From positions 3,107,501-3,171,500 of the forward strand of contig NZ_CP031416.1 in NCBI RefSeq assembly GCF_003367375.1: 64,000 bases of DNA, given 5' to 3'. The notes below the pieces were generated by a model. It searched no databases. It saw nothing but the letters and a program-made list of their open reading frames with translations, and was not told the DNA's origin. The stretch is from Gallaecimonas mangrovi (GTDB lineage Bacteria; Pseudomonadota; Gammaproteobacteria; Enterobacterales; Gallaecimonadaceae). The position numbers and the translations under genes are program-made. Every line of letters starts with the position of its first letter. Within the stretch, counting starts at the first letter, position 1. Below are positions 1 to 64,000 of this stretch, piece after piece.

Positions 1-74
1 AAAAACGATGAAACGTAGCCACTTGCAGCCTGGCGTCTTGCCAATAAAAAAGCTGCCAAGCAAATTTTAGAGTT

Positions 75-1511
75 TTATCGAACCAATCCTTTGAGCAACC
101 ATTTAATAATAGGTCTCTTATAAGGCGGGTAGAAAAAGGCAGCCGGGTTCCAACGCCCTTTTTTTAACACCGCCCGCACATGAGACAGGGCCCTCACCCC
201 TTCTTTGCCGTGATAGTGGCCAAACCCGGAATGGCCAATACCACCAAAAGGCAACTCGTCGGCGGTCACTTGCAGTAGTACATCATTAATACAAACCCCA
301 CCAGCATGAATAGCTTGCAAAAGCTGTTGCTGCACACTGACTTTCATTGAAAACGGATAAAACGCCAATGGCTTGGGCCGAGCTTTAATAAAGGCAATGG
401 CATGGTTGAGGCTGTCGTATTCAATCACCGGTAAAATGGGGCCGAATATCTCTTCTTTCATCAAGGCCAGGGAGCTGGGCGGATTAAGTAGCAGATGCAA
501 GCCTAACCGCTGCAAGGTATCGAGCTTGGCAATGGCTGGATGATGAAGCTCGCAGTTGGCTGCTTTGGCTTCTTCTAAATACTGGCATAAGCGCTGGTAA
601 TGCGGGTTATTGATGATGGCGCTAAAGTCAGCATTGTGTTGCCAATTGCGGTAGCGTCTTTCAAAGGCCGCCAATAACAGTTCGATTAACCGCTGCCCTT
701 TGCCCCTTGGCACCAACACATAATCAGGCGCCACACAGGTTTGCCCGGCGTTAAAGCATTTGCCGAACAGTAACCTATCAACCACCTTCTCAAGTGCCAT
801 GTCGGGCGCTATCAACACTGGCGATTTGCCGCCCAGTTCAAGTGTTACCGGCGTTAGGTTCTCAGCGGCGGACCGCATCACCAGTTTGCCCACGGCACTA
901 GAGCCGGTAAAAATCAGATGGTCAAAAGGCAACCTGGCAAAAGCCGCCCCAACCTTGGCATCCCCTTGCACAACTTGCAGCACACTGGGTGAAAAATACT
1001 GGCCAACCAGACGCGCCAACAGCCCCGAAAGATGCGGCGTGTGTTCTGACATTTTAACCAGCACCCGATTGCCCGCCGCCAATGCGGCTGTTACCGGGCC
1101 AATAGCGAGATAAAGCGGGTAATTCCAAGGGGCAATAACACCGACAACCCCCAGTGGGTGATATTCCACACGGGCAGTTGCTGGCCACAGTAATAGCCCG
1201 GCATGGCGTTTATTGGGCTCCAGCCACAGCCGTAAATATTTAAGGTGATGGTCAATCATCCGCACCGCAGGCATCAGCTCGCCAAGGGTGGTTTCTATTT
1301 GGCTGCGGCCGCCAAAGTCATCATCAATGGCGTCTTTTATGGCTTGCTGATTTTCTAATAACAAGGTTTTTAAGGTCAGCAACCACTGGCGGCGACACTT
1401 AAAACTGGGAAAAGGGTTTTCATCACAAGCGTGCCGAGCGAGATCCAGCACATTGGATAAGCCAGTCGGTGCACTTTGAATACGCGGAAATGCCGCCACC
1501 TTGCCTGCCAT
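75..1511 (-). CDS. Coniferyl-aldehyde-type NAD(P)+ aldehyde dehydrogenase
   Basis: A 478-residue aldehyde dehydrogenase that oxidises an aldehyde to its acid in the cytoplasm. The Rossmann and active-site motifs are in order: APWN around residue 127-130 with the oxyanion Asn130, ELGGK with the general base Glu225, and GQTC with the catalytic Cys259. EEIFGPILPV follows in the C-terminal half. Length and motif spacing fit the class 3-like subfamily that includes coniferyl aldehyde dehydrogenase (CalB) and other fatty or aromatic aldehyde dehydrogenases, but the substrate cannot be read from sequence. The reading frame opens close to the DUF3293 gene, about 40 bp away on the same strand, so the two may be cotranscribed. 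Confidence 0.9.
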   Translation of the reverse strand: MAGKVAAFPRIQSAPTGLSNVLDLARHACDENPFPSFKCRRQWLLTLKTLLLENQQAIKDAIDDDFGGRSQIETTLGELMPAVRMIDHHLKYLRLWLEPNKRHAGLLLWPATARVEYHPLGVVGVIAPWNYPLYLAIGPVTAALAAGNRVLVKMSEHTPHLSGLLARLVGQYFSPSVLQVVQGDAKVGAAFARLPFDHLIFTGSSAVGKLVMRSAAENLTPVTLELGGKSPVLIAPDMALEKVVDRLLFGKCFNAGQTCVAPDYVLVPRGKGQRLIELLLAAFERRYRNWQHNADFSAIINNPHYQRLCQYLEEAKAANCELHHPAIAKLDTLQRLGLHLLLNPPSSLALMKEEIFGPILPVIEYDSLNHAIAFIKARPKPLAFYPFSMKVSVQQQLLQAIHAGGVCINDVLLQVTADELPFGGIGHSGFGHYHGKEGVRALSHVRAVLKKGRWNPAAFFYPPYKRPIIKWLLKGLVR

Positions 1512-1549
1512 AGCTCCCTCATTTCACCCGATATAGTCAGCGATATTGG

Positions 1550-1966
1550 TTAGATACACCCGTCCACTGCGTCAGGGCTTTCGATAATACGCTCGGAAAA
1601 TCGACCTAGATGACACGCGTTTTCCTGCATAAGGCAGGGCAGCAAATACAGCTCGTCATGGCTCACCCAAAAAATGGCATTCTGTTTTAGTCTTATTCCA
1701 AGCGTAGTGGCAGATGGCTTATCCATCACAATGGCCCATGATCTTTCTTTGTGTTTAAGATCAGCCGAACACCCCCAAAGCGGCTGGTTTTTGTAACCTT
1801 TTGTAATGAGCTCGGCCTGTAGTAACAGGTCACGTTTTTGATTGGCCGCTTCGCTGAGCACTTTTCCTTCAGGGTTATGGGCTGTGATCACTGCAAAATC
1901 AAGCCTTTTAGACAAGGGCTGCGGCATCAGAAACACTGTGTTTTGATATAACTCCCATAACGTCAT
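1550..1966 (-). CDS. DUF3293 domain protein
   Basis: A 138-residue protein of unknown function that matches the DUF3293 pattern from memory: an N-terminal LWELYQNTVF, then FAVITAHNPEG, the middle motif LSEAANQKRD, and a C-terminal NAIFWVSHDELYLL. I place the start at 1966 because the strand reads GGAGAG a few bases before this ATG. The same frame stays open for 45 more codons, up to 2101, and that extension begins with a CPCCGG stretch that looks like a partial zinc-binding SEC-C motif. I think the extension is not translated as part of this protein. No enzymatic role is known to me. Confidence 0.7.
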   Translation of the reverse strand: MTLWELYQNTVFLMPQPLSKRLDFAVITAHNPEGKVLSEAANQKRDLLLQAELITKGYKNQPLWGCSADLKHKERSWAIVMDKPSATTLGIRLKQNAIFWVSHDELYLLPCLMQENACHLGRFSERIIESPDAVDGCI

Positions 1967-2289
1967 CACCGCTCTCCAGAAGGCGCCCTTACTGATTATT
2001 TTAAGCTTTGTAAGAGTCTTTATCCTCTTGGGCCAGCTTGTTAGGCCACTGTTACATCGCTTATACTGCCAGCCCCCACAGCAAGGACAAAAATTAAGCA
2101 TTGCTCGGGATTTACCAAAGTTTGGCAGTGCCGGCTGAACTTTATTGAGAAGGTAGAACCCAAGTTATCAGTTGTCAGTGCAGAATTGCGGGATTGTCAT
2201 TGCGTCGTTGCTAAAATTAATTCGGCACATTAGATAATTCTTATTTGTAGTATTGATGCGAATTTAGGTCCTAAAAATTAGGTAAGCCC

Positions 2290-3018
2290 ATGCAAACCCC
2301 TCATATCCTCATCGTTGAAGACGAAACGGTAACGCGTACTACCCTCAAAAGCCTTTTCGAAGCAGAAGGCTATGCGGTTATCGAAGCCAGTGATGGCGCA
2401 GAGATGCATGATGTATTGGCCAGCCACCCCATCGATCTGGTGATCATGGACATTAACCTTCCTGGAAAAAACGGCCTGCTGCTTGCTCGCGAAATTCGTG
2501 AGAAGAAAGATATGGGTCTGATTTTCCTGACCGGCCGCGACAATGAAGTCGATAAGATCTTGGGTCTGGAAATTGGCGCTGATGATTACATCACCAAGCC
2601 TTTTAACCCTCGAGAGCTGACCATTCGTGCCCGTAACCTGCTTGGACGTACCCTGTCCAACGGTAAACCGGAAGAGCTGTCTGAAGTTGAACGTTACAAG
2701 TTCAACAACTGGACGTTGGAAGTTAACAGCCGCTCCTTGGTTAGCCCTAAAGAAGAAAGCTTTAAACTGCCCCGCAGTGAGTTCCGCGCTCTGCAATTCT
2801 TTATCGAAAACCCCGGTAAGATCCTTACCCGCGCAGAACTGCTCAAGCAAATGACCGGCCGTGAGCTCAAACCTCATGACCGCACTGTTGACGTAACCAT
2901 CCGCCGTATCCGTAAGCACTTTGAATCGGTGCCGGAAACCCCGGAAATTATCGCCACTATCCACGGCGAAGGTTACCGTTTCTGCGGTGACATTGAAGCT
3001 ACCGAAACAGCGGTTTAA
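2290..3018 (+). CDS. arcA: Aerobic respiration control response regulator ArcA
   Basis: A 242-residue OmpR/PhoB-type response regulator. The receiver domain spans about residues 1-120, with the acidic pocket E10-D11, phosphoacceptor Asp54 in the IMDINLPG motif, and Lys in the [10 protein letters not shown] segment. A winged-helix DNA-binding domain follows (about 135-235), ending in a GEGYRFCGD wing. It matches E. coli ArcA closely in length and motif wording. ArcA represses respiratory and TCA-cycle genes when phosphorylated under low oxygen. Its partner kinase gene arcB lies tail to tail with it across a 40-bp gap. The start has an AGGTAAG ribosome site just upstream. Confidence 0.97.
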
Positions 3019-3030
3019 TTTCGCCGCATT

Positions 3031-3060
3031 AAAAAAGCCGCCCCAAGGGCGGCTTTTTTA
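3031..3060. terminator. Bidirectional terminator between arcA and arcB
   Basis: A perfect stem with the arms AAAAAAGCCGCCC and GGGCGGCTTTTTT and a CAA-type loop. The A and T runs flank it on both sides, so it can end transcription of arcA on the plus strand and arcB on the minus strand. Confidence 0.9.
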
Positions 3061-5385
3061 TTTACTACGCTCATTGAGCCATTGGCGCAGTAGCGCCAAA
3101 TCAGCCTGCCACTGCTCGACAATTTCATCCACCCATTCTTGAATGTTTTCATCCCAAGCGGGAGCGTCACCGTGCTGGGCAAGGTTTGCTAGCTGCTGAA
3201 TACGCTTTAAGCCAACCGCTGCTGCTGCGCCTTTGATTTTATGAGCCATTTCGCAGGCTTCTTTTTTATCGCCCGCCATCAAATTAGATTCCAGTACCTT
3301 CAAATAATCAGGCATCTGGCTGGCTAGCAAATCAGCTGACTGCAGCATAATGGCAGCGCCAACCGCTTCCACAAATTGGCCAAGAATATTGGTATCAAGC
3401 AGTTTGTCTTCTTGCTCTTCTTCGTGGCGTCGCTGATTTAGCATGGCCCCAGGCTCCCCATAGAATTCATCAATAATGGCGCTGACCGTTGCCACCGACA
3501 GCGGCTTGGATATGGCATCGTCCATACCGTTTTCCAGATACTGCTCTTTGTCTTTTATGACATTGGCGGTTAGCGCCACTATTGGCAGCTCTGCAAACTC
3601 GGCCTTTTCCCGTAAGGTACAGGCCACGTCGAAGCCGCTCATATCAGGCAACTGAATATCGAGCAGAACCAAGTCAAACATCTGCATCGCGCAGGCATCA
3701 AGTGCCGCTTGCCCGGTCATCGCCACCGTCACCTGATGGCCCATTTTCTCCAGTACCGCTTTGGCCACGGTAACGTTAAGTTCAATGTCCTCGACCAACA
3801 AAATTTGCAGCACTTTTTGCCCATTAGGCTCGGGCAAGGCGGGTGCTTTTAACGCTTTACAAATCGGTAGCGGTAACAACAAGGTAAAAGTAGAGCCTTG
3901 CCCCGGCGTTGATGTCACCAACAACTGCCCGCCCATGGCTTCTGCCAGATTTTTGGAAACCGCTAAACCAATACCGGTGCCGGTGGCGTGCATCTTGCCG
4001 CCCGATTCCACCTGGTAATACATGGCAAAAATTTTATCGATTTCATGTTTCGGAATACCAATGCCGGTATCGGTGACACAAAAGCGCAGCATGGCCTTAC
4101 CGTCAGGCTGCACATCGGCGCTAACCGTTAACCCCACCTTGCCTTGCTCGGTAAATTTGACCGCGTTGCCAAGCAGGTTCCAAAGAATTTGCCGGGTGCG
4201 GGTGGCGTCCATTTCAACACATTCAGGCAACTCGCCCTGGCGTTCAAACTGCCAGCCTAAACCGCGCTGGCTGGCCATCAGCTCGGCCAGTGTCGCTACA
4301 TCTTTGGTAAAGGCGGGCAAATCTTGCGGCTCCGGCACTATGGCCAAACGACGGCGATCGGCTTTATCCAAATCGATGATGTCGTTAAAGAGGTTACCTA
4401 GGGTTTCTGCCGATACGTAGATGGTGTTGATATACGACAGCTGCTGCTCGTTAAGCGGGCTATCGCGCAGCATTCGCGCCAAACCGACGATACCATTAAG
4501 CGGTGTGCGTAACTCGTGGCTTAAAGTGGCAATAAACTGGGTCTTTTCTCTTGCGGCCTTTTCCAACGCATCAGCCGATTTTTTGCGTTCAGTAATATCC
4601 CGGCCAAACCCTAGTAGCCCCAACCGGCGGCCTGAGGCGGAAAAAAACGGGACTTTACGCATTTCAAAAAGCGCTTTGCGACCATCCGGATATTGCAGCC
4701 ATTGCTCGTAGGTGATCGGCTGATTGTTTTCAAACAGCACTTTATCGGTTTCGATAGCCCGCATCGCCACTTCATTGGGGTAGACCTCAAACGGCGACAA
4801 GCCAATCAGCTCTTGTTCTTTTTTACCCGTTACCGTTTCTACGGCTTTATTGCAGCCATAGAAAATGCCCTTTTCGTTACGAAAGTAAATCATGTCGGGA
4901 GACGAGTTAATAAAGGAGCGCAGCAAGGCGGTTTGCTCCCCCAAAGACTCTTGGGTTTTCTTACGCTCAACCACTTCCAAGCTCAGCCGGTCAATGGCGT
5001 CTTGGCGGGCAAATTCGGCTTTTTTACGTTCCTCTATCTCGAAATTAAGCTGTTCTACCTTGTCTTTAAGGCTTTGGTTAAGCAGCTTGTCCTGTTCGCG
5101 AAGCTCTTCTAGCTGTTCGACTAACTGAAAAAGGTGGCGGCGTGATTTCTCGAGCTGCGAAATCATCTCTAGAAAGAAGTACAACACCCAAGGCGCCGTA
5201 AGCAGGGTCAGTATCAAAGGTGTCAGCAGGTCGTAAACCGTGACATTACCGTGCAGCAAGATATCGGTGGTGCTGGTTCCCACCAAGCTGATAAGCAAAA
5301 TCAAACTGAACAGGGCGACACTGAATCGGGCTGTCCCCAAGCGGGTCAGCAATTCGGTAAACTTCTGCGCCCAAATGGTCATCAT
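3058..5385 (-). CDS. arcB: Hybrid sensor kinase ArcB
   Basis: A 775-residue tripartite sensor kinase. In order: two membrane segments with a very short periplasmic loop (about residues 20-70), a leucine-rich coiled coil (about 75-150), a PAS domain (about 150-270), the dimerisation/phosphoacceptor helix with His290 in SHELRTPLNG, an ATPase domain with GIGIP and GTGIGLAVS motifs, a receiver with LVLLDIQLPDMSG, and a C-terminal HPt with AHKIKGAAAAVG. I chose the start at 5385 because GGAGGA lies 9 bases upstream and the length then equals E. coli ArcB (778); the frame is open to 5469. Of the two redox-active cysteines known in E. coli (180 and 241), the first is conserved as Cys178, but the second is a leucine (residue 239). 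Confidence 0.96.
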   Translation of the reverse strand: MMTIWAQKFTELLTRLGTARFSVALFSLILLISLVGTSTTDILLHGNVTVYDLLTPLILTLLTAPWVLYFFLEMISQLEKSRRHLFQLVEQLEELREQDKLLNQSLKDKVEQLNFEIEERKKAEFARQDAIDRLSLEVVERKKTQESLGEQTALLRSFINSSPDMIYFRNEKGIFYGCNKAVETVTGKKEQELIGLSPFEVYPNEVAMRAIETDKVLFENNQPITYEQWLQYPDGRKALFEMRKVPFFSASGRRLGLLGFGRDITERKKSADALEKAAREKTQFIATLSHELRTPLNGIVGLARMLRDSPLNEQQLSYINTIYVSAETLGNLFNDIIDLDKADRRRLAIVPEPQDLPAFTKDVATLAELMASQRGLGWQFERQGELPECVEMDATRTRQILWNLLGNAVKFTEQGKVGLTVSADVQPDGKAMLRFCVTDTGIGIPKHEIDKIFAMYYQVESGGKMHATGTGIGLAVSKNLAEAMGGQLLVTSTPGQGSTFTLLLPLPICKALKAPALPEPNGQKVLQILLVEDIELNVTVAKAVLEKMGHQVTVAMTGQAALDACAMQMFDLVLLDIQLPDMSGFDVACTLREKAEFAELPIVALTANVIKDKEQYLENGMDDAISKPLSVATVSAIIDEFYGEPGAMLNQRRHEEEQEDKLLDTNILGQFVEAVGAAIMLQSADLLASQMPDYLKVLESNLMAGDKKEACEMAHKIKGAAAAVGLKRIQQLANLAQHGDAPAWDENIQEWVDEIVEQWQADLALLRQWLNERSK

Positions 5386-5982
5386 AAATGCGGTTCCTCC
5401 TTCAGGCGCGGGCCTGATAGGTATAAAAATACTGCTCTCACAGCCACCAAATAACCTGAAAACCGCCAATTGAGTCAGACATCAATATGGATAACGGCGG
5501 CGGTGCTCTGTATTCACTATATCCTGCCCTCGACCTTGCAGGCTGCGGTAAAAATAGCGAACTTGCCCTGGTTTAGCAGCGCCATTGTCCTTAACTTACG
5601 GTGGTTGGGCAATCATTAGCCAAATCGGCCACTCACCTGCCGCTGTGTTTTTCGCCAGCCCGCAGGCATCACCCCTAGCTTCGATGCTAATACACTGATT
5701 TTTATTAAGTTAGGTTTTTTTCAGTTAGAGAGCGTCTGAAAGCTGTATTGCTCATATAAAAATTTTATAAAGGCCCTCTGGATGGCTAAAGCAAGAAATA
5801 ACCACATGATTTATCAGGTAAAGCCGGAATAACGCTGCCGTTTTTGGGCCGTTATCAAAGGCCTTGGGACCCAAATAGTCATTGACCAACCCCCTACCTC
5901 GCCATTAGGGTGAACAGTCCGCGACTGAGCATTAACAATTTTTATGCTGCATTAATGCATAAAAATGATGGAGGTGGACAAG
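5386..5982. other. Intergenic region between arcB and gltB
   Basis: About 600 bp separating the divergent genes arcB and gltB. It must hold both promoters. I see an AT-rich tract at 5690-5775 that could carry them, but no pair of promoter boxes with good spacing. There is an inverted repeat near 5939-5965 (listed separately). A 16-codon ATG frame at 5782-5832 has no convincing Shine-Dalgarno and no terminator hairpin after it, so I do not call it a gene. Confidence 0.5.
5939..5965. promoter_or_regulatory. Nested palindrome in the gltB leader
   Basis: The arms TTTTTATGC (5939-5947) and GCATAAAAA (5957-5965) are inverted repeats. A second, overlapping 12-base palindrome TGCATTAATGCA (5948-5959) sits between them. 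It ends 17 bp before the gltB start and could be an operator or an mRNA hairpin that affects translation. The binding factor is unknown. Confidence 0.4.
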
Positions 5983-8900
5983 ATGGTTGAAGCCCACGAT
6001 AACTGTGGTTTTGGCTTGATCGCCCATAAAGAAGGGCAAGCCAGCCACAGGTTGCTTCGCCTGGCACTACAGGGACTTTCCCGCATGCAGCACCGTGGTG
6101 GTGTTGCAGCTGATGGCCGTACTGGTGACGGCTGTGGTTTATTGCTTTCCCTGCCGACAAAATTCTTTCGTGCGGTAGCCGAGGAAAACGGTTTCCGTCT
6201 CGCCAAACGTTTCGCTGTTGGCATGGTATTCCTGCCCAAAGAAAGCGAAAAAGCCAAAGCCATTATTACTGAAGAGTTAGGTAAAGAAACCCTGACCGTG
6301 GCTGGCTGGCGTCCGGTACCTGTTGACCAATCTGTGCTGGGCCACATTGCCCTTAAAAGCCAACCGGTTATTGAACAGGTCCTGGTCAATGCCCCACCGG
6401 GCTGGCGTAAACGCGAACTCGAGCGCCGCCTTTACATGGCGCGCCGCCGCGCTGAAAAACGTATGGAAGCCCAAAAACAAGACGCCTACATTGCGTCGCT
6501 TTCTTGCGTTGTGGTGGTTTACAAAGCGCTGACCCTCGCCGCCGACCTGCCCCGCTTCTATACCGATCTGACCGATCTGCGTATGGAAAGCACCATGTGT
6601 CTTTTCCACCAGCGTTTTTCTACCAACACGCTGCCGCGTTGGGAATTGGCGCAACCTTTCCGCTATCTGGCCCACAACGGCGAGATAAACACCATTTCCG
6701 GCAACCGCCACTGGGCGCGGGCGCGTAGCCACAAATTTGCTTCGCCACTGTTGCCCGATTTGCAAGATGCCAAGCCGTTTGTGTCCTCCAGCGGTTCTGA
6801 CTCGCTGGCCATGGACAACATGCTGGACTTGCTGCTGTCTGGTGGCATGGACTTGTTCCGGGCGATGCGGCTTATTATGCCGCCGGCTTGGGAACAGGAC
6901 CCGGTGATGGCTGACGATGTTAAAGCCTTCTTCGAATTCAACTCCATGCATATGGAGCCCTGGGATGGCCCGGCAGGGGTGGTGATGGCCGACGGCCGCT
7001 ATGCGGCTTGTCAGTTGGACCGTAACGGCTTGCGCCCGGCGCGCTGGGTTGAAACCTCCGACGGCCTTATTACTTTGGCTTCGGAAGTGGGCATTTGGGA
7101 CTACGCCGAAGACGAAGTTACCGCCAAGGGCCGAGTTGGCCCCGGCCAATTGCTGGCTGTGGATACCTTTAAAGGTCAAATCTGGTTCTCTGATGCCATC
7201 GACCGTGAATTGTCCGGCCGTCATCCCTATCGTGAATGGCTCAACGATAACCATACCAAGCTGACTCCCTTTGAAGATTTATCAGCGGCTCAAGCAGGTA
7301 TCCGCGACCTTAGCGACGAACAACTTAAGCGAGTACAGAAGTATTTCGGCCTGACCCGTGAGGAAATTCACGATGTGGTAGAAGTGCTGGGCCGTGACGG
7401 CAAAGAAGCTGTTGGTTCCATGGGTGACGACACCCCGCTAGCCGGCTTTTCCAAAAATAACCGCAGCTTGTTCGACTTTTTCCGCCAGCGCTTTGCTCAG
7501 GTGACCAACCCGCCTATCGACCCGCTGCGCGAAGCCTTCGTGATGTCGCTGACTACCTATATAGGTGCCGAGCAAAACGTCTTTAGCGAAACCTCGGGCC
7601 ATGCCGAACGGGTGCAGTTTAAATCGCCGATACTGCTCTATTCCGACTTGCGCCAGTTGCTGGACAAAAAATCCCATAAAACCTTAAGTTTGGCGTACCC
7701 CAAAACCGGCAACCTGAAAGACGCCATCGTGCGCCTTTGTGACAACGCCGAAGCGGCGGTAAAAGACGGCGCCGTGCTGGTATTGCTGTCTGACCGCCAG
7801 GTTCATGCCGACAACTTGATGATCCCCGCAGCCATGGCCGTTGGTGCTGTGCAAGAACGCTTGGTTGACCGCCACTTGCGGGCCAGCGCCAACCTCTTTA
7901 TCGAAACCGGCAGTGCGCGCGACCCACATCACTTTGCGGTACTGCTGGGCCTTGGTGCCACCGCCATTTACCCGTATTTGGCCTTTGAATCATTGGCAGC
8001 GTTGGTGGACTCCAACATGCTGGACGATTCACTCAAAGCCGTGCTGATAAAATACCGTAACGGTATTAATGCCGGCCTTAAGAAAATCATGTCGAAAATG
8101 GGGATCAGCACCGTCGCCTCTTACCGTGGCGCAGCCCTTTTTGACGTGCTTGGCCTAAGCGACGAGATCTGTAAGCTGTGCTTCCCCGGTCTTAAGAGCC
8201 CTATCGGCGGTAAAACCTTTGCCGACATTCAGGCCCAGACCTTAAAGCTGCACAACGACGCCTTTATGCCAGGGCCTTTGCCCCTTGGTGGCCTGCTGAA
8301 ATTCCAGCCCGACGGCGAATACCACGCCTGGAATCCCGACGTGGTTCGCAGCCTGCAAACCGCTGTGCGCAGCGATTCCTGGGACGCCTGGCAGCAATAT
8401 GCCAAAGCGGTGCACCTGGGCCGCGACAGCTTCTTACGTGACAAGCTGAGCTTTAAGGCTGGTGCCGCACCGATAGCGGTTGAAAGCGTAGAAGCGGCAG
8501 AAAAACTGTTCCCAAGAATGGATACCGCGGCGATGTCCATCGGCGCCTTGTCGCCGGAAGCACACATTGCCCTAGCTATTGCCATGAACCGCTTGGGCGG
8601 CCGCTCTAACTCTGGGGAAGGTGGTGAAGATCCTAAGCGCCGCCGCTCCGACGGCCGCTCGAAAATCCGCCAGGTAGCCTCAGGGCGCTTTGGGGTTACA
8701 CCGGAATACTTGGCCACCGCTGAAGTTATTCAAATTAAGATGGCCCAGGGCGCCAAGCCCGGTGAAGGCGGCCAGCTGCCTGGCCATAAAGTATCGGTGG
8801 AAATTGCCAAATTGCGCCATTCCACCCCCGGCACCACGCTAATTTCGCCGCCGCCACACCACGATATTTACTCTATCGAGGATTTGGCGCAGCTCATTTA

Positions 8901-10308
8901 TGATTTGAAAACCGTCAACCCGCAAGCGTTGGTCTCGGTGAAACTGGTGTCGAGCCAGGGCGTTGGCACCATTGCCTGTGGCGTGGCCAAAGCCGGCGCC
9001 GACCTCATTACCCTTTCCGGCTATGACGGTGGTACCGGTGCCAGCCCGCTAACCTCGGTTAAATATGCCGGTGGTCCTTGGGAGCTGGGGCTGATTGACG
9101 CCCACCATGCCCTGATTAAAGAAGGCCTGCGTGACCAGGTTATCTTGCAGGTGGATGGCGGTTTTAAAACCGGCCAAGACGTTGTTAAGGCAGCCATTTT
9201 GGGTGCCGACAGCTTTGGTTTCGGTACCGCGCCGATGGTGGCGCTGGGCTGTAAATATCTGCGGATTTGCCACCTCAATAACTGCGCGACCGGTGTTGCC
9301 ACCCAGCACAGTGTGCTGCGTGACAAACACTTCCGTGGCCTGCCAGAACAGGTGGAATCCTTCTTTACCCTGATGGCCCGCGAAATTCGCGAGCTGCTGG
9401 CAAGCCTGGGTGTGGCGAGCCTCAACGAGGCTAAAGGCCGCTTAGACTTGCTCGAGTGCAGTGACGAGCACATTGGCAAGGTGCTTTTAAAACCCCTGCC
9501 AAGCCTGCCGGAATACGAAGTGGTATTGCCACAACCCGAGCATACCCTTAACGACAAAATTGTCGCCGAGGCGCAGCTTGATACCCCCTGGTTGGCTTAT
9601 TACCCCATCAGCAACACCGACCGCACCGTGCCAGCCACCTTAAGCGGCGCTATTGCCAAGCAATACGGTGATGGCGGCAGCCCACAACCGGTTCGCCTGC
9701 AATTTCGCGGTACCGCCGGCCAAAGTTTTGGTGCCTTTACCTTGCCGGGCATGGAAGTGCGCCTGGTGGGTGATGCCAACGACTATGTCGGTAAAGGTCT
9801 TGGCGGCGGCACCTTGGTATTGAGCCCACCGCCTGGCAGCCACTTTGTGGCAGCAGATACCCTTATCATGGGTAACACCTGCCTGTTTGGTGCCACCGGC
9901 GGCGAATGTTTTGCCGAGGGGCAAACCGGCGAGCGTTTCGGGGTGCGTAACTCCGGCGCTACCGCGGTGGTGGAAGGTGTTGGCGACCACGGCTGTGAAT
10001 ACATGACCGCAGGTATGGTGGTGGTGCTGGGTAAAACCGGCCGCAACTTCGCTGCCGGCATGACCGGTGGCCTGGCGGTGGTGATGGATTTAGACGACCG
10101 CGCGGTCAATAACGAATTGGTCGATTGGTGCCCACTGAGTGATCACAACGATGTTACCCAGCAGGTACGGGCGCTGATTAAGCGCCACCACAACCTGACC
10201 GGTTCTGCCCGCGCTGCCGAGCTGCTGGAAGATGCCGACTGGGCCCAGCGCTTTACCCTGATCCATCCTCAAGGTTGGCAACCACAACTGAGGGAGGCCG
10301 TATCGTGA
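5983..10308 (+). CDS. gltB: Glutamate synthase (NADPH) large subunit
   Basis: A 1441-residue GOGAT alpha subunit that makes two glutamates from glutamine and 2-oxoglutarate. The N-terminal class II amidotransferase domain begins at Cys8 in DNCGFGL, the nucleophile exposed by propeptide removal. The central and FMN/2-oxoglutarate synthase domains follow (AMSIGALSPEAH, SNSGEGGEDP, GYDGGTGASP), then the 3Fe-4S cysteines in CHLNNCATGVAT, and a C-terminal beta-helix rich in Gly (GNTCLFGATGG, NSGATAVVEG). GGAGGTGG lies 8 bases before the ATG at 5983, so I use that start rather than 5965. The propeptide is then only seven residues. gltD overlaps its stop codon. Confidence 0.97.
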   Translation: MVEAHDNCGFGLIAHKEGQASHRLLRLALQGLSRMQHRGGVAADGRTGDGCGLLLSLPTKFFRAVAEENGFRLAKRFAVGMVFLPKESEKAKAIITEELGKETLTVAGWRPVPVDQSVLGHIALKSQPVIEQVLVNAPPGWRKRELERRLYMARRRAEKRMEAQKQDAYIASLSCVVVVYKALTLAADLPRFYTDLTDLRMESTMCLFHQRFSTNTLPRWELAQPFRYLAHNGEINTISGNRHWARARSHKFASPLLPDLQDAKPFVSSSGSDSLAMDNMLDLLLSGGMDLFRAMRLIMPPAWEQDPVMADDVKAFFEFNSMHMEPWDGPAGVVMADGRYAACQLDRNGLRPARWVETSDGLITLASEVGIWDYAEDEVTAKGRVGPGQLLAVDTFKGQIWFSDAIDRELSGRHPYREWLNDNHTKLTPFEDLSAAQAGIRDLSDEQLKRVQKYFGLTREEIHDVVEVLGRDGKEAVGSMGDDTPLAGFSKNNRSLFDFFRQRFAQVTNPPIDPLREAFVMSLTTYIGAEQNVFSETSGHAERVQFKSPILLYSDLRQLLDKKSHKTLSLAYPKTGNLKDAIVRLCDNAEAAVKDGAVLVLLSDRQVHADNLMIPAAMAVGAVQERLVDRHLRASANLFIETGSARDPHHFAVLLGLGATAIYPYLAFESLAALVDSNMLDDSLKAVLIKYRNGINAGLKKIMSKMGISTVASYRGAALFDVLGLSDEICKLCFPGLKSPIGGKTFADIQAQTLKLHNDAFMPGPLPLGGLLKFQPDGEYHAWNPDVVRSLQTAVRSDSWDAWQQYAKAVHLGRDSFLRDKLSFKAGAAPIAVESVEAAEKLFPRMDTAAMSIGALSPEAHIALAIAMNRLGGRSNSGEGGEDPKRRRSDGRSKIRQVASGRFGVTPEYLATAEVIQIKMAQGAKPGEGGQLPGHKVSVEIAKLRHSTPGTTLISPPPHHDIYSIEDLAQLIYDLKTVNPQALVSVKLVSSQGVGTIACGVAKAGADLITLSGYDGGTGASPLTSVKYAGGPWELGLIDAHHALIKEGLRDQVILQVDGGFKTGQDVVKAAILGADSFGFGTAPMVALGCKYLRICHLNNCATGVATQHSVLRDKHFRGLPEQVESFFTLMAREIRELLASLGVASLNEAKGRLDLLECSDEHIGKVLLKPLPSLPEYEVVLPQPEHTLNDKIVAEAQLDTPWLAYYPISNTDRTVPATLSGAIAKQYGDGGSPQPVRLQFRGTAGQSFGAFTLPGMEVRLVGDANDYVGKGLGGGTLVLSPPPGSHFVAADTLIMGNTCLFGATGGECFAEGQTGERFGVRNSGATAVVEGVGDHGCEYMTAGMVVVLGKTGRNFAAGMTGGLAVVMDLDDRAVNNELVDWCPLSDHNDVTQQVRALIKRHHNLTGSARAAELLEDADWAQRFTLIHPQGWQPQLREAVS

Positions 10309-11711
10309 AAGATCCCCTGAGCTTTTTAAATTTTGAACGCCAAACCGGCGAGGTGGTACCGGCTAAAGAGCGGGTCACCCAATTTAAGGAAGTGCAATCG
10401 CCGCAAACAGCACAGGTGCGTGAAGAGCAATCTGCCCGTTGTATTGATTGCGGCACCCCTTATTGCCAGTGGAAATGCCCGCTGCATAACGCCATTCCCC
10501 GTTGGTTGGAATTGGCTAACGCCGGCAAAATTACCGAAGCGGCAGAGCTGGCTCACCAGACTAACCCGCTGCCGGAAGTCTGTGGCCGGGTTTGCCCGCA
10601 AGACCGTTTGTGTGAAAGCGTTTGTACCCTTAATGACGAGTTTGGTGCCGTTACCATCGGCCAGGTCGAGCGCGACATTACCGATTTAGCACTAGACGCC
10701 GGTTGGCGCCCTGACTTGTCGGTGGTTGCCAAAACCGGCCATAAGGTTGCCGTTATTGGGGCAGGCCCAGCCGGTATTGGCTGCGCCGATTACCTTATCC
10801 GTAACGGTGTTGATGTCACCGTTTATGAAGCCGAGCCGGTGATCGGTGGTTTGCTTTCAACCGGTATCCCCGGCTTTAAGCTGGAAAAAGACATCATCAG
10901 CCGCCGTTTTGAGGTGCTCAAAGACATGGGTGTTGAGTTTGTCCTTAACACCAAAGTTGGCCAAGACATTAGTTTCAAAGAAATTTTAGAAAACTTTGAT
11001 GCGGTGTTTATGGGCCTTGGCGCCCCTAAAAGCGTGAACTCCGGCCTTAGCGGTAGCGATGCCGACGGCTGCCTGGAAGCGGCCCATTACTTGTACGATC
11101 AGAACCTTAAACTGATGCAAGGCACCGAGCTGCACTTTGACCAGAAAGGCAAACACGTGGTTGTGATTGGCGGTGGTGACACCGCTATGGACTGCTCCCG
11201 CACCGCCCTTCGCCAGGGCGCGGCCAGCGTCACCTTGCTGTATCGCCGTGACCGCGAAAACATGCCCGGCTCACCCAAAGAGGTGCGTTTTGCTGAGGAA
11301 GAAGGCCTGCAATTTGCCTTTTGCCACCAGCCGCTGGAAGTGTTGGCCAATAGCGGCAAGGTCGCCGGTATTCGCATTCAACAAACGCAGTTGGGCGCGC
11401 CAGATGCGTCCGGCCGCCGCCGCCCTGAACCGGTTGCAGGCTCTGAGCGCGACCTGAATGCCGATACCGTTATCTTGGCGCTCGGTTTTAGGCCACAACT
11501 GCCGAACTGGTTGTCAGACGTTGGTGTGGTTGCCGACGAAGCCGGCCGCGTGCTGGCGCCAGACGGTAAAACCCTGCATCCCAAAATCTTCGCCGGTGGC
11601 GATATGGTACTGGGCGCAGACCTTGTGGTGACCGCCATTGCCAATGGCCGTAAAGCCGCTCAAGGCATCCTCGACAAACTCGGCATCACAGCCGGGGTGA
11701 CCGCAGCCTAA
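10305..11711 (+). CDS. gltD: Glutamate synthase small subunit
   Basis: A 468-residue GOGAT beta subunit that passes electrons from NADPH to GltB through FAD and 4Fe-4S clusters. The N-terminal ferredoxin-like part carries the cysteine groups CIDCGTPYCQWKC and CGRVCPQDRLC. Two dinucleotide folds follow: GAGPAGIGCADYL for FAD and GGGDTAMDCSR for NADPH, with a final FAGGDMVLGADLVVTA. The start is the GTG at 10305, which overlaps the gltB stop as GTGA, with AGGGAGG 7 bases upstream. The frame extends 10 codons further up but without a better start. Translational coupling with gltB is likely. Confidence 0.97.
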   Translation: MKDPLSFLNFERQTGEVVPAKERVTQFKEVQSPQTAQVREEQSARCIDCGTPYCQWKCPLHNAIPRWLELANAGKITEAAELAHQTNPLPEVCGRVCPQDRLCESVCTLNDEFGAVTIGQVERDITDLALDAGWRPDLSVVAKTGHKVAVIGAGPAGIGCADYLIRNGVDVTVYEAEPVIGGLLSTGIPGFKLEKDIISRRFEVLKDMGVEFVLNTKVGQDISFKEILENFDAVFMGLGAPKSVNSGLSGSDADGCLEAAHYLYDQNLKLMQGTELHFDQKGKHVVVIGGGDTAMDCSRTALRQGAASVTLLYRRDRENMPGSPKEVRFAEEEGLQFAFCHQPLEVLANSGKVAGIRIQQTQLGAPDASGRRRPEPVAGSERDLNADTVILALGFRPQLPNWLSDVGVVADEAGRVLAPDGKTLHPKIFAGGDMVLGADLVVTAIANGRKAAQGILDKLGITAGVTAA

Positions 11712-11760
11712 GGCTCGGGCTATCATTGGGGCTTCTTTCTCTCGGTTAGGATGAACCCCA

Positions 11761-12471
11761 ATGAAGCTCGGCATCATCGGCGCCATGGAACAGGAAGTGG
11801 CGCTCCTTAAAAGCCAAATCAGTAACCTTAAAACCGAAACCGTTGCCGGCTGCGAAATTTATAGCGGCCAGCTTGGCGGCGGTGACGTGGTATTAATGCG
11901 CTCCGGTATCGGTAAAGTCGCGGCAGCCATTGCCACTACCATCCTGATTGAACGTTTCGCTCCCGACGCCATTATCAATACCGGCTCTGCCGGCGGTTTT
12001 GACCCAACGCTGGAAGTAGGCGACGTGGTGATTTCATCCGAAGTGCGCTACCACGATGTCGACGTAACCGCTTTTGGTTACGAACTTGGCCAGGTTCCCA
12101 GAATGCCCGCCGCCTTCGAAGCCCACCCAAGCCTGGTTGCTGCCGCCCAAGAGGTGATCAGTGACATGGAGCACCACAAAGCCAAAACCGGCCTTATTAC
12201 CACTGGTGATATTTTTATGTCAGACCCGGTGCGTGTTGAAGCCACCCGCAAAGCCTTTCCCGACATGATTGCCGTGGAAATGGAAGCGGCAGCCATTGCC
12301 CAAACCTGCCATCAGTTCGCAGTGCCCTTTGTTATCACCCGCGCCCTTTCCGACATTGCCGGCAAAGAGTCGCCCATGTCCTTTGAAAGCTTCCTTGAAA
12401 AAGCGGCAACCCACTCGGCACAGTTGGTGATGGCGCTGGTTGCTAAGTTAAAAGACAGTGCACTGGCCTGA
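11761..12471 (+). CDS. mtnN: 5'-methylthioadenosine/S-adenosylhomocysteine nucleosidase
   Basis: A 236-residue cytoplasmic nucleosidase (Pfs) that splits the glycosidic bond of methylthioadenosine, S-adenosylhomocysteine and 5'-deoxyadenosine. It feeds methionine salvage and the activated methyl cycle. It begins with the family signature MKLGIIGAMEQEV, has NTGSAGGF near residue 76, the substrate-binding VEMEAAAIAQ region, and the catalytic Asp in RALSDIAG near the C-terminus. The length is standard. The next gene starts inside its last codons (14-base overlap). Confidence 0.97.
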   Translation: MKLGIIGAMEQEVALLKSQISNLKTETVAGCEIYSGQLGGGDVVLMRSGIGKVAAAIATTILIERFAPDAIINTGSAGGFDPTLEVGDVVISSEVRYHDVDVTAFGYELGQVPRMPAAFEAHPSLVAAAQEVISDMEHHKAKTGLITTGDIFMSDPVRVEATRKAFPDMIAVEMEAAAIAQTCHQFAVPFVITRALSDIAGKESPMSFESFLEKAATHSAQLVMALVAKLKDSALA

Positions 12472-13309
12472 GCTAACCCTGCTTTTGGCCTGGCCGGCGG
12501 CAAAAATGCTGCCGGCTTTGCCGTTTTGGCAAACCATCACCCGCTTGGCTGACAGTCTTGCCACTAAGGTCAATAAAGGCAGCGCCAAGCAGCAGCAAAG
12601 AGCCGGCTTTTTTTCCCTGGTTTTACTGTGGGGACTTGTCGCGCTGTTGGCAGCGCTATTGTCTTATACAGCAGACCTGCCGCTGGTGATTGATGGCCTA
12701 GCCTTTTACCTGGCGCTGTCAGACGCCAGGCTCAGCCGTTTTAAAGCCATTGAAAAGGTAAGTAAAGAGCAAGGCCGCACCCTGCTGGCCACGCTGTTAA
12801 AGCGAGACTGTAGCCGTTATTCCAGTGAAGGGCTTTATAAGGCCGCTATTGAAGGGCGCTGGCGCGTGACTAAAGAGCGCATGCTGTTAGTGTTGCTGTT
12901 TGTTGGCCACGCCGGCCTTATCGCTTTACTTATCCGCCTTTGGTGGGTACTGGCAGAGCGCTGGCACCCTGCCCGCCCCGGCTTTATACACTTTGGCCGC
13001 AGCCCATTAGCCATTGCCTGGCTGCTACGCGGCTGCGGTTTACCCCTCACGACCTTTTGGACGGTACTGCCGTTAAAAGCCTCAGCCCTTTTTACACGTC
13101 AGCGCCCATGGCAACTGGCGATGCTGGCAGAGGCCTTGGGCTGCCAGCTAGGAGGGCCGTTACTGGTTAATGGCCAGCGCATCCAACGCCACCGGGTCGG
13201 CCCCTCTGCAGCGCCGCAAGCGGCGCATTTAGCCAGGCTTAGAAAGCTGGCAATAAGTGGCGAGCTGGCAACAGCCTTGCTGTGCGGTTTGGCCTTGCTC
13301 GCACTATAA
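12458..13309 (+). CDS. CbiB/CobD-like membrane protein
   Basis: A 283-residue multi-pass membrane protein resembling the CbiB/CobD family, which attaches aminopropanol to adenosylcobyric acid in cobalamin synthesis. Visible features are hydrophobic helices near residues 50-75, 140-165 and 265-283, and the LSDARLSRF and VKERM-like cytoplasmic segments. It is shorter than true CbiB (about 315), and no other cobalamin gene lies nearby. The GTG start at 12458 overlaps mtnN, so the two are probably coupled. A CbiB-like gene beside mtnN is, as I recall, also found in Vibrio. A real role in B12 salvage is possible but unproven. Confidence 0.65.
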   Translation: MHWPELTLLLAWPAAKMLPALPFWQTITRLADSLATKVNKGSAKQQQRAGFFSLVLLWGLVALLAALLSYTADLPLVIDGLAFYLALSDARLSRFKAIEKVSKEQGRTLLATLLKRDCSRYSSEGLYKAAIEGRWRVTKERMLLVLLFVGHAGLIALLIRLWWVLAERWHPARPGFIHFGRSPLAIAWLLRGCGLPLTTFWTVLPLKASALFTRQRPWQLAMLAEALGCQLGGPLLVNGQRIQRHRVGPSAAPQAAHLARLRKLAISGELATALLCGLALLAL

Positions 13310-13397
13310 AGCAATGGGCTAACGGCACTGCCAACGGTCTCCAGGCTTTGTTAAGCTTCGATGCATTAGCGCAACGCCATTAAACTGAGGAAACTGC

Positions 13398-13775
13398 GTG
13401 GAGCTCACCTTAACCACCCCTGCGGTGCTATTTTCAGCGATATCCTTGCTGCTATTGGCTTATACCAACCGTTTTTTGCATCTGGCTAATTTGATTCGTC
13501 AAATGCATGCCCAAGAGCTAACACCGCGAGTACGGGCACAAATTGCCAATTTGCGTAAGCGAGTGAGCCTTATCCGCTATATGCAAGAAGCCGGCGTAAT
13601 GAGCTTTTTATTCTGTGTTTTTACCATGCTCGCTATTTATATTGGTTCACCGGCCATAGCCTGGTGGTTATTTGGGATCTCACTGATGTTATTGGGCATT
13701 TCCCTTTGTTTGTCGGTAATGGAAATTCGTATTTCGGTAAAAGCCTTGGACATCCACTTAGACGAGATAGGCTGA
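13398..13775 (+). CDS. DUF2721 membrane protein
   Basis: A 125-residue membrane protein starting at a GTG with GAGG-like bases upstream. It has a helix at residues 7-25, a charged middle part (residues 38-60, RVRAQIANLRKRVSLIRYMQ), then two close helices at about 68-108 and a short acidic tail. The layout fits the DUF2721 family, whose function is unknown. The next gene follows within a few bases to about 60 bases, depending on its start. Confidence 0.7.
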   Translation: MELTLTTPAVLFSAISLLLLAYTNRFLHLANLIRQMHAQELTPRVRAQIANLRKRVSLIRYMQEAGVMSFLFCVFTMLAIYIGSPAIAWWLFGISLMLLGISLCLSVMEIRISVKALDIHLDEIG

Positions 13776-13833
13776 CTTGGCCGAACCTTTAGGCTCTGGC
13801 AAACTGCGCTACAAACCAGAAAAAGAGACCATC

Positions 13834-14304
13834 ATGCGCCTGCTGTACTTGCTTATATTGCTATTTTGCCTACCAGCCCACGCTGATGAAGACGCGTTGC
13901 TGCTGGCCAGAAAGTACATGCAGGCCTACACCGCCATGGATTACGGCGAGCTCGAGCAGTTCTATCATTTTGATGCGGTTTTCCAGGACCCCAGTGCCGA
14001 TGTGCAAGGTAACGGCCAGAATATTTCGGGCCGTACCGCTATCCTTGAGTTTTTAAAGAAATCCGAACAAGGGGTGGCCCAGATCCGCTTTGTCGAAAGC
14101 AGTCACATGGTGGTTGGCAGCTGGGTGATACTGATTGGCGAATACCACTATTTGGTCTCGGGCCCCGAATTTGGACTAGGGCCACAGCCGGTGTGGATAG
14201 TGGTAAAAGGAATAACGGAATTGCAGGTAGATACCGGCGCCGGTCAGATAAAAGTTCACCGCGATATGCTCGACTATGAGTCAGTTCCCAAACAGCTGCA
14301 ATAA
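13834..14304 (+). CDS. Secreted NTF2/SnoaL-like protein
   Basis: A 156-residue protein with a signal peptide (MRLLYLLILLFCLPAHA, cleavage after AHA) followed by an alpha+beta barrel of the NTF2/SnoaL type: the helix LARKYMQAYTAMDY, then FYHFDAVFQDPSA, a GRTAILEFL helix and beta strands to the end. I start it at 13834, since the frame above (to 13777) would put 19 polar residues before the signal sequence. Such periplasmic proteins often bind small ligands; no function can be assigned. It probably belongs with the DUF2721 gene. Confidence 0.65.
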   Translation: MRLLYLLILLFCLPAHADEDALLLARKYMQAYTAMDYGELEQFYHFDAVFQDPSADVQGNGQNISGRTAILEFLKKSEQGVAQIRFVESSHMVVGSWVILIGEYHYLVSGPEFGLGPQPVWIVVKGITELQVDTGAGQIKVHRDMLDYESVPKQLQ

Positions 14305-14390
14305 TCCTTCATAGACAGGCATTTAATCTGGAAAAACGTTTACCACCGCCCCTTCAATCCGTATGCTGAAATGGATAGTGAGGGACCTTT

Positions 14391-15272
14391 ATGCATCACG
14401 TAATACAAGATGCCATCCAGGCACACCGACTTCCTGAAAACTTTCAGGCTGTAGTCAATCAGTACTACCTGCCCCTGGCGGAAAACATCATTGCCCAAAG
14501 CCAACAGAGCCCCAAACCGCTGGTGGTTGGCGTAACAGGTGCCCAAGGCACCGGTAAATCAACCCTGGCCGACTTTTTGGCTATTTTGCTAAAGGAAATG
14601 GCAGGCCTAAAGGTCGCTGTTTTGTCACTGGATGACCTCTACCTTACGCGCGCCGAACGCTTAGCCTTAGCCGACAGCATACATCCGCTCTTAAAAACCC
14701 GCGGCGTTCCCGGCACCCACGATGTTACCCTCGGCCAACAGGTTTTAGACACCCTGGCCAAAGCCCACGACAGCCAACACACGCCGCTGCCACGTTTTGA
14801 TAAATCCATCGACGACCGCGCGCCACAAAGCGACTGGCCAACCATTCAAGGCCGCCCTGATGTGGTGATCTTAGAAGGTTGGTGTTTGGGGGCAGGCCCC
14901 CAAGAAGACGACGCCGTCAGCGATGCGATTAACAGTTTAGAAGCCGAGGAAGACCACCAAGGCCATTGGCGCCGTTACGTTAACGAGCAGCTTAAGGGCC
15001 CGTACCGGGACTTTTTTGACAAGGTGCAGTTTCAAGTTTTCATGCGCGCGCCATCCATGGAAGCGGTGCAGCGCTGGCGTCAAGAGCAAGAACATAAGCT
15101 CAAAGCGCGGGTGGGCGCTGGCGCCGGCATTATGAGCGACGAGCAAATCGTCCGTTTTATCCAGCATTACGAGCGCTTAACCCGCCACCTTTTGGCCACC
15201 CACCCCAAGCGCACCAGGGTGCGCTTTGAACTGGCCGATGACCACAGCATTAAGGCAGTGGATTATGACTAA
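14391..15272 (+). CDS. D-glycerate kinase (GLYK-like P-loop kinase)
   Basis: A 293-residue P-loop kinase with Walker A GAQGTGKST at about residue 50-58, then SLDDLYLTRAER, PGTHDVTLGQ, LPRFDKSIDDRAP and the VVILEGWCLGA strand-loop. This wording is that of plant-type D-glycerate 3-kinase and its bacterial and yeast relatives. It would phosphorylate D-glycerate with ATP. GAGGGA precedes the ATG. It is the first gene of a four-gene operon for glucosylglycerate turnover, where the phosphorylase at the end releases D-glycerate. The kinase would then return it to 3-phosphoglycerate, the acceptor used by the synthase. Confidence 0.85.
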   Translation: MHHVIQDAIQAHRLPENFQAVVNQYYLPLAENIIAQSQQSPKPLVVGVTGAQGTGKSTLADFLAILLKEMAGLKVAVLSLDDLYLTRAERLALADSIHPLLKTRGVPGTHDVTLGQQVLDTLAKAHDSQHTPLPRFDKSIDDRAPQSDWPTIQGRPDVVILEGWCLGAGPQEDDAVSDAINSLEAEEDHQGHWRRYVNEQLKGPYRDFFDKVQFQVFMRAPSMEAVQRWRQEQEHKLKARVGAGAGIMSDEQIVRFIQHYERLTRHLLATHPKRTRVRFELADDHSIKAVDYD

Positions 15273-16017
15273 ATGGGTTGTTGTTACCGATCTTGATGGC
15301 ACGCTTTTAGACCATCACAGCTATAGCTGGCAAGCCGCTAAACCCGCCCTTGAGCGGTTGGCGGCAATGCAGGTACCGGTAGTACTCAACTCATCAAAAA
15401 CCCGCGCCGAAATACGTGAACTTAGGGAACAACTTGCCCTTAGCTGGCCTTTTATTGCCGAAAACGGCGCTATTTTAGATTGGGGCGACGGCCATTTTGA
15501 AGGCTTTGCTGAGCCACGCCAGCAGCTATTGACGGTGCTGGGGCAACTGCGCCAGCAAGGCTTTGCTTTTGAAGGCTTTGCCGACTGGGATTTAGCCACC
15601 ATCGTTGAAAAAACCGGGCTCGATGCACATTCGGCAAAGCTTGCCAGCGAACGGGAATTTACCGAGCCACTGCTGTGGCTTGGCGACGACCCTGGCAAGT
15701 GGGCCTTTCAGCAAGCCTTGGCCGGGCACCAGCTGCAAGCCCAGCAAGGGGGCCGCTTTTTATCGGTGATGGGGCAATATTCAAAAGGGGCCGCTATCGC
15801 GGCGCTGCGTGAGCGCTACCCGGGAGCAACTATCATTGCTCTGGGTGACAGCCCTAACGATGCCCCCATGCTCGATGTAGCAGATATTGCCGTGGTGATA
15901 AAATCGGCCCGTAGCGAGCAGCTCATGCCCAAAGCCCCAAGTACCATCAGGACAACATCGCCTGGCCCCGAAGGCTGGAACCAGGCCATACAGGACATTC
16001 TCAACCACAGGAGCTAA
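15265..16017 (+). CDS. Mannosyl-/glucosyl-3-phosphoglycerate phosphatase
   Basis: A 250-residue HAD-IIB phosphatase. It starts with VVTDLDGTLLD (nucleophile Asp in DLDGT), has the LNSSKTRAEI motif II, IAENGAIL, and the C-terminal motif IALGDSPNDAPML. These match the MpgP family, which removes phosphate from mannosyl- or glucosyl-3-phosphoglycerate. With a glucosyl-type phosphorylase in the same operon the substrate is probably glucosyl-3-phosphoglycerate. It starts at 15265, 8 bases inside the kinase gene, and the synthase follows after 2 bases. Confidence 0.9.
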   Translation: MTKWVVVTDLDGTLLDHHSYSWQAAKPALERLAAMQVPVVLNSSKTRAEIRELREQLALSWPFIAENGAILDWGDGHFEGFAEPRQQLLTVLGQLRQQGFAFEGFADWDLATIVEKTGLDAHSAKLASEREFTEPLLWLGDDPGKWAFQQALAGHQLQAQQGGRFLSVMGQYSKGAAIAALRERYPGATIIALGDSPNDAPMLDVADIAVVIKSARSEQLMPKAPSTIRTTSPGPEGWNQAIQDILNHRS

Positions 16018-16019
16018 GC

Positions 16020-17246
16020 ATGGCGGACTTTCACCAGAATGGGACCATAGCGACGCTGCACAATCTGACCCGCAGACCGGTGGAGGAATTAGAAAAGGAA
16101 TTGATGCGCTTTCGTCGCTATCGGCCCATGTCACTGGTGCTGCCTTCTCTTTACTCGGAACTGCAATCATCGGCACTGACCGGTATTCTCGACGAACTCG
16201 AACAAGTCCCTTATTTGTCGGAAATTATTATTGGTCTTGATAGGGCCAACGAAGACGAATACAAACACGCCCTTAAATACTTTTCACGACTGCCGCAATT
16301 TCACCGGGTGCTATGGAACGACGGCCCAAGGCTCAAAGAAATCGACAAACTGCTGGCCAGCCATGACTTGGCTCCCAAAGAATTGGGTAAAGGCCGCAAC
16401 GTTTGGTATTGCCTTGGTTACATGCTGGCGAGTGGCAAGGGCCAAACCGTTGCCCTGCACGATTGTGACATTGTGACCTACGAAAGAGGCCTGTTGGCAC
16501 GGCTGTTCTACCCGGTGGCCAACCCGGTCTTTAACTATAACTTTGCCAAGGGCTACTACGCCCGCTGCGCTGGCGGCAAACTCCATGGCCGAGTAAACCG
16601 GCTGTTGGTAACGCCGCTTATTCGCAGTATGCAAAAGGTATGTGGCTATAACGACTACCTTAATTACATGGACGGTTTTCGCTATTCCCTGGCCGGGGAG
16701 TTCGCCCTTCGCAAAGACTTGGTTAGCCATCTGCATATTCCCAGTGACTGGGGTCTGGAAATTGGTGTGCTCTCGGAAATGTACCGCAGCTATTCCACCC
16801 AGCGTATCTGCCAGGTGGATATCAGCGACAACTATGACCATAAACACCAGGATTTAAGTGCGGAAGACGCCACCCAGGGCTTGTCGAAAATGAGTACCGA
16901 CATCGCCAAGGCCTTCTTTAGAAAGCTGGCCACCAACGGTGAGATATTCAGCACTGAAAAAATTCGTACCATTAAGGCAACCTATTACCGTATTGCCTTG
17001 GATTTCATCGACATTTTCAACGATGACGCCATGATCAATGGCTTAAAATACGACCGGCATAAAGAAGAGCAAGCCGTAGAACTCTTTGCCCAGAATATTG
17101 TGGATGCGGGCACAACCTTCCTGGCTAACCCCATGGATACGCCATTTATGCCCAGCTGGAGCCGGGTTATCAGCGCGGTGCCGGACATTCTCGATGCCCT
17201 GAAAGATGCCGTTGAAGAAGACACTAAAGCCTATCTAGGAGCTTGA
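16020..17246 (+). CDS. gpgS: Glucosyl-3-phosphoglycerate synthase
   Basis: A 408-residue family-81-like glycosyltransferase. It would join glucose from an NDP-glucose to 3-phosphoglycerate. The donor/metal motif is LHDCDIV (DxD) near residue 145, and the acceptor region reads NYMDGFRYSLAGEFALR near residue 215-235. A helical C-terminal part follows, as in bacterial GpgS proteins of about 400 residues; mycobacterial ones are shorter. AGGAG lies before the ATG. The tight operon with a MpgP-type phosphatase and a phosphorylase is the main reason to prefer this over a mannosyl enzyme. Confidence 0.85.
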   Translation: MADFHQNGTIATLHNLTRRPVEELEKELMRFRRYRPMSLVLPSLYSELQSSALTGILDELEQVPYLSEIIIGLDRANEDEYKHALKYFSRLPQFHRVLWNDGPRLKEIDKLLASHDLAPKELGKGRNVWYCLGYMLASGKGQTVALHDCDIVTYERGLLARLFYPVANPVFNYNFAKGYYARCAGGKLHGRVNRLLVTPLIRSMQKVCGYNDYLNYMDGFRYSLAGEFALRKDLVSHLHIPSDWGLEIGVLSEMYRSYSTQRICQVDISDNYDHKHQDLSAEDATQGLSKMSTDIAKAFFRKLATNGEIFSTEKIRTIKATYYRIALDFIDIFNDDAMINGLKYDRHKEEQAVELFAQNIVDAGTTFLANPMDTPFMPSWSRVISAVPDILDALKDAVEEDTKAYLGA

Positions 17247-17249
17247 CCC

Positions 17250-19004
17250 ATGGATACGCCCCTGACACGTAAGCTTTTCGGTCATTTACGGGTGATCTAC
17301 CCCGAGTTGGATAACGACGCTCTTGTTAACCAGCTAATTGAAACCATGGGCCTGGACCCCAGCTCAGAGGCACCGGCCACGCACCGTAACCTGTGGAATC
17401 AGAATGATGTATTGCTGATCACCTACGGTAACTCGGTGGTGGACGAAGGGGAAAAGCCGCTGGTCACCCTGGATAAGCTTCTCACCGACGAACTCAGTGA
17501 ATGCTTGTCAGCGGTGCACATATTGCCGTTTTTCCCCTACAGCTCGGATGACGGCTTTTCGGTGATTGACTATGTGTCGGTTAACGAAGGCCTTGGCGAT
17601 TGGGGCCACATCAGCACCATTGCCAAACGCAAGCACCTGATGGCCGACCTGGTGATAAACCACATGTCCAGCCGCAGCGCCTGGTTTGAAAACTTCAAGC
17701 GCCGCCGCGACCCTGGCAAAGACTATTTCAAAGAAGCCAGCCCGGATGACGATATCAGCCAGGTGGTGCGGCCCCGTTCCAGCCCGCTGTTAACGCCGGT
17801 ACAAACCGATGACGGTGAGCGCTTGGTGTGGTGCACCTTCAGCCCCGACCAGGTGGATTTAGACTTCGGCAACCCAACGGTGCTACTGGAATTTGTACGC
17901 ATCATTAACTTCTACCTGGAACAAGGGGTGCGCATTTTCCGCTTAGATGCGGTGGCCTACCTTTGGAAAACGCCAGGCACCAGCTGTATTCACCTGCAGC
18001 AAACCCATGAAGTAGTGAAATTAATTCGCACCCTGATTGAGCACCGCTTCCCCAACGCGGTGATCATCACCGAAACTAACGTTCCCAACCGGGAAAACCT
18101 CACCTACTTTGGTAACGCCAACGAAGCCCATGTTATTTACAACTTTTCACTGCCACCGCTGTTGGTGCATTGCCTGCTCTCCGGTACCTGCCGCCACTTA
18201 AAAACCTGGGCCATGAGCATGCCACCGGCCCAAAATGGCACCGCTTATTTAAACTTTATTGCCAGTCACGACGGCATTGGCCTGCGCCCAGCAGAAGATC
18301 TGCTAAGCGAAGAAGAGATGGGCGAATTTATCGATACCATCAGCCGCTCGGGCGGTTTGGTCAGTTACCGGCGCAAGGGCGATGAAGACAAGCCCTATGA
18401 GCTTAATGTCAGCCTTTGGGACGCTTTAAAAGACACGGTGGAAGGTGGTAAAAGCGAACACCAGCTGGCGCGCTTTTTATGTGCTCACATTATTATGCTT
18501 GGCCTTGAAGGGATCCCGGCTTTTTATATCCACAGCCTCTTTGCCACCGAGAACGACAACCAAAAAGTCGCCCTCACCTCGCGTAACCGCTCCATTAACC
18601 GTCATACCTGGACCATGGAAGAACTGCGGGCCGCACTCAGTAACGGCAGCCACCACCAGCAGGCCTATCAAGCGCTTCGCCACTTGATTCAAACCCGCCG
18701 CGCGCAGCCAGCGTTTCACCCTAACGCCACCCAGTTTACGCTGCACCTTGGCTTGGAAGTGTTCGGTTTTTGGCGGCAAAGTCTCGACCGTAGCCAAAGT
18801 ATCTTTGCTATTCATAACGTCTCTAGCGAAGTGCAAAAGGTGCCACTGTCGACCATTAACCTGGTCAGTACCGACTTGTGGTTCGATTTAATCACCGGCA
18901 AGCACTTTAACGACCCCCACGCCGAGCTGGAACTGCAACCTTATCAGTGCCTGTGGCTCAGTAACCGCGATTTTAGCGGCCAAGAAGCCCCGCCAGAGGA
19001 ATAA
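17250..19004 (+). CDS. Glucosylglycerate phosphorylase (GH13_18)
   Basis: A 584-residue sucrose-phosphorylase-like enzyme of glycoside hydrolase family 13. It shows the barrel motifs DLVINHMS, FRLDAVAYLWK with the nucleophile Asp, IITETNVPN with the acid/base Glu, and IASHDGIG with the third acidic residue. Within GH13_18 several enzymes are glucosylglycerate phosphorylases rather than sucrose phosphorylases. The neighbours (synthase, phosphatase, glycerate kinase) favour that activity: glucosylglycerate plus phosphate gives glucose 1-phosphate and D-glycerate. AGGAG precedes the start, 3 bases after gpgS. Confidence 0.85.
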   Translation: MDTPLTRKLFGHLRVIYPELDNDALVNQLIETMGLDPSSEAPATHRNLWNQNDVLLITYGNSVVDEGEKPLVTLDKLLTDELSECLSAVHILPFFPYSSDDGFSVIDYVSVNEGLGDWGHISTIAKRKHLMADLVINHMSSRSAWFENFKRRRDPGKDYFKEASPDDDISQVVRPRSSPLLTPVQTDDGERLVWCTFSPDQVDLDFGNPTVLLEFVRIINFYLEQGVRIFRLDAVAYLWKTPGTSCIHLQQTHEVVKLIRTLIEHRFPNAVIITETNVPNRENLTYFGNANEAHVIYNFSLPPLLVHCLLSGTCRHLKTWAMSMPPAQNGTAYLNFIASHDGIGLRPAEDLLSEEEMGEFIDTISRSGGLVSYRRKGDEDKPYELNVSLWDALKDTVEGGKSEHQLARFLCAHIIMLGLEGIPAFYIHSLFATENDNQKVALTSRNRSINRHTWTMEELRAALSNGSHHQQAYQALRHLIQTRRAQPAFHPNATQFTLHLGLEVFGFWRQSLDRSQSIFAIHNVSSEVQKVPLSTINLVSTDLWFDLITGKHFNDPHAELELQPYQCLWLSNRDFSGQEAPPEE

Positions 19005-19017
19005 GCAATCGGCCAAC

Positions 19018-19045
19018 AAAAAGCCCGCCATTTGGCGGGCTTTTT
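19018..19045. terminator. Bidirectional terminator, glucosylglycerate operon and opgGH
   Basis: The arms AAAAAGCCCGCCA and TGGCGGGCTTTTT form a perfect stem with a 2-base loop between two convergent operons. Confidence 0.9.
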
Positions 19046-21159
19046 TAGACTTCAGCGGCCACGGCGTTTTCCGCCGTCATATTCACAAAGCGCTGATAAA
19101 GCTCCGGTGTCGACAACAGCCAGGCCTTTTCTTTGTCATTCATAAAGGAAAAGGCTTGGCGCGGATCTTTGGTGTCTGACAGCTTAGTGAACACCTGCGC
19201 TTCCTGGCCTTTAAGCTCGCCAGGTTTGCGCGGCGCTACCCTGTCAATAAGCGGAATACGGCGCCGGGCCAATACCGGGTCACCGGCCAGCACATCCAAG
19301 GTAGGCGCCGAGGCAAGGCGTTCTTCATAGAATGGCAGCACCTTGTCCAGTTCACACTCGATAGCCGGGCGCTCATTTTCCTCAGGAATACGCAGCCAGC
19401 CTCTGGCCTTTAAGTATTCACCCACTTTTGACGATGCCGTGTAATACGACAATGGCACCGCCAGCACCATACCGATGATGGCAGGGGACAACCACGCCAG
19501 CAGTTGCCAGGAGTTAAACGCAGCGGCAATGGCCAAAATAACACCGGCTGCCACATGGCTACGGTGACGGCGCCACACATCTTCCCAGGGCAAGCTGCCG
19601 TCATCACGGCGCTGCGGGTTCCAGCCACTGTCACCGCCCAAAAACACCGACATAACCGCGCCAGAATGAATAAGCATCATCACCGGGGCTATCAGCGCCG
19701 AGAGAATAACTTCAAAGAAGAAGCTTTTAATCAGCCCCCAGGCGCCGCCGCATTTACTGCGCAGGTCCCTGTCGGTAAGCCCCAAGACAAGGCCCATGAT
19801 TTTCGGAGCAAACAGCACCACCATGGTCACCACAAACAGCCATACTGCCCGCTCGGAATCCAGCACTGGCCAGGCAGGGAACAATGAAAAGCTGTCGGGG
19901 AAATATTCGGGGCGAATAAACTGTGCCTGCAATGCCAGGGCAAAACCTGACAGTACCAGCAGCAACCACAGCGGCGAGCTGAGGTACGACATGATGCCGG
20001 TCACCATGTGCATGCGGCTTACCCAGCTTAGACCGCGGGTAGGCAATACTTTGGTGTGCTGCAAGTTACCTTGGCACCAGCGGCGGTCACGTACCGCCAT
20101 ATCAATCAAGGAAGGCGGGCTTTCTTCATAAGAGCCCTCTAAATCCCAAGCGATATCAATCACCCAGCCAGCGCGGCGCAGCAGCGCGGCTTCCACAAAG
20201 TCGTGGCTCAGAATATGGCCGCCAAAGGGCGCCTTACCGGGCAGGTCGGGCAAGCCGGCATATTCCATAAAGGCACAGGTGCGAATAATGGCGTTGTGGC
20301 CCCAGAAGTTACCGTCGCGGTCTACCCACCATGCCAAACCGGTACCGACAATGGGCCCGTAAATACGGGTAGCAAATTGCTGCACCCGGGCCACCACGGT
20401 ATTACCGCGAATAAGCCTCGGAATGGTTTGAATAAGGCCGGCATCGGGGTTGGCTTCCATGCGGCGCGCCAACTGAATAATGGTGGTGTGGTCAATCAGG
20501 CTGTCGGCATCCAGCACCAGCATATGGTCGTAGTGGCGCCCCCAGCGACGGCAAAAATCGGCGACATTACCGGCCTTTCTCGCCAGGTTTTCCCGGCGAC
20601 GGCGGTAATAGACCCGGGCTTTGTCGCCCAAACGTTCACGAATGGCTAACAGCGCTTCTTCCTCCTGAAGCATCACTTCAGGGTTGGTGGTGTCAGCGAT
20701 AATAAACCAGTCGAAGGCCTCTCCTTCCCCGGCGTCGATAATGCCTTTGGCCATCACTTCAATGGCGGCAAAGATCCGGGATGGATCTTCGTTGTAGGTA
20801 GGCATCAACACCACGGTTTTTTTGGTAAGGGCGCTGGTCAGCCACTGCGGCTTTTTACCAAATCGCAGGGCGTAAAAGCCGGCAATGCCGGTGGTGCAGG
20901 CCAGGGCTATCCAGCAAAAGGTCAGGGCAAACAGGCCCATAACGATGTATTCAGGCCAGGTGATTTTACCGGCGGCAAACACCATCCACATTTCATAGAC
21001 AGCATAAACCGACAGCACCAGGGCCGAGCCCACTACCAGCAGGCGCTTCCACCACCGTGATTTAACGGCCGCAGGGTCAACAGGTTTACGACGGTAAACC
21101 TGCTTGAGATCCTGCGGCGGCATTAAGCCCGCAAGTTCTTCAGGCGTTCCTTGCATCAT
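19045..21159 (-). CDS. opgH: Glucans biosynthesis glucosyltransferase OpgH
   Basis: A 704-residue inner-membrane glucosyltransferase that polymerises the beta-1,2 backbone of osmoregulated periplasmic glucans from UDP-glucose. Membrane helices lie near residues 35-60 and 70-95 and again in the C-terminal half. The catalytic GT2 domain carries VLMPTYNEDP, the LVLDADSLID DxD-type motif, FGGHILSHDFVEAALL and the RRWCQGNLQH motif. The cytosolic N-terminus before the first helix is only about 35 residues, far shorter than in the 847-residue E. coli protein. Its ATG overlaps the opgG stop as ATGA, so the two are coupled. Confidence 0.95.
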   Translation of the reverse strand: MMQGTPEELAGLMPPQDLKQVYRRKPVDPAAVKSRWWKRLLVVGSALVLSVYAVYEMWMVFAAGKITWPEYIVMGLFALTFCWIALACTTGIAGFYALRFGKKPQWLTSALTKKTVVLMPTYNEDPSRIFAAIEVMAKGIIDAGEGEAFDWFIIADTTNPEVMLQEEEALLAIRERLGDKARVYYRRRRENLARKAGNVADFCRRWGRHYDHMLVLDADSLIDHTTIIQLARRMEANPDAGLIQTIPRLIRGNTVVARVQQFATRIYGPIVGTGLAWWVDRDGNFWGHNAIIRTCAFMEYAGLPDLPGKAPFGGHILSHDFVEAALLRRAGWVIDIAWDLEGSYEESPPSLIDMAVRDRRWCQGNLQHTKVLPTRGLSWVSRMHMVTGIMSYLSSPLWLLLVLSGFALALQAQFIRPEYFPDSFSLFPAWPVLDSERAVWLFVVTMVVLFAPKIMGLVLGLTDRDLRSKCGGAWGLIKSFFFEVILSALIAPVMMLIHSGAVMSVFLGGDSGWNPQRRDDGSLPWEDVWRRHRSHVAAGVILAIAAAFNSWQLLAWLSPAIIGMVLAVPLSYYTASSKVGEYLKARGWLRIPEENERPAIECELDKVLPFYEERLASAPTLDVLAGDPVLARRRIPLIDRVAPRKPGELKGQEAQVFTKLSDTKDPRQAFSFMNDKEKAWLLSTPELYQRFVNMTAENAVAAEV

Positions 21160-22694
21160 GAATTACTCACCCACCGTGACAACCAGGTTTCGGCCTGACG
21201 ACCATCATCAAATTTCAGTTCCAAGCGCAGTTCCGACACCTTGGCATCGGCAGGGTGGAACTTAAAGGTTACCCGGTAACCTTGCACGTTTGGATTCGGC
21301 TGTACTGTGACATCACTGACGGTACCGGCAGAGGCTGACACCACCGCTTTGGGCAGGCTCACCGAAGCAGGCTGGGTTTCCTGGTAATCCACCACATAGA
21401 GGCGATCTGGGGTTGGGCCTTTAATATCGGCACGGCCAGAACGGGTAGCCACCACTCGCACGGCCCGCGACAGCGGTTCAGTACCCCAGCTCAAGCGATA
21501 CGCGTAGCTGTATTCAGAACCGGCCTTGAGGGTGTCTTTGGGGTTCCAATAGGCAATGATGTTGTCGTGAATTTCTGACTGGCTTGGAATTTCAATCAGA
21601 TTGACCGAGCCTTTACCCCAGTTACCTACCGGTTCTACCCAAAGGCTTGGACGCTTCTCAAAATGGTTACCCAAATCCTGGTAATCATTGAAGTTGCGGT
21701 CGCGCTGCATCAAACCAAAGCCCATGGGGGCGGTGTCTTCAAACGCACTTAACTGCAAGCTGTTGGGGTTGGACAGTGGCCGCCACAGGCGCTCACCCTT
21801 GCCGTTAAGGATCAAAAGGCCGTCAGAGTCATGTACCGCCGGGCGGTAATCGTCGGCGTTGCGGCGGTCGTTCATCGAGAACATGTACATGCTCGATTCC
21901 GGGGCCAGGCCCACTTTGTCCATGTCAACGCGGGGGAACAAAGTCACTTCCACATCCATAACGGTGTTTTCACCAGGGCGAACCGTAAAACGATAGGCGC
22001 CGGTGGTGCTGGGGCTATCGAGCAGCGCATACACCAAGATGGAATTGCTTTCTTTAGAGGGCTTTTGGATCCAAAAGGCCCTAAAAGCCGGGAATTCTTC
22101 CCCTTGCGGGTCGGCGGTTTTAATAGCCAGACCGCGGGCGGAAAGACCATAGTTTTGGCCTTTGCCTAAGGAGCGAAAGTTACTGGCACCCTGGAAGACG
22201 GCAACTTCATCATAGTAATTCGTAATAAAGGGCGCGTGCAGGCGAATACCTGAAAAACCAATATCTTGGGCCGGAAGAGGCTTGCTCATCACCTTACCGG
22301 TGGTGAACATTTTCGGGTCGAAAGGCACATGTTTGGCCTGGCCGTTATCAACAATGGCCACTTCAACCGGCGCTTTGAAATACAGGCCGCGCATAAAGAA
22401 CTGCAACTGATAAGGCAGCCCTTCTTTGGCCCAAATAGCTTTATCCGGGTTGAAATGGATATCGCTGTATTCGTTGTAGGTAATGTCATCCAGAACAGGA
22501 GGCAAAGGCTCATCAAGGGGTTGATAAGGCTTTTTGGCCAATTGTCGTGCAAGTTCAACAACCGTATCGCGGCTGAAAGGGCCGTCTTTGGTGTATTTTT
22601 CTACTGGCGCAGGCGCATCCGCGGCCACGGCTTTTGCAAGCAATCCCAGTGAAAACACCAACAGTACAGCAATTTTCAGTGTTGGTCGGTTCAC
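21156..22694 (-). CDS. opgG: Glucans biosynthesis protein OpgG
   Basis: A 512-residue periplasmic protein needed for osmoregulated periplasmic glucan synthesis, first gene of opgGH. It has a signal peptide ending near AVAADA (residue 25), then the OpgG/MdoG domain with YNEYSDIHFNPDKAIW, FFMRGLYFK, the GFSGIRLHAPF segment, ARGLAIKTADPQGEEFP and NDYQDLGNHFEKRPSLWVEP. A final immunoglobulin-like domain covers roughly residues 410-510. Length matches E. coli (511). The upstream region toward the deaminase holds a GACCTA-GG-TAGGTC inverted repeat at 22707-22720. Confidence 0.96.
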   Translation of the reverse strand: MNRPTLKIAVLLVFSLGLLAKAVAADAPAPVEKYTKDGPFSRDTVVELARQLAKKPYQPLDEPLPPVLDDITYNEYSDIHFNPDKAIWAKEGLPYQLQFFMRGLYFKAPVEVAIVDNGQAKHVPFDPKMFTTGKVMSKPLPAQDIGFSGIRLHAPFITNYYDEVAVFQGASNFRSLGKGQNYGLSARGLAIKTADPQGEEFPAFRAFWIQKPSKESNSILVYALLDSPSTTGAYRFTVRPGENTVMDVEVTLFPRVDMDKVGLAPESSMYMFSMNDRRNADDYRPAVHDSDGLLILNGKGERLWRPLSNPNSLQLSAFEDTAPMGFGLMQRDRNFNDYQDLGNHFEKRPSLWVEPVGNWGKGSVNLIEIPSQSEIHDNIIAYWNPKDTLKAGSEYSYAYRLSWGTEPLSRAVRVVATRSGRADIKGPTPDRLYVVDYQETQPASVSLPKAVVSASAGTVSDVTVQPNPNVQGYRVTFKFHPADAKVSELRLELKFDDGRQAETWLSRWVSNS

Positions 22695-22899
22695 CCTTCC
22701 TCCTTTGACCTAGGTAGGTCCATAAGACAAGACGGAAATAGTTCCACGTACGCCATTAACTCAGGCTGTATATAAGAATGGAAAAATTTCCCAAGTCGAT
22801 CACAACAGTTTGTTATAGAAACGTTTTCGTAAAAAATATTCTTTTTATATGGGGAAGGCCCGTGTTATTGGCTAAAAACAGTCTTTTCATACAAAAGGA

Positions 22900-23490
22900 A
22901 TGTTTATGGCCGCCGCTAACGCATTGACGCTTCCAGGCCTGACGCTGCCGATCAATTTGCCCGACTGGATCATACCTGTTGTAGGCAACCAAAAAAACTA
23001 CGCTGATGATAATGAAAAGATGCGTCTTGCCATTACCTTAGCGAAAGAAAACGTCGCCCGTGGCAGTGGTGGCCCATTTGGCGCCGCTATCTTCAGCGAA
23101 ATTGATGGCGCCTTGCTTGGGGTGGGTGTCAATGCCGTTGTTGCCAATCATAATTCCTGCGTCCACGGCGAGGTGGCCGCCATTATGATGGCCCAGCAAC
23201 AACTGGGGGACTTTTCCCTCAAAGCCACCCCTTGCGCGCTTTTTACATCCTGTGAACCTTGCGCCATGTGCCTGGGTGCCACTCTCTGGAGCGGTGTTCG
23301 CCGCCTTGTTTGCGCCGCAACCGGCGATGATGCCCGCGCCATTGGCTTTGATGAAGGTCCAGTGTTTTACGAGTCTTACCGTTATTTGGAACGGGCAGGC
23401 GTGAAAGTGCAAAGAGGGCTAATGCGCATTGATGCCAAAGGCATTTTAGACAGCTACCAACGTAATGGCGGCCCCATTTATAACCCCTGA
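22900..23490 (+). CDS. Cytidine/guanine deaminase-family nucleoside deaminase
   Basis: A 196-residue zinc-dependent deaminase. The first zinc and proton-transfer motif reads CVHGEVAAI (most relatives have HAE), and the second is TSCEPCAMCLGA with both zinc cysteines. A C-terminal segment (IGFDEGPVFYESYRYL) resembles guanine deaminases of the B. subtilis GuaD type, which deaminate guanine to xanthine. An N-terminal stretch of about 35 residues before the domain (LPINLPDWIIPVV) is extra. AAGGAATG lies upstream of the ATG. Substrate assignment is tentative; tRNA adenosine deaminase TadA is less likely because of that C-terminal segment. Confidence 0.75.
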   Translation: MFMAAANALTLPGLTLPINLPDWIIPVVGNQKNYADDNEKMRLAITLAKENVARGSGGPFGAAIFSEIDGALLGVGVNAVVANHNSCVHGEVAAIMMAQQQLGDFSLKATPCALFTSCEPCAMCLGATLWSGVRRLVCAATGDDARAIGFDEGPVFYESYRYLERAGVKVQRGLMRIDAKGILDSYQRNGGPIYNP

Positions 23491-23506
23491 CCCTGTAAAA
23501 AAATAC

Positions 23507-23535
23507 TGGTTAATAGTCACTAACCACGTGTTTTT
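23507..23535 (+). terminator. Possible terminator after the deaminase gene
   Basis: A 6-bp stem TGGTTA/TAACCA with an 8-base loop, followed after four bases by five T. It is weak but well placed. Confidence 0.35.
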
Positions 23536-23654
23536 AAAAGGAGATTTCGATCACGCCAAATAAGTAAGAATTATGAAATGGTGAGTCCGCTCGTGCATCA
23601 GATACGGTAGTCGATGGCAGTCGCGAGAAAAACAATAACTTTTGAGGACGAACC

Positions 23655-25691
23655 ATGAAGACCGTATCGCAACTGACACTACGCCTGGCCCCGGTGGCTT
23701 TGGCCCTCTCTACGATGCTGGCCCCGTCGGTCAGCGCCGCCAAAGGCATGACACCACCCTTTTTGGACGATAGCAGCGACCAAACCACCACCCGCTATAT
23801 CGTTAAATTCAAGGAACGGGGTAATAAAAGCATTCAGGCGATGAATGCCTTGGAACGCAAAAGCCGCGCCACAGAAAACGCCGACAAGGTAAAGAAAACC
23901 GGCGGCAAGGTGCGCAACAAGCTTGAGCGTTTTAATGCCGTGGGCGCTACCTTAACCACCGCAGAATACCGGGAGCTCAAAGACGACCCAGAAGTGGAGT
24001 ACATTGAGCCCGATCCGATTCGTAAACCCCTGGCATCCACTCTGGGTGAAATGGAGCCTTGGGGTATTGGCGCCATCCAAGCCTCCGGCAGCCTAGGGGC
24101 CAACGCTCCCACCGGCAAAACCGTTTGTATCATGGATACCGGTTATGCCCTGGGTCATGACGACCTGCCCAGCAGCGGTGTCAGTGGTGAAGGCAACAGC
24201 GGCACCGGGGTGTGGAGTTCGCCAGGCGTCAGCCACGGCACCCACGTTGCCGGCACCATTGCCGGTATTGCCAATAACGGCGAAGGGGTTGTCGGTATTT
24301 TCCCAGCCCAGCAAGTGGGTCTTTATATTGTTAAAGTCTTCGACAACGACGGTAACTGGCCAACCGCCTCTGACTTGGTGGATGCAGCCGAGGCCTGTGA
24401 AGACGCTGGTGCCGACGTTATCAACATGAGTTTGGGCGGTACCGGTTCATCAACCACCGAGTCCAATGCTTTCTCAACCCTTTTAAGTAACGGTGTACTG
24501 TCCATCGCCGCAGCCGGTAACGGCGGCGACTCCAGCTTGTCTTACCCCGCCTCATACAGCTCAGTGATGTCTGTGGCAGCGGTCGACAACAATGATGACG
24601 TGGCTTACTTCTCGCAGTACAACAGCCAGGTTGAAATTGCCGGCCCTGGTGTGGCCATTCGTTCTACTGTTATTCCCGGCGACGGCCGCGATGCCAGCCT
24701 GACCGTTGCTGGCACCGACTACACCAGCAATGGTGTGGTACCGCACATGCGCTACACCATCAGCGGCAACAGCTATGTGTCGAACGACGTTAATGGCTCT
24801 GTTACGGCGGCCCTGGCGGCTTGTACCACCTCGGGCAGCAGTGCCAGCTGTAGTGGTGCCAATGGCAAAATTTGTGTGGTCGAACGGACCGCCAATGAGT
24901 CAAACAGCAGCTACCCCGAAGGTGACGCCGCCCAGGCCTGTGCCGACGCCGGCGGTGTGGGCGCCATTATCTACTCGAAAAGCTCGCTGCCGGGCCTCGA
25001 AGCGCCCTTTCTTATCGATTCGAGTGGCGACATAACCTTCCCAACCGTTTCGGTTGACCGGGCAACGGGCCTAGCACTAGCGGCCGAGGCGGGAGAAAGC
25101 GCTACCTTAACCGTGCTGGGTAACCAAGATTACGACTACTACAACGGCACCTCGATGGCGACACCGCACGTTGTTGGCGCCGCCGCCTTGGTGTGGAGCT
25201 ATTTCCCAAGTTGTACGGCAACGCAAATTCGTAGCGCCCTGGATGCTACCGCCAAAGATCTCGGCAGCAGCGGCCGTGATAACTACTACGGCTATGGCCT
25301 GGTGCAGGCCCAAGACGCGGTGGATTACTTAACCACAAACGGCTGCGCCGGTAGTGGTGACGGCGACGATGGCGACACCGGTGGCGGCGATACTGGCGGC
25401 TTTACCGAGTCAAGCCTTAGCGCCAGCCGCAACAACTGGTTGTACTACACCGTTGACGTGCCTTCTGGCGCCAGCAGCCTGGATGTGTCCATCAGCGGCG
25501 GCAGCGGTGATGCCGACCTCTATGTGCGCCAAGCCGCCCAACCCACCACCAGCAGCTACGACTGCCGCCCTTACCTCAACGGTAATAGCGAAACCTGTAG
25601 CTTCAGCTCGCCAACCAGCGGCACCTGGTATATCGGTATTCGGGCGTATAGAACCTTTAGTAATGTGACCTTGACGGTCAGTTACCAGTGA
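23655..25691 (+). CDS. Secreted subtilisin-like serine protease with PA and PPC domains
   Basis: A 678-residue exported S8 peptidase. It has a signal peptide to about residue 29 (SVSAA), an inhibitor-I9 propeptide (about 45-115, RYIVKFKE to EVEYIEPDP), and a catalytic domain with Asp in CIMDTGY, His in SHGTHVAGT and Ser in NGTSMATPH. A protease-associated insert lies between the oxyanion region and the serine (about residues 350-475). After a Gly/Asp-rich linker near residue 565-580 comes a pre-peptidase C-terminal domain (DADLYVRQA, GTWYIGIRA), usually removed after secretion. GAGGA stands upstream of the start. It is likely an extracellular degradative enzyme. Confidence 0.95.
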   Translation: MKTVSQLTLRLAPVALALSTMLAPSVSAAKGMTPPFLDDSSDQTTTRYIVKFKERGNKSIQAMNALERKSRATENADKVKKTGGKVRNKLERFNAVGATLTTAEYRELKDDPEVEYIEPDPIRKPLASTLGEMEPWGIGAIQASGSLGANAPTGKTVCIMDTGYALGHDDLPSSGVSGEGNSGTGVWSSPGVSHGTHVAGTIAGIANNGEGVVGIFPAQQVGLYIVKVFDNDGNWPTASDLVDAAEACEDAGADVINMSLGGTGSSTTESNAFSTLLSNGVLSIAAAGNGGDSSLSYPASYSSVMSVAAVDNNDDVAYFSQYNSQVEIAGPGVAIRSTVIPGDGRDASLTVAGTDYTSNGVVPHMRYTISGNSYVSNDVNGSVTAALAACTTSGSSASCSGANGKICVVERTANESNSSYPEGDAAQACADAGGVGAIIYSKSSLPGLEAPFLIDSSGDITFPTVSVDRATGLALAAEAGESATLTVLGNQDYDYYNGTSMATPHVVGAAALVWSYFPSCTATQIRSALDATAKDLGSSGRDNYYGYGLVQAQDAVDYLTTNGCAGSGDGDDGDTGGGDTGGFTESSLSASRNNWLYYTVDVPSGASSLDVSISGGSGDADLYVRQAAQPTTSSYDCRPYLNGNSETCSFSSPTSGTWYIGIRAYRTFSNVTLTVSYQ

Positions 25692-25692
25692 C

Positions 25693-25721
25693 AAAAAAGC
25701 CCCTCATCGAGGGGCTTTTTT
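25693..25721. terminator. Bidirectional terminator, protease gene and tyrS
   Basis: A perfect stem, AAAAAAGCCCCTC paired with GAGGGGCTTTTTT around an ATC loop, between convergent genes. Confidence 0.9.
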
Positions 25722-25727
25722 ATGGCC

Positions 25728-26927
25728 TTAGGCCAGTGTCACTCTGGCAAATTTGCGCTTACCTACCTGGAATACGGCGGTGGTGCCTTTGGCGATTACC
25801 AGCTTGGCATCGTCGATGCGCTCACCGTCTTGTTTAACGGCACCTTGTTTTATCATCCGCATACCGTCTGAAGTTGACCCCACCAGACCTGCCGCTTTTA
25901 GCAAGTTAGCAATAGCCATTCCGTCAGTTTCGGCGTCCAAGGTCACTTCATCCATATCATCAGGGATGGCGTTTTTCTGGAAACGCTGGATAAAGTCCTG
26001 GTGCGCCGCTTCGGCGTCAGCGTCGCTGTGGAAGCGTGCGATGATTTCTTTGGCCAGCAAGATTTTGTAATCACGCGGATTGGCGCCACCAGCAATGGCC
26101 TCTTTGAAGCCGGCAATTTCGTCCATAGGCCGGAACGACAGCAGCTCGAAGTAACGCCACATCAGCTCGTCACTCACCGACATGATTTTGCCGAACATCT
26201 CGGTGGGCGCGTCGTTAATGCCAATGTAGTTGCCGGCCGACTTGGACATTTTCTTCACGCCGTCCAGGCCTTCCAAAAGCGGCATCATCATCACAACCTG
26301 AGCGCTCTGCCCTTCTGACTTTTGCAGCTCGCGGCCCATCAGCAGGTTAAATTTCTGGTCAGTACCGCCCAGCTCCACATCGGCCTTCAACGCCACAGAG
26401 TCGTAACCTTGCAGCAGCGGGTACATAAACTCGTGAATGGCGATCGGCTGGTTATTGGCAAAACGCTTTTTAAAGTCGTCGCGCTCAAGCATCCGCGCCA
26501 CAGTCAGGTTAGAGGCCAGCTTCAGCATACCCGCAGCACCCAACGCTTCGAGCCAGGAGGAGTTAAACACCACCTGGGTTTTCGCCGGGTCGAGAATTTT
26601 AAATACCTGCTCTTTATACGTTTCCGCATTGTTGAGCACGTCTTCACGGGTCAGCGGCGGGCGGGTGGTGTTTTTGCCAGTCGGGTCACCAATCATGCCG
26701 GTGAAATCACCAATCAGAAAAATCACCTCGTGGCCCAGATCCTGGAACTGACGCATCTTGTTAAGCACCACGGTGTGGCCAAGGTGAATGTCGGGTGCGG
26801 TTGGGTCGGCACCGAGTTTGATGCGCAGTGGGCGGTTTTCCTTGAGCTTGGTAACAAGCTCCTCTTCAACCAGGATTTCGTCTACACCCCGTTTCAGTAT
26901 TTCCAGGGTGTCCTGGGCCAAAGTCAT
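25728..26927 (-). CDS. tyrS: Tyrosyl-tRNA synthetase
   Basis: A 399-residue class I aminoacyl-tRNA synthetase. It has the HIGH-type motif HLGH ([10 protein letters not shown], near residue 48), the tyrosine and ATP pocket ([13 protein letters not shown]), the KMSKS loop ([10 protein letters not shown], near residue 230) and a C-terminal S4 RNA-binding domain (about 335-399). The wording fits the second bacterial TyrRS clade (TyrZ-like, common in Pseudomonas and Vibrio) rather than E. coli TyrS. GAGG lies before the ATG. The gene diverges from the M23 peptidase gene. Confidence 0.97.
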
Positions 26928-27058
26928 GATCTAAACCTCATTTCACGGCAAAAAGTGATAAGCGCCTAGTGTATCCGATTGGCTAACTCCAATAAAAGCC
27001 GATAGACTGCGCTTCGATCAGGCGAGTTCGCTACAAATTCGTAACCAATTCCCAAAGT

Positions 27059-28360
27059 ATGTTGATCATGTTGCAGCACATTCGCGCCCTACCCAAGGGC
27101 CATAAAATTTTAGTGACCGCCATCAGTGCCCTGCTGGCGCTGATGCTATTGACGCCCTCTGAAAAAGCGCAAGCCACCCGCGACAGCCACCTTAAAAAGC
27201 TGGAGGTGGGCCAGCGTTACCCGTTGCTGGTAGACATGCCAGCCGAACCGCTGGTGGAATCGGAGCAAAAGCCCAATTACGTTTGGCACACACAACAGGT
27301 GCGAAGTGGCGACAGCCTCGCCAAGCTCTTTAGCCGCGCCAAGCTCTCTGCACGTAGCCTTCATAACATGCTGCAAAGCTTGGGGGACAAGGCCAAACCC
27401 CTCACCGAACTTCGCCCAGGCGAGCAACTTGAATTCGCCCGGGCCGCCAGCGGCGAACTGCTGGCCATTCGCTACGCCCAAAGCCGTACCCATATCATTG
27501 ATGTGGTTAAAGACGGTGACAGCTATCAGCTAACCGAGAGCAACATCGCTATTGACCATCGCGAGCAGTTTGCCACCGGCACCATTAGCTCTAACTTTTG
27601 GAATGCCGGTGTTAGCGCCGGCCTCAGCCCGGCCATTATCGACGGCATTGCCAATATCCTTGGTTACGACATCGACTTCGCCTTAGAGCTTCGCCGCGGC
27701 GACAGCTTTGCGGTGCTTTATGAGCAAAACTATGTAGGTGGCGATTTAATTGCCGACGGTAATATTCTGGCGGTGACCTTTACCAACCAGGGTGAAACCT
27801 ACAACGCGGTGCGCCACAGCGACGGCAACTATTACACCGCCAATGGCAGTTCGGTACGCAAAGCCTTTTTGCGCTCACCGGTAAGCTACAAATACATCTC
27901 ATCGAGCTTCAACCCCAGACGCCTGCACCCGGTTACCGGCAGAGTGCGCCCCCACAACGGTATTGATTACGCCGCCGCTGTTGGTACCCCGGTTTATGCT
28001 TCCGGTGATGGCAGGGTGATAAAGTCAGGCTATTCAAGCCTTAACGGTAACTACGTTTTTATTAAGCACGGTGAGCAGTTCGTTACCAAATACCTGCACC
28101 TGTCCAAGCGCCTGGTTACATCGGGGCAGAAAGTGCGCCAAGGGCAAACCATTGGTAAAGTCGGCGCCACCGGCCGCGTTACCGGCCCGCACCTGCACTA
28201 CGAGTTTTTGGTCAACGGCGTGCATCGCAACCCACGCACCGTAAAATTGCCGGAAGCAGCTCCGGTGCCAAAGGCGCAATTAGCCGCTTTCAAGGCGCAA
28301 GCCAGCGAGTTACTGGCGCGGCTTAATAGCCAAAAACGCATTATGTTGGCGATGAAATAG
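27059..28360 (+). CDS. mepM: Murein DD-endopeptidase MepM-like (M23)
   Basis: A 433-residue cell-wall hydrolase. It has an N-terminal membrane anchor (residues 17-36), an OapA/LysM-like domain (WHTQQVRSGDSLAKLF, about 75-130), and a C-terminal LytM domain with the zinc ligands in HPVTGRVRPHNGIDYA and GPHLHYEF, which cuts peptide cross-links of murein. Length and order match E. coli MepM (440), needed for wall expansion. The start could be 27059 or 27068; no strong ribosome site tells them apart. It lies just before anmK, another wall-recycling gene, but a terminator separates them. Confidence 0.92.
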   Translation: MLIMLQHIRALPKGHKILVTAISALLALMLLTPSEKAQATRDSHLKKLEVGQRYPLLVDMPAEPLVESEQKPNYVWHTQQVRSGDSLAKLFSRAKLSARSLHNMLQSLGDKAKPLTELRPGEQLEFARAASGELLAIRYAQSRTHIIDVVKDGDSYQLTESNIAIDHREQFATGTISSNFWNAGVSAGLSPAIIDGIANILGYDIDFALELRRGDSFAVLYEQNYVGGDLIADGNILAVTFTNQGETYNAVRHSDGNYYTANGSSVRKAFLRSPVSYKYISSSFNPRRLHPVTGRVRPHNGIDYAAAVGTPVYASGDGRVIKSGYSSLNGNYVFIKHGEQFVTKYLHLSKRLVTSGQKVRQGQTIGKVGATGRVTGPHLHYEFLVNGVHRNPRTVKLPEAAPVPKAQLAAFKAQASELLARLNSQKRIMLAMK

Positions 28361-28380
28361 TCGTTGTCTGAACCAGTTCA

Positions 28381-28412
28381 CAACGCCCGCACAATGCGGG
28401 CGTTGTTGTTTC
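28381..28412 (+). terminator. Terminator after mepM
   Basis: The arms CAACGCCCGC and GCGGGCGTTG with a 5-base loop, followed by TTGTTTCG. It is GC-rich with a moderate T tract. Confidence 0.75.
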
Positions 28413-28487
28413 GTGGTTAGCTGCATAAAACGGTGTCTCGGGGTATGCTGAGACCAATAAAAACCCTGCCTGAGAAAGGGAGATGCC

Positions 28488-29558
28488 ATGAGCCTATACA
28501 TTGGCTTGATGAGCGGCACCAGCATGGACGGTATCGATGCAGTGCTGGTCGATTTTAAAGCGCCAACACCCACCTTGCTGGCCACCCATTTAGAACCCCT
28601 GCCCAGTAAACTCTGTGAAGGGCTGCATCAGCTTTGCCAGCCGGGTAGTGACGACTTAGATGCGGTAATGAGCCTAAGCCTGGCCTTCGCCCAAACGTCA
28701 GCGCAGGCAGTAAAAAATCTTTTAGCCAAAACCGAGATAACGGCCGAGCAAATTCGCGCCATTGGCAGCCACGGCCAAACCATTCGCCACCGCCCGCAAT
28801 GGGGCTTTAGCGCGCAGATTGGCGACGCTGCCACTTTGGCGGTTGCAACCGGTATTGATGTTATCAGCAACTTTCGCATGAAAGACCTGGCATTAGGCGG
28901 CCAAGGCGCCCCCTTGGTACCGGCCTTTCATAAAGCCATGTTAAAAAGTGACGCGGTGCTCAATATCGGCGGCATTGCCAACATCACCTATCTGGGTGAA
29001 AAGGTCTGCGGCTTTGATACCGGCCCCGGTAATACCCTGATGGACGCCTGGATGCGCCGCCACCATGGCCAGCCCTTCGACCATAACGGCCAGTTTGCCG
29101 CCAGTGGTCAGGTGCTGCCGGCGTTACTTGCAAAATTACTGGCCGAGCCGTATTTTGCCGAGCCCTGGCCCAAATCAACCGGCCGCGAGCTTTTCCACCT
29201 CGACTGGCTCGACAGCTTTTTAACCGGCAACGAAGCCCCTGCCGACGTGCAAGCTACCTTGCTGGAATTAACGGTACAAAGTGTCGCTTTACACTTAGAT
29301 AAGCTGGGCGTTACCGGCGAAGTGGCGGTTTGTGGCGGCGGCGCCCAAAACCCGCAGCTAATGCAGGCGTTAAAAAGCCGCTTGCCTGCACTGCACTGGA
29401 GCACAACCGACCAGCAAGGTTTGCCGGGTGACTGGCTGGAAGCCATGGCCTTTGCCTGGCTGGCTCGACAATTTACCTTGGGGCTGGCCGGCAATCTGCC
29501 AGAAGCCACCGGCGCCAAACGCCCCACCATATTGGGACAACTGACCAAAGCCTGCTAA
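28488..29558 (+). CDS. anmK: Anhydro-N-acetylmuramic acid kinase
   Basis: A 356-residue ASKHA-fold kinase that opens and phosphorylates 1,6-anhydro-MurNAc to MurNAc-6-phosphate during murein recycling. It starts with YIGLMSGTSMDGIDAVLVDF, has GSHGQTIRH, NIGGIANITYL, GFDTGPGNTLMD with the catalytic Asp, and VCGGGAQNPQLM. Length is close to E. coli AnmK. GGGAG precedes the ATG. The mksFEB genes follow after only 16 bases, so they may be read from the same transcript. Confidence 0.96.
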   Translation: MSLYIGLMSGTSMDGIDAVLVDFKAPTPTLLATHLEPLPSKLCEGLHQLCQPGSDDLDAVMSLSLAFAQTSAQAVKNLLAKTEITAEQIRAIGSHGQTIRHRPQWGFSAQIGDAATLAVATGIDVISNFRMKDLALGGQGAPLVPAFHKAMLKSDAVLNIGGIANITYLGEKVCGFDTGPGNTLMDAWMRRHHGQPFDHNGQFAASGQVLPALLAKLLAEPYFAEPWPKSTGRELFHLDWLDSFLTGNEAPADVQATLLELTVQSVALHLDKLGVTGEVAVCGGGAQNPQLMQALKSRLPALHWSTTDQQGLPGDWLEAMAFAWLARQFTLGLAGNLPEATGAKRPTILGQLTKAC

Positions 29559-29574
29559 CGGGCTGAGAGACTGC

Positions 29575-30795
29575 ATGCATCACCCCAGTAAAATCATACG
29601 TTTACTTGCCGAGCATTGGCTTATCTTCGAAAAGGTGGTTGAACGCTTCGGTTTTAGCCCCTTTAGTTTTCAAGACTTGCAGGGCATTTTCCGCCAGCAA
29701 AACCCGGATTGGGGCCACGAAAAGCTCTTTAAAGAAGCCGAAAAGCTGCTGAGCCTGGACCTGGTGTTACCGCTGCCCAAATCCAGCCTGCTGGAAATGA
29801 ATGGCGCCGTGTTTGAGTTCGTCCAGTATCTGGTCAAAGAACACCAATTAGGACTGGCTGGCGAAATTGAAGCGCAACTGGAAGAAGTTGGCCGCTTAAG
29901 CGCCAAGCTCGAAGAAAGTTTAGAGAGCTTAGATGGCGAAGACAGCCGCCGTTACCTGCGCCGCATCGACAATCTGGTGCGCAAGGTGGCAGGCCAGTTT
30001 AAAGACAACGAAGGGGCAATTTATCGCCTGGCGGAAACCGCAAAAACCCAAACGGGCCTGTCCCTTAACCACCGCTACCAGTTGGTATTGGATGCCTTCG
30101 ACGACTACATCGAACCGATGGTGGATATGCTCGACACCAATGGCCGTTTTGCCCAAGCGCTGGACGCCCTGGCGGTGAACCTGCATTACCAGCATCGTCG
30201 CCTGGAAAAATCTGGCCATCTGTTTGAGGTACGTAACGGCCTGTTGTTACTGCGAACCCGTATCTTGGTACTGTTTAATGAAGGCCGTGAAAGCCTGCGC
30301 CGCGCTTCTGATCTGTTGCTGCCACTACGCCAAGAGCTGCGTAAAAATACCCTTATTGCCAAAGCCGCTTCCACCCTCTTGGGTGAAGTGCGCAAAAAAG
30401 GCCTGGAGCGGGCACTAACGGCCATGCCGGTCATTGCCTCAGACAACCAGCGCCGCGCCTTGGCCAGCCAAAGCCAGCTATTGGCCTACCTAGGTGAAAT
30501 AGCCGATTACAAAGAAGAAGAGGTGGTGCTACCAGACGATGACGACATCGCGCCGCCCAGCCACTTGCACCTGCCCGACCCGCAGCAGGTGCAGCACGCC
30601 TTTAACGCCTCTAAACAACCCAGCGCCATTCACTGGCTGCTTGAGAGCTACCCAGAATTGGCCGCAGACGAACTTTTACACCTTTATCAGCACATTCAGC
30701 TTAAGGCCGAAGCGCCCCATGGCCAGATGCAAACCCTGGCACTGAACGACTGCACCATTCAACTTCATCCGCTGGAGATCCGCCATGCAGATTGA
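29575..30795 (+). CDS. mksF: Condensin kleisin subunit MksF
   Basis: A 406-residue protein that I identify mainly by its place before mksE and mksB and by its shape. It is largely helical with an N-terminal winged-helix-like part (residues 1-85), heptad-rich segments near 95-150 and 215-290, and an acidic C-terminal stretch with DDDDIAPPSHLHLPDP near residue 320. MukF/MksF-type kleisins bridge the SMC heads and bind MksE. Its stop overlaps the mksE start by 11 bases, typical for condensin operons of the MukBEF/MksBEF type. Confidence 0.8.
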   Translation: MHHPSKIIRLLAEHWLIFEKVVERFGFSPFSFQDLQGIFRQQNPDWGHEKLFKEAEKLLSLDLVLPLPKSSLLEMNGAVFEFVQYLVKEHQLGLAGEIEAQLEEVGRLSAKLEESLESLDGEDSRRYLRRIDNLVRKVAGQFKDNEGAIYRLAETAKTQTGLSLNHRYQLVLDAFDDYIEPMVDMLDTNGRFAQALDALAVNLHYQHRRLEKSGHLFEVRNGLLLLRTRILVLFNEGRESLRRASDLLLPLRQELRKNTLIAKAASTLLGEVRKKGLERALTAMPVIASDNQRRALASQSQLLAYLGEIADYKEEEVVLPDDDDIAPPSHLHLPDPQQVQHAFNASKQPSAIHWLLESYPELAADELLHLYQHIQLKAEAPHGQMQTLALNDCTIQLHPLEIRHAD

Positions 30796-31318
30796 TTTGG
30801 CCGAACTCAAGGCCCTAGAAGACATTCACCGTAAACTGGCTGCCGGTTACCACTTGAGTGAAACCGAGCCGGGCCTGTGGCTGGAACTGAGCGCCCAACA
30901 TGACGCCTATGCCGCCCTTTTCGCCGCCCTTGGCTACCAATTGGTGCATGACGAACGTGGCTTTTTCTATTTCGACACACCGGAAACCTCGGTCAACATG
31001 TCGAAAACGTCCCAGTGGTTCGCCCTCACCCTGTATTGCCTGGTGGAAGACTACGCCGATGCCGGCAAGGATCCGGTCAACGCCCTGTTTGATAACGTTT
31101 TAGGGTTTAACGACATGGACGCGCTGGTCAGCCGCCACTTGCCGCTGTTTGAGCAGCTCAACGTGCAAAGCGCCTCTGATTTACGCAAAGAAGTCTTTAA
31201 CCGCATGGTGCGCCTGGGCTTTGCCCGGGAAGAAGCCGATGGTTTTAAGCTGTTGGCCCCTTGCCACCGTTTTCTAGACGCCGCCCTGGCCCTGACCGAG
31301 GAAAAAGTTGATGTCTGA
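30785..31318 (+). CDS. mksE: Condensin subunit MksE
   Basis: A 177-residue, mostly helical protein with winged-helix features (LEDIHRKLAAGYHLSE at the start, VFNRMVRLGFAREEADGF near residue 140). Size, position between mksF and mksB, and short overlaps on both sides identify it as the MksE (MukE-like) accessory subunit, which binds the kleisin and DNA. It overlaps mksB by 8 bases (ATGTCTGA). Confidence 0.8.
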   Translation: MQIDLAELKALEDIHRKLAAGYHLSETEPGLWLELSAQHDAYAALFAALGYQLVHDERGFFYFDTPETSVNMSKTSQWFALTLYCLVEDYADAGKDPVNALFDNVLGFNDMDALVSRHLPLFEQLNVQSASDLRKEVFNRMVRLGFAREEADGFKLLAPCHRFLDAALALTEEKVDV

Positions 31319-34127
31319 ACTTCGTTACGGCCTGACCAAGCTGGCACTGCTGAATACCGCAGGCTACGGCAAATGTGTGTTGCCGCTGGATAAATCGGTG
31401 TCGGTCTGCGCGCCGAACAACACCGGTAAATCGTCGGTGATCAACGCCCTGCAATTTCCGCTGATTAACGACATGCGGCTGACCGAGTGGGACGGCCACA
31501 GCTTTGAAGAAACCCGCAAATTTTATTTCTCTACCGACCGCTCATACGTGCTCTTAGAAGCCAGGTTGCCAGGGGATCGCGCCATGACCATTGGCGTGGC
31601 CGGCCGCGGCAAAGCCAGCGGTTATCAATATCAGTATTTTTGCTATGAAGGCCCTTTGGATTTGGGGGACTACATGGACGGTAAAACCATACTGCCCTAC
31701 GGCAAACTGATTGAGCGCCTGCACCAATACGGCCGTATTCCCCAGGAATTAAAAGCTTCTGAACTCAATGCCTTATTAACCGGTGGCGCCAGCCCGTACG
31801 ACCACCTGGCCATGAAGCTTATCCCGCTTAATAACGTCTCGGACGCACCGGTTTATAAAGAAATTTTCCGGCGGATGCTGAATCTGCATAAGCTCACCGC
31901 CCAAGACGTTAAAGGCTTTATGCTCAAGGTCTTTGACCGGCATTTTTCCAATGCCCGCATCGATTTCTTGGCGGTTTGGCACAATGCCTTTGACCGGGTA
32001 AACCGCATGCGCGCCCAGCTGTTGGCCATGGAAAAAGAAGGCGAAGCCATTAGCGCCCTGGAAAACCTGCTAGATAGCCGCGCCGTGCTAAAAGGCAAAC
32101 TGGCCGCCTACCAACCCAAGCTCGATGAAGCCTTGGTGCAATGGCATGACCACATGGAAGAAAAGCACCATGAGCTAACGTATAAGCGCGGCACCTTAAG
32201 CGAGGAAAAAGCCGGCCTTAAAGACAAGTTTGGCTTTTTGCAAAACCAAATGCTGGACCTAGGCGGCACCAAAACCAGCCTTGGCCAGTGGCTGGACGAA
32301 TACAATGCCCTTTACCAAGACTTTGCCCTGGTAGACGAGCCGACTCTTAAAGCCAACATCGACAGCCTCAAGGCCGAATACGAAGAGTTGGTAGGCCTGC
32401 TGGCATCAGCCAAGGCGCAGCCCATGTCGGCTATTGAGCGGCGCATCAAAGACCTTCGCCGCCAGCTCACCTCCAACAAGCTGCAATTTAAAAACCTCGA
32501 GTACAACCTCTATTCCAGGCTGCGCGAAGACTTGGCACCAGGGGAAATGGCCGAGGTCAGTAAACTGCTTAACCCCGACCTACTGGCGCTTTCTACCGCC
32601 AAGGGCGGCGAAGTTGCAATCACCGATGACGGTGCCTTCGGCGACTTCTTGGAAGCAGTGGCCGATGCCATCAAGGGCCAGCTGATGCAGCTGCCGGGGG
32701 CAACGGTCGATTTAAGCCATCTGCATTCGGCGCAGTTCTCCGCCAGTGAAGACAAACTGCAATTAAAAGAAACCATCGACCAGCAAGAAGCTGAGCTTCA
32801 GCAACTGAATGTTCAGCTAAAAGTGGCACAAGACTTAGAAGCCAAGCTGGCCGAAAAAAGTGCTCTTGAGCGGCAAGTGGAAGAAGAACAAGCCGCCCTG
32901 CGTGCCTTTAAACGCTTTCAGGAAATGCAGGCTCTTTATCCCGAGCGCCAAGCCCAGTTTGACACCCTGGCCGAAGAAGAAGCGGCCCTTCGCGAGCAGC
33001 TCGAAGAACTCAGGGCCATGGAAAGCCGCCTGAATGACCAGCTGATGCAGCTCAAGGTCACCGAAGAGCAATTCAAACGCCAAGGCGAAACCTTGAACCG
33101 GGTCAAAGGCCAGCGCATTGATGACCAGCTCGACCTTATCAGCGGCCGTGCCACGCCTTACATGATTGATATTCGCCTGGATATGGACGCGCTAAGTGAA
33201 AGCGTGGAGCACTTTAACCGCGAATGCCGGGAGCTGCGTGACCACGATTTAGGAATAACCAACACCTACATGCACCTTTTCAAGCAGGGTATTAGCCAGT
33301 TTGACGGTGAGCCAGACGAAGAAACCCGCTGCATGAAGCTCATTAACAGCTTCCATAACCTGCCGGCAGAGCGGGAAGTCATTGCCCGTCAGGCCCGCGC
33401 CGCACTGGTGGACGTGGCGGGGACGTTAAGCTCGCTGCGTGACGACTTGCACCGCTTGCATGGCGAAATGGACCGCTTTAACCAAGGCATTACCCGCCAC
33501 CCTATTTCCAACCTCAAAGGCTTTAAAATTGAGGTGGTCGACCGGCCGCAACTGGTGCAACACATCGACACCATACTGGAAACCTCAAAAACCTATGAAG
33601 CGGGCCAAAGCTTTGATTTACTGGATTTAAACCAGCCAAGCGACGACAAAGCCCTTAGCGAAGCCAAAGATTATCTGATTAAAGTGGGCACCGAAGCGGC
33701 CGGCCTGACCCTGGATGACCTTTTCGATATTCGCTTTAAAGTCACCGACCGCAGCGGCAACACCGACTCGTTCGATAAAATTGACTCAGCAGGCTCTAAC
33801 GGCACCCGGATCACCATTAAGCTGTTATGCGGCATGCTCTTTATCCGCCAACTGCTCAATGAAAAAGAGCGGGGCCTATACAGTATTCCGCTGTATATCG
33901 ACGAAGCGGCAGATATTGACCCGGCTAACCAGCGCGCCATTATCGACACCGCCCACCACTTTGGCTTTGTGCCGATTTTCGCCTCAGTAAAACCGCAGAT
34001 CTCCTGCGACATCGTGGTGCCCATTCGCACCACTCGCGATGGCACCGTCAACCTGGTGGAAGAAAAAGACTGGATTTTTGTTGAAGCCAAGGCCAGCGAT
34101 AACGAAACGGCCCTTGAAGAGGCCTGA
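31311..34127 (+). CDS. mksB: SMC-like condensin ATPase MksB
   Basis: A 938-residue SMC-type ATPase that compacts chromosomal DNA. It has an N-terminal head with Walker A CAPNNTGKSSVIN (residues 34-46), two coiled-coil arms (about 270-340 and 480-620) around a hinge, and a C-terminal head with GSNGTRITIKLL and Walker B LYIDEAADID. It is much shorter than MukB (about 1480) and of the size of Pseudomonas MksB; its first lines (RYGLTKLALLNTAGYG) recall those proteins. No MksG/JetD-like TOPRIM nuclease gene follows, so this is the chromosomal Mks type, not a plasmid-targeting Wadjet system. The ATG at 31311 is used. Confidence 0.88.
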   Translation: MSELRYGLTKLALLNTAGYGKCVLPLDKSVSVCAPNNTGKSSVINALQFPLINDMRLTEWDGHSFEETRKFYFSTDRSYVLLEARLPGDRAMTIGVAGRGKASGYQYQYFCYEGPLDLGDYMDGKTILPYGKLIERLHQYGRIPQELKASELNALLTGGASPYDHLAMKLIPLNNVSDAPVYKEIFRRMLNLHKLTAQDVKGFMLKVFDRHFSNARIDFLAVWHNAFDRVNRMRAQLLAMEKEGEAISALENLLDSRAVLKGKLAAYQPKLDEALVQWHDHMEEKHHELTYKRGTLSEEKAGLKDKFGFLQNQMLDLGGTKTSLGQWLDEYNALYQDFALVDEPTLKANIDSLKAEYEELVGLLASAKAQPMSAIERRIKDLRRQLTSNKLQFKNLEYNLYSRLREDLAPGEMAEVSKLLNPDLLALSTAKGGEVAITDDGAFGDFLEAVADAIKGQLMQLPGATVDLSHLHSAQFSASEDKLQLKETIDQQEAELQQLNVQLKVAQDLEAKLAEKSALERQVEEEQAALRAFKRFQEMQALYPERQAQFDTLAEEEAALREQLEELRAMESRLNDQLMQLKVTEEQFKRQGETLNRVKGQRIDDQLDLISGRATPYMIDIRLDMDALSESVEHFNRECRELRDHDLGITNTYMHLFKQGISQFDGEPDEETRCMKLINSFHNLPAEREVIARQARAALVDVAGTLSSLRDDLHRLHGEMDRFNQGITRHPISNLKGFKIEVVDRPQLVQHIDTILETSKTYEAGQSFDLLDLNQPSDDKALSEAKDYLIKVGTEAAGLTLDDLFDIRFKVTDRSGNTDSFDKIDSAGSNGTRITIKLLCGMLFIRQLLNEKERGLYSIPLYIDEAADIDPANQRAIIDTAHHFGFVPIFASVKPQISCDIVVPIRTTRDGTVNLVEEKDWIFVEAKASDNETALEEA

Positions 34128-34159
34128 GTAAAAAAGCCGCCCTATGGCGGCTTTTTTAC
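34128..34159. terminator. Bidirectional terminator, mksB and argD
   Basis: The arms GTAAAAAAGCCGCC and GGCGGCTTTTTTAC are a perfect 14-bp inverted repeat around CTAT. It ends both convergent genes. Confidence 0.9.
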
Positions 34160-35319
34160 TGATGAAACAATCCGTCCAATATGGCTAACGCCTCAGCGAT
34201 TTGCGCTTCGCTAATGTTAAGGGCGGGCATAAAACGCAGGGTGTTGGGGCGCGGCGCGTTAATCAGTAACCCCGCTGCCATGGCTTTTTCCACCAAAACA
34301 TTCGCGTTAACCTCGCCGGTATTTAGCGCCAGCAACAGGCCCTGACCACGCACTTCGCCAAGGCCGTATTTTTGGCTTAGCGCTTCTAGCCCCGCCCATA
34401 GCTGGCGGCTGCGCTCGTTCACCTCATCCAAAAAGCCCGGCGCTGTTACCGCGTTTAGCATCGCCAGGCCAACAGCGCACATCAGTGGATTGCCACTAAA
34501 GGTGCCGCCCTGGTCACCGTATTCAAAGCAGCTAATGGTTTTATCGATGAGCATCGCCGACAGCGGCACACCGCCGCCAAGACCTTTGGCCAGGGTCATG
34601 ATGTGCGGTTTGATGCCATGGTGCTGGTAGGCAAAGAGTTTGCCGGTGCGGCCAATGCCGGTTTGTACCTCGTCGACGATCAAAAGCAGGTTGTTCGCCT
34701 CACAAAGCTGCTGCAAACCGCGAAGAAAGGCAGCCGTTGCCGGTATAACTCCTGCCTCACCTTGAATAGGCTCTAGCATTACGGCAACGGTGGCATCATC
34801 AATGGCGGCCTTAACCGCCGCCAAGTCATTAAAAGGCACCTTGATGAAGCCCGGCACCTTGGGCTCGAACAGCTTTTCAAAAGCCGGTTTGCCGCACGCT
34901 GACATGGTGGCGAGGGTGCGGCCATGAAAGCCGCCTTCAAAGGTAATGATTTTAAAGGCGCCCTTTTTGTGTTTTTCACCCCAGCGCCGGGCCAGCTTAA
35001 TGGCCCCTTCGTTGGCCTCGGCGCCACTGGAGGCAAAGAACACTTGGTCGAATACTGAGTGCGCCACCAAGGTATTGGCAAGTTTTAGCAACGGCTCGTT
35101 ATAAAAGCCGGGGCTGGCGTTAACCAGGGTTGCCGCTTGCTCGGCCAGCGCCTGTTGCATCACCGCCGGGCAATGGCCAAGGGTATTGACCGCCCAGCCC
35201 TGGATAAGGTCCAAGTAGCTTTGGCCCTGGCTGTCAAAAAGGTAGCTTCCCTGGCCTTTCACAAAAAGCTGCTTGGGCTTTTTGGCAACAGGAATAAGCG
35301 CTGCAAAATCACGGTGCAT
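34156..35319 (-). CDS. argD: Acetylornithine aminotransferase
   Basis: A 387-residue class III PLP aminotransferase. It contains [36 protein letters not shown], the [12 protein letters not shown] motif, the PLP lysine in TLAKGLGGG, and [12 protein letters not shown]. It resembles the acetylornithine transaminase type of beta-proteobacteria and Xanthomonas ([13 protein letters not shown]) more than E. coli ArgD. AGGAGG lies 7 bases before the ATG at 35319. The leader upstream (see the separate entries) carries an arginine-rich mini-frame, a terminator and an ArgR-box match, which independently supports an arginine-pathway role. It would act in step 4 of arginine synthesis, and perhaps in lysine synthesis. 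Confidence 0.88.
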
Positions 35320-35337
35320 TTCATTGCCTCCTGGCAA

Positions 35338-35365
35338 TAAAAAACCGCAGCAACGGCTGCGGTTT
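35338..35365 (-). terminator. Attenuator terminator in the argD leader
   Basis: Read on the minus strand, AAACCGCAGC and GCTGCGGTTT pair around CGTT. Six U then A-U-U follow, ending just before the argD AGGAGG. It is a textbook intrinsic terminator lying upstream of the gene it would silence. Its upstream arm (35356-35364) can pair instead with the leader sequence at 35386-35394, which would prevent termination. Confidence 0.85.
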
Positions 35366-35377
35366 GGTCAGTAACAG

Positions 35378-35421
35378 ACAGCCTTAACCGCAGCGCCGCA
35401 AGCGGCGTCGGTTAAGGCTGT
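35378..35421 (-). promoter_or_regulatory. Protector (1:2) hairpin and antiterminator segment of the argD attenuator
   Basis: The 13-base arms at 35409-35421 and 35378-35390 are perfect inverted repeats (ACAGCCTTAACCG on the minus strand). Between them is a second 6-bp stem, CGCCGC/GCGGCG (35394-35399 with 35402-35407). Part of the downstream arm (GCTGCGGTT, 35386-35394) is also exactly complementary to the terminator's upstream arm. The 1:2, 2:3 and 3:4 pairings are therefore mutually exclusive. Confidence 0.85.
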
Positions 35422-35449
35422 GGCTACACATAACGGGTGCGATATTCAT
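35384..35449 (-). CDS. Arginine-rich leader peptide of argD (ArgL-like)
   Basis: A 21-codon frame (ATG at 35449, stop at 35384-35386) too short for routine gene callers. Its C-terminal part reads NRRRLRRCG, so five of six consecutive codons (CGA CGC CGC TTG CGG CGC) are arginine. These codons lie inside the first arm and loop of the protector hairpin. A GGA sits 5 bases before the ATG, giving a weak ribosome site. A ribosome slowed by lack of charged tRNA-Arg would hold the hairpin open and allow the antiterminator. A ribosome reaching the stop would cover the antiterminator segment and let the terminator form. Inference from sequence; not shown here. Confidence 0.75.
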   Translation of the reverse strand: MNIAPVMCSHSLNRRRLRRCG

Positions 35450-35473
35450 AGCGTTCCATCATTAACTCGAAAG

Positions 35474-35508
35474 AATATAAAATCAATATATTCAAATAAA
35501 AATTCATA
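35474..35508 (-). promoter_or_regulatory. argD promoter with an ArgR-box match
   Basis: On the minus strand TATATT (35474-35479) is a good -10 box, with a poor -35 (TTTTTA, 35497-35502) 17 bases upstream. The 18-base stretch 35491-35508 fits the E. coli ARG-box pattern wNTGAATwwwwATTCANw at all but two positions. The box covers the -35, so an arginine repressor bound here would block RNA polymerase. Predicted start of transcription is about 15-20 bases before the leader ATG. Confidence 0.55.
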
Positions 35509-35713
35509 CCGGCATTTTGTAAGCGGCAGCTCACAGAATAAAATAATCCTTTTATTACACTCGCTTGAGCCTCTTGCGCTTACCACAAACTCACCTAGGC
35601 TAAACAAATCATCAGCGAGGCTTAGCCACGTAGCTAAGGCCCATGTCAGCAGCACGCAGCACTTTTGTATGCCAACCGCAACCGCCAGAGACGACTTGCC
35701 CGGAGATGACTTC
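35509..35713. other. Gene-free stretch between the argD promoter and the patatin gene
   Basis: About 200 bp that should hold the patatin promoter. The plus-strand reading frame is open here but has no ribosome site or recognisable protein until the ATG at 35714. I see no hairpin, repeat or clear promoter. Confidence 0.4.
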
Positions 35714-36760
35714 ATGACCACTGTGCGTGCATCAACCCAGCATCGGCCCGATGTCACCGTTGATTTAGCTCTACAAGGGGGAGGTTCCCATGGCGCCTTT
35801 ACCTGGGGGGTGTTGGATAGGTTGCTAGAAGAAGACTGGCTGCATTTTGAAGGCATCTCTGGCACCTCAGCTGGGGCGATGAATGCCGCGGTATTGGTTG
35901 AGGGCTTCTGCGAAGATGGCCGCCTTGGTGCACGGCGAAAATTGCACCAGTTTTGGCGAATGGTGGCCAATGCCGCCATGTTCAGCCCCATTCAGCGCAC
36001 CCCCTTAGATGTGCTATTTGGTAACTGGTCACTGGAAAACTCCCCTGCCTACCAGCTGATGGACATGACCGCCAGAATGTTCTCGCCCTACGATCTGAAT
36101 CCCTACGGCGGTAACCCTTTAGCCGTTATTCTTGATAACTGCCTGAATTTTGAAAGCATTGCCGATGCGCCCATTAAACTTTTCGTGACGGCAACCAATG
36201 TGCACACCGGGGCTGGCAAGGTATTCCGCCAGCACGAAATTAATACCGCAGCGCTGATGGCATCAGCTTGCCTACCAACCCTCTACCATGCGGTAGAAAT
36301 TGATGGCGAATTTTACTGGGACGGCGGTTACTCGGGGAACCCGGCTTTGGGGCCACTGATGCAGGAAAGCGCCGCCGACGACACCATTTTGGTGCAAATC
36401 AACCCGGTGCAACGCAATGACATCCCCACTACCGCCCACGCCATTAGTAACCGTATTAACGAGGTGTCGTTTAACGCCGGCCTGCTAAAAGAGCTGCGCA
36501 TGATCGCCTTTTTACGGCAAAGCATTTGCTCTGAATTTCAAGAAGGAAACCGCTGGGCCAATATGCGCCTGCACCGCATCACCACCGACATGATGTTAAA
36601 GCTCGACTACTCCTCCAAACTCAATGCGGAGTGGCCATTTTTGCTGATGCTTAGAGACGAAGGCCGCCGTTCGGCAGCGCTGTTTATAGAACAATGCGGT
36701 GCGCGCATCGGCAAAGAAGCCACCCTCGATTTAGACGCAATGCTACCCACTGCAAACTAA
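35714..36760 (+). CDS. Patatin-like phospholipase
   Basis: A 348-residue lipid acyl hydrolase with the three patatin motifs: the oxyanion GGGSHG (residues 22-27), the nucleophile Ser52 in GTSAG, and the catalytic Asp in YWDGGYSGNP near residue 200. I use the ATG at 35714, 8 bases after GGAG; the open frame reaches back to 35420 but that part overlaps the argD control region. No signal peptide is visible, so it is probably cytoplasmic. It is followed after 30 bases by a GntP-family permease. In other genomes I recall such a patatin near 3-hydroxybutyrate genes, which would suggest polyhydroxybutyrate or hydroxy-acid metabolism. Confidence 0.88.
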   Translation: MTTVRASTQHRPDVTVDLALQGGGSHGAFTWGVLDRLLEEDWLHFEGISGTSAGAMNAAVLVEGFCEDGRLGARRKLHQFWRMVANAAMFSPIQRTPLDVLFGNWSLENSPAYQLMDMTARMFSPYDLNPYGGNPLAVILDNCLNFESIADAPIKLFVTATNVHTGAGKVFRQHEINTAALMASACLPTLYHAVEIDGEFYWDGGYSGNPALGPLMQESAADDTILVQINPVQRNDIPTTAHAISNRINEVSFNAGLLKELRMIAFLRQSICSEFQEGNRWANMRLHRITTDMMLKLDYSSKLNAEWPFLLMLRDEGRRSAALFIEQCGARIGKEATLDLDAMLPTAN

Positions 36761-36790
36761 CCGCCGTTACTGCCAAGGAGGGCAAGTCAC

Positions 36791-38245
36791 ATGGGGCTAC
36801 TGGGCATATTGCTGGCTCTGGGTTTGCTGATTTATTTGGCTTATCGCGGTTGGAGCACATTGATCTTATCGCCACTACTGGCGCTGTTGGCGGCATTTTT
36901 TGCCGGGCAACCACTACTGGCCAGTTGGACTCAACTTTACATGACCAGTGCGGGCGGCTTCTTTTTGCAGTATTTCCCGCTGTTCTTGTTAGGCGCGATT
37001 TTCGGCAAACTAATGGAAGATAGCGGCGCCATGACCACTATCGCTAACACCATGATGCAGCATATGGGCGCCAAAAAAGCGATGTTGGCCGTGGTCTTGG
37101 CTGGCGCTTTGGTGACTTACGGTGGCGTTAGTCTCTTTGTTGCCTTTTTTGTATTAGGGCCCATGGCCCAAGCCCTATTTCGCCAGGCGCAGATCCCAAG
37201 ACGTTTAATGCCTGCTGCTCTGATGCTGGGAACCTCAACCTTTACCATGTCGGCCATGCCGGGCACGCCCTCCATTCAAAATGCCATCCCCATGCCGTTT
37301 CTTGGTACCACCCCCTATGCCGCACCCGGCTTAGGGCTGATTGCTAGCGCTTTAATGTTAGCGGTTGGTTTGTTGTGGCTCGGCCGTGCCCAGCGCCAGG
37401 CAAAAGCCAAAGGCGAAGGCTTTGGCGATGATCTGGCATTGAATGTTGACGCCTTAACAGCTGACGACAAACTGCGAGAAATGGCCGCCATCACCCGCGA
37501 GTTTGATACCGCCGAGCTGTCAAAAGGGCAACAGAGCCAACACATGCCAGGCTTTTGGCTGGCGCTGCTGCCTTTACTGGTGGTGATTGCAGTTAATATG
37601 GTGATGTCGCTGTGGCTACTTCCCAATGCCAACGCCGACTACTTAGCAGCGCCTGAGTGGGGCAGCACCAATATTCACGCCGTCGCCGGTGTTTGGGCGG
37701 TGATAACTGCCTTAGGCAGCGCCATTATCGTTGCCATTGTTATTAACAAAAAACGCCTGACCGCGCTTCGCAAAACCTTAGATGCAGGAGCCAATGCTTC
37801 GGTATTGCCGGTCATTAACGTTGCCTGCTTGGTCGGCTTTGGCGCCGTAATAGCCGCCCTACCCGCCTTTCAATCAGTGCGGGATGCCTTATTGGCAATG
37901 AATGCCGGTCCCTTGGTGTCCATGGCGCTGACCACCAACATACTTTGCGCCCTAACAGGTTCTGCATCAGGGGGCTTAACCATCGCCCTGGATACCTTAG
38001 CCAGCACTTTTATGCACCAAGCTCAGGCCATTGGCCTAGACCCAGCCCTTTTACACAGAGTGGCAGTGTTAGCGTGCGGCACCTTGGACAGCCTGCCCCA
38101 TAATGGCGCCGTGATTACGCTATTGGCAGTTTGTGGCTGTAAACACAAAGAGAGCTACTTGGATCTGTTCGTGGTCAGTATTCTCGGTGCCGTCACAGCC
38201 CTGGTGGCGGTGTTGATATTGGGCAGCCTTTGGGGGAGTTTTTAA
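36791..38245 (+). CDS. GntP-family permease
   Basis: A 484-residue inner-membrane carrier with about 12 hydrophobic segments and a soluble, charged loop at about residues 205-245. The motif YGGVSLFVAFFVLGPMA and the half-repeat with STFTMSAMPGTPSIQN fit the GntP / ion-transporter group, which imports gluconate, hydroxybutyrate or other small acids with protons. The substrate is not readable. GGAGGGC precedes the ATG, and the gene follows the patatin gene by 30 bases, so the two are likely one operon. Confidence 0.8.
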   Translation: MGLLGILLALGLLIYLAYRGWSTLILSPLLALLAAFFAGQPLLASWTQLYMTSAGGFFLQYFPLFLLGAIFGKLMEDSGAMTTIANTMMQHMGAKKAMLAVVLAGALVTYGGVSLFVAFFVLGPMAQALFRQAQIPRRLMPAALMLGTSTFTMSAMPGTPSIQNAIPMPFLGTTPYAAPGLGLIASALMLAVGLLWLGRAQRQAKAKGEGFGDDLALNVDALTADDKLREMAAITREFDTAELSKGQQSQHMPGFWLALLPLLVVIAVNMVMSLWLLPNANADYLAAPEWGSTNIHAVAGVWAVITALGSAIIVAIVINKKRLTALRKTLDAGANASVLPVINVACLVGFGAVIAALPAFQSVRDALLAMNAGPLVSMALTTNILCALTGSASGGLTIALDTLASTFMHQAQAIGLDPALLHRVAVLACGTLDSLPHNGAVITLLAVCGCKHKESYLDLFVVSILGAVTALVAVLILGSLWGSF

Positions 38246-38375
38246 ACGGTCATTACATAACCTCGCGCTCAACGACAACGCAGGTGACGGCTAAGCCACA
38301 CGCCCTTAACGGCGTGGAATGGCTAAAAAGCATTGGTGGTAACAGCGCTTAAAATATACCTTGGTAGCCTCGGCA

Positions 38376-39110
38376 TCAGCTGAAACTAAAACGGGCGTAG
38401 ATGGGGTTATGGTCAGAAATTACATCGGTATCAATCGCGGTAGCGGTTTGTAATGTCAGGCCGCGATAAAAAATAAAATCCAGCGGCAGCCGAAACATAC
38501 TTTTAATGTGATGGGGGTTTTCCATTACGGCCTGTTTTAGGCCTAACTCTTCAATAACCTCGCCCAGATAGTGGTTGCGTCTTGGGCTCCAAACATTGAA
38601 ATCTCCTGCCAACACCATCGGCCCCTGGTGGCGCCGAAGCCGGTCACGCAGCTCCTGGATCTCAGATAAAAACCGCTTGTGGTGCACAAAGTTAACCGCA
38701 TGCACATTGGCCACCAGCAGTAGCTGCTCGTTAGCCAAGCGGTGCTGGCTAATCATGGCGCTTTTATGGGTGGCAAAGCGCAGCTCTCGGGTGTCGCTGA
38801 GCATGGGCTCAAGTTGCTCAAAGCTGCAATTAGAGGCCGTTAATACACCGTAATAGTGTGAACGGGTTTGAATGTTTGGTGCCATCGCATAAGACAATCC
38901 CGCCAAATTTAGCCGCTGGCCAAGGGGCAACTTGGCTTCTTGCAGCAAAAGCATTGCCGACGGATATTGGTGCACCAGGCTCCAAAGCCGGTATTGGAAA
39001 CGCCGGTCCAGGGTCTGTTTTTGGGTATTCCAGCAAAGCACGCCAAAGGCATTATTGAGGCAACTGTCTTGATGCATTAAATACTGGGGAAGAGACAAGG
39101 GCTTTAACAT
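38376..39110 (-). CDS. Endonuclease/exonuclease/phosphatase (EEP) family protein
   Basis: A 244-residue metal-dependent phosphodiesterase-fold protein. Visible motifs: VLCWNTQK (Asn), LLLQEAK with the metal-binding Glu, GDFNVWSPRRN, LDFIFYRG and the terminal SDHNPIYARF with the catalytic Asp-His. The same set occurs in DNA repair exonucleases, sphingomyelinases and inositol phosphatases, so the substrate stays open. No signal peptide is seen, so it is probably cytoplasmic. Confidence 0.8.
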   Translation of the reverse strand: MLKPLSLPQYLMHQDSCLNNAFGVLCWNTQKQTLDRRFQYRLWSLVHQYPSAMLLLQEAKLPLGQRLNLAGLSYAMAPNIQTRSHYYGVLTASNCSFEQLEPMLSDTRELRFATHKSAMISQHRLANEQLLLVANVHAVNFVHHKRFLSEIQELRDRLRRHQGPMVLAGDFNVWSPRRNHYLGEVIEELGLKQAVMENPHHIKSMFRLPLDFIFYRGLTLQTATAIDTDVISDHNPIYARFSFS

Positions 39111-39220
39111 ACGGCTCCCTTAAAACAGCGGGTCTTTTTATAGTAACAGCTGCCAGAAAGACAAAAACTGACCAAGCTCTATAAATACTGGCATGGGAAA
39201 TAACAAGATAGTCGCCGTAC

Positions 39221-39250
39221 AAAAAAGCCGCCTCAAGGGCGGCTTTTTTA
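39221..39250 (-). terminator. Terminator of the intradiol dioxygenase gene
   Basis: A stem of AAAAAAGCCGCC with GGCGGCTTTTTT. It differs from the arcA-arcB terminator by one base over 30. Confidence 0.85.
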
Positions 39251-40144
39251 GCTGAGTTGAATGGTTTTATACACCAGGATGGAGCCGTCGCTGTTTTGCT
39301 CCCAGTCGAATAGATAATCCTCGTAATCACTGCCGTAAACGGTGTCAGAGCCACTTGCCAACGTAGTGTCTTGAATACCGCGATCGCTATAATCCGACTG
39401 CGTGGTGCAGATATTGGCGGTCAGCGCATCGGGGAAACAGAACTGGCTGATCAGTTCCTCGCTGCCATTACTGATGATTTTAAAGTGAATATGGATGGTA
39501 CGGCTGGAATACCAGCCCGGAAAACAACTGGCAAAATTAACGCGGCCGTTGCTGTCGGTGACTTGGTAACCACGAAACCACTGCGACGCTAGCGCGGCAG
39601 ACTCGTTATCAGTACAAAACGAGGTATTAAAATCTTCACCGCCATCTTCGGCATCAGAGGTATCACCGGAATAAATACCGTCTACATCGCAATGCCATAC
39701 CTGAATTTCCAGGCTTTCAACCGGGTCACAGTTACTATCAATCACCCTTAGGCAAAGCTGCATCGGCAAGCCTTCCCTGTCTTCTGAAATATCCTGCAAG
39801 GTTTGGCCGGTGAAATAACAAGGCCCCTGAGTTAACGCACCGGTTAATGCCACGGTACAGGTGCTACTGGTTTCAAAAAGGCTGTCATCAGGAAAATTGG
39901 CCGTCATTGCCGCGGTACCACCGGTGGCCCAGTCGTAGCTAAAATCCAAGTCACTGCTGGTATCGGTATCATCGCTGCCGCTATCAGTGTCGGTGTCTGA
40001 CGACGAATCACTATCACTGCTAGCACTAGTGCTGCTATCAGAGGAACCAGAGCCACAACCATAGAGTGTCCAAAAGGGCACCGACACTGCCGCCACACCT
40101 AAGGCCTTGACTAATCGGCGCCGTGTTTTGTTCTGTTCTTTCAT
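39248..40144 (-). CDS. Tat-exported intradiol ring-cleavage dioxygenase-like lipoprotein
   Basis: A 298-residue protein. It opens with the twin-arginine motif TRRRLVK and a hydrophobic stretch ending in LYGC, a possible lipobox. A low-complexity Ser/Asp/Thr linker follows (about residues 38-65), then an intradiol dioxygenase domain with WHCDVDGIYSG, RGYQVTDSNGRVNF and FPGWYSSRTIHIHF. The Tyr of DGIYS, the Tyr of GWY and both His of HIH correspond to the four Fe(III) ligands of protocatechuate 3,4-dioxygenase, so the iron site looks complete. It would act in the periplasm or at the cell surface, unlike the cytoplasmic catabolic enzymes. I start it at 40144; the frame is open to 40180. Confidence 0.8.
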   Translation of the reverse strand: MKEQNKTRRRLVKALGVAAVSVPFWTLYGCGSGSSDSSTSASSDSDSSSDTDTDSGSDDTDTSSDLDFSYDWATGGTAAMTANFPDDSLFETSSTCTVALTGALTQGPCYFTGQTLQDISEDREGLPMQLCLRVIDSNCDPVESLEIQVWHCDVDGIYSGDTSDAEDGGEDFNTSFCTDNESAALASQWFRGYQVTDSNGRVNFASCFPGWYSSRTIHIHFKIISNGSEELISQFCFPDALTANICTTQSDYSDRGIQDTTLASGSDTVYGSDYEDYLFDWEQNSDGSILVYKTIQLS

Positions 40145-40291
40145 ACTCAAGCCCGCTGTTACCGAAACGACATTTAACATTAAAGATAAACAAATTTAAC
40201 CAAAAAGACTGAGGAAAGAAGATGCAGCGAGGCTGAACCAAAATCCGCTAGTAGTCCTTGCTAATAGCGGCAATGGCCTAGGATGTAAGAA

Positions 40292-41212
40292 ATGGATTTG
40301 CTGGGTAACCGCATGAGATATTGGGGAATTTTGTTAGCTATTTTGCTGGCCAGCTGTAGCAGTGATTTACCTATCACCCAATTGCCTGCCAAAAGCTATA
40401 ACCAGCGCGTGCAATTTTTAGTTTTGCATTTCACCGCTGAAGACTTTGCTGGCTCCGTTGGCGACCTTGCCAAAGGAGAGGAAGTATCCAGCCACTATCT
40501 GGTACCCGAATCAAAAGACCCAAGTTACCCTTATCGTCGTTTACGTATTTTTCAACTGGTCGCTGAGAACCAGCGGGCCTGGCATGCTGGCGCCAGCTAT
40601 TGGCAGGGCCGCAGTAACCTAAACGACACTTCCATTGGTATCGAAATTGTTAACGTGCCCCATTGTGACCCGCCGCCCTATCCTTTAGGCCTGGTCAGAA
40701 GGCACTGCAATTACCCGGCTTTTGACCCCAAACAGATAAAACTGGTGATTGCTCTCGCCAACGATATTCTTGCTCGCTACCCCGATGTTGGCCCCACCCA
40801 AGTTGTTGGCCATGCCGACATTGCGCCCAACCGTAAAGACGACCCAGGCCCGCGCTTTCCTTGGTTCAAGCTTTACCAAGCCGGCATTGGCGCTTGGTAT
40901 AACCCGCCGGCAAAGCTGCACTATCAAGCGCTTTTTACTGAGCGGTTACCCTCTTTTTCATTGATGCAGCAAGCCTTCGCCGCTTACGGCTATGCCATTG
41001 ATGCCAGCGGTATGCTCGACAAACAGAGCCAAGCTGTGCTGACGGTCTTTCAAATGCATTTTCGACCAGCGCGTTATGACGGACTGTGGGATGCTGAAAC
41101 AGCAGCCATTTTATTTGCCTTGCTGGAGAAATATTTCCCCGCCCGCTGCCAACAGCTTGTCACTCAGTACCAGCAGGATTGGGACAGACCCACATTATTG
41201 GAAAAGCAATAA
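40292..41212 (+). CDS. amiD: AmiD-like N-acetylmuramoyl-L-alanine amidase lipoprotein
   Basis: A 306-residue zinc amidase that cuts the MurNAc-L-alanine bond of murein and anhydro-muropeptides. It has a lipoprotein signal with lipobox LASC (Cys22), an amidase_2 domain with zinc ligands in VLHFTAEDF (His) and VVGHADIAPNRKDDPG (His, Asp), and a C-terminal peptidoglycan-binding-like domain (about 225-290). Length and order match E. coli AmiD (276), which sits in the outer membrane. AGGAT precedes the first ATG. Confidence 0.9.
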   Translation: MDLLGNRMRYWGILLAILLASCSSDLPITQLPAKSYNQRVQFLVLHFTAEDFAGSVGDLAKGEEVSSHYLVPESKDPSYPYRRLRIFQLVAENQRAWHAGASYWQGRSNLNDTSIGIEIVNVPHCDPPPYPLGLVRRHCNYPAFDPKQIKLVIALANDILARYPDVGPTQVVGHADIAPNRKDDPGPRFPWFKLYQAGIGAWYNPPAKLHYQALFTERLPSFSLMQQAFAAYGYAIDASGMLDKQSQAVLTVFQMHFRPARYDGLWDAETAAILFALLEKYFPARCQQLVTQYQQDWDRPTLLEKQ

Positions 41213-41438
41213 ACCCGTATGCTAGCGAATAAAACCTTTACCTTTTAAAAGGTTAAAATTGCACTTTGGTTATTCCTTCTAGCCCTTCGCTTGCAAAAGC
41301 GCACACTGATGAATAAAGCGCCCCTTTCCAAACACCCCAAAATTTAACATTCCTTATTTAAATCACGCTCAACCCCACAAAAATGGCCTTTAATTGAAAC
41401 TTTAAATTAACAGTAACAATACATTTCATGGGTGTTCT
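41213..41438. other. AT-rich spacer between amiD and the DUF3500 gene
   Basis: A 226-bp region unusually rich in A and T compared with its neighbours. It probably holds the promoter of the DUF3500/HupE pair. I could not fix a pair of boxes. Confidence 0.35.
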
Positions 41439-42611
41439 ATGGCTCTGCATCGTCTTCGCTTTGTCCTGCTTCTCTTATCAACACTGGCTTTAACCGCATG
41501 TGGTGGTAGCAGTGATGATTCAACAACCACAACCGCAACCACAACCACAACGACCGATACAGACACAGACACAGACACAGACACAGACACAGACACTGCA
41601 ACCAGCTATGACACAGATGTCTGTAGTGAAAGCACACACATTGCAGAAGTGGTGTGTGCCACCAATACCTTTTTGAATGACCTCGATAGCGATGAACAAA
41701 GCGATACGGTATACGACTTTGACGACGCGACTGACCGAACCGTCTGGTCCAACCTGCCCGCCAGCACCACACGCAATGGACTGGCTTTTGAAGACATGGA
41801 CGACAGCACACTCGCTGATGCCATGTCCGTTGCCAAAGCGGTGTTAAGTGACGATGGTTACGAGGATTTCCTTGGTATTTTGGCAGCCGATGATTATCTC
41901 AATGCAAGCGGCGGTGGCAGTGCTTATGGCTCAGGGCTTTATTTTATTGCCGTGTTTGGCACGCCCAGCACCAGCGGTAATTGGGCCCTGCAGATAGGTG
42001 GGCACCACCTCGCCTATAACTTCACATTTGTAGCCGGTACCGCTTACCCGGTGCCAAACTTCATTGGCGCCGAGCCAAAATCCAGTTTTGAGATTAACTC
42101 CACCACCTATGCTCCAATGGCCGACGAAGGTGACGCCTTGGTGGCCATGTTCGATGACTTAACCAGTACCGAGTTAAGCAGTGCTTATTTGAGCGGCGAA
42201 AGCTACAGCGACGTGCTTGTTGGCCCGGATAACGGCTCAGGCACTATGCCCGACGACTATCCTACCGGCAGCGAAAGAAGAGGCGTTTTAGTATCCGACC
42301 TAGATGACGACCAACAGGCTTTAGTGATCGCCGCGATTAAGCAGTGGGTCAGTGATTTTAATGCCGATGATGACGCTGACGCCCTGCTCGAAGCCTACAC
42401 AACCGCCGACGCCTTGGCCGACACCTATATTGCTTGGGCTGGCACCGAATCGAAAGGTGTCGATGTGGACACTGCCGGTACCTACATGCGTATTGATGGT
42501 CCCCGCTTGTGGATAGAGCTGGTTTGTCAAAATGGCGTTGTCTTTACCAGTACCACCCATTATCACAGCATCTATCGCGACAAGACCATGGATTACGGTG
42601 ACAGTCTGTGA
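41439..42611 (+). CDS. DUF3500 lipoprotein with a Thr-Asp repeat linker
   Basis: A 390-residue exported protein. The signal peptide ends in LTAC, a lipobox. It is followed by a Ser/Thr-rich run and seven Asp-Thr pairs coded by a hexanucleotide array (see the repeat entry). The rest (about residues 85-385) resembles the DUF3500 family: GGHHLAYNFTFVAG, FIGAEPKSSFEI and the C-terminal RIDGPRLWIELVCQNG. DUF3500 has no known function to me. A HupE-like membrane protein starts inside its stop codon (GTGA), so the two are coupled and probably work together. Confidence 0.75.
   Translation: MALHRLRFVLLLLSTLALTACGGSSDDSTTTTATTTTTTDTDTDTDTDTDTDTATSYDTDVCSESTHIAEVVCATNTFLNDLDSDEQSDTVYDFDDATDRTVWSNLPASTTRNGLAFEDMDDSTLADAMSVAKAVLSDDGYEDFLGILAADDYLNASGGGSAYGSGLYFIAVFGTPSTSGNWALQIGGHHLAYNFTFVAGTAYPVPNFIGAEPKSSFEINSTTYAPMADEGDALVAMFDDLTSTELSSAYLSGESYSDVLVGPDNGSGTMPDDYPTGSERRGVLVSDLDDDQQALVIAAIKQWVSDFNADDDADALLEAYTTADALADTYIAWAGTESKGVDVDTAGTYMRIDGPRLWIELVCQNGVVFTSTTHYHSIYRDKTMDYGDSL
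41556..41596 (+). repeat. Hexanucleotide tandem repeat coding Asp-Thr
   Basis: Nearly seven copies of a GACACA-type hexamer in frame with the DUF3500 lipoprotein. Because the unit is 6 bases, copy-number change would lengthen or shorten the linker without a frameshift. A less regular ACAACC-type repeat precedes it (about 41522-41550). Confidence 0.9.
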
Positions 42612-43867
42612 GACGCGTCTTATCGCTAAGGTGGCTTTTGGTCACCTTAAGCTGGTTAACCTGCTTTGCCGTCCAGGCACACCCCGCGCTTGCCAGCAAT
42701 GTATGGGTTGACCGCTATCAAGATCGGCTGCATTTGAGCGTACAAATCCCGCAAGATCAGCTATTTATGGCCGCACCGATGCTTTTTAAGGAGCAGCAGC
42801 TCCAGCTAGACCAGGTGACTGCCTATCTTAAGCCCCACATAAAACTGCTGCCACCAAGCGGAGAACCACTAACAGGCCAAATCAGCAATCTGCACCCGGT
42901 AACCGTTAACCAGGCCCCTTACTTGGCATTTGAGGTCAACTTTAACGGCAAGGGCGCTGTGTTGGCCGCCAACCGGTTGCACTATGACGTGATACTGCAT
43001 CGCGTGGTCACCCACAAAGTAATGGTGTCGATTCGGCGGGATTTCTACCAAGCTATTTTCCCTAACCACCCTGAACTACTGGCGGTTCTTCATTACAACC
43101 ACTACAGCACCGCTCTGACTCATACAACGGATAGCTGGTGGCGGGGTTTCAAGGCTGTTTATATGGCAGGCCTGGAACACATCCAAGAGGGGACTGACCA
43201 CCTCTTGTTTCTGCTTTGCCTGTTGCTACCCGCGCCGCTAGTGGCCAAGGGCAAGAAATGGCAAGCGAAGGCCAGCATCGGCCAAAGCATAAAAACCATG
43301 TTAGCCCTTGTGACAGCCTTTACCTGTGGCCATTGCCTGACCTTGGCACTGGTTTCTCTAAAAGTCATAGTGGTACCCGCAAGGCCCGTAGAAGCGTTGG
43401 TCGCATTCTCTATTTTGGTATCAGCCATCCATGCTTATCGCCCAATATTGGGAGGGCGCGGTATCGCTATTGCAGCAAGTTTTGGCTTAGTGCACGGCAT
43501 GGCTTTTGCCGAGACCATGTCAGGGCTCGGCTTTAATCTACCCGCCATGTTGTCAGCCTTACTCGGCTTTAATTTGGGCATCGAAAGCATGCAATTGGTG
43601 GTGGTGGTGGCTGTATTGCCCTGGTTATTGCTGTTTAGCCGTAGTAGTTGGTATTCCCCTTTTCGTAACCTCGCCAGTGTCGCGGCCGCTGGCGCCGCCC
43701 TTGTCTGGCTGAGTCAGCGTCTTGGCTGGACAGATGACTCCCTAACACAGCAACTTGACGATGCCAGCAAGCTCTGGCCCTGGCTATACTTGGCTCTGGT
43801 AATGCTAGCCTGTGGCAGTCAACTGTCTTTACTTAGGCATAAATGGCCGATAAGGAAATGGTCTTAG
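42608..43867 (+). CDS. HupE/UreJ-like membrane protein
   Basis: A 419-residue protein with a signal peptide (cleavage near AQAHPALAS, residue 25), an extracytoplasmic beta-rich domain (about residues 28-170), then six to seven membrane helices. The HupE/UreJ_2-type signatures are GLEHIQEGTDHLLFLL, FTCGHCLTLAL and FGLVHGMAFAETM. The conserved histidines suggest metal handling (nickel, cobalt or copper), but no metal is proven. GTG overlaps the TGA of the DUF3500 gene. Confidence 0.8.
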   Translation: MRRVLSLRWLLVTLSWLTCFAVQAHPALASNVWVDRYQDRLHLSVQIPQDQLFMAAPMLFKEQQLQLDQVTAYLKPHIKLLPPSGEPLTGQISNLHPVTVNQAPYLAFEVNFNGKGAVLAANRLHYDVILHRVVTHKVMVSIRRDFYQAIFPNHPELLAVLHYNHYSTALTHTTDSWWRGFKAVYMAGLEHIQEGTDHLLFLLCLLLPAPLVAKGKKWQAKASIGQSIKTMLALVTAFTCGHCLTLALVSLKVIVVPARPVEALVAFSILVSAIHAYRPILGGRGIAIAASFGLVHGMAFAETMSGLGFNLPAMLSALLGFNLGIESMQLVVVVAVLPWLLLFSRSSWYSPFRNLASVAAAGAALVWLSQRLGWTDDSLTQQLDDASKLWPWLYLALVMLACGSQLSLLRHKWPIRKWS

Positions 43868-43871
43868 TTCA

Positions 43872-43895
43872 GAAAGCCTTGACTGGCTTTCTTTT
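43872..43895 (+). terminator. Terminator after the HupE-like gene
   Basis: A 7-bp stem GAAAGCC/GGCTTTC followed by TTTT. Confidence 0.65.
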
Positions 43896-43938
43896 CCACC
43901 AAATACTTGACCACTCAAACATACATCAATAAAAAATC

Positions 43939-44373
43939 ATGAGCCTTAATCAACAGCTACTACTAAGCATCAGCGCCCTGCACGGCCAGTTGCTTAAGCA
44001 ACTGGAGCGGCGCTTGAGTATGCACGGCTTGAGCTTTACCGAACTACAGGTTTTAAAAAACCTCAACGAAGCAAAAGGCACCCTGCGCCGCATCGACCTA
44101 GCCCAGCAGACGGGGTTAAGTGCCTCTGGGATCACCCGGCTGCTGCTGCCCATGGAAAAGCTCGGCCTGGTCAGCCGCCAACAAAATCCCAGAGACGCCA
44201 GGGTGAGTGAGGTGGTACTGACCGCGGCAGGAGCACGGGTGTTATCTGAAGCCAGCCAAACCTTTGCCGACTGCGCTGAAGATATCTTTGCCGCATTAAA
44301 CGAGCAGCAACAGCAGGCACTGCAAAGCGCGCTGCAAACCTTGCAGGACGCCATTGCCACAGCGGGACGCTAA
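43939..44373 (+). CDS. MarR-family transcriptional regulator
   Basis: A 144-residue winged-helix regulator. The helix-turn-helix reads RRIDLAQQTGLSASGITRLLLPMEKLGLV (about residues 50-80 across this stretch) and is followed by the wing RQQNPRDARVSEVVLTAAG. It stands 3 bases before a MATE exporter gene, so it most likely controls that exporter and itself in response to a small molecule. A weak TTGA-N4-TCAA half-site pair lies upstream at 43907-43918. Confidence 0.88.
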   Translation: MSLNQQLLLSISALHGQLLKQLERRLSMHGLSFTELQVLKNLNEAKGTLRRIDLAQQTGLSASGITRLLLPMEKLGLVSRQQNPRDARVSEVVLTAAGARVLSEASQTFADCAEDIFAALNEQQQQALQSALQTLQDAIATAGR

Positions 44374-44376
44374 CAG

Positions 44377-45738
44377 ATGCAAGACTTAACCCGTGGCCCC
44401 ATCAGCCGCCACATTCTGGCCATGGCGCTGCCCATCACCCTGAGTATGGTGGTACAGACCCTGTATTTGATGGTGGACTTGTACTTTGTGGCACGCCTTG
44501 GCAGTGAAGCGCTGGCCGGGGTAAATGCCGCGTCTAACATCATGATGCTGGTGGTAGCACTGACCCAAATGCTCAGCGTCGGTACTGTGGCGTTGGTGGC
44601 CAAAACCGTTGGCGCCAAAGACCAACAAGGCGCGAATTTGGTTTTTAATCAATCGCTGCTGTTGGCCATTATCTTTTGTGCCCTCACCCTATTAACGGGC
44701 TATGCCATTGCCGATGCGTACATTAATGCCCTGGCGGCAGATGCGCCCAGCCGCGCCGCAGGCCTTACCTATATGCATTGGTACTTGCCGGCGTTGTCGC
44801 TGGTGTTTATCAACTCAACACTCGGCTCAGCACTCAGGGGCACCGGTATAGTTAAGCCCACCATGGTGGTACAGGTGATCACGGTGCTTTGTAATATGTT
44901 TCTGACGCCGGTAATGACCGCAGGCTGGTTAACAGGCTACCCCATGGGCGTAGTAGGGGCGGCGCTATCAACCACGGTTTCGGTTGCCATCGGGGTAGTC
45001 ATCATGGGCTGGTATTTCATGCGCCTTGAGCACACGGTGCACATAAAATTCAGCCTGATGAAACCCCACTGGCCCAGCTGGAAAAAGATATTCAACATTG
45101 GCCTGCCATCTGGTGGCGAGTTTTTGATGATGTTTTTATCTACCGCCATCAGCTATTGGCTGATCAAGGGTTTTGGCCATGAAGCGCAGGCCGCCTACGG
45201 CGTCGGTTCGCGGCTGTTGCAGCTCTTTTTTATGCCAGCGTTAGCGGTGTCGCTGGCGTTACCAGCCATTGTTGGCCAAAACCTCGGCGCCGGTAACGGC
45301 CCACGTATCAAAGAAGCACTGAATAAAACCTTGGCGATTGAAATCGCGCTGATGCTCATTGTGATGCTGCTGTGCCGCTGGCAACCGGCCGCCTTGGCGC
45401 AAATTTTTTCCAGTAACGCTGAGGTTGTCGACTTTGCTAAGCAGTTTTTACACATCATCGCCTTCGTCTTTATTGCCAGTGCCGTCAATTTCACCTGCTC
45501 AAGCTTTTTTCAAGGCATGGGCAACACTTGGCCAGCGCTTTTTAGCTCCATGGCACGCTTGATATTGTATGCCGTTGGCGCTTTGGTTATTTCCCGGCAT
45601 CCGGGCTTTGCACTAGCCAGTCTTTGGCATTGGTATGTGGCAGTTGGCTTTATGCAGGCGCTGCTGAGTTACGTTTTAGTGCGAAGGGAGTTGGCCAAAA
45701 AATTACCCGCCTTAACGCCGGTAACCGTTAGCCATTAA
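44377..45738 (+). CDS. MATE family efflux transporter
   Basis: A 453-residue inner-membrane exporter with about 12 helices in two similar halves, each of roughly 220 residues. The motifs PITLSMVVQTLYLMVDLYFV at the start and GLPSGGEFLMMFLSTA in the second half are typical of MATE (multidrug and toxin extrusion) proteins, which expel cationic drugs or dyes using Na+ or H+. It is cotranscribed with the MarR gene upstream. Confidence 0.92.
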   Translation: MQDLTRGPISRHILAMALPITLSMVVQTLYLMVDLYFVARLGSEALAGVNAASNIMMLVVALTQMLSVGTVALVAKTVGAKDQQGANLVFNQSLLLAIIFCALTLLTGYAIADAYINALAADAPSRAAGLTYMHWYLPALSLVFINSTLGSALRGTGIVKPTMVVQVITVLCNMFLTPVMTAGWLTGYPMGVVGAALSTTVSVAIGVVIMGWYFMRLEHTVHIKFSLMKPHWPSWKKIFNIGLPSGGEFLMMFLSTAISYWLIKGFGHEAQAAYGVGSRLLQLFFMPALAVSLALPAIVGQNLGAGNGPRIKEALNKTLAIEIALMLIVMLLCRWQPAALAQIFSSNAEVVDFAKQFLHIIAFVFIASAVNFTCSSFFQGMGNTWPALFSSMARLILYAVGALVISRHPGFALASLWHWYVAVGFMQALLSYVLVRRELAKKLPALTPVTVSH

Positions 45739-45764
45739 AAAAGGCAGCCTTGGCTGCCTTTTTT
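45737..45764. terminator. Bidirectional terminator, MATE gene and erpA
   Basis: A 13-bp stem AAAAAAGGCAGCC/GGCTGCCTTTTTT with a 2-base loop. Confidence 0.9.
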
Positions 45765-45765
45765 A

Positions 45766-46107
45766 TCAAATCGAGAAGCTCGACCCACAACCGCAGGTCG
45801 TGGTGGCGTTGGGGTTATCCACCAAGAATCGCGACCCTTGCAGGCCTTCGGTGTAATCGACAGTGCCGCCCACCAAATATTGCAGGCTCATCGGGTCGAC
45901 TACCAAGGTAACCCCTTCTTTTTCAATCAGGGTGTCGCCTTCGTTGACCTTCTCATCAAAGGTAAAACCGTACTGGAAACCAGAGCAGCCACCACCGGTC
46001 ACATACACCCGTAATTTCAGCTCTGGGTTCTGTTCTTCCTCAATCAGGCCTTTGACCTTGAGGGCAGCCGCATCGGTAAACTGGATGGGCATAGCTGCTT
46101 CGCTCAT
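45766..46107 (-). CDS. erpA: Iron-sulfur cluster insertion protein ErpA
   Basis: A 113-residue A-type carrier that delivers 4Fe-4S clusters to target enzymes such as IspG/IspH. The three cluster cysteines are present: one in [11 protein letters not shown] and two in CGCGSSFSI at the C-terminus. Close to E. coli ErpA in length and wording ([11 protein letters not shown]). clcA lies just upstream on the same strand, as in E. coli. Confidence 0.97.
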
Positions 46108-46185
46108 AAGAGACTCCGAAATCCAAACTGGCGCTATTATCCACCCGCCGGGCCATTGGCTTCAACCACAGGCCATGTAGGGTTT

Positions 46186-47577
46186 TTAGGCGGCGGTGGC
46201 TTCTTTCTCGGTTTGGGCCTGCTGCGCCTGGGCCTTTGCTTTGGCTTCCGCGGCCAGGGTACGCGCCAATAACTGCCCATAAAGTGGTTTACCGCCAAGG
46301 GCTTGCGCCACCATGGTGGCGCCCAAACAGGTAATAAGTAACGGCAAAATCAAAAGGTAGTTATTGGTCATCTCAATAACCAGAATAATACCGGTTAAAG
46401 GTGCCCGTACTGTCGCCGCAAAAAGCGCGCCCATGCCAGCAATGGCAAAGGTACCGGGCTGAATATCAAGGCTTGGAAAGATGCTGTGGCTAAGGGTGCC
46501 AAAACACATACCAAATAAGGTACCAAGGGCCAGCATTGGCGCAAAAATACCGCCCGGCGCCCCAGAAGCAAAACACAACAAGGTGGTAATTAAGCGGCCA
46601 ATAAACAGTAGCAGTAACATGCCTACGCCGAAGCTGCCGACAGTAACGCCTGGAATAATTTCAATGCCGCCACCGGTGAGGTTGGGACCATAAACAGTAA
46701 AAAGCCCAACCAAAGCACCGACCGCCGCGCCAATTTTAAGGCGGTTATTCAAAATGCCTTTATGATAACGGGCGTACCAGTCTTGGGTCCAAATGACGCC
46801 GCGGTTAAAGAGAATGCCAAAAGCACCAAACAGACAACCCAATAGCAAAAACAGCGCCAGCGTATTGAGCGCCGGTGCACTGTAGCTTGGCATTTCAATG
46901 GTGGCTTGCTGGCCAAGAAAAGACCGGCAAACGATATTGGCAACCACGGTGCCAATCAGTACGCATTTAATGGAGATAAGCCCATAGCGAAATTGCGGGC
47001 GCATTTCCTCAATAACAAACAGCACCCCGGCCAGCGGCGCATTAAAAGCGCTGGAAAGGCCTGCCGCCGCACCGGCTGCCAGCAAGGCGTGGGCGTTGTC
47101 TTTATTGACCTTGAAAATATCGGCCACCATTTTACCGGCGGCGCCACCCAACTGGACGGTGGGCCCTTCACGGCCTAATACCTGCCCGCCACCCTGGGCT
47201 AAGAAGCCGCCAAAAATCTTGACCGGCACCACCCGCCACCACCGCACGGGGCGCAGGTTATCAAGGGCGCCTTCGATTTCAGGAATACCAGAACCTGCCG
47301 CTTCCGGTGCAAAACGAAAGGTCATCCACAGCGACAGTGCGGTCATGGCGGCGGTCACAACCACAGCGAGTATCCAGCGCGGCAAGCCCCACTGCGCCCA
47401 ATGGCTAATACCTTCTACGCGCCAGGCGAGAATTTGATGAAGGCCGGCTTGAAAGCCGGTTGCAAATAACCCGGCGATAATACCAACCAACGCCGCCAAC
47501 AGCAGAAGCCCAAGCGGAGTCTTATCAGCGGCGAGAAAAAGCCGGACCAGGCTGCTTGACTGTGCTTTAGGTTGCAT
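46186..47577 (-). CDS. clcA: H+/Cl- exchange transporter ClcA
   Basis: A 463-residue CLC antiporter that swaps two Cl- for one H+ across the inner membrane and aids acid resistance. Selectivity motifs GSGIPEIEG, GREGPTVQLG (gating Glu148-type) and GGIFAPMLALGT are present, and the inner proton Glu (FVIEEMRPQFRYGL, Glu203-type) makes it an exchanger rather than a channel. Length matches E. coli (473). It is followed by erpA, a synteny shared with E. coli. Confidence 0.96.
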   Translation of the reverse strand: MQPKAQSSSLVRLFLAADKTPLGLLLLAALVGIIAGLFATGFQAGLHQILAWRVEGISHWAQWGLPRWILAVVVTAAMTALSLWMTFRFAPEAAGSGIPEIEGALDNLRPVRWWRVVPVKIFGGFLAQGGGQVLGREGPTVQLGGAAGKMVADIFKVNKDNAHALLAAGAAAGLSSAFNAPLAGVLFVIEEMRPQFRYGLISIKCVLIGTVVANIVCRSFLGQQATIEMPSYSAPALNTLALFLLLGCLFGAFGILFNRGVIWTQDWYARYHKGILNNRLKIGAAVGALVGLFTVYGPNLTGGGIEIIPGVTVGSFGVGMLLLLFIGRLITTLLCFASGAPGGIFAPMLALGTLFGMCFGTLSHSIFPSLDIQPGTFAIAGMGALFAATVRAPLTGIILVIEMTNNYLLILPLLITCLGATMVAQALGGKPLYGQLLARTLAAEAKAKAQAQQAQTEKEATAA

Positions 47578-47663
47578 GGCGTTTTTAGTCAGTAGGTTAC
47601 GAAGGCTTGGCAGTATATCAAAACCAAAGCAAAAGTTGGCTTTTGTGCGAGCGACTTAATCAC

Positions 47664-47699
47664 TATAATGTCGGTCCAGCCAGGCCAGCCTTGCTGGAC
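47664..47699 (+). promoter_or_regulatory. pyrB promoter and leader hairpin
   Basis: A perfect TATAAT at 47664-47669 with a weak TTTTGT 17 bases upstream. The transcript would begin near 47676. A GTCCAGC/GCTGGAC stem (47674-47680 with 47693-47699) lies at the very 5' end. It has no U tract, so it is not a terminator. Confidence 0.5.
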
Positions 47700-47730
47700 G
47701 GCGCCCTGCCCCAACCTAACGAGGACGCCC

Positions 47731-48747
47731 ATGAACTTCACCGGTACCAATATCCTTTCCGTCAAGCAGTTGGACAGAGATGCCATTAATGACATTTTTG
47801 GTGTTGCCGACCGCATGGAACCCTATGCCCACCGCCGCAAGCGCACCAAGGTATTAGAAGGGGCCATCCTCGGGAATTTGTTTTTTGAACCCAGCACCCG
47901 TACCCGCGTCAGTTTTGGCTGCGCTTTTAACCTTTTAGGCGGTATGGTGCGCGAAACCGTCGGCCTAGCCAGCTCGTCGCTGTCGAAAGGGGAAAGCCTT
48001 TACGACACCGCCCGGGTGCTGTCGAGCTATTCCGACGTGATAGCCATGCGCCACCCAGATTCGGGCTCGGTTGCGGAATTTGCCAAAGGCTCGCGGGTGC
48101 CGGTTATTAACGGCGGTGACGGTGCCAACGAGCACCCCACCCAGGCGCTTTTGGACCTTTACACCATCGAAAAAGAACTCAAGGGCCGCGGCCAAGCCAT
48201 CGACGGCATGCACATTGCGATGGTCGGCGACCTCAAGCATGGCCGTACCGTGCACTCGCTAGCAAAACTGCTGCGCTTATACAAAGACATCCGCTTTACC
48301 CTGGTGTCACCGCCCGAACTGGCGATGCCTGACGAAGTGCTGAGCATTCTGGATAATGCGGGCCACCACATTACCATTACCGATCACTTGGAAGGCAGTC
48401 TCAGCCAGGCTGACATCTGCTACCTGACCCGTATCCAGGAAGAGCGCTTCCCTTCCCTGGAAGATGCCCGCCAATATCGCGGCCGCTTTCGCCTAAACCA
48501 AGCTATTTATACCCGGCACGCCAAGTCCAATACCGTTATCATGCACCCTTTGCCCCGTGACTCTCGGGCCGAAGCCAACGAATTGGATAACGATCTTAAC
48601 GAACACCCAAGCTTGGCCATTTTCCGCCAGGCCGATAACGGTGTTCTGATCCGTATGGCCCTGTTTGCTCTCACCTTGGGAGTAGACAAAGAGCTGGAGA
48701 AATACGACGCCCCCGTGCTTTGGCACTCCACCAAGGCACCGCTATAA
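47731..48747 (+). CDS. pyrB: Aspartate carbamoyltransferase catalytic subunit
   Basis: A 338-residue transcarbamylase that makes N-carbamoyl-aspartate in pyrimidine synthesis. The carbamoyl-phosphate site FFEPSTRTRVSF, the HPTQALLDL segment and the C-terminal HPLPR are present. I start it at 47731, where GAGGA precedes the ATG, not at 47668. It is longer than E. coli PyrB (311). No pyrI gene follows; hemL comes next, so it may work without the E. coli-type regulatory chain. Confidence 0.94.
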   Translation: MNFTGTNILSVKQLDRDAINDIFGVADRMEPYAHRRKRTKVLEGAILGNLFFEPSTRTRVSFGCAFNLLGGMVRETVGLASSSLSKGESLYDTARVLSSYSDVIAMRHPDSGSVAEFAKGSRVPVINGGDGANEHPTQALLDLYTIEKELKGRGQAIDGMHIAMVGDLKHGRTVHSLAKLLRLYKDIRFTLVSPPELAMPDEVLSILDNAGHHITITDHLEGSLSQADICYLTRIQEERFPSLEDARQYRGRFRLNQAIYTRHAKSNTVIMHPLPRDSRAEANELDNDLNEHPSLAIFRQADNGVLIRMALFALTLGVDKELEKYDAPVLWHSTKAPL

Positions 48748-48756
48748 GGAATTCCC

Positions 48757-50037
48757 ATGTCCCGTTCACAAGACCTGTTCAGCAAAGCCCGTCGCCGCAT
48801 TCCCGGTGGCGTTAACTCACCGGTTCGCGCCTTTAATGGTGTAGGCGGAACGCCTCTTTTTATCGAACACGCTGACGGCGCCTATGTCTTCGACGAAGAC
48901 GGCAAACGCTATATCGACTATGTGGGTTCCTGGGGGCCGATGATCTTGGGCCACAACCACCCGTCCATTCGTGAAGCGGTAATCAAAGCCGCCGAAAAGG
49001 GCTTGTCATTTGGCGCGCCAACCGAGTTGGAAGTGGCCATGGCCGAGAAGGTCTGTACTCTGGTGCCCAGCATGGACATGGTGCGGATGGTCAATTCCGG
49101 TACCGAAGCCACCATGAGTGCCATTCGTCTGGCCCGCGGTTACACCAGCCGCAACAAGATAGTGAAATTTGAAGGTAACTATCATGGCCATGCCGACACC
49201 CTGCTGGTTAAAGCCGGCTCTGGCATGCTGACCATGGGCGTGCCCACCTCCCCGGGCGTACCAGCTGAGTTTGCTCAGCATACCCTCACCGCAACCTACA
49301 ACGACTTGGATTCGGTAAAAGCCATTTTCCAAGAAGTGGGAGATGACGTTGCCGCCATCATCGTTGAACCTGTCGCTGGCAACATGAACTGCGTACCGCC
49401 ACAACCAGGCTTTTTACAAGGCCTGCGCGAACTGTGCGACCGCTATGGTAGCGTGCTTATTTTTGACGAGGTGATGACCGGCTTTCGCGTGGCGCTGGGC
49501 GGCGCTCAGGCCTATTACGGTATCAAACCGGATTTAACCACCTTGGGTAAAATCATCGGTGGCGGCATGCCGGTGGGCGCCTTTGGTGGCAAACGCGAGA
49601 TCATGGAGTTCTTGGCGCCGGTTGGCCCGGTTTACCAAGCAGGCACGCTGTCTGGCAACCCGGTAGCCATGTCCGCCGGGTTAGCAGCCCTCGAAGCACT
49701 GGATCAGCCCGGCAATGAAGCGGCCCTTGCCGCTAAAACCGAAAAACTGGCCAAAGGCTTAAAAGCCGCCGCCGACAAAGCCGGTGTACCGCTGGCCGTC
49801 AACTACGCAGGCGCCATGTTCGGCATCTTCTTTACCGACGAAGCCGAAGTGACCAACTTTACCCAAGCTTGCGGCTGTGACACTGACAAGTTCAAACGCT
49901 TCTTCCACCTGATGCTCGATGCCGGTATTTACCTGGCCCCCAGTGCCTTTGAAGCGGGCTTTTTGTCACTGGCCCACAGCGATGCTGACATTGACGCCAC
50001 CTTGGCCGCCGCTGAACAAGCATTCACCGCGCTTTAA
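48757..50037 (+). CDS. hemL: Glutamate-1-semialdehyde 2,1-aminomutase
   Basis: A 426-residue PLP enzyme that forms 5-aminolevulinate from glutamate-1-semialdehyde in the C5 haem pathway. It shows [12 protein letters not shown] at the start, [34 protein letters not shown], the DEVMTGFR motif and the PLP lysine in [15 protein letters not shown]. Length and wording match E. coli HemL (426). It lies 9 bases after pyrB and is likely read with it. Confidence 0.97.
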
Positions 50038-50046
50038 GTACCGTTT

Positions 50047-50070
50047 GGGGGGATGCCGTGCTCCCCTCTT
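50047..50070 (+). terminator. Possible terminator after hemL
   Basis: GGGG/CCCC paired arms with a 10-base loop followed by TCTTT. A weak stem and tract. Confidence 0.3.
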
Positions 50071-50125
50071 TACTTCCCATTAACGCCAGTCTAGATTGGC
50101 TCGACGCTCCTATAAAATAAAAAAT

Positions 50126-51172
50126 ATGTTCAACACAAGTTGGAGTCTGGCACCAGACAGCCGTCTGGCAGCCAATGAATTGGTAAGGCGCCAACCCCTT
50201 ATGCACGGCGCACGTTGGGGACTTTTGTTTGCCAGCGGTTTTCATCAGCCCCAATGGCTTTTTTCAGAATGTCGCCGCCTGTTGGGCGATATTCCTCTTG
50301 TCGGCGGAAGTTGCTGCGGCATCATCACCCCTGCAGGTGTTGAATATGGTGGTTTTGAAGCCATGCTGATGCTGTTTGACTCCGAGCCTGACTATCGCAG
50401 CTTCACCCACGCTGACATCAACCAACTGCCGGCCTGGCTAGGCCAAGACCATGGTTTGTGTTTTATCGACCTGTTGGGCGAGCTTCACCTTGACGAAAAA
50501 GCGCTGGCCGGCAGCCAACTTCACGGCGGCGCTTTAATCGGCGACTTGGCCATGTCCTCAAGCTTTATTTTCGTGGGTGACCAGGTTGTTACCAACCAGC
50601 TCGTCGTAGCCAAGCTGCCAAAGCCTACGCGTAGCCAGGTTTTCCACACGGCGTTACCCATTAGCGATACTGCAACCATCACTGGCGCCAAAGGTCAGCA
50701 AATTTTGACCCTTAACGGTGAACCGGCACTGGACAGGCTTTGCGCCGTCACCGGGCTTTGCGCACAAGAGCTTCATGGTGCCACCCTGCATAGTCTGGCA
50801 GTGGGGCTGCCGTGGGGCGACAGCTACTCAAGCCATTGCTTGGTTGGCGTGGATACCAACACCGGCAGCCTGACGCTGTTAACAGGTCAGCTTGAAGTGG
50901 GTAGCAAAGCGGTACTCATCACCAAGGTTATTGAGCAAGGCGATTCTCCCACCATCAATCTCTTGCACGACTTTGTCGCCAACCGGCCCAGTTTCTACAT
51001 TAATTGCGCTAGCCGCACTGGCGCCTTTAGCGGTGCCTTAGAAGAAGAATCAGATGCCATTCGCAAGCCGCTTGGTAAAGGCCTGGCAGGCATCTTTACT
51101 GCCGCCGAGTTAATCAGCAATGCCAAAGGGCCGCGGCTAATGAATTGGAGCTCAGAGGTAATGCAGTGGTAA
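50126..51172 (+). CDS. FIST-domain sensor (NosP-like)
   Basis: A 348-residue cytoplasmic protein with FIST N and FIST C domains; SCCGIITPAGVEYGGFEAML (about 58-77) and the INCASRTGAFSG segment near the end are the recognisable parts. FIST proteins sense small ligands; a subset (NosP) binds haem and nitric oxide and is encoded with a kinase or a GGDEF/EAL protein. Here the next gene is such an EAL protein, so a gas-sensing role is plausible. I use the ATG at 50126. There is no clear ribosome site, and TATAAA lies close upstream (50111). Confidence 0.75.
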   Translation: MFNTSWSLAPDSRLAANELVRRQPLMHGARWGLLFASGFHQPQWLFSECRRLLGDIPLVGGSCCGIITPAGVEYGGFEAMLMLFDSEPDYRSFTHADINQLPAWLGQDHGLCFIDLLGELHLDEKALAGSQLHGGALIGDLAMSSSFIFVGDQVVTNQLVVAKLPKPTRSQVFHTALPISDTATITGAKGQQILTLNGEPALDRLCAVTGLCAQELHGATLHSLAVGLPWGDSYSSHCLVGVDTNTGSLTLLTGQLEVGSKAVLITKVIEQGDSPTINLLHDFVANRPSFYINCASRTGAFSGALEEESDAIRKPLGKGLAGIFTAAELISNAKGPRLMNWSSEVMQW

Positions 51173-53010
51173 TAGACCAAGAACTCCGCCAACAGTTAGC
51201 CGCCACTATTGCTCAGCGCAGTGTGCTCACCCGGGAAGTCAGGCGCAGCCGGGTGTTGTCGCAATTGGTGCGTGAAGGTTATCGCGAGGCCGCTCAAGCA
51301 GAAGAAGAAGCGGTGCTGGTGCGCACTTTGCTACACATGTTGCTCAAAACCGGGTTATTAGATGCCGTGGCCTTATTTAAGCCCCAGGCCAATGGCTGGA
51401 TCTGCGTTAGCCAACTAGGCCATTGGCAGGGCGCGTTACCCAGTTTGAGCCCGGCCCAACCGCAGCTGCTTTGGAGCCATCCGGCACAAAAGCCGGGATT
51501 TCTGAGTGGCATCCTGGCTGTGGAAGGGTTCAAAAAGCTCGCATTTAGCAGCAATAGCCAGTGGGCTCTACTGCTCGGTCTTAAACAACAAGAGGGATTT
51601 GGGCTTAACCTCAACGAAGACGAGCTGCCTTTTTTAGAGGCGGTGTTATCGCTGTTTGCTGAGCTCATTCAACGTTTTCAGATGACACAAAGTCTGAAAA
51701 AGCAAACCACCCTCGACAGTTTAACCGGCCTGCCTAACCGGGTATTGGCTTTTGACCGTTTGCAACAAGCCATCGTGGCCCACGAGCCACAAGACGGCCA
51801 CGTGATGGTGATGTTTATCGATTTAGTGCGCTTTAAAGACATTAACGACATCCATGGCCATTGGCTTGGCGACCAACTGCTTACCGCTATCGCTAACCGC
51901 TGGCGAGCTGCCTTACGGCCAGCCGACACCTTGGCCAGATTGGCATCAGACCAATTTTTGGTGATCCTGGAACGGGCGTCCAAGGCCAAAACCGCCGAAG
52001 TGGTTGCCGGTAAACTCCTCGACTGCCTCAAAGAGCCCTTTCGCTTGCAAGGCAAACAAATGCAAGTCGAAGCCCATATCGGCATTGCCATGTATCCGGA
52101 GGATGGCGCCGATCCCTCGGTACTGATCCGTAATGCCGATGCCGCCATGGCGTTAGCGCGCGGTTCCGATGACAGCCCTTACCGCTTTTTCACTCCGGCC
52201 CTAAATGAATCTATATTCAAGCGCTTAGAGATAGAGAACGCCCTACGCCAAGCCTTGGCTAACAATGAGTTTGAACTGGTTTATCAGCCGCAGGTCAGCA
52301 TTAGCGACAATCAAGTAGTGGGTGTTGAAGCCCTTTTACGCTGGCACAACCCGAAGTTAGGCACCATTCCGCCGGACCAGTTTATTCCCATCGCCGAAGA
52401 AGACGGGCAAATATTGCCTATTGGTCTTTGGGTACTCGAAACGGCCTGTCAGCAATTGGCCGCTTGGCGAGAAACCGGTTTTCAGCCCGTGATGTCAGTG
52501 AATCTTTCTGCACGGCAGCTGCGCACCCCGGAGCTGCATCAGCACCTCACGCAGTTACTCAAGCAATATCAATTGTCGCCAGGGCAATTGGAGCTGGAAC
52601 TGACCGAGAGAGCGGTATTGGATGCCAGTCATCCCCAGGTACAGCAATCACTTTATATTTGCCAGAAACTGGGCGTGGGTTTGGCACTGGACGACTTTGG
52701 CACCGGCTTTTCTTCCTTGAAGTACCTTACCGAACATCCCTTTAACGTGCTGAAAATCGATAAGAGTTTCGTACAGGCACTGCCCGCCCATAACCGTGAA
52801 TACACGCTGGTTGCGGCGCTAATCGCCATTGCCCAAAAACTGAAAATGGATGTGGTAGCAGAAGGGGTAGAAACCGCCGAACAGTTGGCTATCTTGCAGT
52901 CATTGCAATGCCCAGTGGTTCAGGGCTATTACTTCAGTCGGCCATTGCAGCCGAAGCAATTGCTGGCCCGCCTCTATCGGCAAGGCCAACAATGGCACCT
53001 AGAGCCTTAG
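51166..53010 (+). CDS. c-di-GMP phosphodiesterase (degenerate GGDEF plus EAL)
   Basis: A 614-residue protein. A coiled-coil-like N-terminus and a GAF-like region (about 30-180) precede a GGDEF domain (about 185-340) whose active-site loop reads ASDQF, so it should not make c-di-GMP. The EAL domain (about 355-600) keeps EALLRW, NLSARQL, ELTERAVL, LDDFGTGFSSL, KIDKSFV and EGVETAEQ, so it should hydrolyse c-di-GMP. The GTG at 51166 with AGAGG upstream overlaps the FIST gene by 7 bases. The FIST protein probably regulates its output. Confidence 0.85.
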   Translation: MVIDQELRQQLAATIAQRSVLTREVRRSRVLSQLVREGYREAAQAEEEAVLVRTLLHMLLKTGLLDAVALFKPQANGWICVSQLGHWQGALPSLSPAQPQLLWSHPAQKPGFLSGILAVEGFKKLAFSSNSQWALLLGLKQQEGFGLNLNEDELPFLEAVLSLFAELIQRFQMTQSLKKQTTLDSLTGLPNRVLAFDRLQQAIVAHEPQDGHVMVMFIDLVRFKDINDIHGHWLGDQLLTAIANRWRAALRPADTLARLASDQFLVILERASKAKTAEVVAGKLLDCLKEPFRLQGKQMQVEAHIGIAMYPEDGADPSVLIRNADAAMALARGSDDSPYRFFTPALNESIFKRLEIENALRQALANNEFELVYQPQVSISDNQVVGVEALLRWHNPKLGTIPPDQFIPIAEEDGQILPIGLWVLETACQQLAAWRETGFQPVMSVNLSARQLRTPELHQHLTQLLKQYQLSPGQLELELTERAVLDASHPQVQQSLYICQKLGVGLALDDFGTGFSSLKYLTEHPFNVLKIDKSFVQALPAHNREYTLVAALIAIAQKLKMDVVAEGVETAEQLAILQSLQCPVVQGYYFSRPLQPKQLLARLYRQGQQWHLEP

Positions 53011-53771
53011 AAAATACGCTCAAACATGTTGCGCAGCACTTCACCGCCCGCTAAGGCGAGTTGGGCACCGGCAGAGCGCATTTTATTAGCGGTGCGGGTT
53101 AACGGATAACCACGGAAGATCCAGCGTTTACGCAAGATATTGTAGTTATCGAAAAAGCGGGCGCGATGGGCCGACAACGGCTCGTCGCAGACTTTTTCCC
53201 AGGCTTTATAAACACCCGACAAGTCCGCACCACGCATAAAGCCCTGCACCCAGTTAGGAAAACGGCTGTAACTCATCGACGACTGAAAGTCGATAAAGTG
53301 CGGTTTACCATCGTGGCCCAGCAGCACATTGCCTAGGTTACGTAAATCCAAGTGCACCACCCCACGGCGATGCATTTCAGCCACCATGCGCTCAAGCTCA
53401 ACAAAGAAACGCCGTGGCAGTTGAGTGCCCGATTCTTTTACAGCCCGTAGCGACTCCCCTTCAATAAAGGGATAGGCCAGCATCAATTCATTGAGCTGAT
53501 AGCAATCCGGCACCACACCATCAATGCCCTTTAAACGGGTCATGGCTTTGGCTTCACGGCCAATAAAAAAGCGGCCAGCAGTGCGGCGAATAGGCCAAGG
53601 ACAGTGGGAGAAATCTTTGATCACTAAATCCAGATCGTCGTCTTGATAACGAAGCACAACAGCGTTGGCAAAGCGCCCTTTGTGCAACACTTTGAGGTTA
53701 TCAAAGCTGAAAGATTTGTCGGGGAAATGTCCAGCCAGGGCCGTCAACACCCGACTTTTCAGTTCATTCAT
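53007..53771 (-). CDS. WaaP/Kdo-kinase-like protein kinase
   Basis: A 254-residue protein kinase-like protein. It has a VVLRYQDDDLDLVIKDF lysine region near residue 45-60, a catalytic loop VHLDLRNLGNVLL (about 145-157) and the metal-binding site FIDFQSS in place of DFG or DFD. The size and loop fit the small kinases of the LPS core heptose/Kdo type or RIO-like group; substrate uncertain. Starts at 53771, with AAGG 9 bases upstream. It is convergent with the EAL gene, and the two overlap by 4 bases. Confidence 0.65.
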   Translation of the reverse strand: MNELKSRVLTALAGHFPDKSFSFDNLKVLHKGRFANAVVLRYQDDDLDLVIKDFSHCPWPIRRTAGRFFIGREAKAMTRLKGIDGVVPDCYQLNELMLAYPFIEGESLRAVKESGTQLPRRFFVELERMVAEMHRRGVVHLDLRNLGNVLLGHDGKPHFIDFQSSMSYSRFPNWVQGFMRGADLSGVYKAWEKVCDEPLSAHRARFFDNYNILRKRWIFRGYPLTRTANKMRSAGAQLALAGGEVLRNMFERIF

Positions 53772-53878
53772 TGCTACAACCTTAACTATAAGACGGTGCA
53801 TCAAAGCTCAAAAACAGAGCAAAAGCTGTTATCGCACCTGTGAGAACAGCAGCAAGCAATAGGGTGGATGGCAAATGC

Positions 53879-54340
53879 CTATCCCAGATTTCCGATCATG
53901 CGGTTAAGAAAACCCGCCAACAACGCCGCTTCGGCTTCGCTAAAGTCGCTAAGCGCGGTTTGATAAACAGCGCTTACGGTGGCTTCAAGCTTTGGCAGCA
54001 ACGCCAGCGATTTTTCCGTTAACTTGAGGGTGACACAACGCCGGTCTTTTTCGTTGGGAAGCCGCACAATGAGCCCTTTGCTCACCATACGGTCCAAAAG
54101 CCGCGTCATTGCTCCTCGGTCATAGTCCATTAGTTGGCAAAGTTGGGCTGGCGCGTCCCATTGGCCTCGAGACAACACGATGACAACACCGTATTGGGCA
54201 GTGGTGAGATCCAAAGGGGCTAAAACGTCATCGAGCTTGGCGGTCAATTGGTTGCGGGTAATGATCACCAATCGACCTAAATCCTTTAATGGATCCAGTG
54301 CTGGTGCATCATCAGTAACCGGCAGCGCGGTAATCGCCAT
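53879..54340 (-). CDS. MarR-family transcriptional regulator
   Basis: A 153-residue winged-helix regulator with AQLCQLMDYDRGAMTRLLDRMVSKGLIVR as the recognition region (about 70-100) and a NEKDRRCVTLKLTEKS wing. A near-perfect 20-base palindrome with a CTGCCTAGGCAG core lies just upstream, probably its own operator. No exporter gene is next to it on the same strand, so its target could be elsewhere or only itself. Confidence 0.85.
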   Translation of the reverse strand: MAITALPVTDDAPALDPLKDLGRLVIITRNQLTAKLDDVLAPLDLTTAQYGVVIVLSRGQWDAPAQLCQLMDYDRGAMTRLLDRMVSKGLIVRLPNEKDRRCVTLKLTEKSLALLPKLEATVSAVYQTALSDFSEAEAALLAGFLNRMIGNLG

Positions 54341-54371
54341 GACATCTCTTTGCAATCGAATTGTCATGTAT

Positions 54372-54391
54372 TTTACTGCCTAGGCAGCAAA
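54372..54391. promoter_or_regulatory. Palindrome upstream of the MarR-family gene
   Basis: The arms TTTACTGCC and GGCAGCAAA around TA, a single mismatch in 9 bp. Its CCTAGG-centred form resembles known MarR-family operators, as I recall them. Confidence 0.6.
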
Positions 54392-54510
54392 GTCGGCAAG
54401 ATTAAGGCTGTATTAAAAAGTGAGAAACAATATGTAGCTTTTTCGAACAATTGCGACCAAGCCCCCGGTTTTAAGGGCTAAATTGACTCAACAAACAGAA
54501 CAAAAACGAA

Positions 54511-54540
54511 GCCCACTGTCAGCAACGCTGACAGTGGGCG
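54511..54540 (-). terminator. Terminator of mrcB
   Basis: A 13-bp perfect stem GCCCACTGTCAGC/GCTGACAGTGGGC with an AAC loop. On the minus strand a T-rich tract follows (TTCGTTTTTG). Confidence 0.85.
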
Positions 54541-54545
54541 TTCAG

Positions 54546-56825
54546 TTAGTTACCGAATAAACGGTCTAAAAAACTCCCTAAACGATCGCAATCTACATCC
54601 GGCAAGTAACGTTTATCGGCGGGCAATAAACGGCCTTTGCGGTTGCAATCGCCAAGGTAATGGCCGTTATCGTCAAAAACAGCGTCCACGACATTGGCCG
54701 GTGGCCGAAGGCGCAGGCTGATCGGATGACGATGATCCAAATAGCTGCTGTATATGCGGGCCGCCCCAGTAGCACCGGTAAGATTGGCCGGTTCGTTATT
54801 ATCTTGCCCCACCCAGAAAGTGGCCACATCACGGGCATCAAAGCCGGAGAACCAGGAGTCGCGCAAATCGTCGGTGGTACCGGTTTTACCGGCCAGTATT
54901 TTACCGGGGAAACGGGCACCAACATAACGGCCGGTGCCTTCATTCATCACTTCGGTCAGGGCGTAATCGGTGAGATAAGCGCCTTCTTTACTGACCGTTT
55001 GTACCGCTTTGGTTGGCCGCTTCCACAGCAGTTCGCCACTGCCACTGGTCACCTCTGACACCGTCGCCAGGGGAATTTCTTGCCCTTGTTTGGCCAAGGT
55101 TAAATACATTTGGTTAACCTGCCAGGGCGACAGCGCCGCAGTGCCTAGGAACACCGAAGGATAAGGCGGCAAGTCCGCATTTACCCCAAGCGCTTTAAAG
55201 GTATCCAATACCGCAGGCACGCCAACTTGCATCCCCAAATTGACTGTTGGCACATTCAAGGAATGCGCCAGCGCATCCACCAGCTCTACCTGGCCGCTAA
55301 AGGTACGGTCATAGTTTTGTGGCTCCCACACATCGCCATTTTGCGACTGCAACTTGATGGGTTTGTCTTGCAGCACTGTGGCTAAGTTAAATTTCTTGTC
55401 AGAAAGCGCGGTTAAGTAGACCGCCGGTTTGGCAATGGAACCAATTTGCCGCCGCGCATCTAGCGCCCGGTTGAAGCCGGCAAAGTTCACATCTTTACCG
55501 CCAGCCATCGCCTTCACCAAACCAGTACGCGGGTCAGAAATCACCGCCGCCATTTCCAACGGTTTGTTACCGGCAATTTTTGGGAAGGTGCTATCAATAG
55601 AGGTTTGCAGTGCCCGCTGCGCCAACGGCTCCAAGCCAGTAAAGACCCGGATCCCTTGCTGCTTATTAATAAAGGGCTTAATCACCCCGGCCAGCTCACG
55701 CCGCACTTCTTGCATATAGGCCGGCACGGTGGCACTAACCAGGCTGCGCTCTTTGGTCACGCCCAACGGCGACATGACGCTGCGCTGGTAAACGCTGCGG
55801 TCGATAAGGCCATTTTCCACCATCACCTTCAGCACGACATCGCGGCGCTCACGGGCACGCTCGGGATGGCGGCGAGGGTCAAAATAGGATGGCCCTTTAA
55901 TAATGCCGACCAGCAAGGCAATTTGGGCAGGCGTTAATTCTTGTACCGGGCGACTAAAGTAAAAACGTGCCGCCAGGCCCATGCCGTGCACCGCTTGTGC
56001 CCGCGCCTGGCCAAGAAAAATCTCGTTAAGATAGGCCTGCAAAATACGGTCTTTGTCGTAGCGAAGGTCCATGATCAATGCCATCAGCGCTTCGTTAAGC
56101 TTACGGCCCAGGCTTTTTTCACGGGTTAAGAAGAAGTTTTTGGCCAACTGCTGAGTGAGGGTGGAGCCGCCCTGCACGGTGTGGCCGGCACGCAGATTCA
56201 CCCACAACGCCCGCGCAATAGACAGTGGCGACACCCCAATATGGTCGTAAAAGTTTCGGTCTTCGACCTGGATCAGGGTTTTTGGCAGCAGCTGCGGCAT
56301 TTGGCCGAGCGGCACAAAGATACGGTCTTGGTCATCCGTACTGGCTGACAGCAGCTCCACCAGCTGCGGTTCTACCCGTTCAACGGCAATGGGCTGACCG
56401 GAGGCGCTGTCATAAACCTCATCAATACGGTCACCATCGAAAGCGACCAACAAGCGGCGCGCTTCTTCCAAGCCTTCAGGAAATAAAAACGGCCGGCGAT
56501 ACAGCTCCACTTTTGTGGCGGACGCTGAAAACTCACCGGGTTTGGCCGGATTGGCCACTTTGCGGTATTTGAGCAGTTTCAGCTCTTCAATAAACTGGTC
56601 ACGAGACAGCGGCGCACCGGCATATAGCTCTAGCGGCCTTGAATAAATTTGCGCAGGCAATTCAAAGGTTTGGCCTTCAAACTTGTGGCGGATCTCGCTA
56701 TCAAGATAAATGCAATAAATGGCCAGAGCAGCAATCAGCACCAGGCTGATTTTGATGGCCCAAGGCCAAAAACGAAAACCCTTGGTTTTAGGGCTGGCTT
56801 TTGGGGTATTTTTTTTCTTTGTCAC
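54546..56825 (-). CDS. mrcB: Penicillin-binding protein 1B
   Basis: A 759-residue bifunctional murein synthase. A cytoplasmic Lys/Pro-rich head and one membrane helix (about residues 23-45) precede a UB2H-like domain (about 85-170). Then comes the GT51 glycosyltransferase (EDRNFYDHIGVSP, GGSTLTQQLAKNFFL, around 190-340) and the transpeptidase with SIAK (active serine), SLN and KTGTT motifs. Its C-terminus resembles PBP1B rather than PBP1A. Shorter than E. coli MrcB (844) but near Pseudomonas homologues. Confidence 0.95.
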   Translation of the reverse strand: MTKKKNTPKASPKTKGFRFWPWAIKISLVLIAALAIYCIYLDSEIRHKFEGQTFELPAQIYSRPLELYAGAPLSRDQFIEELKLLKYRKVANPAKPGEFSASATKVELYRRPFLFPEGLEEARRLLVAFDGDRIDEVYDSASGQPIAVERVEPQLVELLSASTDDQDRIFVPLGQMPQLLPKTLIQVEDRNFYDHIGVSPLSIARALWVNLRAGHTVQGGSTLTQQLAKNFFLTREKSLGRKLNEALMALIMDLRYDKDRILQAYLNEIFLGQARAQAVHGMGLAARFYFSRPVQELTPAQIALLVGIIKGPSYFDPRRHPERARERRDVVLKVMVENGLIDRSVYQRSVMSPLGVTKERSLVSATVPAYMQEVRRELAGVIKPFINKQQGIRVFTGLEPLAQRALQTSIDSTFPKIAGNKPLEMAAVISDPRTGLVKAMAGGKDVNFAGFNRALDARRQIGSIAKPAVYLTALSDKKFNLATVLQDKPIKLQSQNGDVWEPQNYDRTFSGQVELVDALAHSLNVPTVNLGMQVGVPAVLDTFKALGVNADLPPYPSVFLGTAALSPWQVNQMYLTLAKQGQEIPLATVSEVTSGSGELLWKRPTKAVQTVSKEGAYLTDYALTEVMNEGTGRYVGARFPGKILAGKTGTTDDLRDSWFSGFDARDVATFWVGQDNNEPANLTGATGAARIYSSYLDHRHPISLRLRPPANVVDAVFDDNGHYLGDCNRKGRLLPADKRYLPDVDCDRLGSFLDRLFGN

Positions 56826-57126
56826 TGAAACTCACTTGGATTGGCGATTCAAACCGCGGCGAAGGCTTAAATGGTCGGTCTAGAAAGAGCAAACGACCTT
56901 AATTCGACTGGTATAAACCCAGACAACAGCCACACCACATATCAGCCAGATGGCGGCGTTGACATCCGAGGACCTAACAAAAGTGGCATCATTGTACGCT
57001 GGCAAGCCCATCGTGATAACCCTGGCCTTGGCCAATTGACCACAGCGCTGCTGAATCGGTACTGACAGTTACAAGTAAGTCGCAACTGACTAACACTTGC
57101 CTTCATAAAGGTGCCAGAAAGCATAA
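56826..57126. other. Region between atoE and mrcB
   Basis: About 300 bp without a convincing gene. It contains a candidate mrcB promoter on the minus strand (listed separately). Short open frames on both strands look random. Confidence 0.4.
56991..57019 (-). promoter_or_regulatory. Candidate mrcB promoter
   Basis: On the minus strand TTATCA (57014-57019) and TACAAT (56991-56996) are 17 bases apart, about 165 bases before the mrcB start. The -10 is good and the -35 moderate. Confidence 0.4.
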
Positions 57127-57152
57127 AAAAACGCGCCCAAAGGCGCGTTTTT
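57127..57152 (-). terminator. Terminator of the atoE-pca operon
   Basis: AAAAACGCGCC and GGCGCGTTTTT form a perfect 11-bp stem with a CAAA loop, directly after the atoE stop on the minus strand. Confidence 0.85.
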
Positions 57153-57166
57153 CACTTGCGAGGCGT

Positions 57167-58477
57167 TTAGCTCATCAAAAAGGCAAAGGTACCGGCAATG
57201 GCAATACCGGAAATACCAAGCCAAATCACCAGATAACCCATGATATCCCGCGCCGAAAGCCCAGCTACACCCAACAGCGGCAATGCCCAGAACGGCTGGA
57301 TTTGGTTGGTCCAGCCATCACCCCAGGTAAAGGCCATGATGGTTTGTGCCGGGTCAGCGCCAATGGCGGCGGCGGCATGCATCATAATGGGCCCTTGGAT
57401 GGCCCACTGGCCGCCACCGGAAGGAATGAAGAAGTTAACGATACCGGCACAAAGGAAAGTTAGGATAGGGAACGTTTTCGCCGTGGCAACGGAAATGATG
57501 GCATTGGAGAAAATGGTCACCAACCCGGCTTTGGTCATCATCCCGGCAATACCGGCATAAAGCGGGAACTGCACTATGATGCCGCGCCCCGCTTTTACCG
57601 CCAGCTCGGCAGCCTTTAGGTAAGCGGCAGAGTTGCGGTGTAGCAGCAGCCCCAAGGCCAGGAAGATAAGGATCACCGTATTTAGGTTCAGACTAAAACC
57701 ATGATCAACCACTTTGCCTACCAAGTAGGTCACTGCCAGTAAACCTAAAAACAGGGTCGGCAGACGGCTGTACTCAATCCAGTCAGAAAAGCTTTGCTTA
57801 CCGGCAACCGCTTTGGGCTCTTCGCTGACGCTTTCTTCTTTGTCTTCCAGCACAATGATGTCTTTGGGCTGCTTTTGCAGCATAAAGAACAGCACCAACA
57901 GCACCAACAGACCGATGGTAAGGGCGATATTCCAAGTGGAATAGAGGGTGTCGGTTACCGGCACTATGCCGATCTCTTTTTCCATAAAGTGGCCTGGGGT
58001 GGCTATCACTAACGGAATGGACGACGAAGGCCCCCGCACCAATTCACCACCGTAAGCGGCGGCGACAATCAGTGGAAAGTGCACCTTAACCCGGCTGCCC
58101 ATGGCCCTGGCCAAAATAGCCCCCACGACCATGCCAAAGCCCCAGTTCAGGTAGTAGCAAACAAAGCTGACGACAATGGTCAGAATGATCGCTTGGCGCG
58201 GCGTGTTAGCGTGTTTAGTCAGGCCAGTTAAGGCGGTTTGTACCACCGGCGTCATCGCCAGCACGTAACCGGTTAACAGTACCAACACCATCTGCATACC
58301 AAAGGTAAACAGCTTGGAGAAGCCATCCCCCCAGTAACCGGCCATCGCCATGGGGCTTTGGTCGGCAACGGTGATCCCCAACAAGAAGGTGATAGCGGTC
58401 AGAATAACCGCCAGCACGAAGGCACTGGGCAGGTAGCGCTGCACTACCCGCACCGAGAAGTTCGTTATCGCTTCCAT
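57167..58477 (-). CDS. atoE: Short-chain fatty acid transporter, AtoE family
   Basis: A 436-residue permease with about 11 helices. The wording (FIPSGGGQWAIQGPIMMHAAAAIGADP; WGFGMVVGAILARAMG) fits the AtoE/TIGR00366 group, which brings short-chain acids such as acetoacetate across the inner membrane. It is the last gene of an operon with a thiolase and CoA-transferase subunits, so here it may import a carboxylate that the operon breaks down (acetoacetate or 3-oxoadipate). Confidence 0.88.
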   Translation of the reverse strand: MEAITNFSVRVVQRYLPSAFVLAVILTAITFLLGITVADQSPMAMAGYWGDGFSKLFTFGMQMVLVLLTGYVLAMTPVVQTALTGLTKHANTPRQAIILTIVVSFVCYYLNWGFGMVVGAILARAMGSRVKVHFPLIVAAAYGGELVRGPSSSIPLVIATPGHFMEKEIGIVPVTDTLYSTWNIALTIGLLVLLVLFFMLQKQPKDIIVLEDKEESVSEEPKAVAGKQSFSDWIEYSRLPTLFLGLLAVTYLVGKVVDHGFSLNLNTVILIFLALGLLLHRNSAAYLKAAELAVKAGRGIIVQFPLYAGIAGMMTKAGLVTIFSNAIISVATAKTFPILTFLCAGIVNFFIPSGGGQWAIQGPIMMHAAAAIGADPAQTIMAFTWGDGWTNQIQPFWALPLLGVAGLSARDIMGYLVIWLGISGIAIAGTFAFLMS

Positions 58478-58514
58478 AATAATTATCTCTTTGTAATAGG
58501 TTTACGCGTGCTGC

Positions 58515-59717
58515 TTAAACGCGCTCAATCAATGTTGCGATCCCTTGCCCCACACCAATACACATGGTGCACAGTCCATAGCGGCCGCCACTTCGCTGCA
58601 ATTGGTGCGCGGCCGTCATTAACAGGCGTGCCCCCGACATACCCAAAGGGTGACCCAAGGCGATAGCGCCGCCATTGGGGTTCACTCTGGGGTCGTCGTC
58701 GGCAATGCCCAATTCACGCAATACCGCCAAACCCTGGGCGGCAAAGGCTTCATTCAGTTCAATAACATCGATGTCTTCGATGCTAATACCCTGCTTTTCC
58801 AACAATTTTCGGGTGGCCGGAACCGGGCCTATCCCCATGATGCGCGGCTCAACACCAGCGGTAGCCATACCCAACACCCGGGCCATGGGTGTTAAGCCAT
58901 GGGCTTTCACCGCTGCGGCACTGGCCACCAGCATCAAACAGGCGCCGTCATTCACCCCTGAGGCATTACCGGCAGTTACGCTGCCACCATCACGAAACGG
59001 TGTTGGCAATGCCGCCAGCTTTTCCAGCGTGCTTTGGCGTGGATGCTCGTCGGTATCAAAAATCAGTGGCTCTTGCTTACGGCGGGGAATGCTGACCGGC
59101 ACTATCTCTTGAGCAAAAATGCCGTCGGCCTGGGCCTTGGCTGTTTTTTGCTGCGAGCGCAAGGCAAAGAGGTCTTGGTCGGCGCGGGAAATATGAAATT
59201 GCTCGGCCACGTTCTCGGCGGTTTCGGGCATGGACTCCACCCCAAAAGCCTTTTTCATCAACGGGTTTACAAAACGCCAGCCAATGGTGGTGTCTTCGAT
59301 GGCTTGGCCACGGGAAAAGGCGCTGCTGGCCTTACCCATGACATAAGGCGCCCGCGACATTGATTCCACACCGCCAGCCAAAGCCAGCTCTATTTCACCG
59401 GCACGAATGGCGCGAAAGGCGCTGCCAACGGCGTCCATGCCCGAGCCGCACAAGCGGTTAAGGGTGGTGCCCGGCACCGACACCGGCACCCCTGCCAGCA
59501 AGGCTGCCATACGGGCCACATTGCGGTTGTCTTCACCGGCCTGGTTAGCACAGCCCATCACCACTTCATCAATGGCGGCGGGGTCTAGGTTCGGCGCTTC
59601 GGCAAGTACGGCCTTAACAATATGCGCCGCTAAATCGTCCGGACGTACCGCGCTTAAGCTGCCGCCAAAACGGCCAATAGCGGTGCGGCGAGGGTGACAA
59701 ATAAATACCTCAGTCAT
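58515..59717 (-). CDS. pcaF: 3-oxoadipyl-CoA thiolase
   Basis: A 400-residue thiolase. The catalytic Cys (TLNRLCGSGMDAV, near residue 90), the ELNEAFAAQ motif, and the C-terminal NPNGGAIALGHPLGMSGARL and CIGVGQG are present. Wording such as EVMGCANQAGEDNRNVARMA and DTTIGWRFVNPLM is that of PcaF/3-oxoadipyl-CoA thiolase, though acetyl-CoA acetyltransferase activity is possible. The ATG at 59717 has GAGGAG 7 bases upstream, 10 bases after the CoA-transferase gene. Confidence 0.88.
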   Translation of the reverse strand: MTEVFICHPRRTAIGRFGGSLSAVRPDDLAAHIVKAVLAEAPNLDPAAIDEVVMGCANQAGEDNRNVARMAALLAGVPVSVPGTTLNRLCGSGMDAVGSAFRAIRAGEIELALAGGVESMSRAPYVMGKASSAFSRGQAIEDTTIGWRFVNPLMKKAFGVESMPETAENVAEQFHISRADQDLFALRSQQKTAKAQADGIFAQEIVPVSIPRRKQEPLIFDTDEHPRQSTLEKLAALPTPFRDGGSVTAGNASGVNDGACLMLVASAAAVKAHGLTPMARVLGMATAGVEPRIMGIGPVPATRKLLEKQGISIEDIDVIELNEAFAAQGLAVLRELGIADDDPRVNPNGGAIALGHPLGMSGARLLMTAAHQLQRSGGRYGLCTMCIGVGQGIATLIERV

Positions 59718-59727
59718 TACGCGCTCC

Positions 59728-60501
59728 TCATTGGCCGGCATGGTGGGCGGCGGTGCGCGCTTTTAGCTCGCGCAGCACGGTAAGTTCTTGCTCAGTGGGC
59801 GCCGGCGTAATGGCGAGATCGCTGGCAAACTGAATCTCCCAACCGGTGGCTTCCACCACTTGTTCGCGGCTCACCCCTGGGTGTAGGGAAGTAACAACCA
59901 GCTCTTTGCTGGTGGGGTCGGGTTTTAAGATACAAAGGTCGGTAATAACCACTGTCGGGCCTTTACCGATATTGGGCACGCCATCACGGGCTTTACCGTC
60001 ACGGCCAAAACCAACAGTGGTAATAAAATCAACGTCTTTAACGAAGGTGCGCTTGGAGTGCTTAACGGTGATAAACACTTCGTGGGCATTGGTGGCAATT
60101 TCCGGCGCGCCGCCACCGCCTGGCAGCCGTACCTTCGGGGCACGGTAGTCACCAATCAGGGTGGTATTGAGGTTGGCGTAACGGTCAACTTGCGCGGTGC
60201 CTAAAAAGCCGACACTAATGTGGCCGCCTTGCAGCCAGTATCGAAACATTTCCGGTACCGACACCGTATTAAGGGCGGAGGAGCACAGCTCACCGTCACC
60301 GATGGACAGCGGCAACACATCAGGCTGGGTTTGCAGGGTGCCAGACTCGTAAATCAAGGTGACATCCGGTGCATGGGTCAAGCGTGCCAGGTTGGCCGCT
60401 TCGCTCGGCAGACCAATGCCAACAAAGCAGGTCATGTCGTTATTAAGGGCCCGGGCTGCCGTTACGCTCATCATTTCAGAAGCACTAAATTCAAGGCTCA
60501 T
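59728..60501 (-). CDS. pcaJ: CoA-transferase subunit B (3-oxoadipate type)
   Basis: A 257-residue subunit of a two-protein CoA transferase. Seen are CFVGIGLPSEAANLAR, IYESGTLQTQPD (with the Glu that carries CoA in family I enzymes), GFLGTAQVDRYANLNT and GGGGAPEIATNAHE. The type is the CatJ/PcaJ-like group, not the short ScoB/AtoA type. AAGGAG precedes the ATG, with one base between it and the subunit A gene. Confidence 0.85.
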   Translation of the reverse strand: MSLEFSASEMMSVTAARALNNDMTCFVGIGLPSEAANLARLTHAPDVTLIYESGTLQTQPDVLPLSIGDGELCSSALNTVSVPEMFRYWLQGGHISVGFLGTAQVDRYANLNTTLIGDYRAPKVRLPGGGGAPEIATNAHEVFITVKHSKRTFVKDVDFITTVGFGRDGKARDGVPNIGKGPTVVITDLCILKPDPTSKELVVTSLHPGVSREQVVEATGWEIQFASDLAITPAPTEQELTVLRELKARTAAHHAGQ

Positions 60502-60502
60502 C

Positions 60503-61315
60503 TCAGGCTCCTTGGTTGTAAACGTTGCTGTCGAGCCAGCTCAAAAAGCTGTCGCGGTCACGGGCGATGCCGTCCCACTCTTTGTAAAAAGCATTGGACC
60601 GGTCGTAATAGCCCAGGGTGTAAGAAGGCTTAGCGCCGCCTTCGGCAACACAAATAGCGGTAATGGCCCAGCTGGGCAGCACACAAGCGTTGACGCTGGC
60701 GCCAAGGTCATCGACGATTTCTTCGACGGTAACAATGCTGCGCTTCGCTGCCAGCACCGCCTCTTTTTGCACCCCGACAATGCCCTCGATAAGCACATTG
60801 CCTTTACGGTCGGCCTTTTGCGCATGAATAACCGTGACATCTGGCCGCACTGACGGCACTGCTGCCAGCCGCTCACCACTAAAGGGGCATTCAATAAATT
60901 TGATTTGCTCGTTCACCTTGGGCAGATCGCTACCCACGTAACCACGCAATACGGCCAGTGGCAGCCCCGCCGCTCCGGCTTCATAAGCACAAGCCATGGC
61001 TGCATGGCTGTGTTCAAAAATCTCTAGCGGCCGTGGCCAGCCTTTTTCAACGGCGTCTCGCAAGCGGTGCAAAGACCCGACCCCCGGGTTACCACCCCAG
61101 GAAAAAATCAGTTTGGCGACACAACCTGCACCAATTAGCTGGTCGTAGATGAGATCAGGGGTCATGCGAACAAGCGTTAAGTCACGCTTTTTTTGGCGGA
61201 TCACTTCATGGCCTGCCGCGAAGGGAATGAGGTGGGTAAACCCCTCCATTGCCACAGTGTCACCGTCGTGAATGAAGCGGCTTACCGCTTCGTTGAGGGA
61301 AAAGAATTCAGCCAT
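60503..61315 (-). CDS. pcaI: CoA-transferase subunit A (3-oxoadipate type)
   Basis: A 270-residue partner of the B subunit. Characteristic segments are TVAMEGFTHLIPFAAGHE, LTLVRMTPDLIYDQLIGAGC, SWGGNPGVGSLHRLRDAVE and HAQKADRKGNVLIEGI. The pair resembles the CatIJ-like 3-oxoadipate:succinyl-CoA transferase. First gene of the operon, facing the IclR-type regulator. I start it at 61315 (AGAG upstream); the frame is open to 61348 but this would cover an operator repeat. Confidence 0.85.
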   Translation of the reverse strand: MAEFFSLNEAVSRFIHDGDTVAMEGFTHLIPFAAGHEVIRQKKRDLTLVRMTPDLIYDQLIGAGCVAKLIFSWGGNPGVGSLHRLRDAVEKGWPRPLEIFEHSHAAMACAYEAGAAGLPLAVLRGYVGSDLPKVNEQIKFIECPFSGERLAAVPSVRPDVTVIHAQKADRKGNVLIEGIVGVQKEAVLAAKRSIVTVEEIVDDLGASVNACVLPSWAITAICVAEGGAKPSYTLGYYDRSNAFYKEWDGIARDRDSFLSWLDSNVYNQGA

Positions 61316-61340
61316 ATCAGTCTCTTTTGTTGCCTCTAAA

Positions 61341-61355
61341 GTTCGCATTACGAAC
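61341..61355. promoter_or_regulatory. PcaR-like operator repeat 1 (GTTCG-N5-CGAAC)
   Basis: An exact inverted repeat GTTCG-CATTA-CGAAC upstream of pcaI. Confidence 0.6.
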
Positions 61356-61361
61356 TATTAG

Positions 61362-61376
61362 TTTTGCATTACGAAC
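61362..61376. promoter_or_regulatory. PcaR-like operator repeat 2
   Basis: TTTTG-CATTA-CGAAC, the same core with a degenerate left arm. Its centre is 21 bp from repeat 1, two helical turns, on the same DNA face. Confidence 0.5.
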
Positions 61377-61438
61377 ACTATGGATCTGAATTACCCTTAA
61401 CGTCAAATGTATTTTGCAGCTTTACCTAAAGGGAATAT

Positions 61439-61453
61439 GTTCGGTTGACGAAC
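61439..61453. promoter_or_regulatory. PcaR-like operator repeat 3
   Basis: GTTCG-GTTGA-CGAAC, an exact inverted repeat just upstream of the regulator gene, suggesting autoregulation. Confidence 0.6.
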
Positions 61454-61492
61454 ATCTGGTACGCTATGCGAAATTCATCCAGTTGCTACCCC

Positions 61493-62272
61493 ATGGCCGA
61501 TACCCGTTTACAACCGGAAGACCGCGACTACGTCGGCGCCCTTGCCTCTGGGCTGACGGTGCTGCAAGCCTTTGATTCAGAACATGCGCGCATGACGCTA
61601 ACGGAGGTGGCCAAGGTTACTGGCATGGACAGGGCTAAGGCCCGGCGATTTTTGCTGACCTTGCACGCCCTTGATTACCTGCGAAAAGAAGGCCGCTACT
61701 TCACCTTAGCGCCAAAGGTGTTAAACCTTGGCCAGGCGTATCAGGCGTCAAACCCTTACCGAGCAGTTATTCAGCGCCATTTGGAAAGCATCACCGACGA
61801 GTTGGGTGAGTCATCGTCATTGGCGGTGTTGGATGGGCAAGATGTGGTTTATGAAATTCGCTCTGCAGCTCGGCACCGGCTGATGGCCATAACCCTGGCG
61901 GTAGGCACGCGCTTACCGGCGGCATACAGTTCAATGGGGCGCGTTTTACTGGCGCAAATGCCAAGTGCAGAACTAGAAGAATGGCTGGCAGACTGGCAAC
62001 CCGAGGCCCACACCCAAAACGCCATCACCAACGTCAGCGCACTGCGCCAAGCCATTGATAAAGTGCGAACAGAAGGTTTTGCGATGGTGGACCAAGAGTT
62101 GGATTTAGGGCTGCGCTCTATTGCAGTGCCGGTTTTTAGCGCCAGCGGCGTGTTGCTTGGGGCTATTAATGTCAGCACCAACGCCGCCCGGGTCGACCAC
62201 CACACCTTATTAGGTAAGTACTTACCTAGGCTTAAAAAAACCGCCGAAGCCATCAAAAAAGCCAGCCAATAA
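61493..62272 (+). CDS. IclR-family regulator, PcaR-like
   Basis: A 259-residue regulator. The N-terminal winged helix (residues 20-80) has SGLTVLQAFDSEHARMTL and ARRFLLTLHALDYL; the effector domain follows (EIRSAARHRLMAITLAVGTRLPAAYSSMGRVLLA, DQELDLGLRSIAVPV). The wording is that of the PcaR/PcaU/PobR branch, which controls beta-ketoadipate genes. It is divergent from pcaI, with three GTTCG-N5-CGAAC-type sites in between. I use the ATG at 61493; earlier in-frame starts (61466, 61445) overlap operator 3 or lack a ribosome site. Confidence 0.85.
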   Translation: MADTRLQPEDRDYVGALASGLTVLQAFDSEHARMTLTEVAKVTGMDRAKARRFLLTLHALDYLRKEGRYFTLAPKVLNLGQAYQASNPYRAVIQRHLESITDELGESSSLAVLDGQDVVYEIRSAARHRLMAITLAVGTRLPAAYSSMGRVLLAQMPSAELEEWLADWQPEAHTQNAITNVSALRQAIDKVRTEGFAMVDQELDLGLRSIAVPVFSASGVLLGAINVSTNAARVDHHTLLGKYLPRLKKTAEAIKKASQ

Positions 62273-62275
62273 CAG

Positions 62276-62297
62276 GGCCCCTCACAAGGGCCTTTTT
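62276..62297. terminator. Terminator between the IclR gene and hrpB
   Basis: A 5-bp GC stem GGCCC/GGGCC followed by TTTTT on the plus strand. Confidence 0.6.
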
Positions 62298-62303
62298 AAT
62301 GAC

Positions 62304-64000
62304 TTAACCGTTTTCCCGTTGCTGGCGCTTTTTGGTAAAGCGGCTGGGGCTGGCATTGGCTGGATCTTCCGGCCAGTCATGTTTGGGGTAACGGCCACGC
62401 ATTTCCTTGCGCACCTCGCTGTAACTTCCGGCCCAAAACCCTGCTAAATCCCGCGTTACCTGCAAAGGTCGGCGGGCGGGCGACAACAAAGCGCAGGTCA
62501 CCACCACCTTGCCATCGCAGATAGTGGGAGAGGCGGTTTGGCCATAAAGTGCCTGCATGGGTACCGAAAGCACCGGCGCTTCGTCCAAACGATATTCCAG
62601 CGCAAATTGTTGGCCGGTAGGCACCTCCAGGCGGGTGGGTAGTAACCTTGCCAGTTCCTTGGGTAAAGGCCATGGCAGCGCCGCCTCCATGGCTTGGCGA
62701 AGGTCAACTTTAGTCAGTGCTTGCTTACTTTTTACAGTCGATAAATAAGGGCCAAGCCAGCTTTCCAAGGTGTCGAGCAAGGCCTCATCGCTTACATCGG
62801 GCCAGGGCATGTGTGGCAACCATTGCTTGGCACAAAGTATCCGGGTTTGCAGCTGCCGGCTGGCATCATCCCACGGCAGGGCCTGCGCGCCCTGGCGGCG
62901 CAGCCAATCGCAAAGGGCGGCGGTGCGCTGGCCATCGTCAAGGTTGGGCAATGCTTTGGTGGCCAGCACCAAGGCGCCGTAGCGCTGCTCTTGCTGGGCA
63001 ACAAGGCGCTCGCCTTGCCAATCAAGCCTTGGCTGCCAATGAATATGGCGTTGGTGTAGTGCCTGCCAATCGTCTTCAGCAACAGCGGCGGCCAGGCGAA
63101 TGGTGGCATCGCCTTTATCACCACTCATTTGTGCCACCACCAGCCAGGGGGTGCCCCAAAGCCGGTCACCTTCAGCCAATCTTGCCCCCCGGCCCATGGC
63201 CAAACGATAACGGCCAGGGCTAACCTCAACGGCAATGCGCTCGGGGTAAGCCAAGCTCAAAATGGCGCCCAATGACCATCTGACCTCGCCGTGCGGGCGT
63301 AGCTGGCGCAGATAACGCTCTGATTGGCGGGCAATGGGGTGTTTACCTAAGGCCGTTAACCGGCCTTCAATATCACTGTCCCATTGAGAAAAGGGATCGC
63401 GCTCTTCCAAAAGCGCCGCCATAAGCGCCGCTTGTTTAAGGGAAGGCCCAGCTTGCTCAGCGACTAATGTCAGCATATGGGCAAGCCGGGGGTGACAACC
63501 CAACCGCGCCATTTGTCGGCCGGCCTTAGTAATACGGCCATCTTCCAAAGCATCAAGCTGGCCGAGCAGTTTACAAGCCTCAGCCCAGGGCCGCGTTGGC
63601 GGCAAATCAAGCCAGGCCAATTGTGCAGGTTCATGAATCCCCCACTGCGCCAGCTCTAGCGCCAAGGGCGCTAAATCAGAGGCCAATATTTCGGGCGGTG
63701 TTTGCGCACTCAGGCTTTGCTGCTGGCTTTCCCCCCAAAGACGAATAGCGATGCCCGGCGCTAAGCGCCCGGCCCGGCCCGCACGCTGGGTGGCTGAGGC
63801 CTGGCTAATACGGCAAAGCTTCAGTTGGCTCATGCCGGTGGCCACATCCAGCAGCGGCCGCCGGCACCAGCCGCTATCAATCACTAGCCGAATGCCTTCG
63901 ATGGTAAGCGAGGTTTCAGCAATGGGCGTGGCCAGCACCAGTTTGCGCCGACCATTGCCAGGCGGCGCAATGGCGGCATCTTGCAAGGCTTTATCCAGGT
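62304..64000 (-). CDS. hrpB: ATP-dependent helicase HrpB (C-terminal part, cut by the right edge)
   Basis: The visible 565 residues are the C-terminal two thirds of a DEAH-box helicase. The first visible motifs are LATPIAETSLTIEGI (motif V) and ATQRAGRAGRL (motif VI), then the helicase-associated winged-helix region (about 100-220) and the HrpB-specific C-terminal domain with LALEYRLDEAP-like and GFWAGSYSEVRKEMRGRYPKHDWPEDP motifs. The frame is open to base 64000, so the N-terminal RecA domain lies outside the window. A role in RNA processing is likely for the family. Confidence 0.93.
   Translation of the reverse strand, partial: LDKALQDAAIAPPGNGRRKLVLATPIAETSLTIEGIRLVIDSGWCRRPLLDVATGMSQLKLCRISQASATQRAGRAGRLAPGIAIRLWGESQQQSLSAQTPPEILASDLAPLALELAQWGIHEPAQLAWLDLPPTRPWAEACKLLGQLDALEDGRITKAGRQMARLGCHPRLAHMLTLVAEQAGPSLKQAALMAALLEERDPFSQWDSDIEGRLTALGKHPIARQSERYLRQLRPHGEVRWSLGAILSLAYPERIAVEVSPGRYRLAMGRGARLAEGDRLWGTPWLVVAQMSGDKGDATIRLAAAVAEDDWQALHQRHIHWQPRLDWQGERLVAQQEQRYGALVLATKALPNLDDGQRTAALCDWLRRQGAQALPWDDASRQLQTRILCAKQWLPHMPWPDVSDEALLDTLESWLGPYLSTVKSKQALTKVDLRQAMEAALPWPLPKELARLLPTRLEVPTGQQFALEYRLDEAPVLSVPMQALYGQTASPTICDGKVVVTCALLSPARRPLQVTRDLAGFWAGSYSEVRKEMRGRYPKHDWPEDPANASPSRFTKKRQQRENG

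What the first reader, a model, noticed from the sequence alone, without database searches (positions are those of the whole stretch)
35338..35449. Arginine-responsive transcription attenuator in front of argD
Seen: a 21-codon leader frame on the minus strand with five arginine codons in six, inside the first arm of a protector hairpin (13+6 bp). Its downstream segment GCTGCGGTT is exactly complementary to the upstream arm of a U6 terminator placed right before the argD ribosome site. The three pairings exclude each other. Known: trp, his, leu, phe, ilv and thr operons use this design in proteobacteria. Inference: a ribosome stalled at the Arg codons frees the 2:3 pairing and turns argD on. 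I know of no well-described arginine version for arg biosynthesis genes, so this may be new.
Basis: partly seen in the sequence, partly recalled or inferred. Interest (0 to 1): 0.9.

Follow-up and report, generated by a model that had tools for sequence, protein, structure and literature searches.

The report
Arginine-sensing attenuator before argD
A short arginine-rich leader peptide and three competing RNA hairpins in front of an arginine-making gene appear to switch that gene on when arginine runs low, and the same design recurs in distantly related bacteria.

Summary
Window 35449-35339 (minus strand) carries leader peptide MNIAPVMCSHSLNRRRLRRCG, a protector hairpin, an exact 9-nt antiterminator match and a U-run terminator, just before an NF002985-type acetylornithine transaminase gene. 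Relatives decide it. Of 98 upstreams of such argD genes, mostly from Proteobacteria, 59 have a detected terminator; 47 of these 59 also have an ORF with at least 3 Arg in 6 codons (13.5 expected from shuffles). Antiterminator segments covary. A promoter typically ends 5-9 nt before the leader ATG, so the leader mRNA is probably leaderless. The first tandem Arg run uses CGA, CGC or CGU in 88 of 89 codons, CGA first in 27 of 31 clusters. Rfam's orphan sRNA BcKCsr7 overlies this leader in 3 of 20 relatives scanned. ArgR was not found in 25 of 25 tested argD-carrying genomes outside the window's genus; in that genus it is present and paired ARG boxes overlap the promoter. My searches found no arginine attenuator of arginine synthesis in print. 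No expression data were available for the window.

The parts
35470..35508 (-). paired ARG boxes (predicted ArgR operator), 18 bp each, 21 bp apart, overlapping the -35
   Evidence: two-box score 28 of 32; highest in 64 kb on both strands (next best 22); 0 of 500 shuffles reach it (consensus recalled)
35481..35486 (-). -35 element TTGATT (predicted)
   Evidence: 17 nt from the -10; aligned positions read TTGATT in L009 and TTGACT in L010. Not listed by the generic scan, whose threshold is 9 of 12
35458..35463 (-). -10 element AATGAT (predicted), 8 nt before the leader ATG
   Evidence: window is in the set with at least 8 of 12 matches in register with an in-frame leader ATG; pattern general in relatives
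35384..35449 (-). leader peptide ORF, 21 codons plus stop
   Evidence: family-wide enrichment of Arg-run ORFs
35393..35410 (-). Arg codon run CGA CGC CGC TTG CGG CGC (RRRLRR)
   Evidence: CGA-first bias across clusters
35378..35421 (-). protector hairpin 1:2
   Evidence: -30.4 kcal/mol, 13+5 bp; 1:2 z -5.1, p 0.002
35386..35394 (-). segment 2, GCTGCGGTT (antiterminator strand)
   Evidence: exact reverse complement of segment 3; window alone p 0.065 against shuffles
35356..35364 (-). segment 3, AACCGCAGC (antiterminator partner and 5' arm of terminator)
   Evidence: 2:3 pairing covaries across the family
35339..35365 (-). intrinsic terminator 3:4, stem AAACCGCAGC/GCTGCGGTTT and U run
   Evidence: -16.0 kcal/mol, z -4.7; found by pattern scan
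35327..35332 (-). argD ribosome-binding site AGGAGG
   Evidence: read directly from sequence
34156..35319 (-). argD, acetylornithine transaminase, NCBIfam NF002985 (PRK03715)
   Evidence: 583.9 bits against curated cut-off 568; Pfam Aminotran_3

Best explanation
This is a ribosome-mediated transcription attenuator for arginine. RNA polymerase starts at or next to the A of the leader AUG, so the leader peptide is translated from a leaderless mRNA. With enough charged tRNA-Arg the ribosome runs through the CGA CGC CGC run, reaches the UAA and covers segment 2; the terminator 3:4 forms and a short leader RNA is released. When arginine is low the ribosome waits at the Arg run, first at the CGA codon; segment 2 stays free, pairs with segment 3 before segment 4 is made, and argD is transcribed. 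In the window's genus ArgR probably adds repression at initiation, through paired ARG boxes over the promoter, much as TrpR and attenuation share the E. coli trp operon (established knowledge). Shown: sequence anatomy, conservation, covariation, promoter register, codon bias. Inferred: the transcription start, translation of the leader, stalling, termination, arginine response.
For: Arg-run ORFs upstream of terminators: 47 of 59 against 13.5 expected; tandem RR in 53 of 59. The 2:3 complementarity beats shuffles (33 clusters, mean z -1.66, 12 of 33 p<0.05, Fisher p 2.6e-12) and own pairs beat swapped pairs (sum -619.9 against -511.5 +/- 16.9; 26 of 33 better than expected; p 5e-5). Co-transcriptional fold: segment 3 sequestered with ribosome at the first Arg codon, mean 0.73 against 0.55 for shuffles (31 clusters, Fisher 2.9e-8), and 0.31 with ribosome at stop; window 0.85 against 0.27. 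Window ribosome mask: terminator probability about 0.1 with codon 14 (CGA) in the A-site and at least 0.94 from codon 16. Promoter in register with the leader ATG: mean 8.11 of 12 against null 4.92; 45 of 61 with p<0.05. Terminator plus RR leader plus in-register promoter: 49 of 98 argD upstreams, 1 of 82 neighbouring-gene upstreams, 1 of 73 argG/argF/argB upstreams, 0 of 5 upstreams of the genus's second transaminase, same rule. In 65 of 65 genomes of genus g338 the leader matches and the ORF with its Arg run is kept, four Arg codons in 63 and three in 2. A B. cenocepacia RNA equated with Bc_KC_sr7 is listed as expressed, 147 nt by its coordinates (PMC10987360); leader ATG to U-run end in the 65 genomes is 139-161 nt, mode 150.
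Against: No RNA, ribosome-profiling or reporter data were seen for the window. Alone, the window's 2:3 pairing does not reach significance against shuffles (p 0.065; 0.06). In the window's own genus only 3 of 5 genomes have this argD; of those L010 has lost the ATG and part of the Arg run while keeping terminator and promoter, and L009 keeps RR plus single Arg codons. 39 of 98 upstreams have no detected terminator, and several lineages have neither terminator nor such a leader. At thermodynamic equilibrium the terminator wins in most leaders even with a stalled ribosome: 5 of 53 switch at Arg1, 8 of 53 within Arg1-3, so the model needs kinetic trapping. The window's prediction for codon 15 depends on one nucleotide of assumed footprint (0.61, 0.09). 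Protector 1:2 pairing is less well supported (8 of 33 clusters p<0.05). The comparison of Arg1 with stop is partly trivial because more RNA is free; the shuffle control is the fair one. GC-rich genomes give Arg-run ORFs by chance: 31 of 98 on the reverse strand.
Confidence: 0.87

Rival explanations
1. The leader peptide is an arrest peptide: the nascent chain, perhaps with arginine or ornithine, stalls the ribosome (as in fungal AAP or SpeFL), rather than starved Arg codons.
For: Arg-codon leader ORFs sensing this pathway are known: Salmonella speF orf34 (PMC6386406, passages). Peptide context is not fully free here: Leu precedes the Arg run in 14 of 31 clusters, which could be a nascent-chain feature or common descent.
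Against: No other residue around the run is shared by more than 7 of 31 clusters. Codon identity, not only the amino acid, is conserved (CGA first in 27 of 31). Arrest by high arginine would predict the opposite sign.
Confidence: 0.08
2. Control is by ArgR alone; the terminator and hairpin set a fixed basal read-through and the Arg run is decoration.
For: ArgR gene in 5 of 5 genomes of the genus; paired ARG boxes at the promoter in all 3 genomes with this argD; L010 keeps promoter and terminator without the leader peptide.
Against: ArgR (PF01316) found in 0 of 25 other argD carriers tested, while the family keeps leader, promoter register and alternative pairings. May still be true for L010.
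Confidence: 0.05
3. The terminated leader RNA is mainly a trans-acting sRNA (as filed for BcKCsr7), cis attenuation being secondary.
For: RF02884 is filed as an sRNA and hits L055, L056, L058 at the leader; S. meliloti rnTrpL, a leaderless trp attenuator RNA, is described as a dual-function sRNA (PMC10117765, passages).
Against: The conserved features are those of attenuation and lie directly before argD; no trans target was examined here. The two roles are compatible.
Confidence: 0.08
4. Chance: a GC-rich inverted repeat and an Arg-rich frame in front of an ordinary terminator.
For: CGN-rich ORFs are common in GC-rich DNA.
Confidence: 0.02

Closest known systems
Ribosome-mediated amino-acid attenuators of Proteobacteria (trp, his, leu, ilv, thr, phe leaders; recalled)
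   Same: Leader ORF with tandem codons of the pathway product, three mutually exclusive pairings, intrinsic terminator before the biosynthetic gene.
   Different: Arginine specificity at argD; no Rfam family covers the window; of four arg genes looked at, only argD has it.
Sinorhizobium meliloti trpL / rnTrpL
   Same: Leader mRNA begins with the AUG of the leader peptide; the terminated RNA is an sRNA (PMC10117765, passages).
   Different: Tryptophan. Here the layout is predicted, not mapped, but recurs in alpha, beta and gamma lineages.
Salmonella speF orf34 (SpeFL)
   Same: Upstream ORF with consecutive Arg codons sensing arginine (PMC6386406, passages).
   Different: Controls ornithine decarboxylase through Rho, RBS folding and RNase G, not an intrinsic-terminator switch on arginine synthesis.
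S. aureus rbfL
   Same: uORF with Arg codons senses arginine via tRNA-Arg charging (PMC13009471, passages).
   Different: Acts on translation initiation of rbf; AGA/AGG codons.
Pseudomonas carA leader
   Same: Leader of a gene serving arginine synthesis, with attenuation proposed and a leader peptide reported in P. aeruginosa (PMC4997734, passages).
   Different: The attenuation is attributed to pyrimidines, arginine acting at the transcriptional level otherwise.
Arginine T-boxes
   Same: RNA-level arginine control by uncharged tRNA; mentioned for other species in PMC1262725 (passage).
   Different: tRNA binds the RNA directly; no leader peptide (established knowledge). That paper saw no conserved RNA element before arginine operons of Actinobacteria.
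Rfam RF02884 BcKCsr7
   Same: Overlies the argD leader in L055, L056, L058.
   Different: Filed as an orphan sRNA; neither of two reviews contains 'argD' or 'leader peptide' (term searches and passages).

Membership tests
Ribosome-mediated transcription attenuator | short leader ORF with run of codons for the pathway's end product | tested here: met
Ribosome-mediated transcription attenuator | regulated gene makes that amino acid | tested here: met
   NF002985 acetylornithine transaminase above curated cut-off; activity not tested
Ribosome-mediated transcription attenuator | intrinsic terminator between leader ORF and gene | tested here: met
   window; 59 of 98 in the family by my detector
Ribosome-mediated transcription attenuator | mutually exclusive 1:2, 2:3, 3:4 pairings with covariation | tested here: met
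   2:3 strongly in the family, 1:2 more weakly; co-transcriptional folds; equilibrium folds mostly do not switch
Ribosome-mediated transcription attenuator | leader translated and stall at the regulatory codons raises read-through | not testable with these tools
   needs ribosome profiling or reporters
ArgR regulon | paired ARG boxes about 21 bp apart over the promoter, and argR in the genome | tested here: met
   (consensus and spacing recalled, not from a call); PF01316 in G000
ArgR regulon | ArgR binding | not testable with these tools
   needs footprinting
Rfam RF02884 BcKCsr7 | gathering-score match | tested here: not met
   window has no Rfam match; 3 of 20 relative loci match
Arrest peptide (AAP/SpeFL type) | conserved peptide residues beyond Arg | tested here: inconclusive
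   Leu before the run in 14 of 31 clusters; no other flanking residue in more than 7 of 31

The most novel reading that the evidence does not exclude
A leaderless arginine attenuator spread over alpha-, beta- and gammaproteobacteria reads the charging of one isoacceptor, tRNA-Arg(ICG), through CGA/CGC/CGU codons with the slow CGA first, and is a main arginine sensor of the pathway where ArgR is missing; the orphan Burkholderia sRNA BcKCsr7 is its terminated product.
Probability: 0.5. Interest if true: 0.85.

Novelty: new member of a known kind. Interest (0 to 1): 0.74.

Why it matters
Classic attenuators are textbook for Trp, His, Leu, Ile/Val, Thr and Phe, but my searches found none in print for arginine synthesis. 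This one is widespread, gives Proteobacteria in which no ArgR was found (Burkholderia-type, Bradyrhizobium-type) a plausible arginine sensor, offers a function for an orphan Rfam sRNA, and is a natural test of codon choice: CGA is 34 of 89 Arg codons in the first leader runs but 18 of 623 in argD itself. The idea that starvation sensing hinges on the slowest codon of one isoacceptor becomes directly testable by synonymous recoding.

Tried and rejected
Equilibrium folding as a test of switching: rejected as a family-wide test because the terminator is more stable than the antiterminator in most leaders; replaced by folds without segment 4. Both are reported.

Other arg genes for the same device: argG 0 of 24, argF 1 of 24 (L220, no visible relation to the argD leaders), argB 0 of 25 (repeated over all in-frame starts up to 60 codons upstream, because many argB starts had not been resolved; same counts). 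argA, argC, argH, argJ and carAB were not tested.

First control on neighbouring genes was flawed: 108 upstreams with 3 hits, 2 of them argD itself, and a slightly stricter rule than for argD. One search replaces it with one rule for both: 1 of 82.

The second aminotransferase of the genus (L002 and L011-L014; L002 is AstC/PRK05093 type, the others inferred) has no such leader in 5 of 5; its best two-box ARG score is 21.

Locating the B. cenocepacia J2315 coordinate in a held genome, to compare the mapped 5' end with the leader ATG: no genome had the match at that place; the length comparison is a weaker substitute.

No structure prediction or covariance model was made; the protein is an ordinary transaminase and the leaders are too divergent for one alignment. 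That the codon bias is a by-product of hairpin sequence was not excluded. The generic promoter scan did not list the leader promoter and the Rfam scan of the window found nothing. No tRNA gene in the window.

Full report
What is in the window. On the minus strand, 35449-35384 encodes MNIAPVMCSHSLNRRRLRRCG*. Around and after it lie a protector hairpin (35421-35378, -30.4 kcal/mol), segment 2 GCTGCGGTT (35394-35386), segment 3 AACCGCAGC (35364-35356) and a terminator (35365-35339, -16.0 kcal/mol), then AGGAGG and argD at 35319. The leader folds better than all 200 shuffles. The gene is acetylornithine transaminase of NCBIfam NF002985, 583.9 bits over a cut-off of 568. No Rfam family matches the window. 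The divergent gene on the plus strand encodes a patatin-like phospholipase.

The comparison set. I gathered 98 upstream regions of argD genes found with the window protein or NF002985: 3 of the window's genus including the window; 32 of the 33 loci (L047, a C-terminal fragment, dropped); 7; 29; 24; 3. Most are from Proteobacteria; one search also brought Rokubacteria MAGs and one Spirochaetes MAG. Thresholds were E 1e-125 and 1e-140. In the sampled genomes the family is patchy: 8 of 369 in the class (protein query), 34 of 397 in the phylum, 29 of 200 in the order of G651, 3 of 241 in the class of G399. Five argD starts were corrected by hand (L019, L023, L033, L034, L108), the start of L082 stayed unresolved, and one leader ORF was chosen by hand (L085).

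Leader peptides. My terminator detector finds a U-run hairpin within about 200 nt in 59 of 98. Of these 59, 47 have an ATG ORF of 8-60 codons with at least 3 Arg in 6 codons before the terminator, 13.5 being expected from dinucleotide shuffles; 53 of 59 have at least RR and 34 of 59 RRR. Of the 39 without a detected terminator, 21 have such an ORF against 9.9 expected; eight of them (L017, L023, L031, L041, L044, L067, L068, L073) look by eye like the same leaders with a hairpin but too weak a U run for the detector. In a first count before the start corrections, Arg reached the threshold in 66 of 98, the next amino acid (Ala) in 31, and Arg on the reverse strand in 31. Other lineages have neither terminator nor a leader of this kind, for example the Rokubacteria loci and L060-L062. 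Leu precedes the first Arg run in 14 of 31 clusters; no other flanking residue exceeds 7 of 31.

Pairings. For the 53 leaders with terminator and RR (33 clusters at 72% identity), complementarity of the region after the Arg run with the terminator's 5' arm exceeds shuffles (clusters: mean z -1.66, 12 of 33 p<0.05, Fisher 2.6e-12). Exchanging partners between leaders weakens it (own sum -619.9, permuted -511.5 +/- 16.9, p 5e-5; 26 of 33 better than the additive expectation), which is covariation. The protector is weaker (mean z -0.99, 8 of 33 p<0.05). The window alone gives p 0.065 for 2:3 and 0.002 for 1:2. With segment 4 not yet made and a ribosome assumed to cover 13 nt from the first base of the A-site codon, standing at the first Arg codon, segment 3 is sequestered with mean probability 0.73 in 31 clusters (L030 and L048, whose ORFs look accidental, dropped), shuffles 0.55; at the stop codon 0.31. 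The window gives 0.85 and 0.27, p 0.06 against its own shuffles. At equilibrium most leaders keep the terminator: 5 of 53 switch at Arg1, 8 of 53 within Arg1-3. The window leader is one that switches even at equilibrium: terminator probability about 0.1 with codon 14 (CGA) in the A-site and 0.94-0.97 from codon 16; codon 15 gives 0.61 with a 14-nt and 0.09 with a 13-nt footprint.

Leaderless layout. Scoring TTGACA-(16-18)-TATAAT ending 5-9 nt before the leader ATG, with the in-frame ATG nearest to but at least three codons before the Arg run taken blindly, 61 leaders (the 53 plus the 8 above) average 8.11 of 12 against 4.92 at other positions; 45 of 61 have p<0.05; 22 of 33 clusters, Fisher 1.4e-26. 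In several misses the blind rule took a second ATG and a promoter fits the first, as in the window (TTGATT-17-AATGAT-8-ATG). The base before the ATG is C in 73% of clusters. A start at or beside the A of the ATG is therefore likely, but unmapped. S. meliloti rnTrpL is a known leaderless leader mRNA (PMC10117765, passages).

Codons. In the first tandem run of 31 clusters the Arg codons are CGA 34, CGC 33, CGU 21, CGG 1, AGA/AGG 0; CGA is first in 27 of 31. In the argD genes of the clusters they are CGC 313, CGG 117, CGU 114, AGG 33, AGA 28, CGA 18 (Fisher p 3e-21 for CGA, 5e-11 for CGA/CGC/CGU together). That CGA, CGC and CGU share tRNA-Arg(ICG) is established knowledge; in Salmonella's his leader, Arg pairs with CGA de-attenuated strongly and CGU/CGC were read faster than CGA (PMC4046918, passages). 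The first codon being the one whose stall breaks the terminator in the window fits.

Controls. Terminator plus RR leader plus in-register promoter (at least 8 of 12) occurs in 49 of 98 argD upstreams. By the same rule it occurs in 1 of 82 upstreams of neighbouring genes from the same loci, in 1 of 73 argG, argF and argB upstreams from 25 genomes (0 of 24, 1 of 24, 0 of 25), and in 0 of 5 upstreams of the genus's second transaminase.

Burkholderia-type genomes and the orphan sRNA. The L055 leader is found in 65 of 65 genomes of that genus and all 65 keep the leader ORF; 63 have CGA CGU CGC CGC and 2 have three Arg codons, an in-frame difference. Rfam RF02884, BcKCsr7, hits L055 (1293-1459; leader ATG at 1307), L056 and L058, 3 of 20 loci scanned. 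A review lists Bc_KC_sr7 = RIT34 = nc5U30 at J2315 chromosome 1, 2,967,641-2,967,787 (147 nt), expressed (PMC10987360, passages); a second review reports expression of Bc_KC_sr1-7 as confirmed (PMC6321483, passages). The primary paper is not held. ATG to U-run end in the 65 genomes is 139-161 nt, mode 150. The link of that RNA to argD is mine.

ArgR. PF01316 is present in 5 of 5 genomes of the window's genus and was not found in 25 of 25 other genomes tested that carry this argD; some are MAGs, and AraC-type regulators were not tested. At the window's argD promoter two ARG boxes 21 bp apart score 28 of 32, the best in 64 kb, next 22; L009 and L010 score 27. So in this genus repression and attenuation probably act together.

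Against. L010, one of three genus members with this argD, has ACG for ATG and a deletion in the Arg run, but keeps promoter, ARG boxes and terminator. L009 has RR and two single Arg codons. No expression evidence was seen for the window.

Novelty. Full-text searches (listings with abstract starts) gave no arginine attenuator of an arg biosynthesis gene. Term searches inside Naville and Gautheret 2010 and the B. cenocepacia and Bradyrhizobium start-site papers found neither argD nor arginine in the main text. A study of Shewanella cis-regulatory RNAs names leader-peptide attenuators for several amino acids; arginine occurs once, for speA. The library lacks most subscription journals, and supplements were not read.

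Noticed in passing
L055 1293-1459, L056 2757-2908, L058 1282-1435: Rfam orphan sRNA BcKCsr7 (RF02884) overlies the argD leader; the family could be re-annotated as an arginine attenuator.
   Followed up: yes
L010 (G004:C12) upstream of argD: Close relative has lost the leader start codon and part of the Arg run but keeps promoter, ARG boxes and terminator: a natural loss of the leader peptide.
   Followed up: partly
window 31308-34127 (+): 939-aa protein convergent to argD; weak hits to the MukB-like LmuB/JetC models of PADLOC (best E 8e-8) and none in Pfam; perhaps an SMC-type ATPase of an anti-plasmid or condensin-like system.
   Followed up: no
G001, G003 (window's genus): These genomes show only a transaminase about 45% identical to the window's, so the attenuated argD is patchy within the genus.
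   Followed up: no
argD leaders, 31 clusters: Leu stands directly before the first Arg run in 14 of 31 clusters, with several different Leu codons; common descent or a nascent-chain effect is open.
   Followed up: partly
L036-L040, upstream of argD: In Rokubacteria the DNA before argD encodes what looks by eye like the end of an N-acetyltransferase, with no attenuator.
   Followed up: no
L098 (G878:C458): argD match contains one in-frame TAG; draft error or decayed copy not examined.
   Followed up: no
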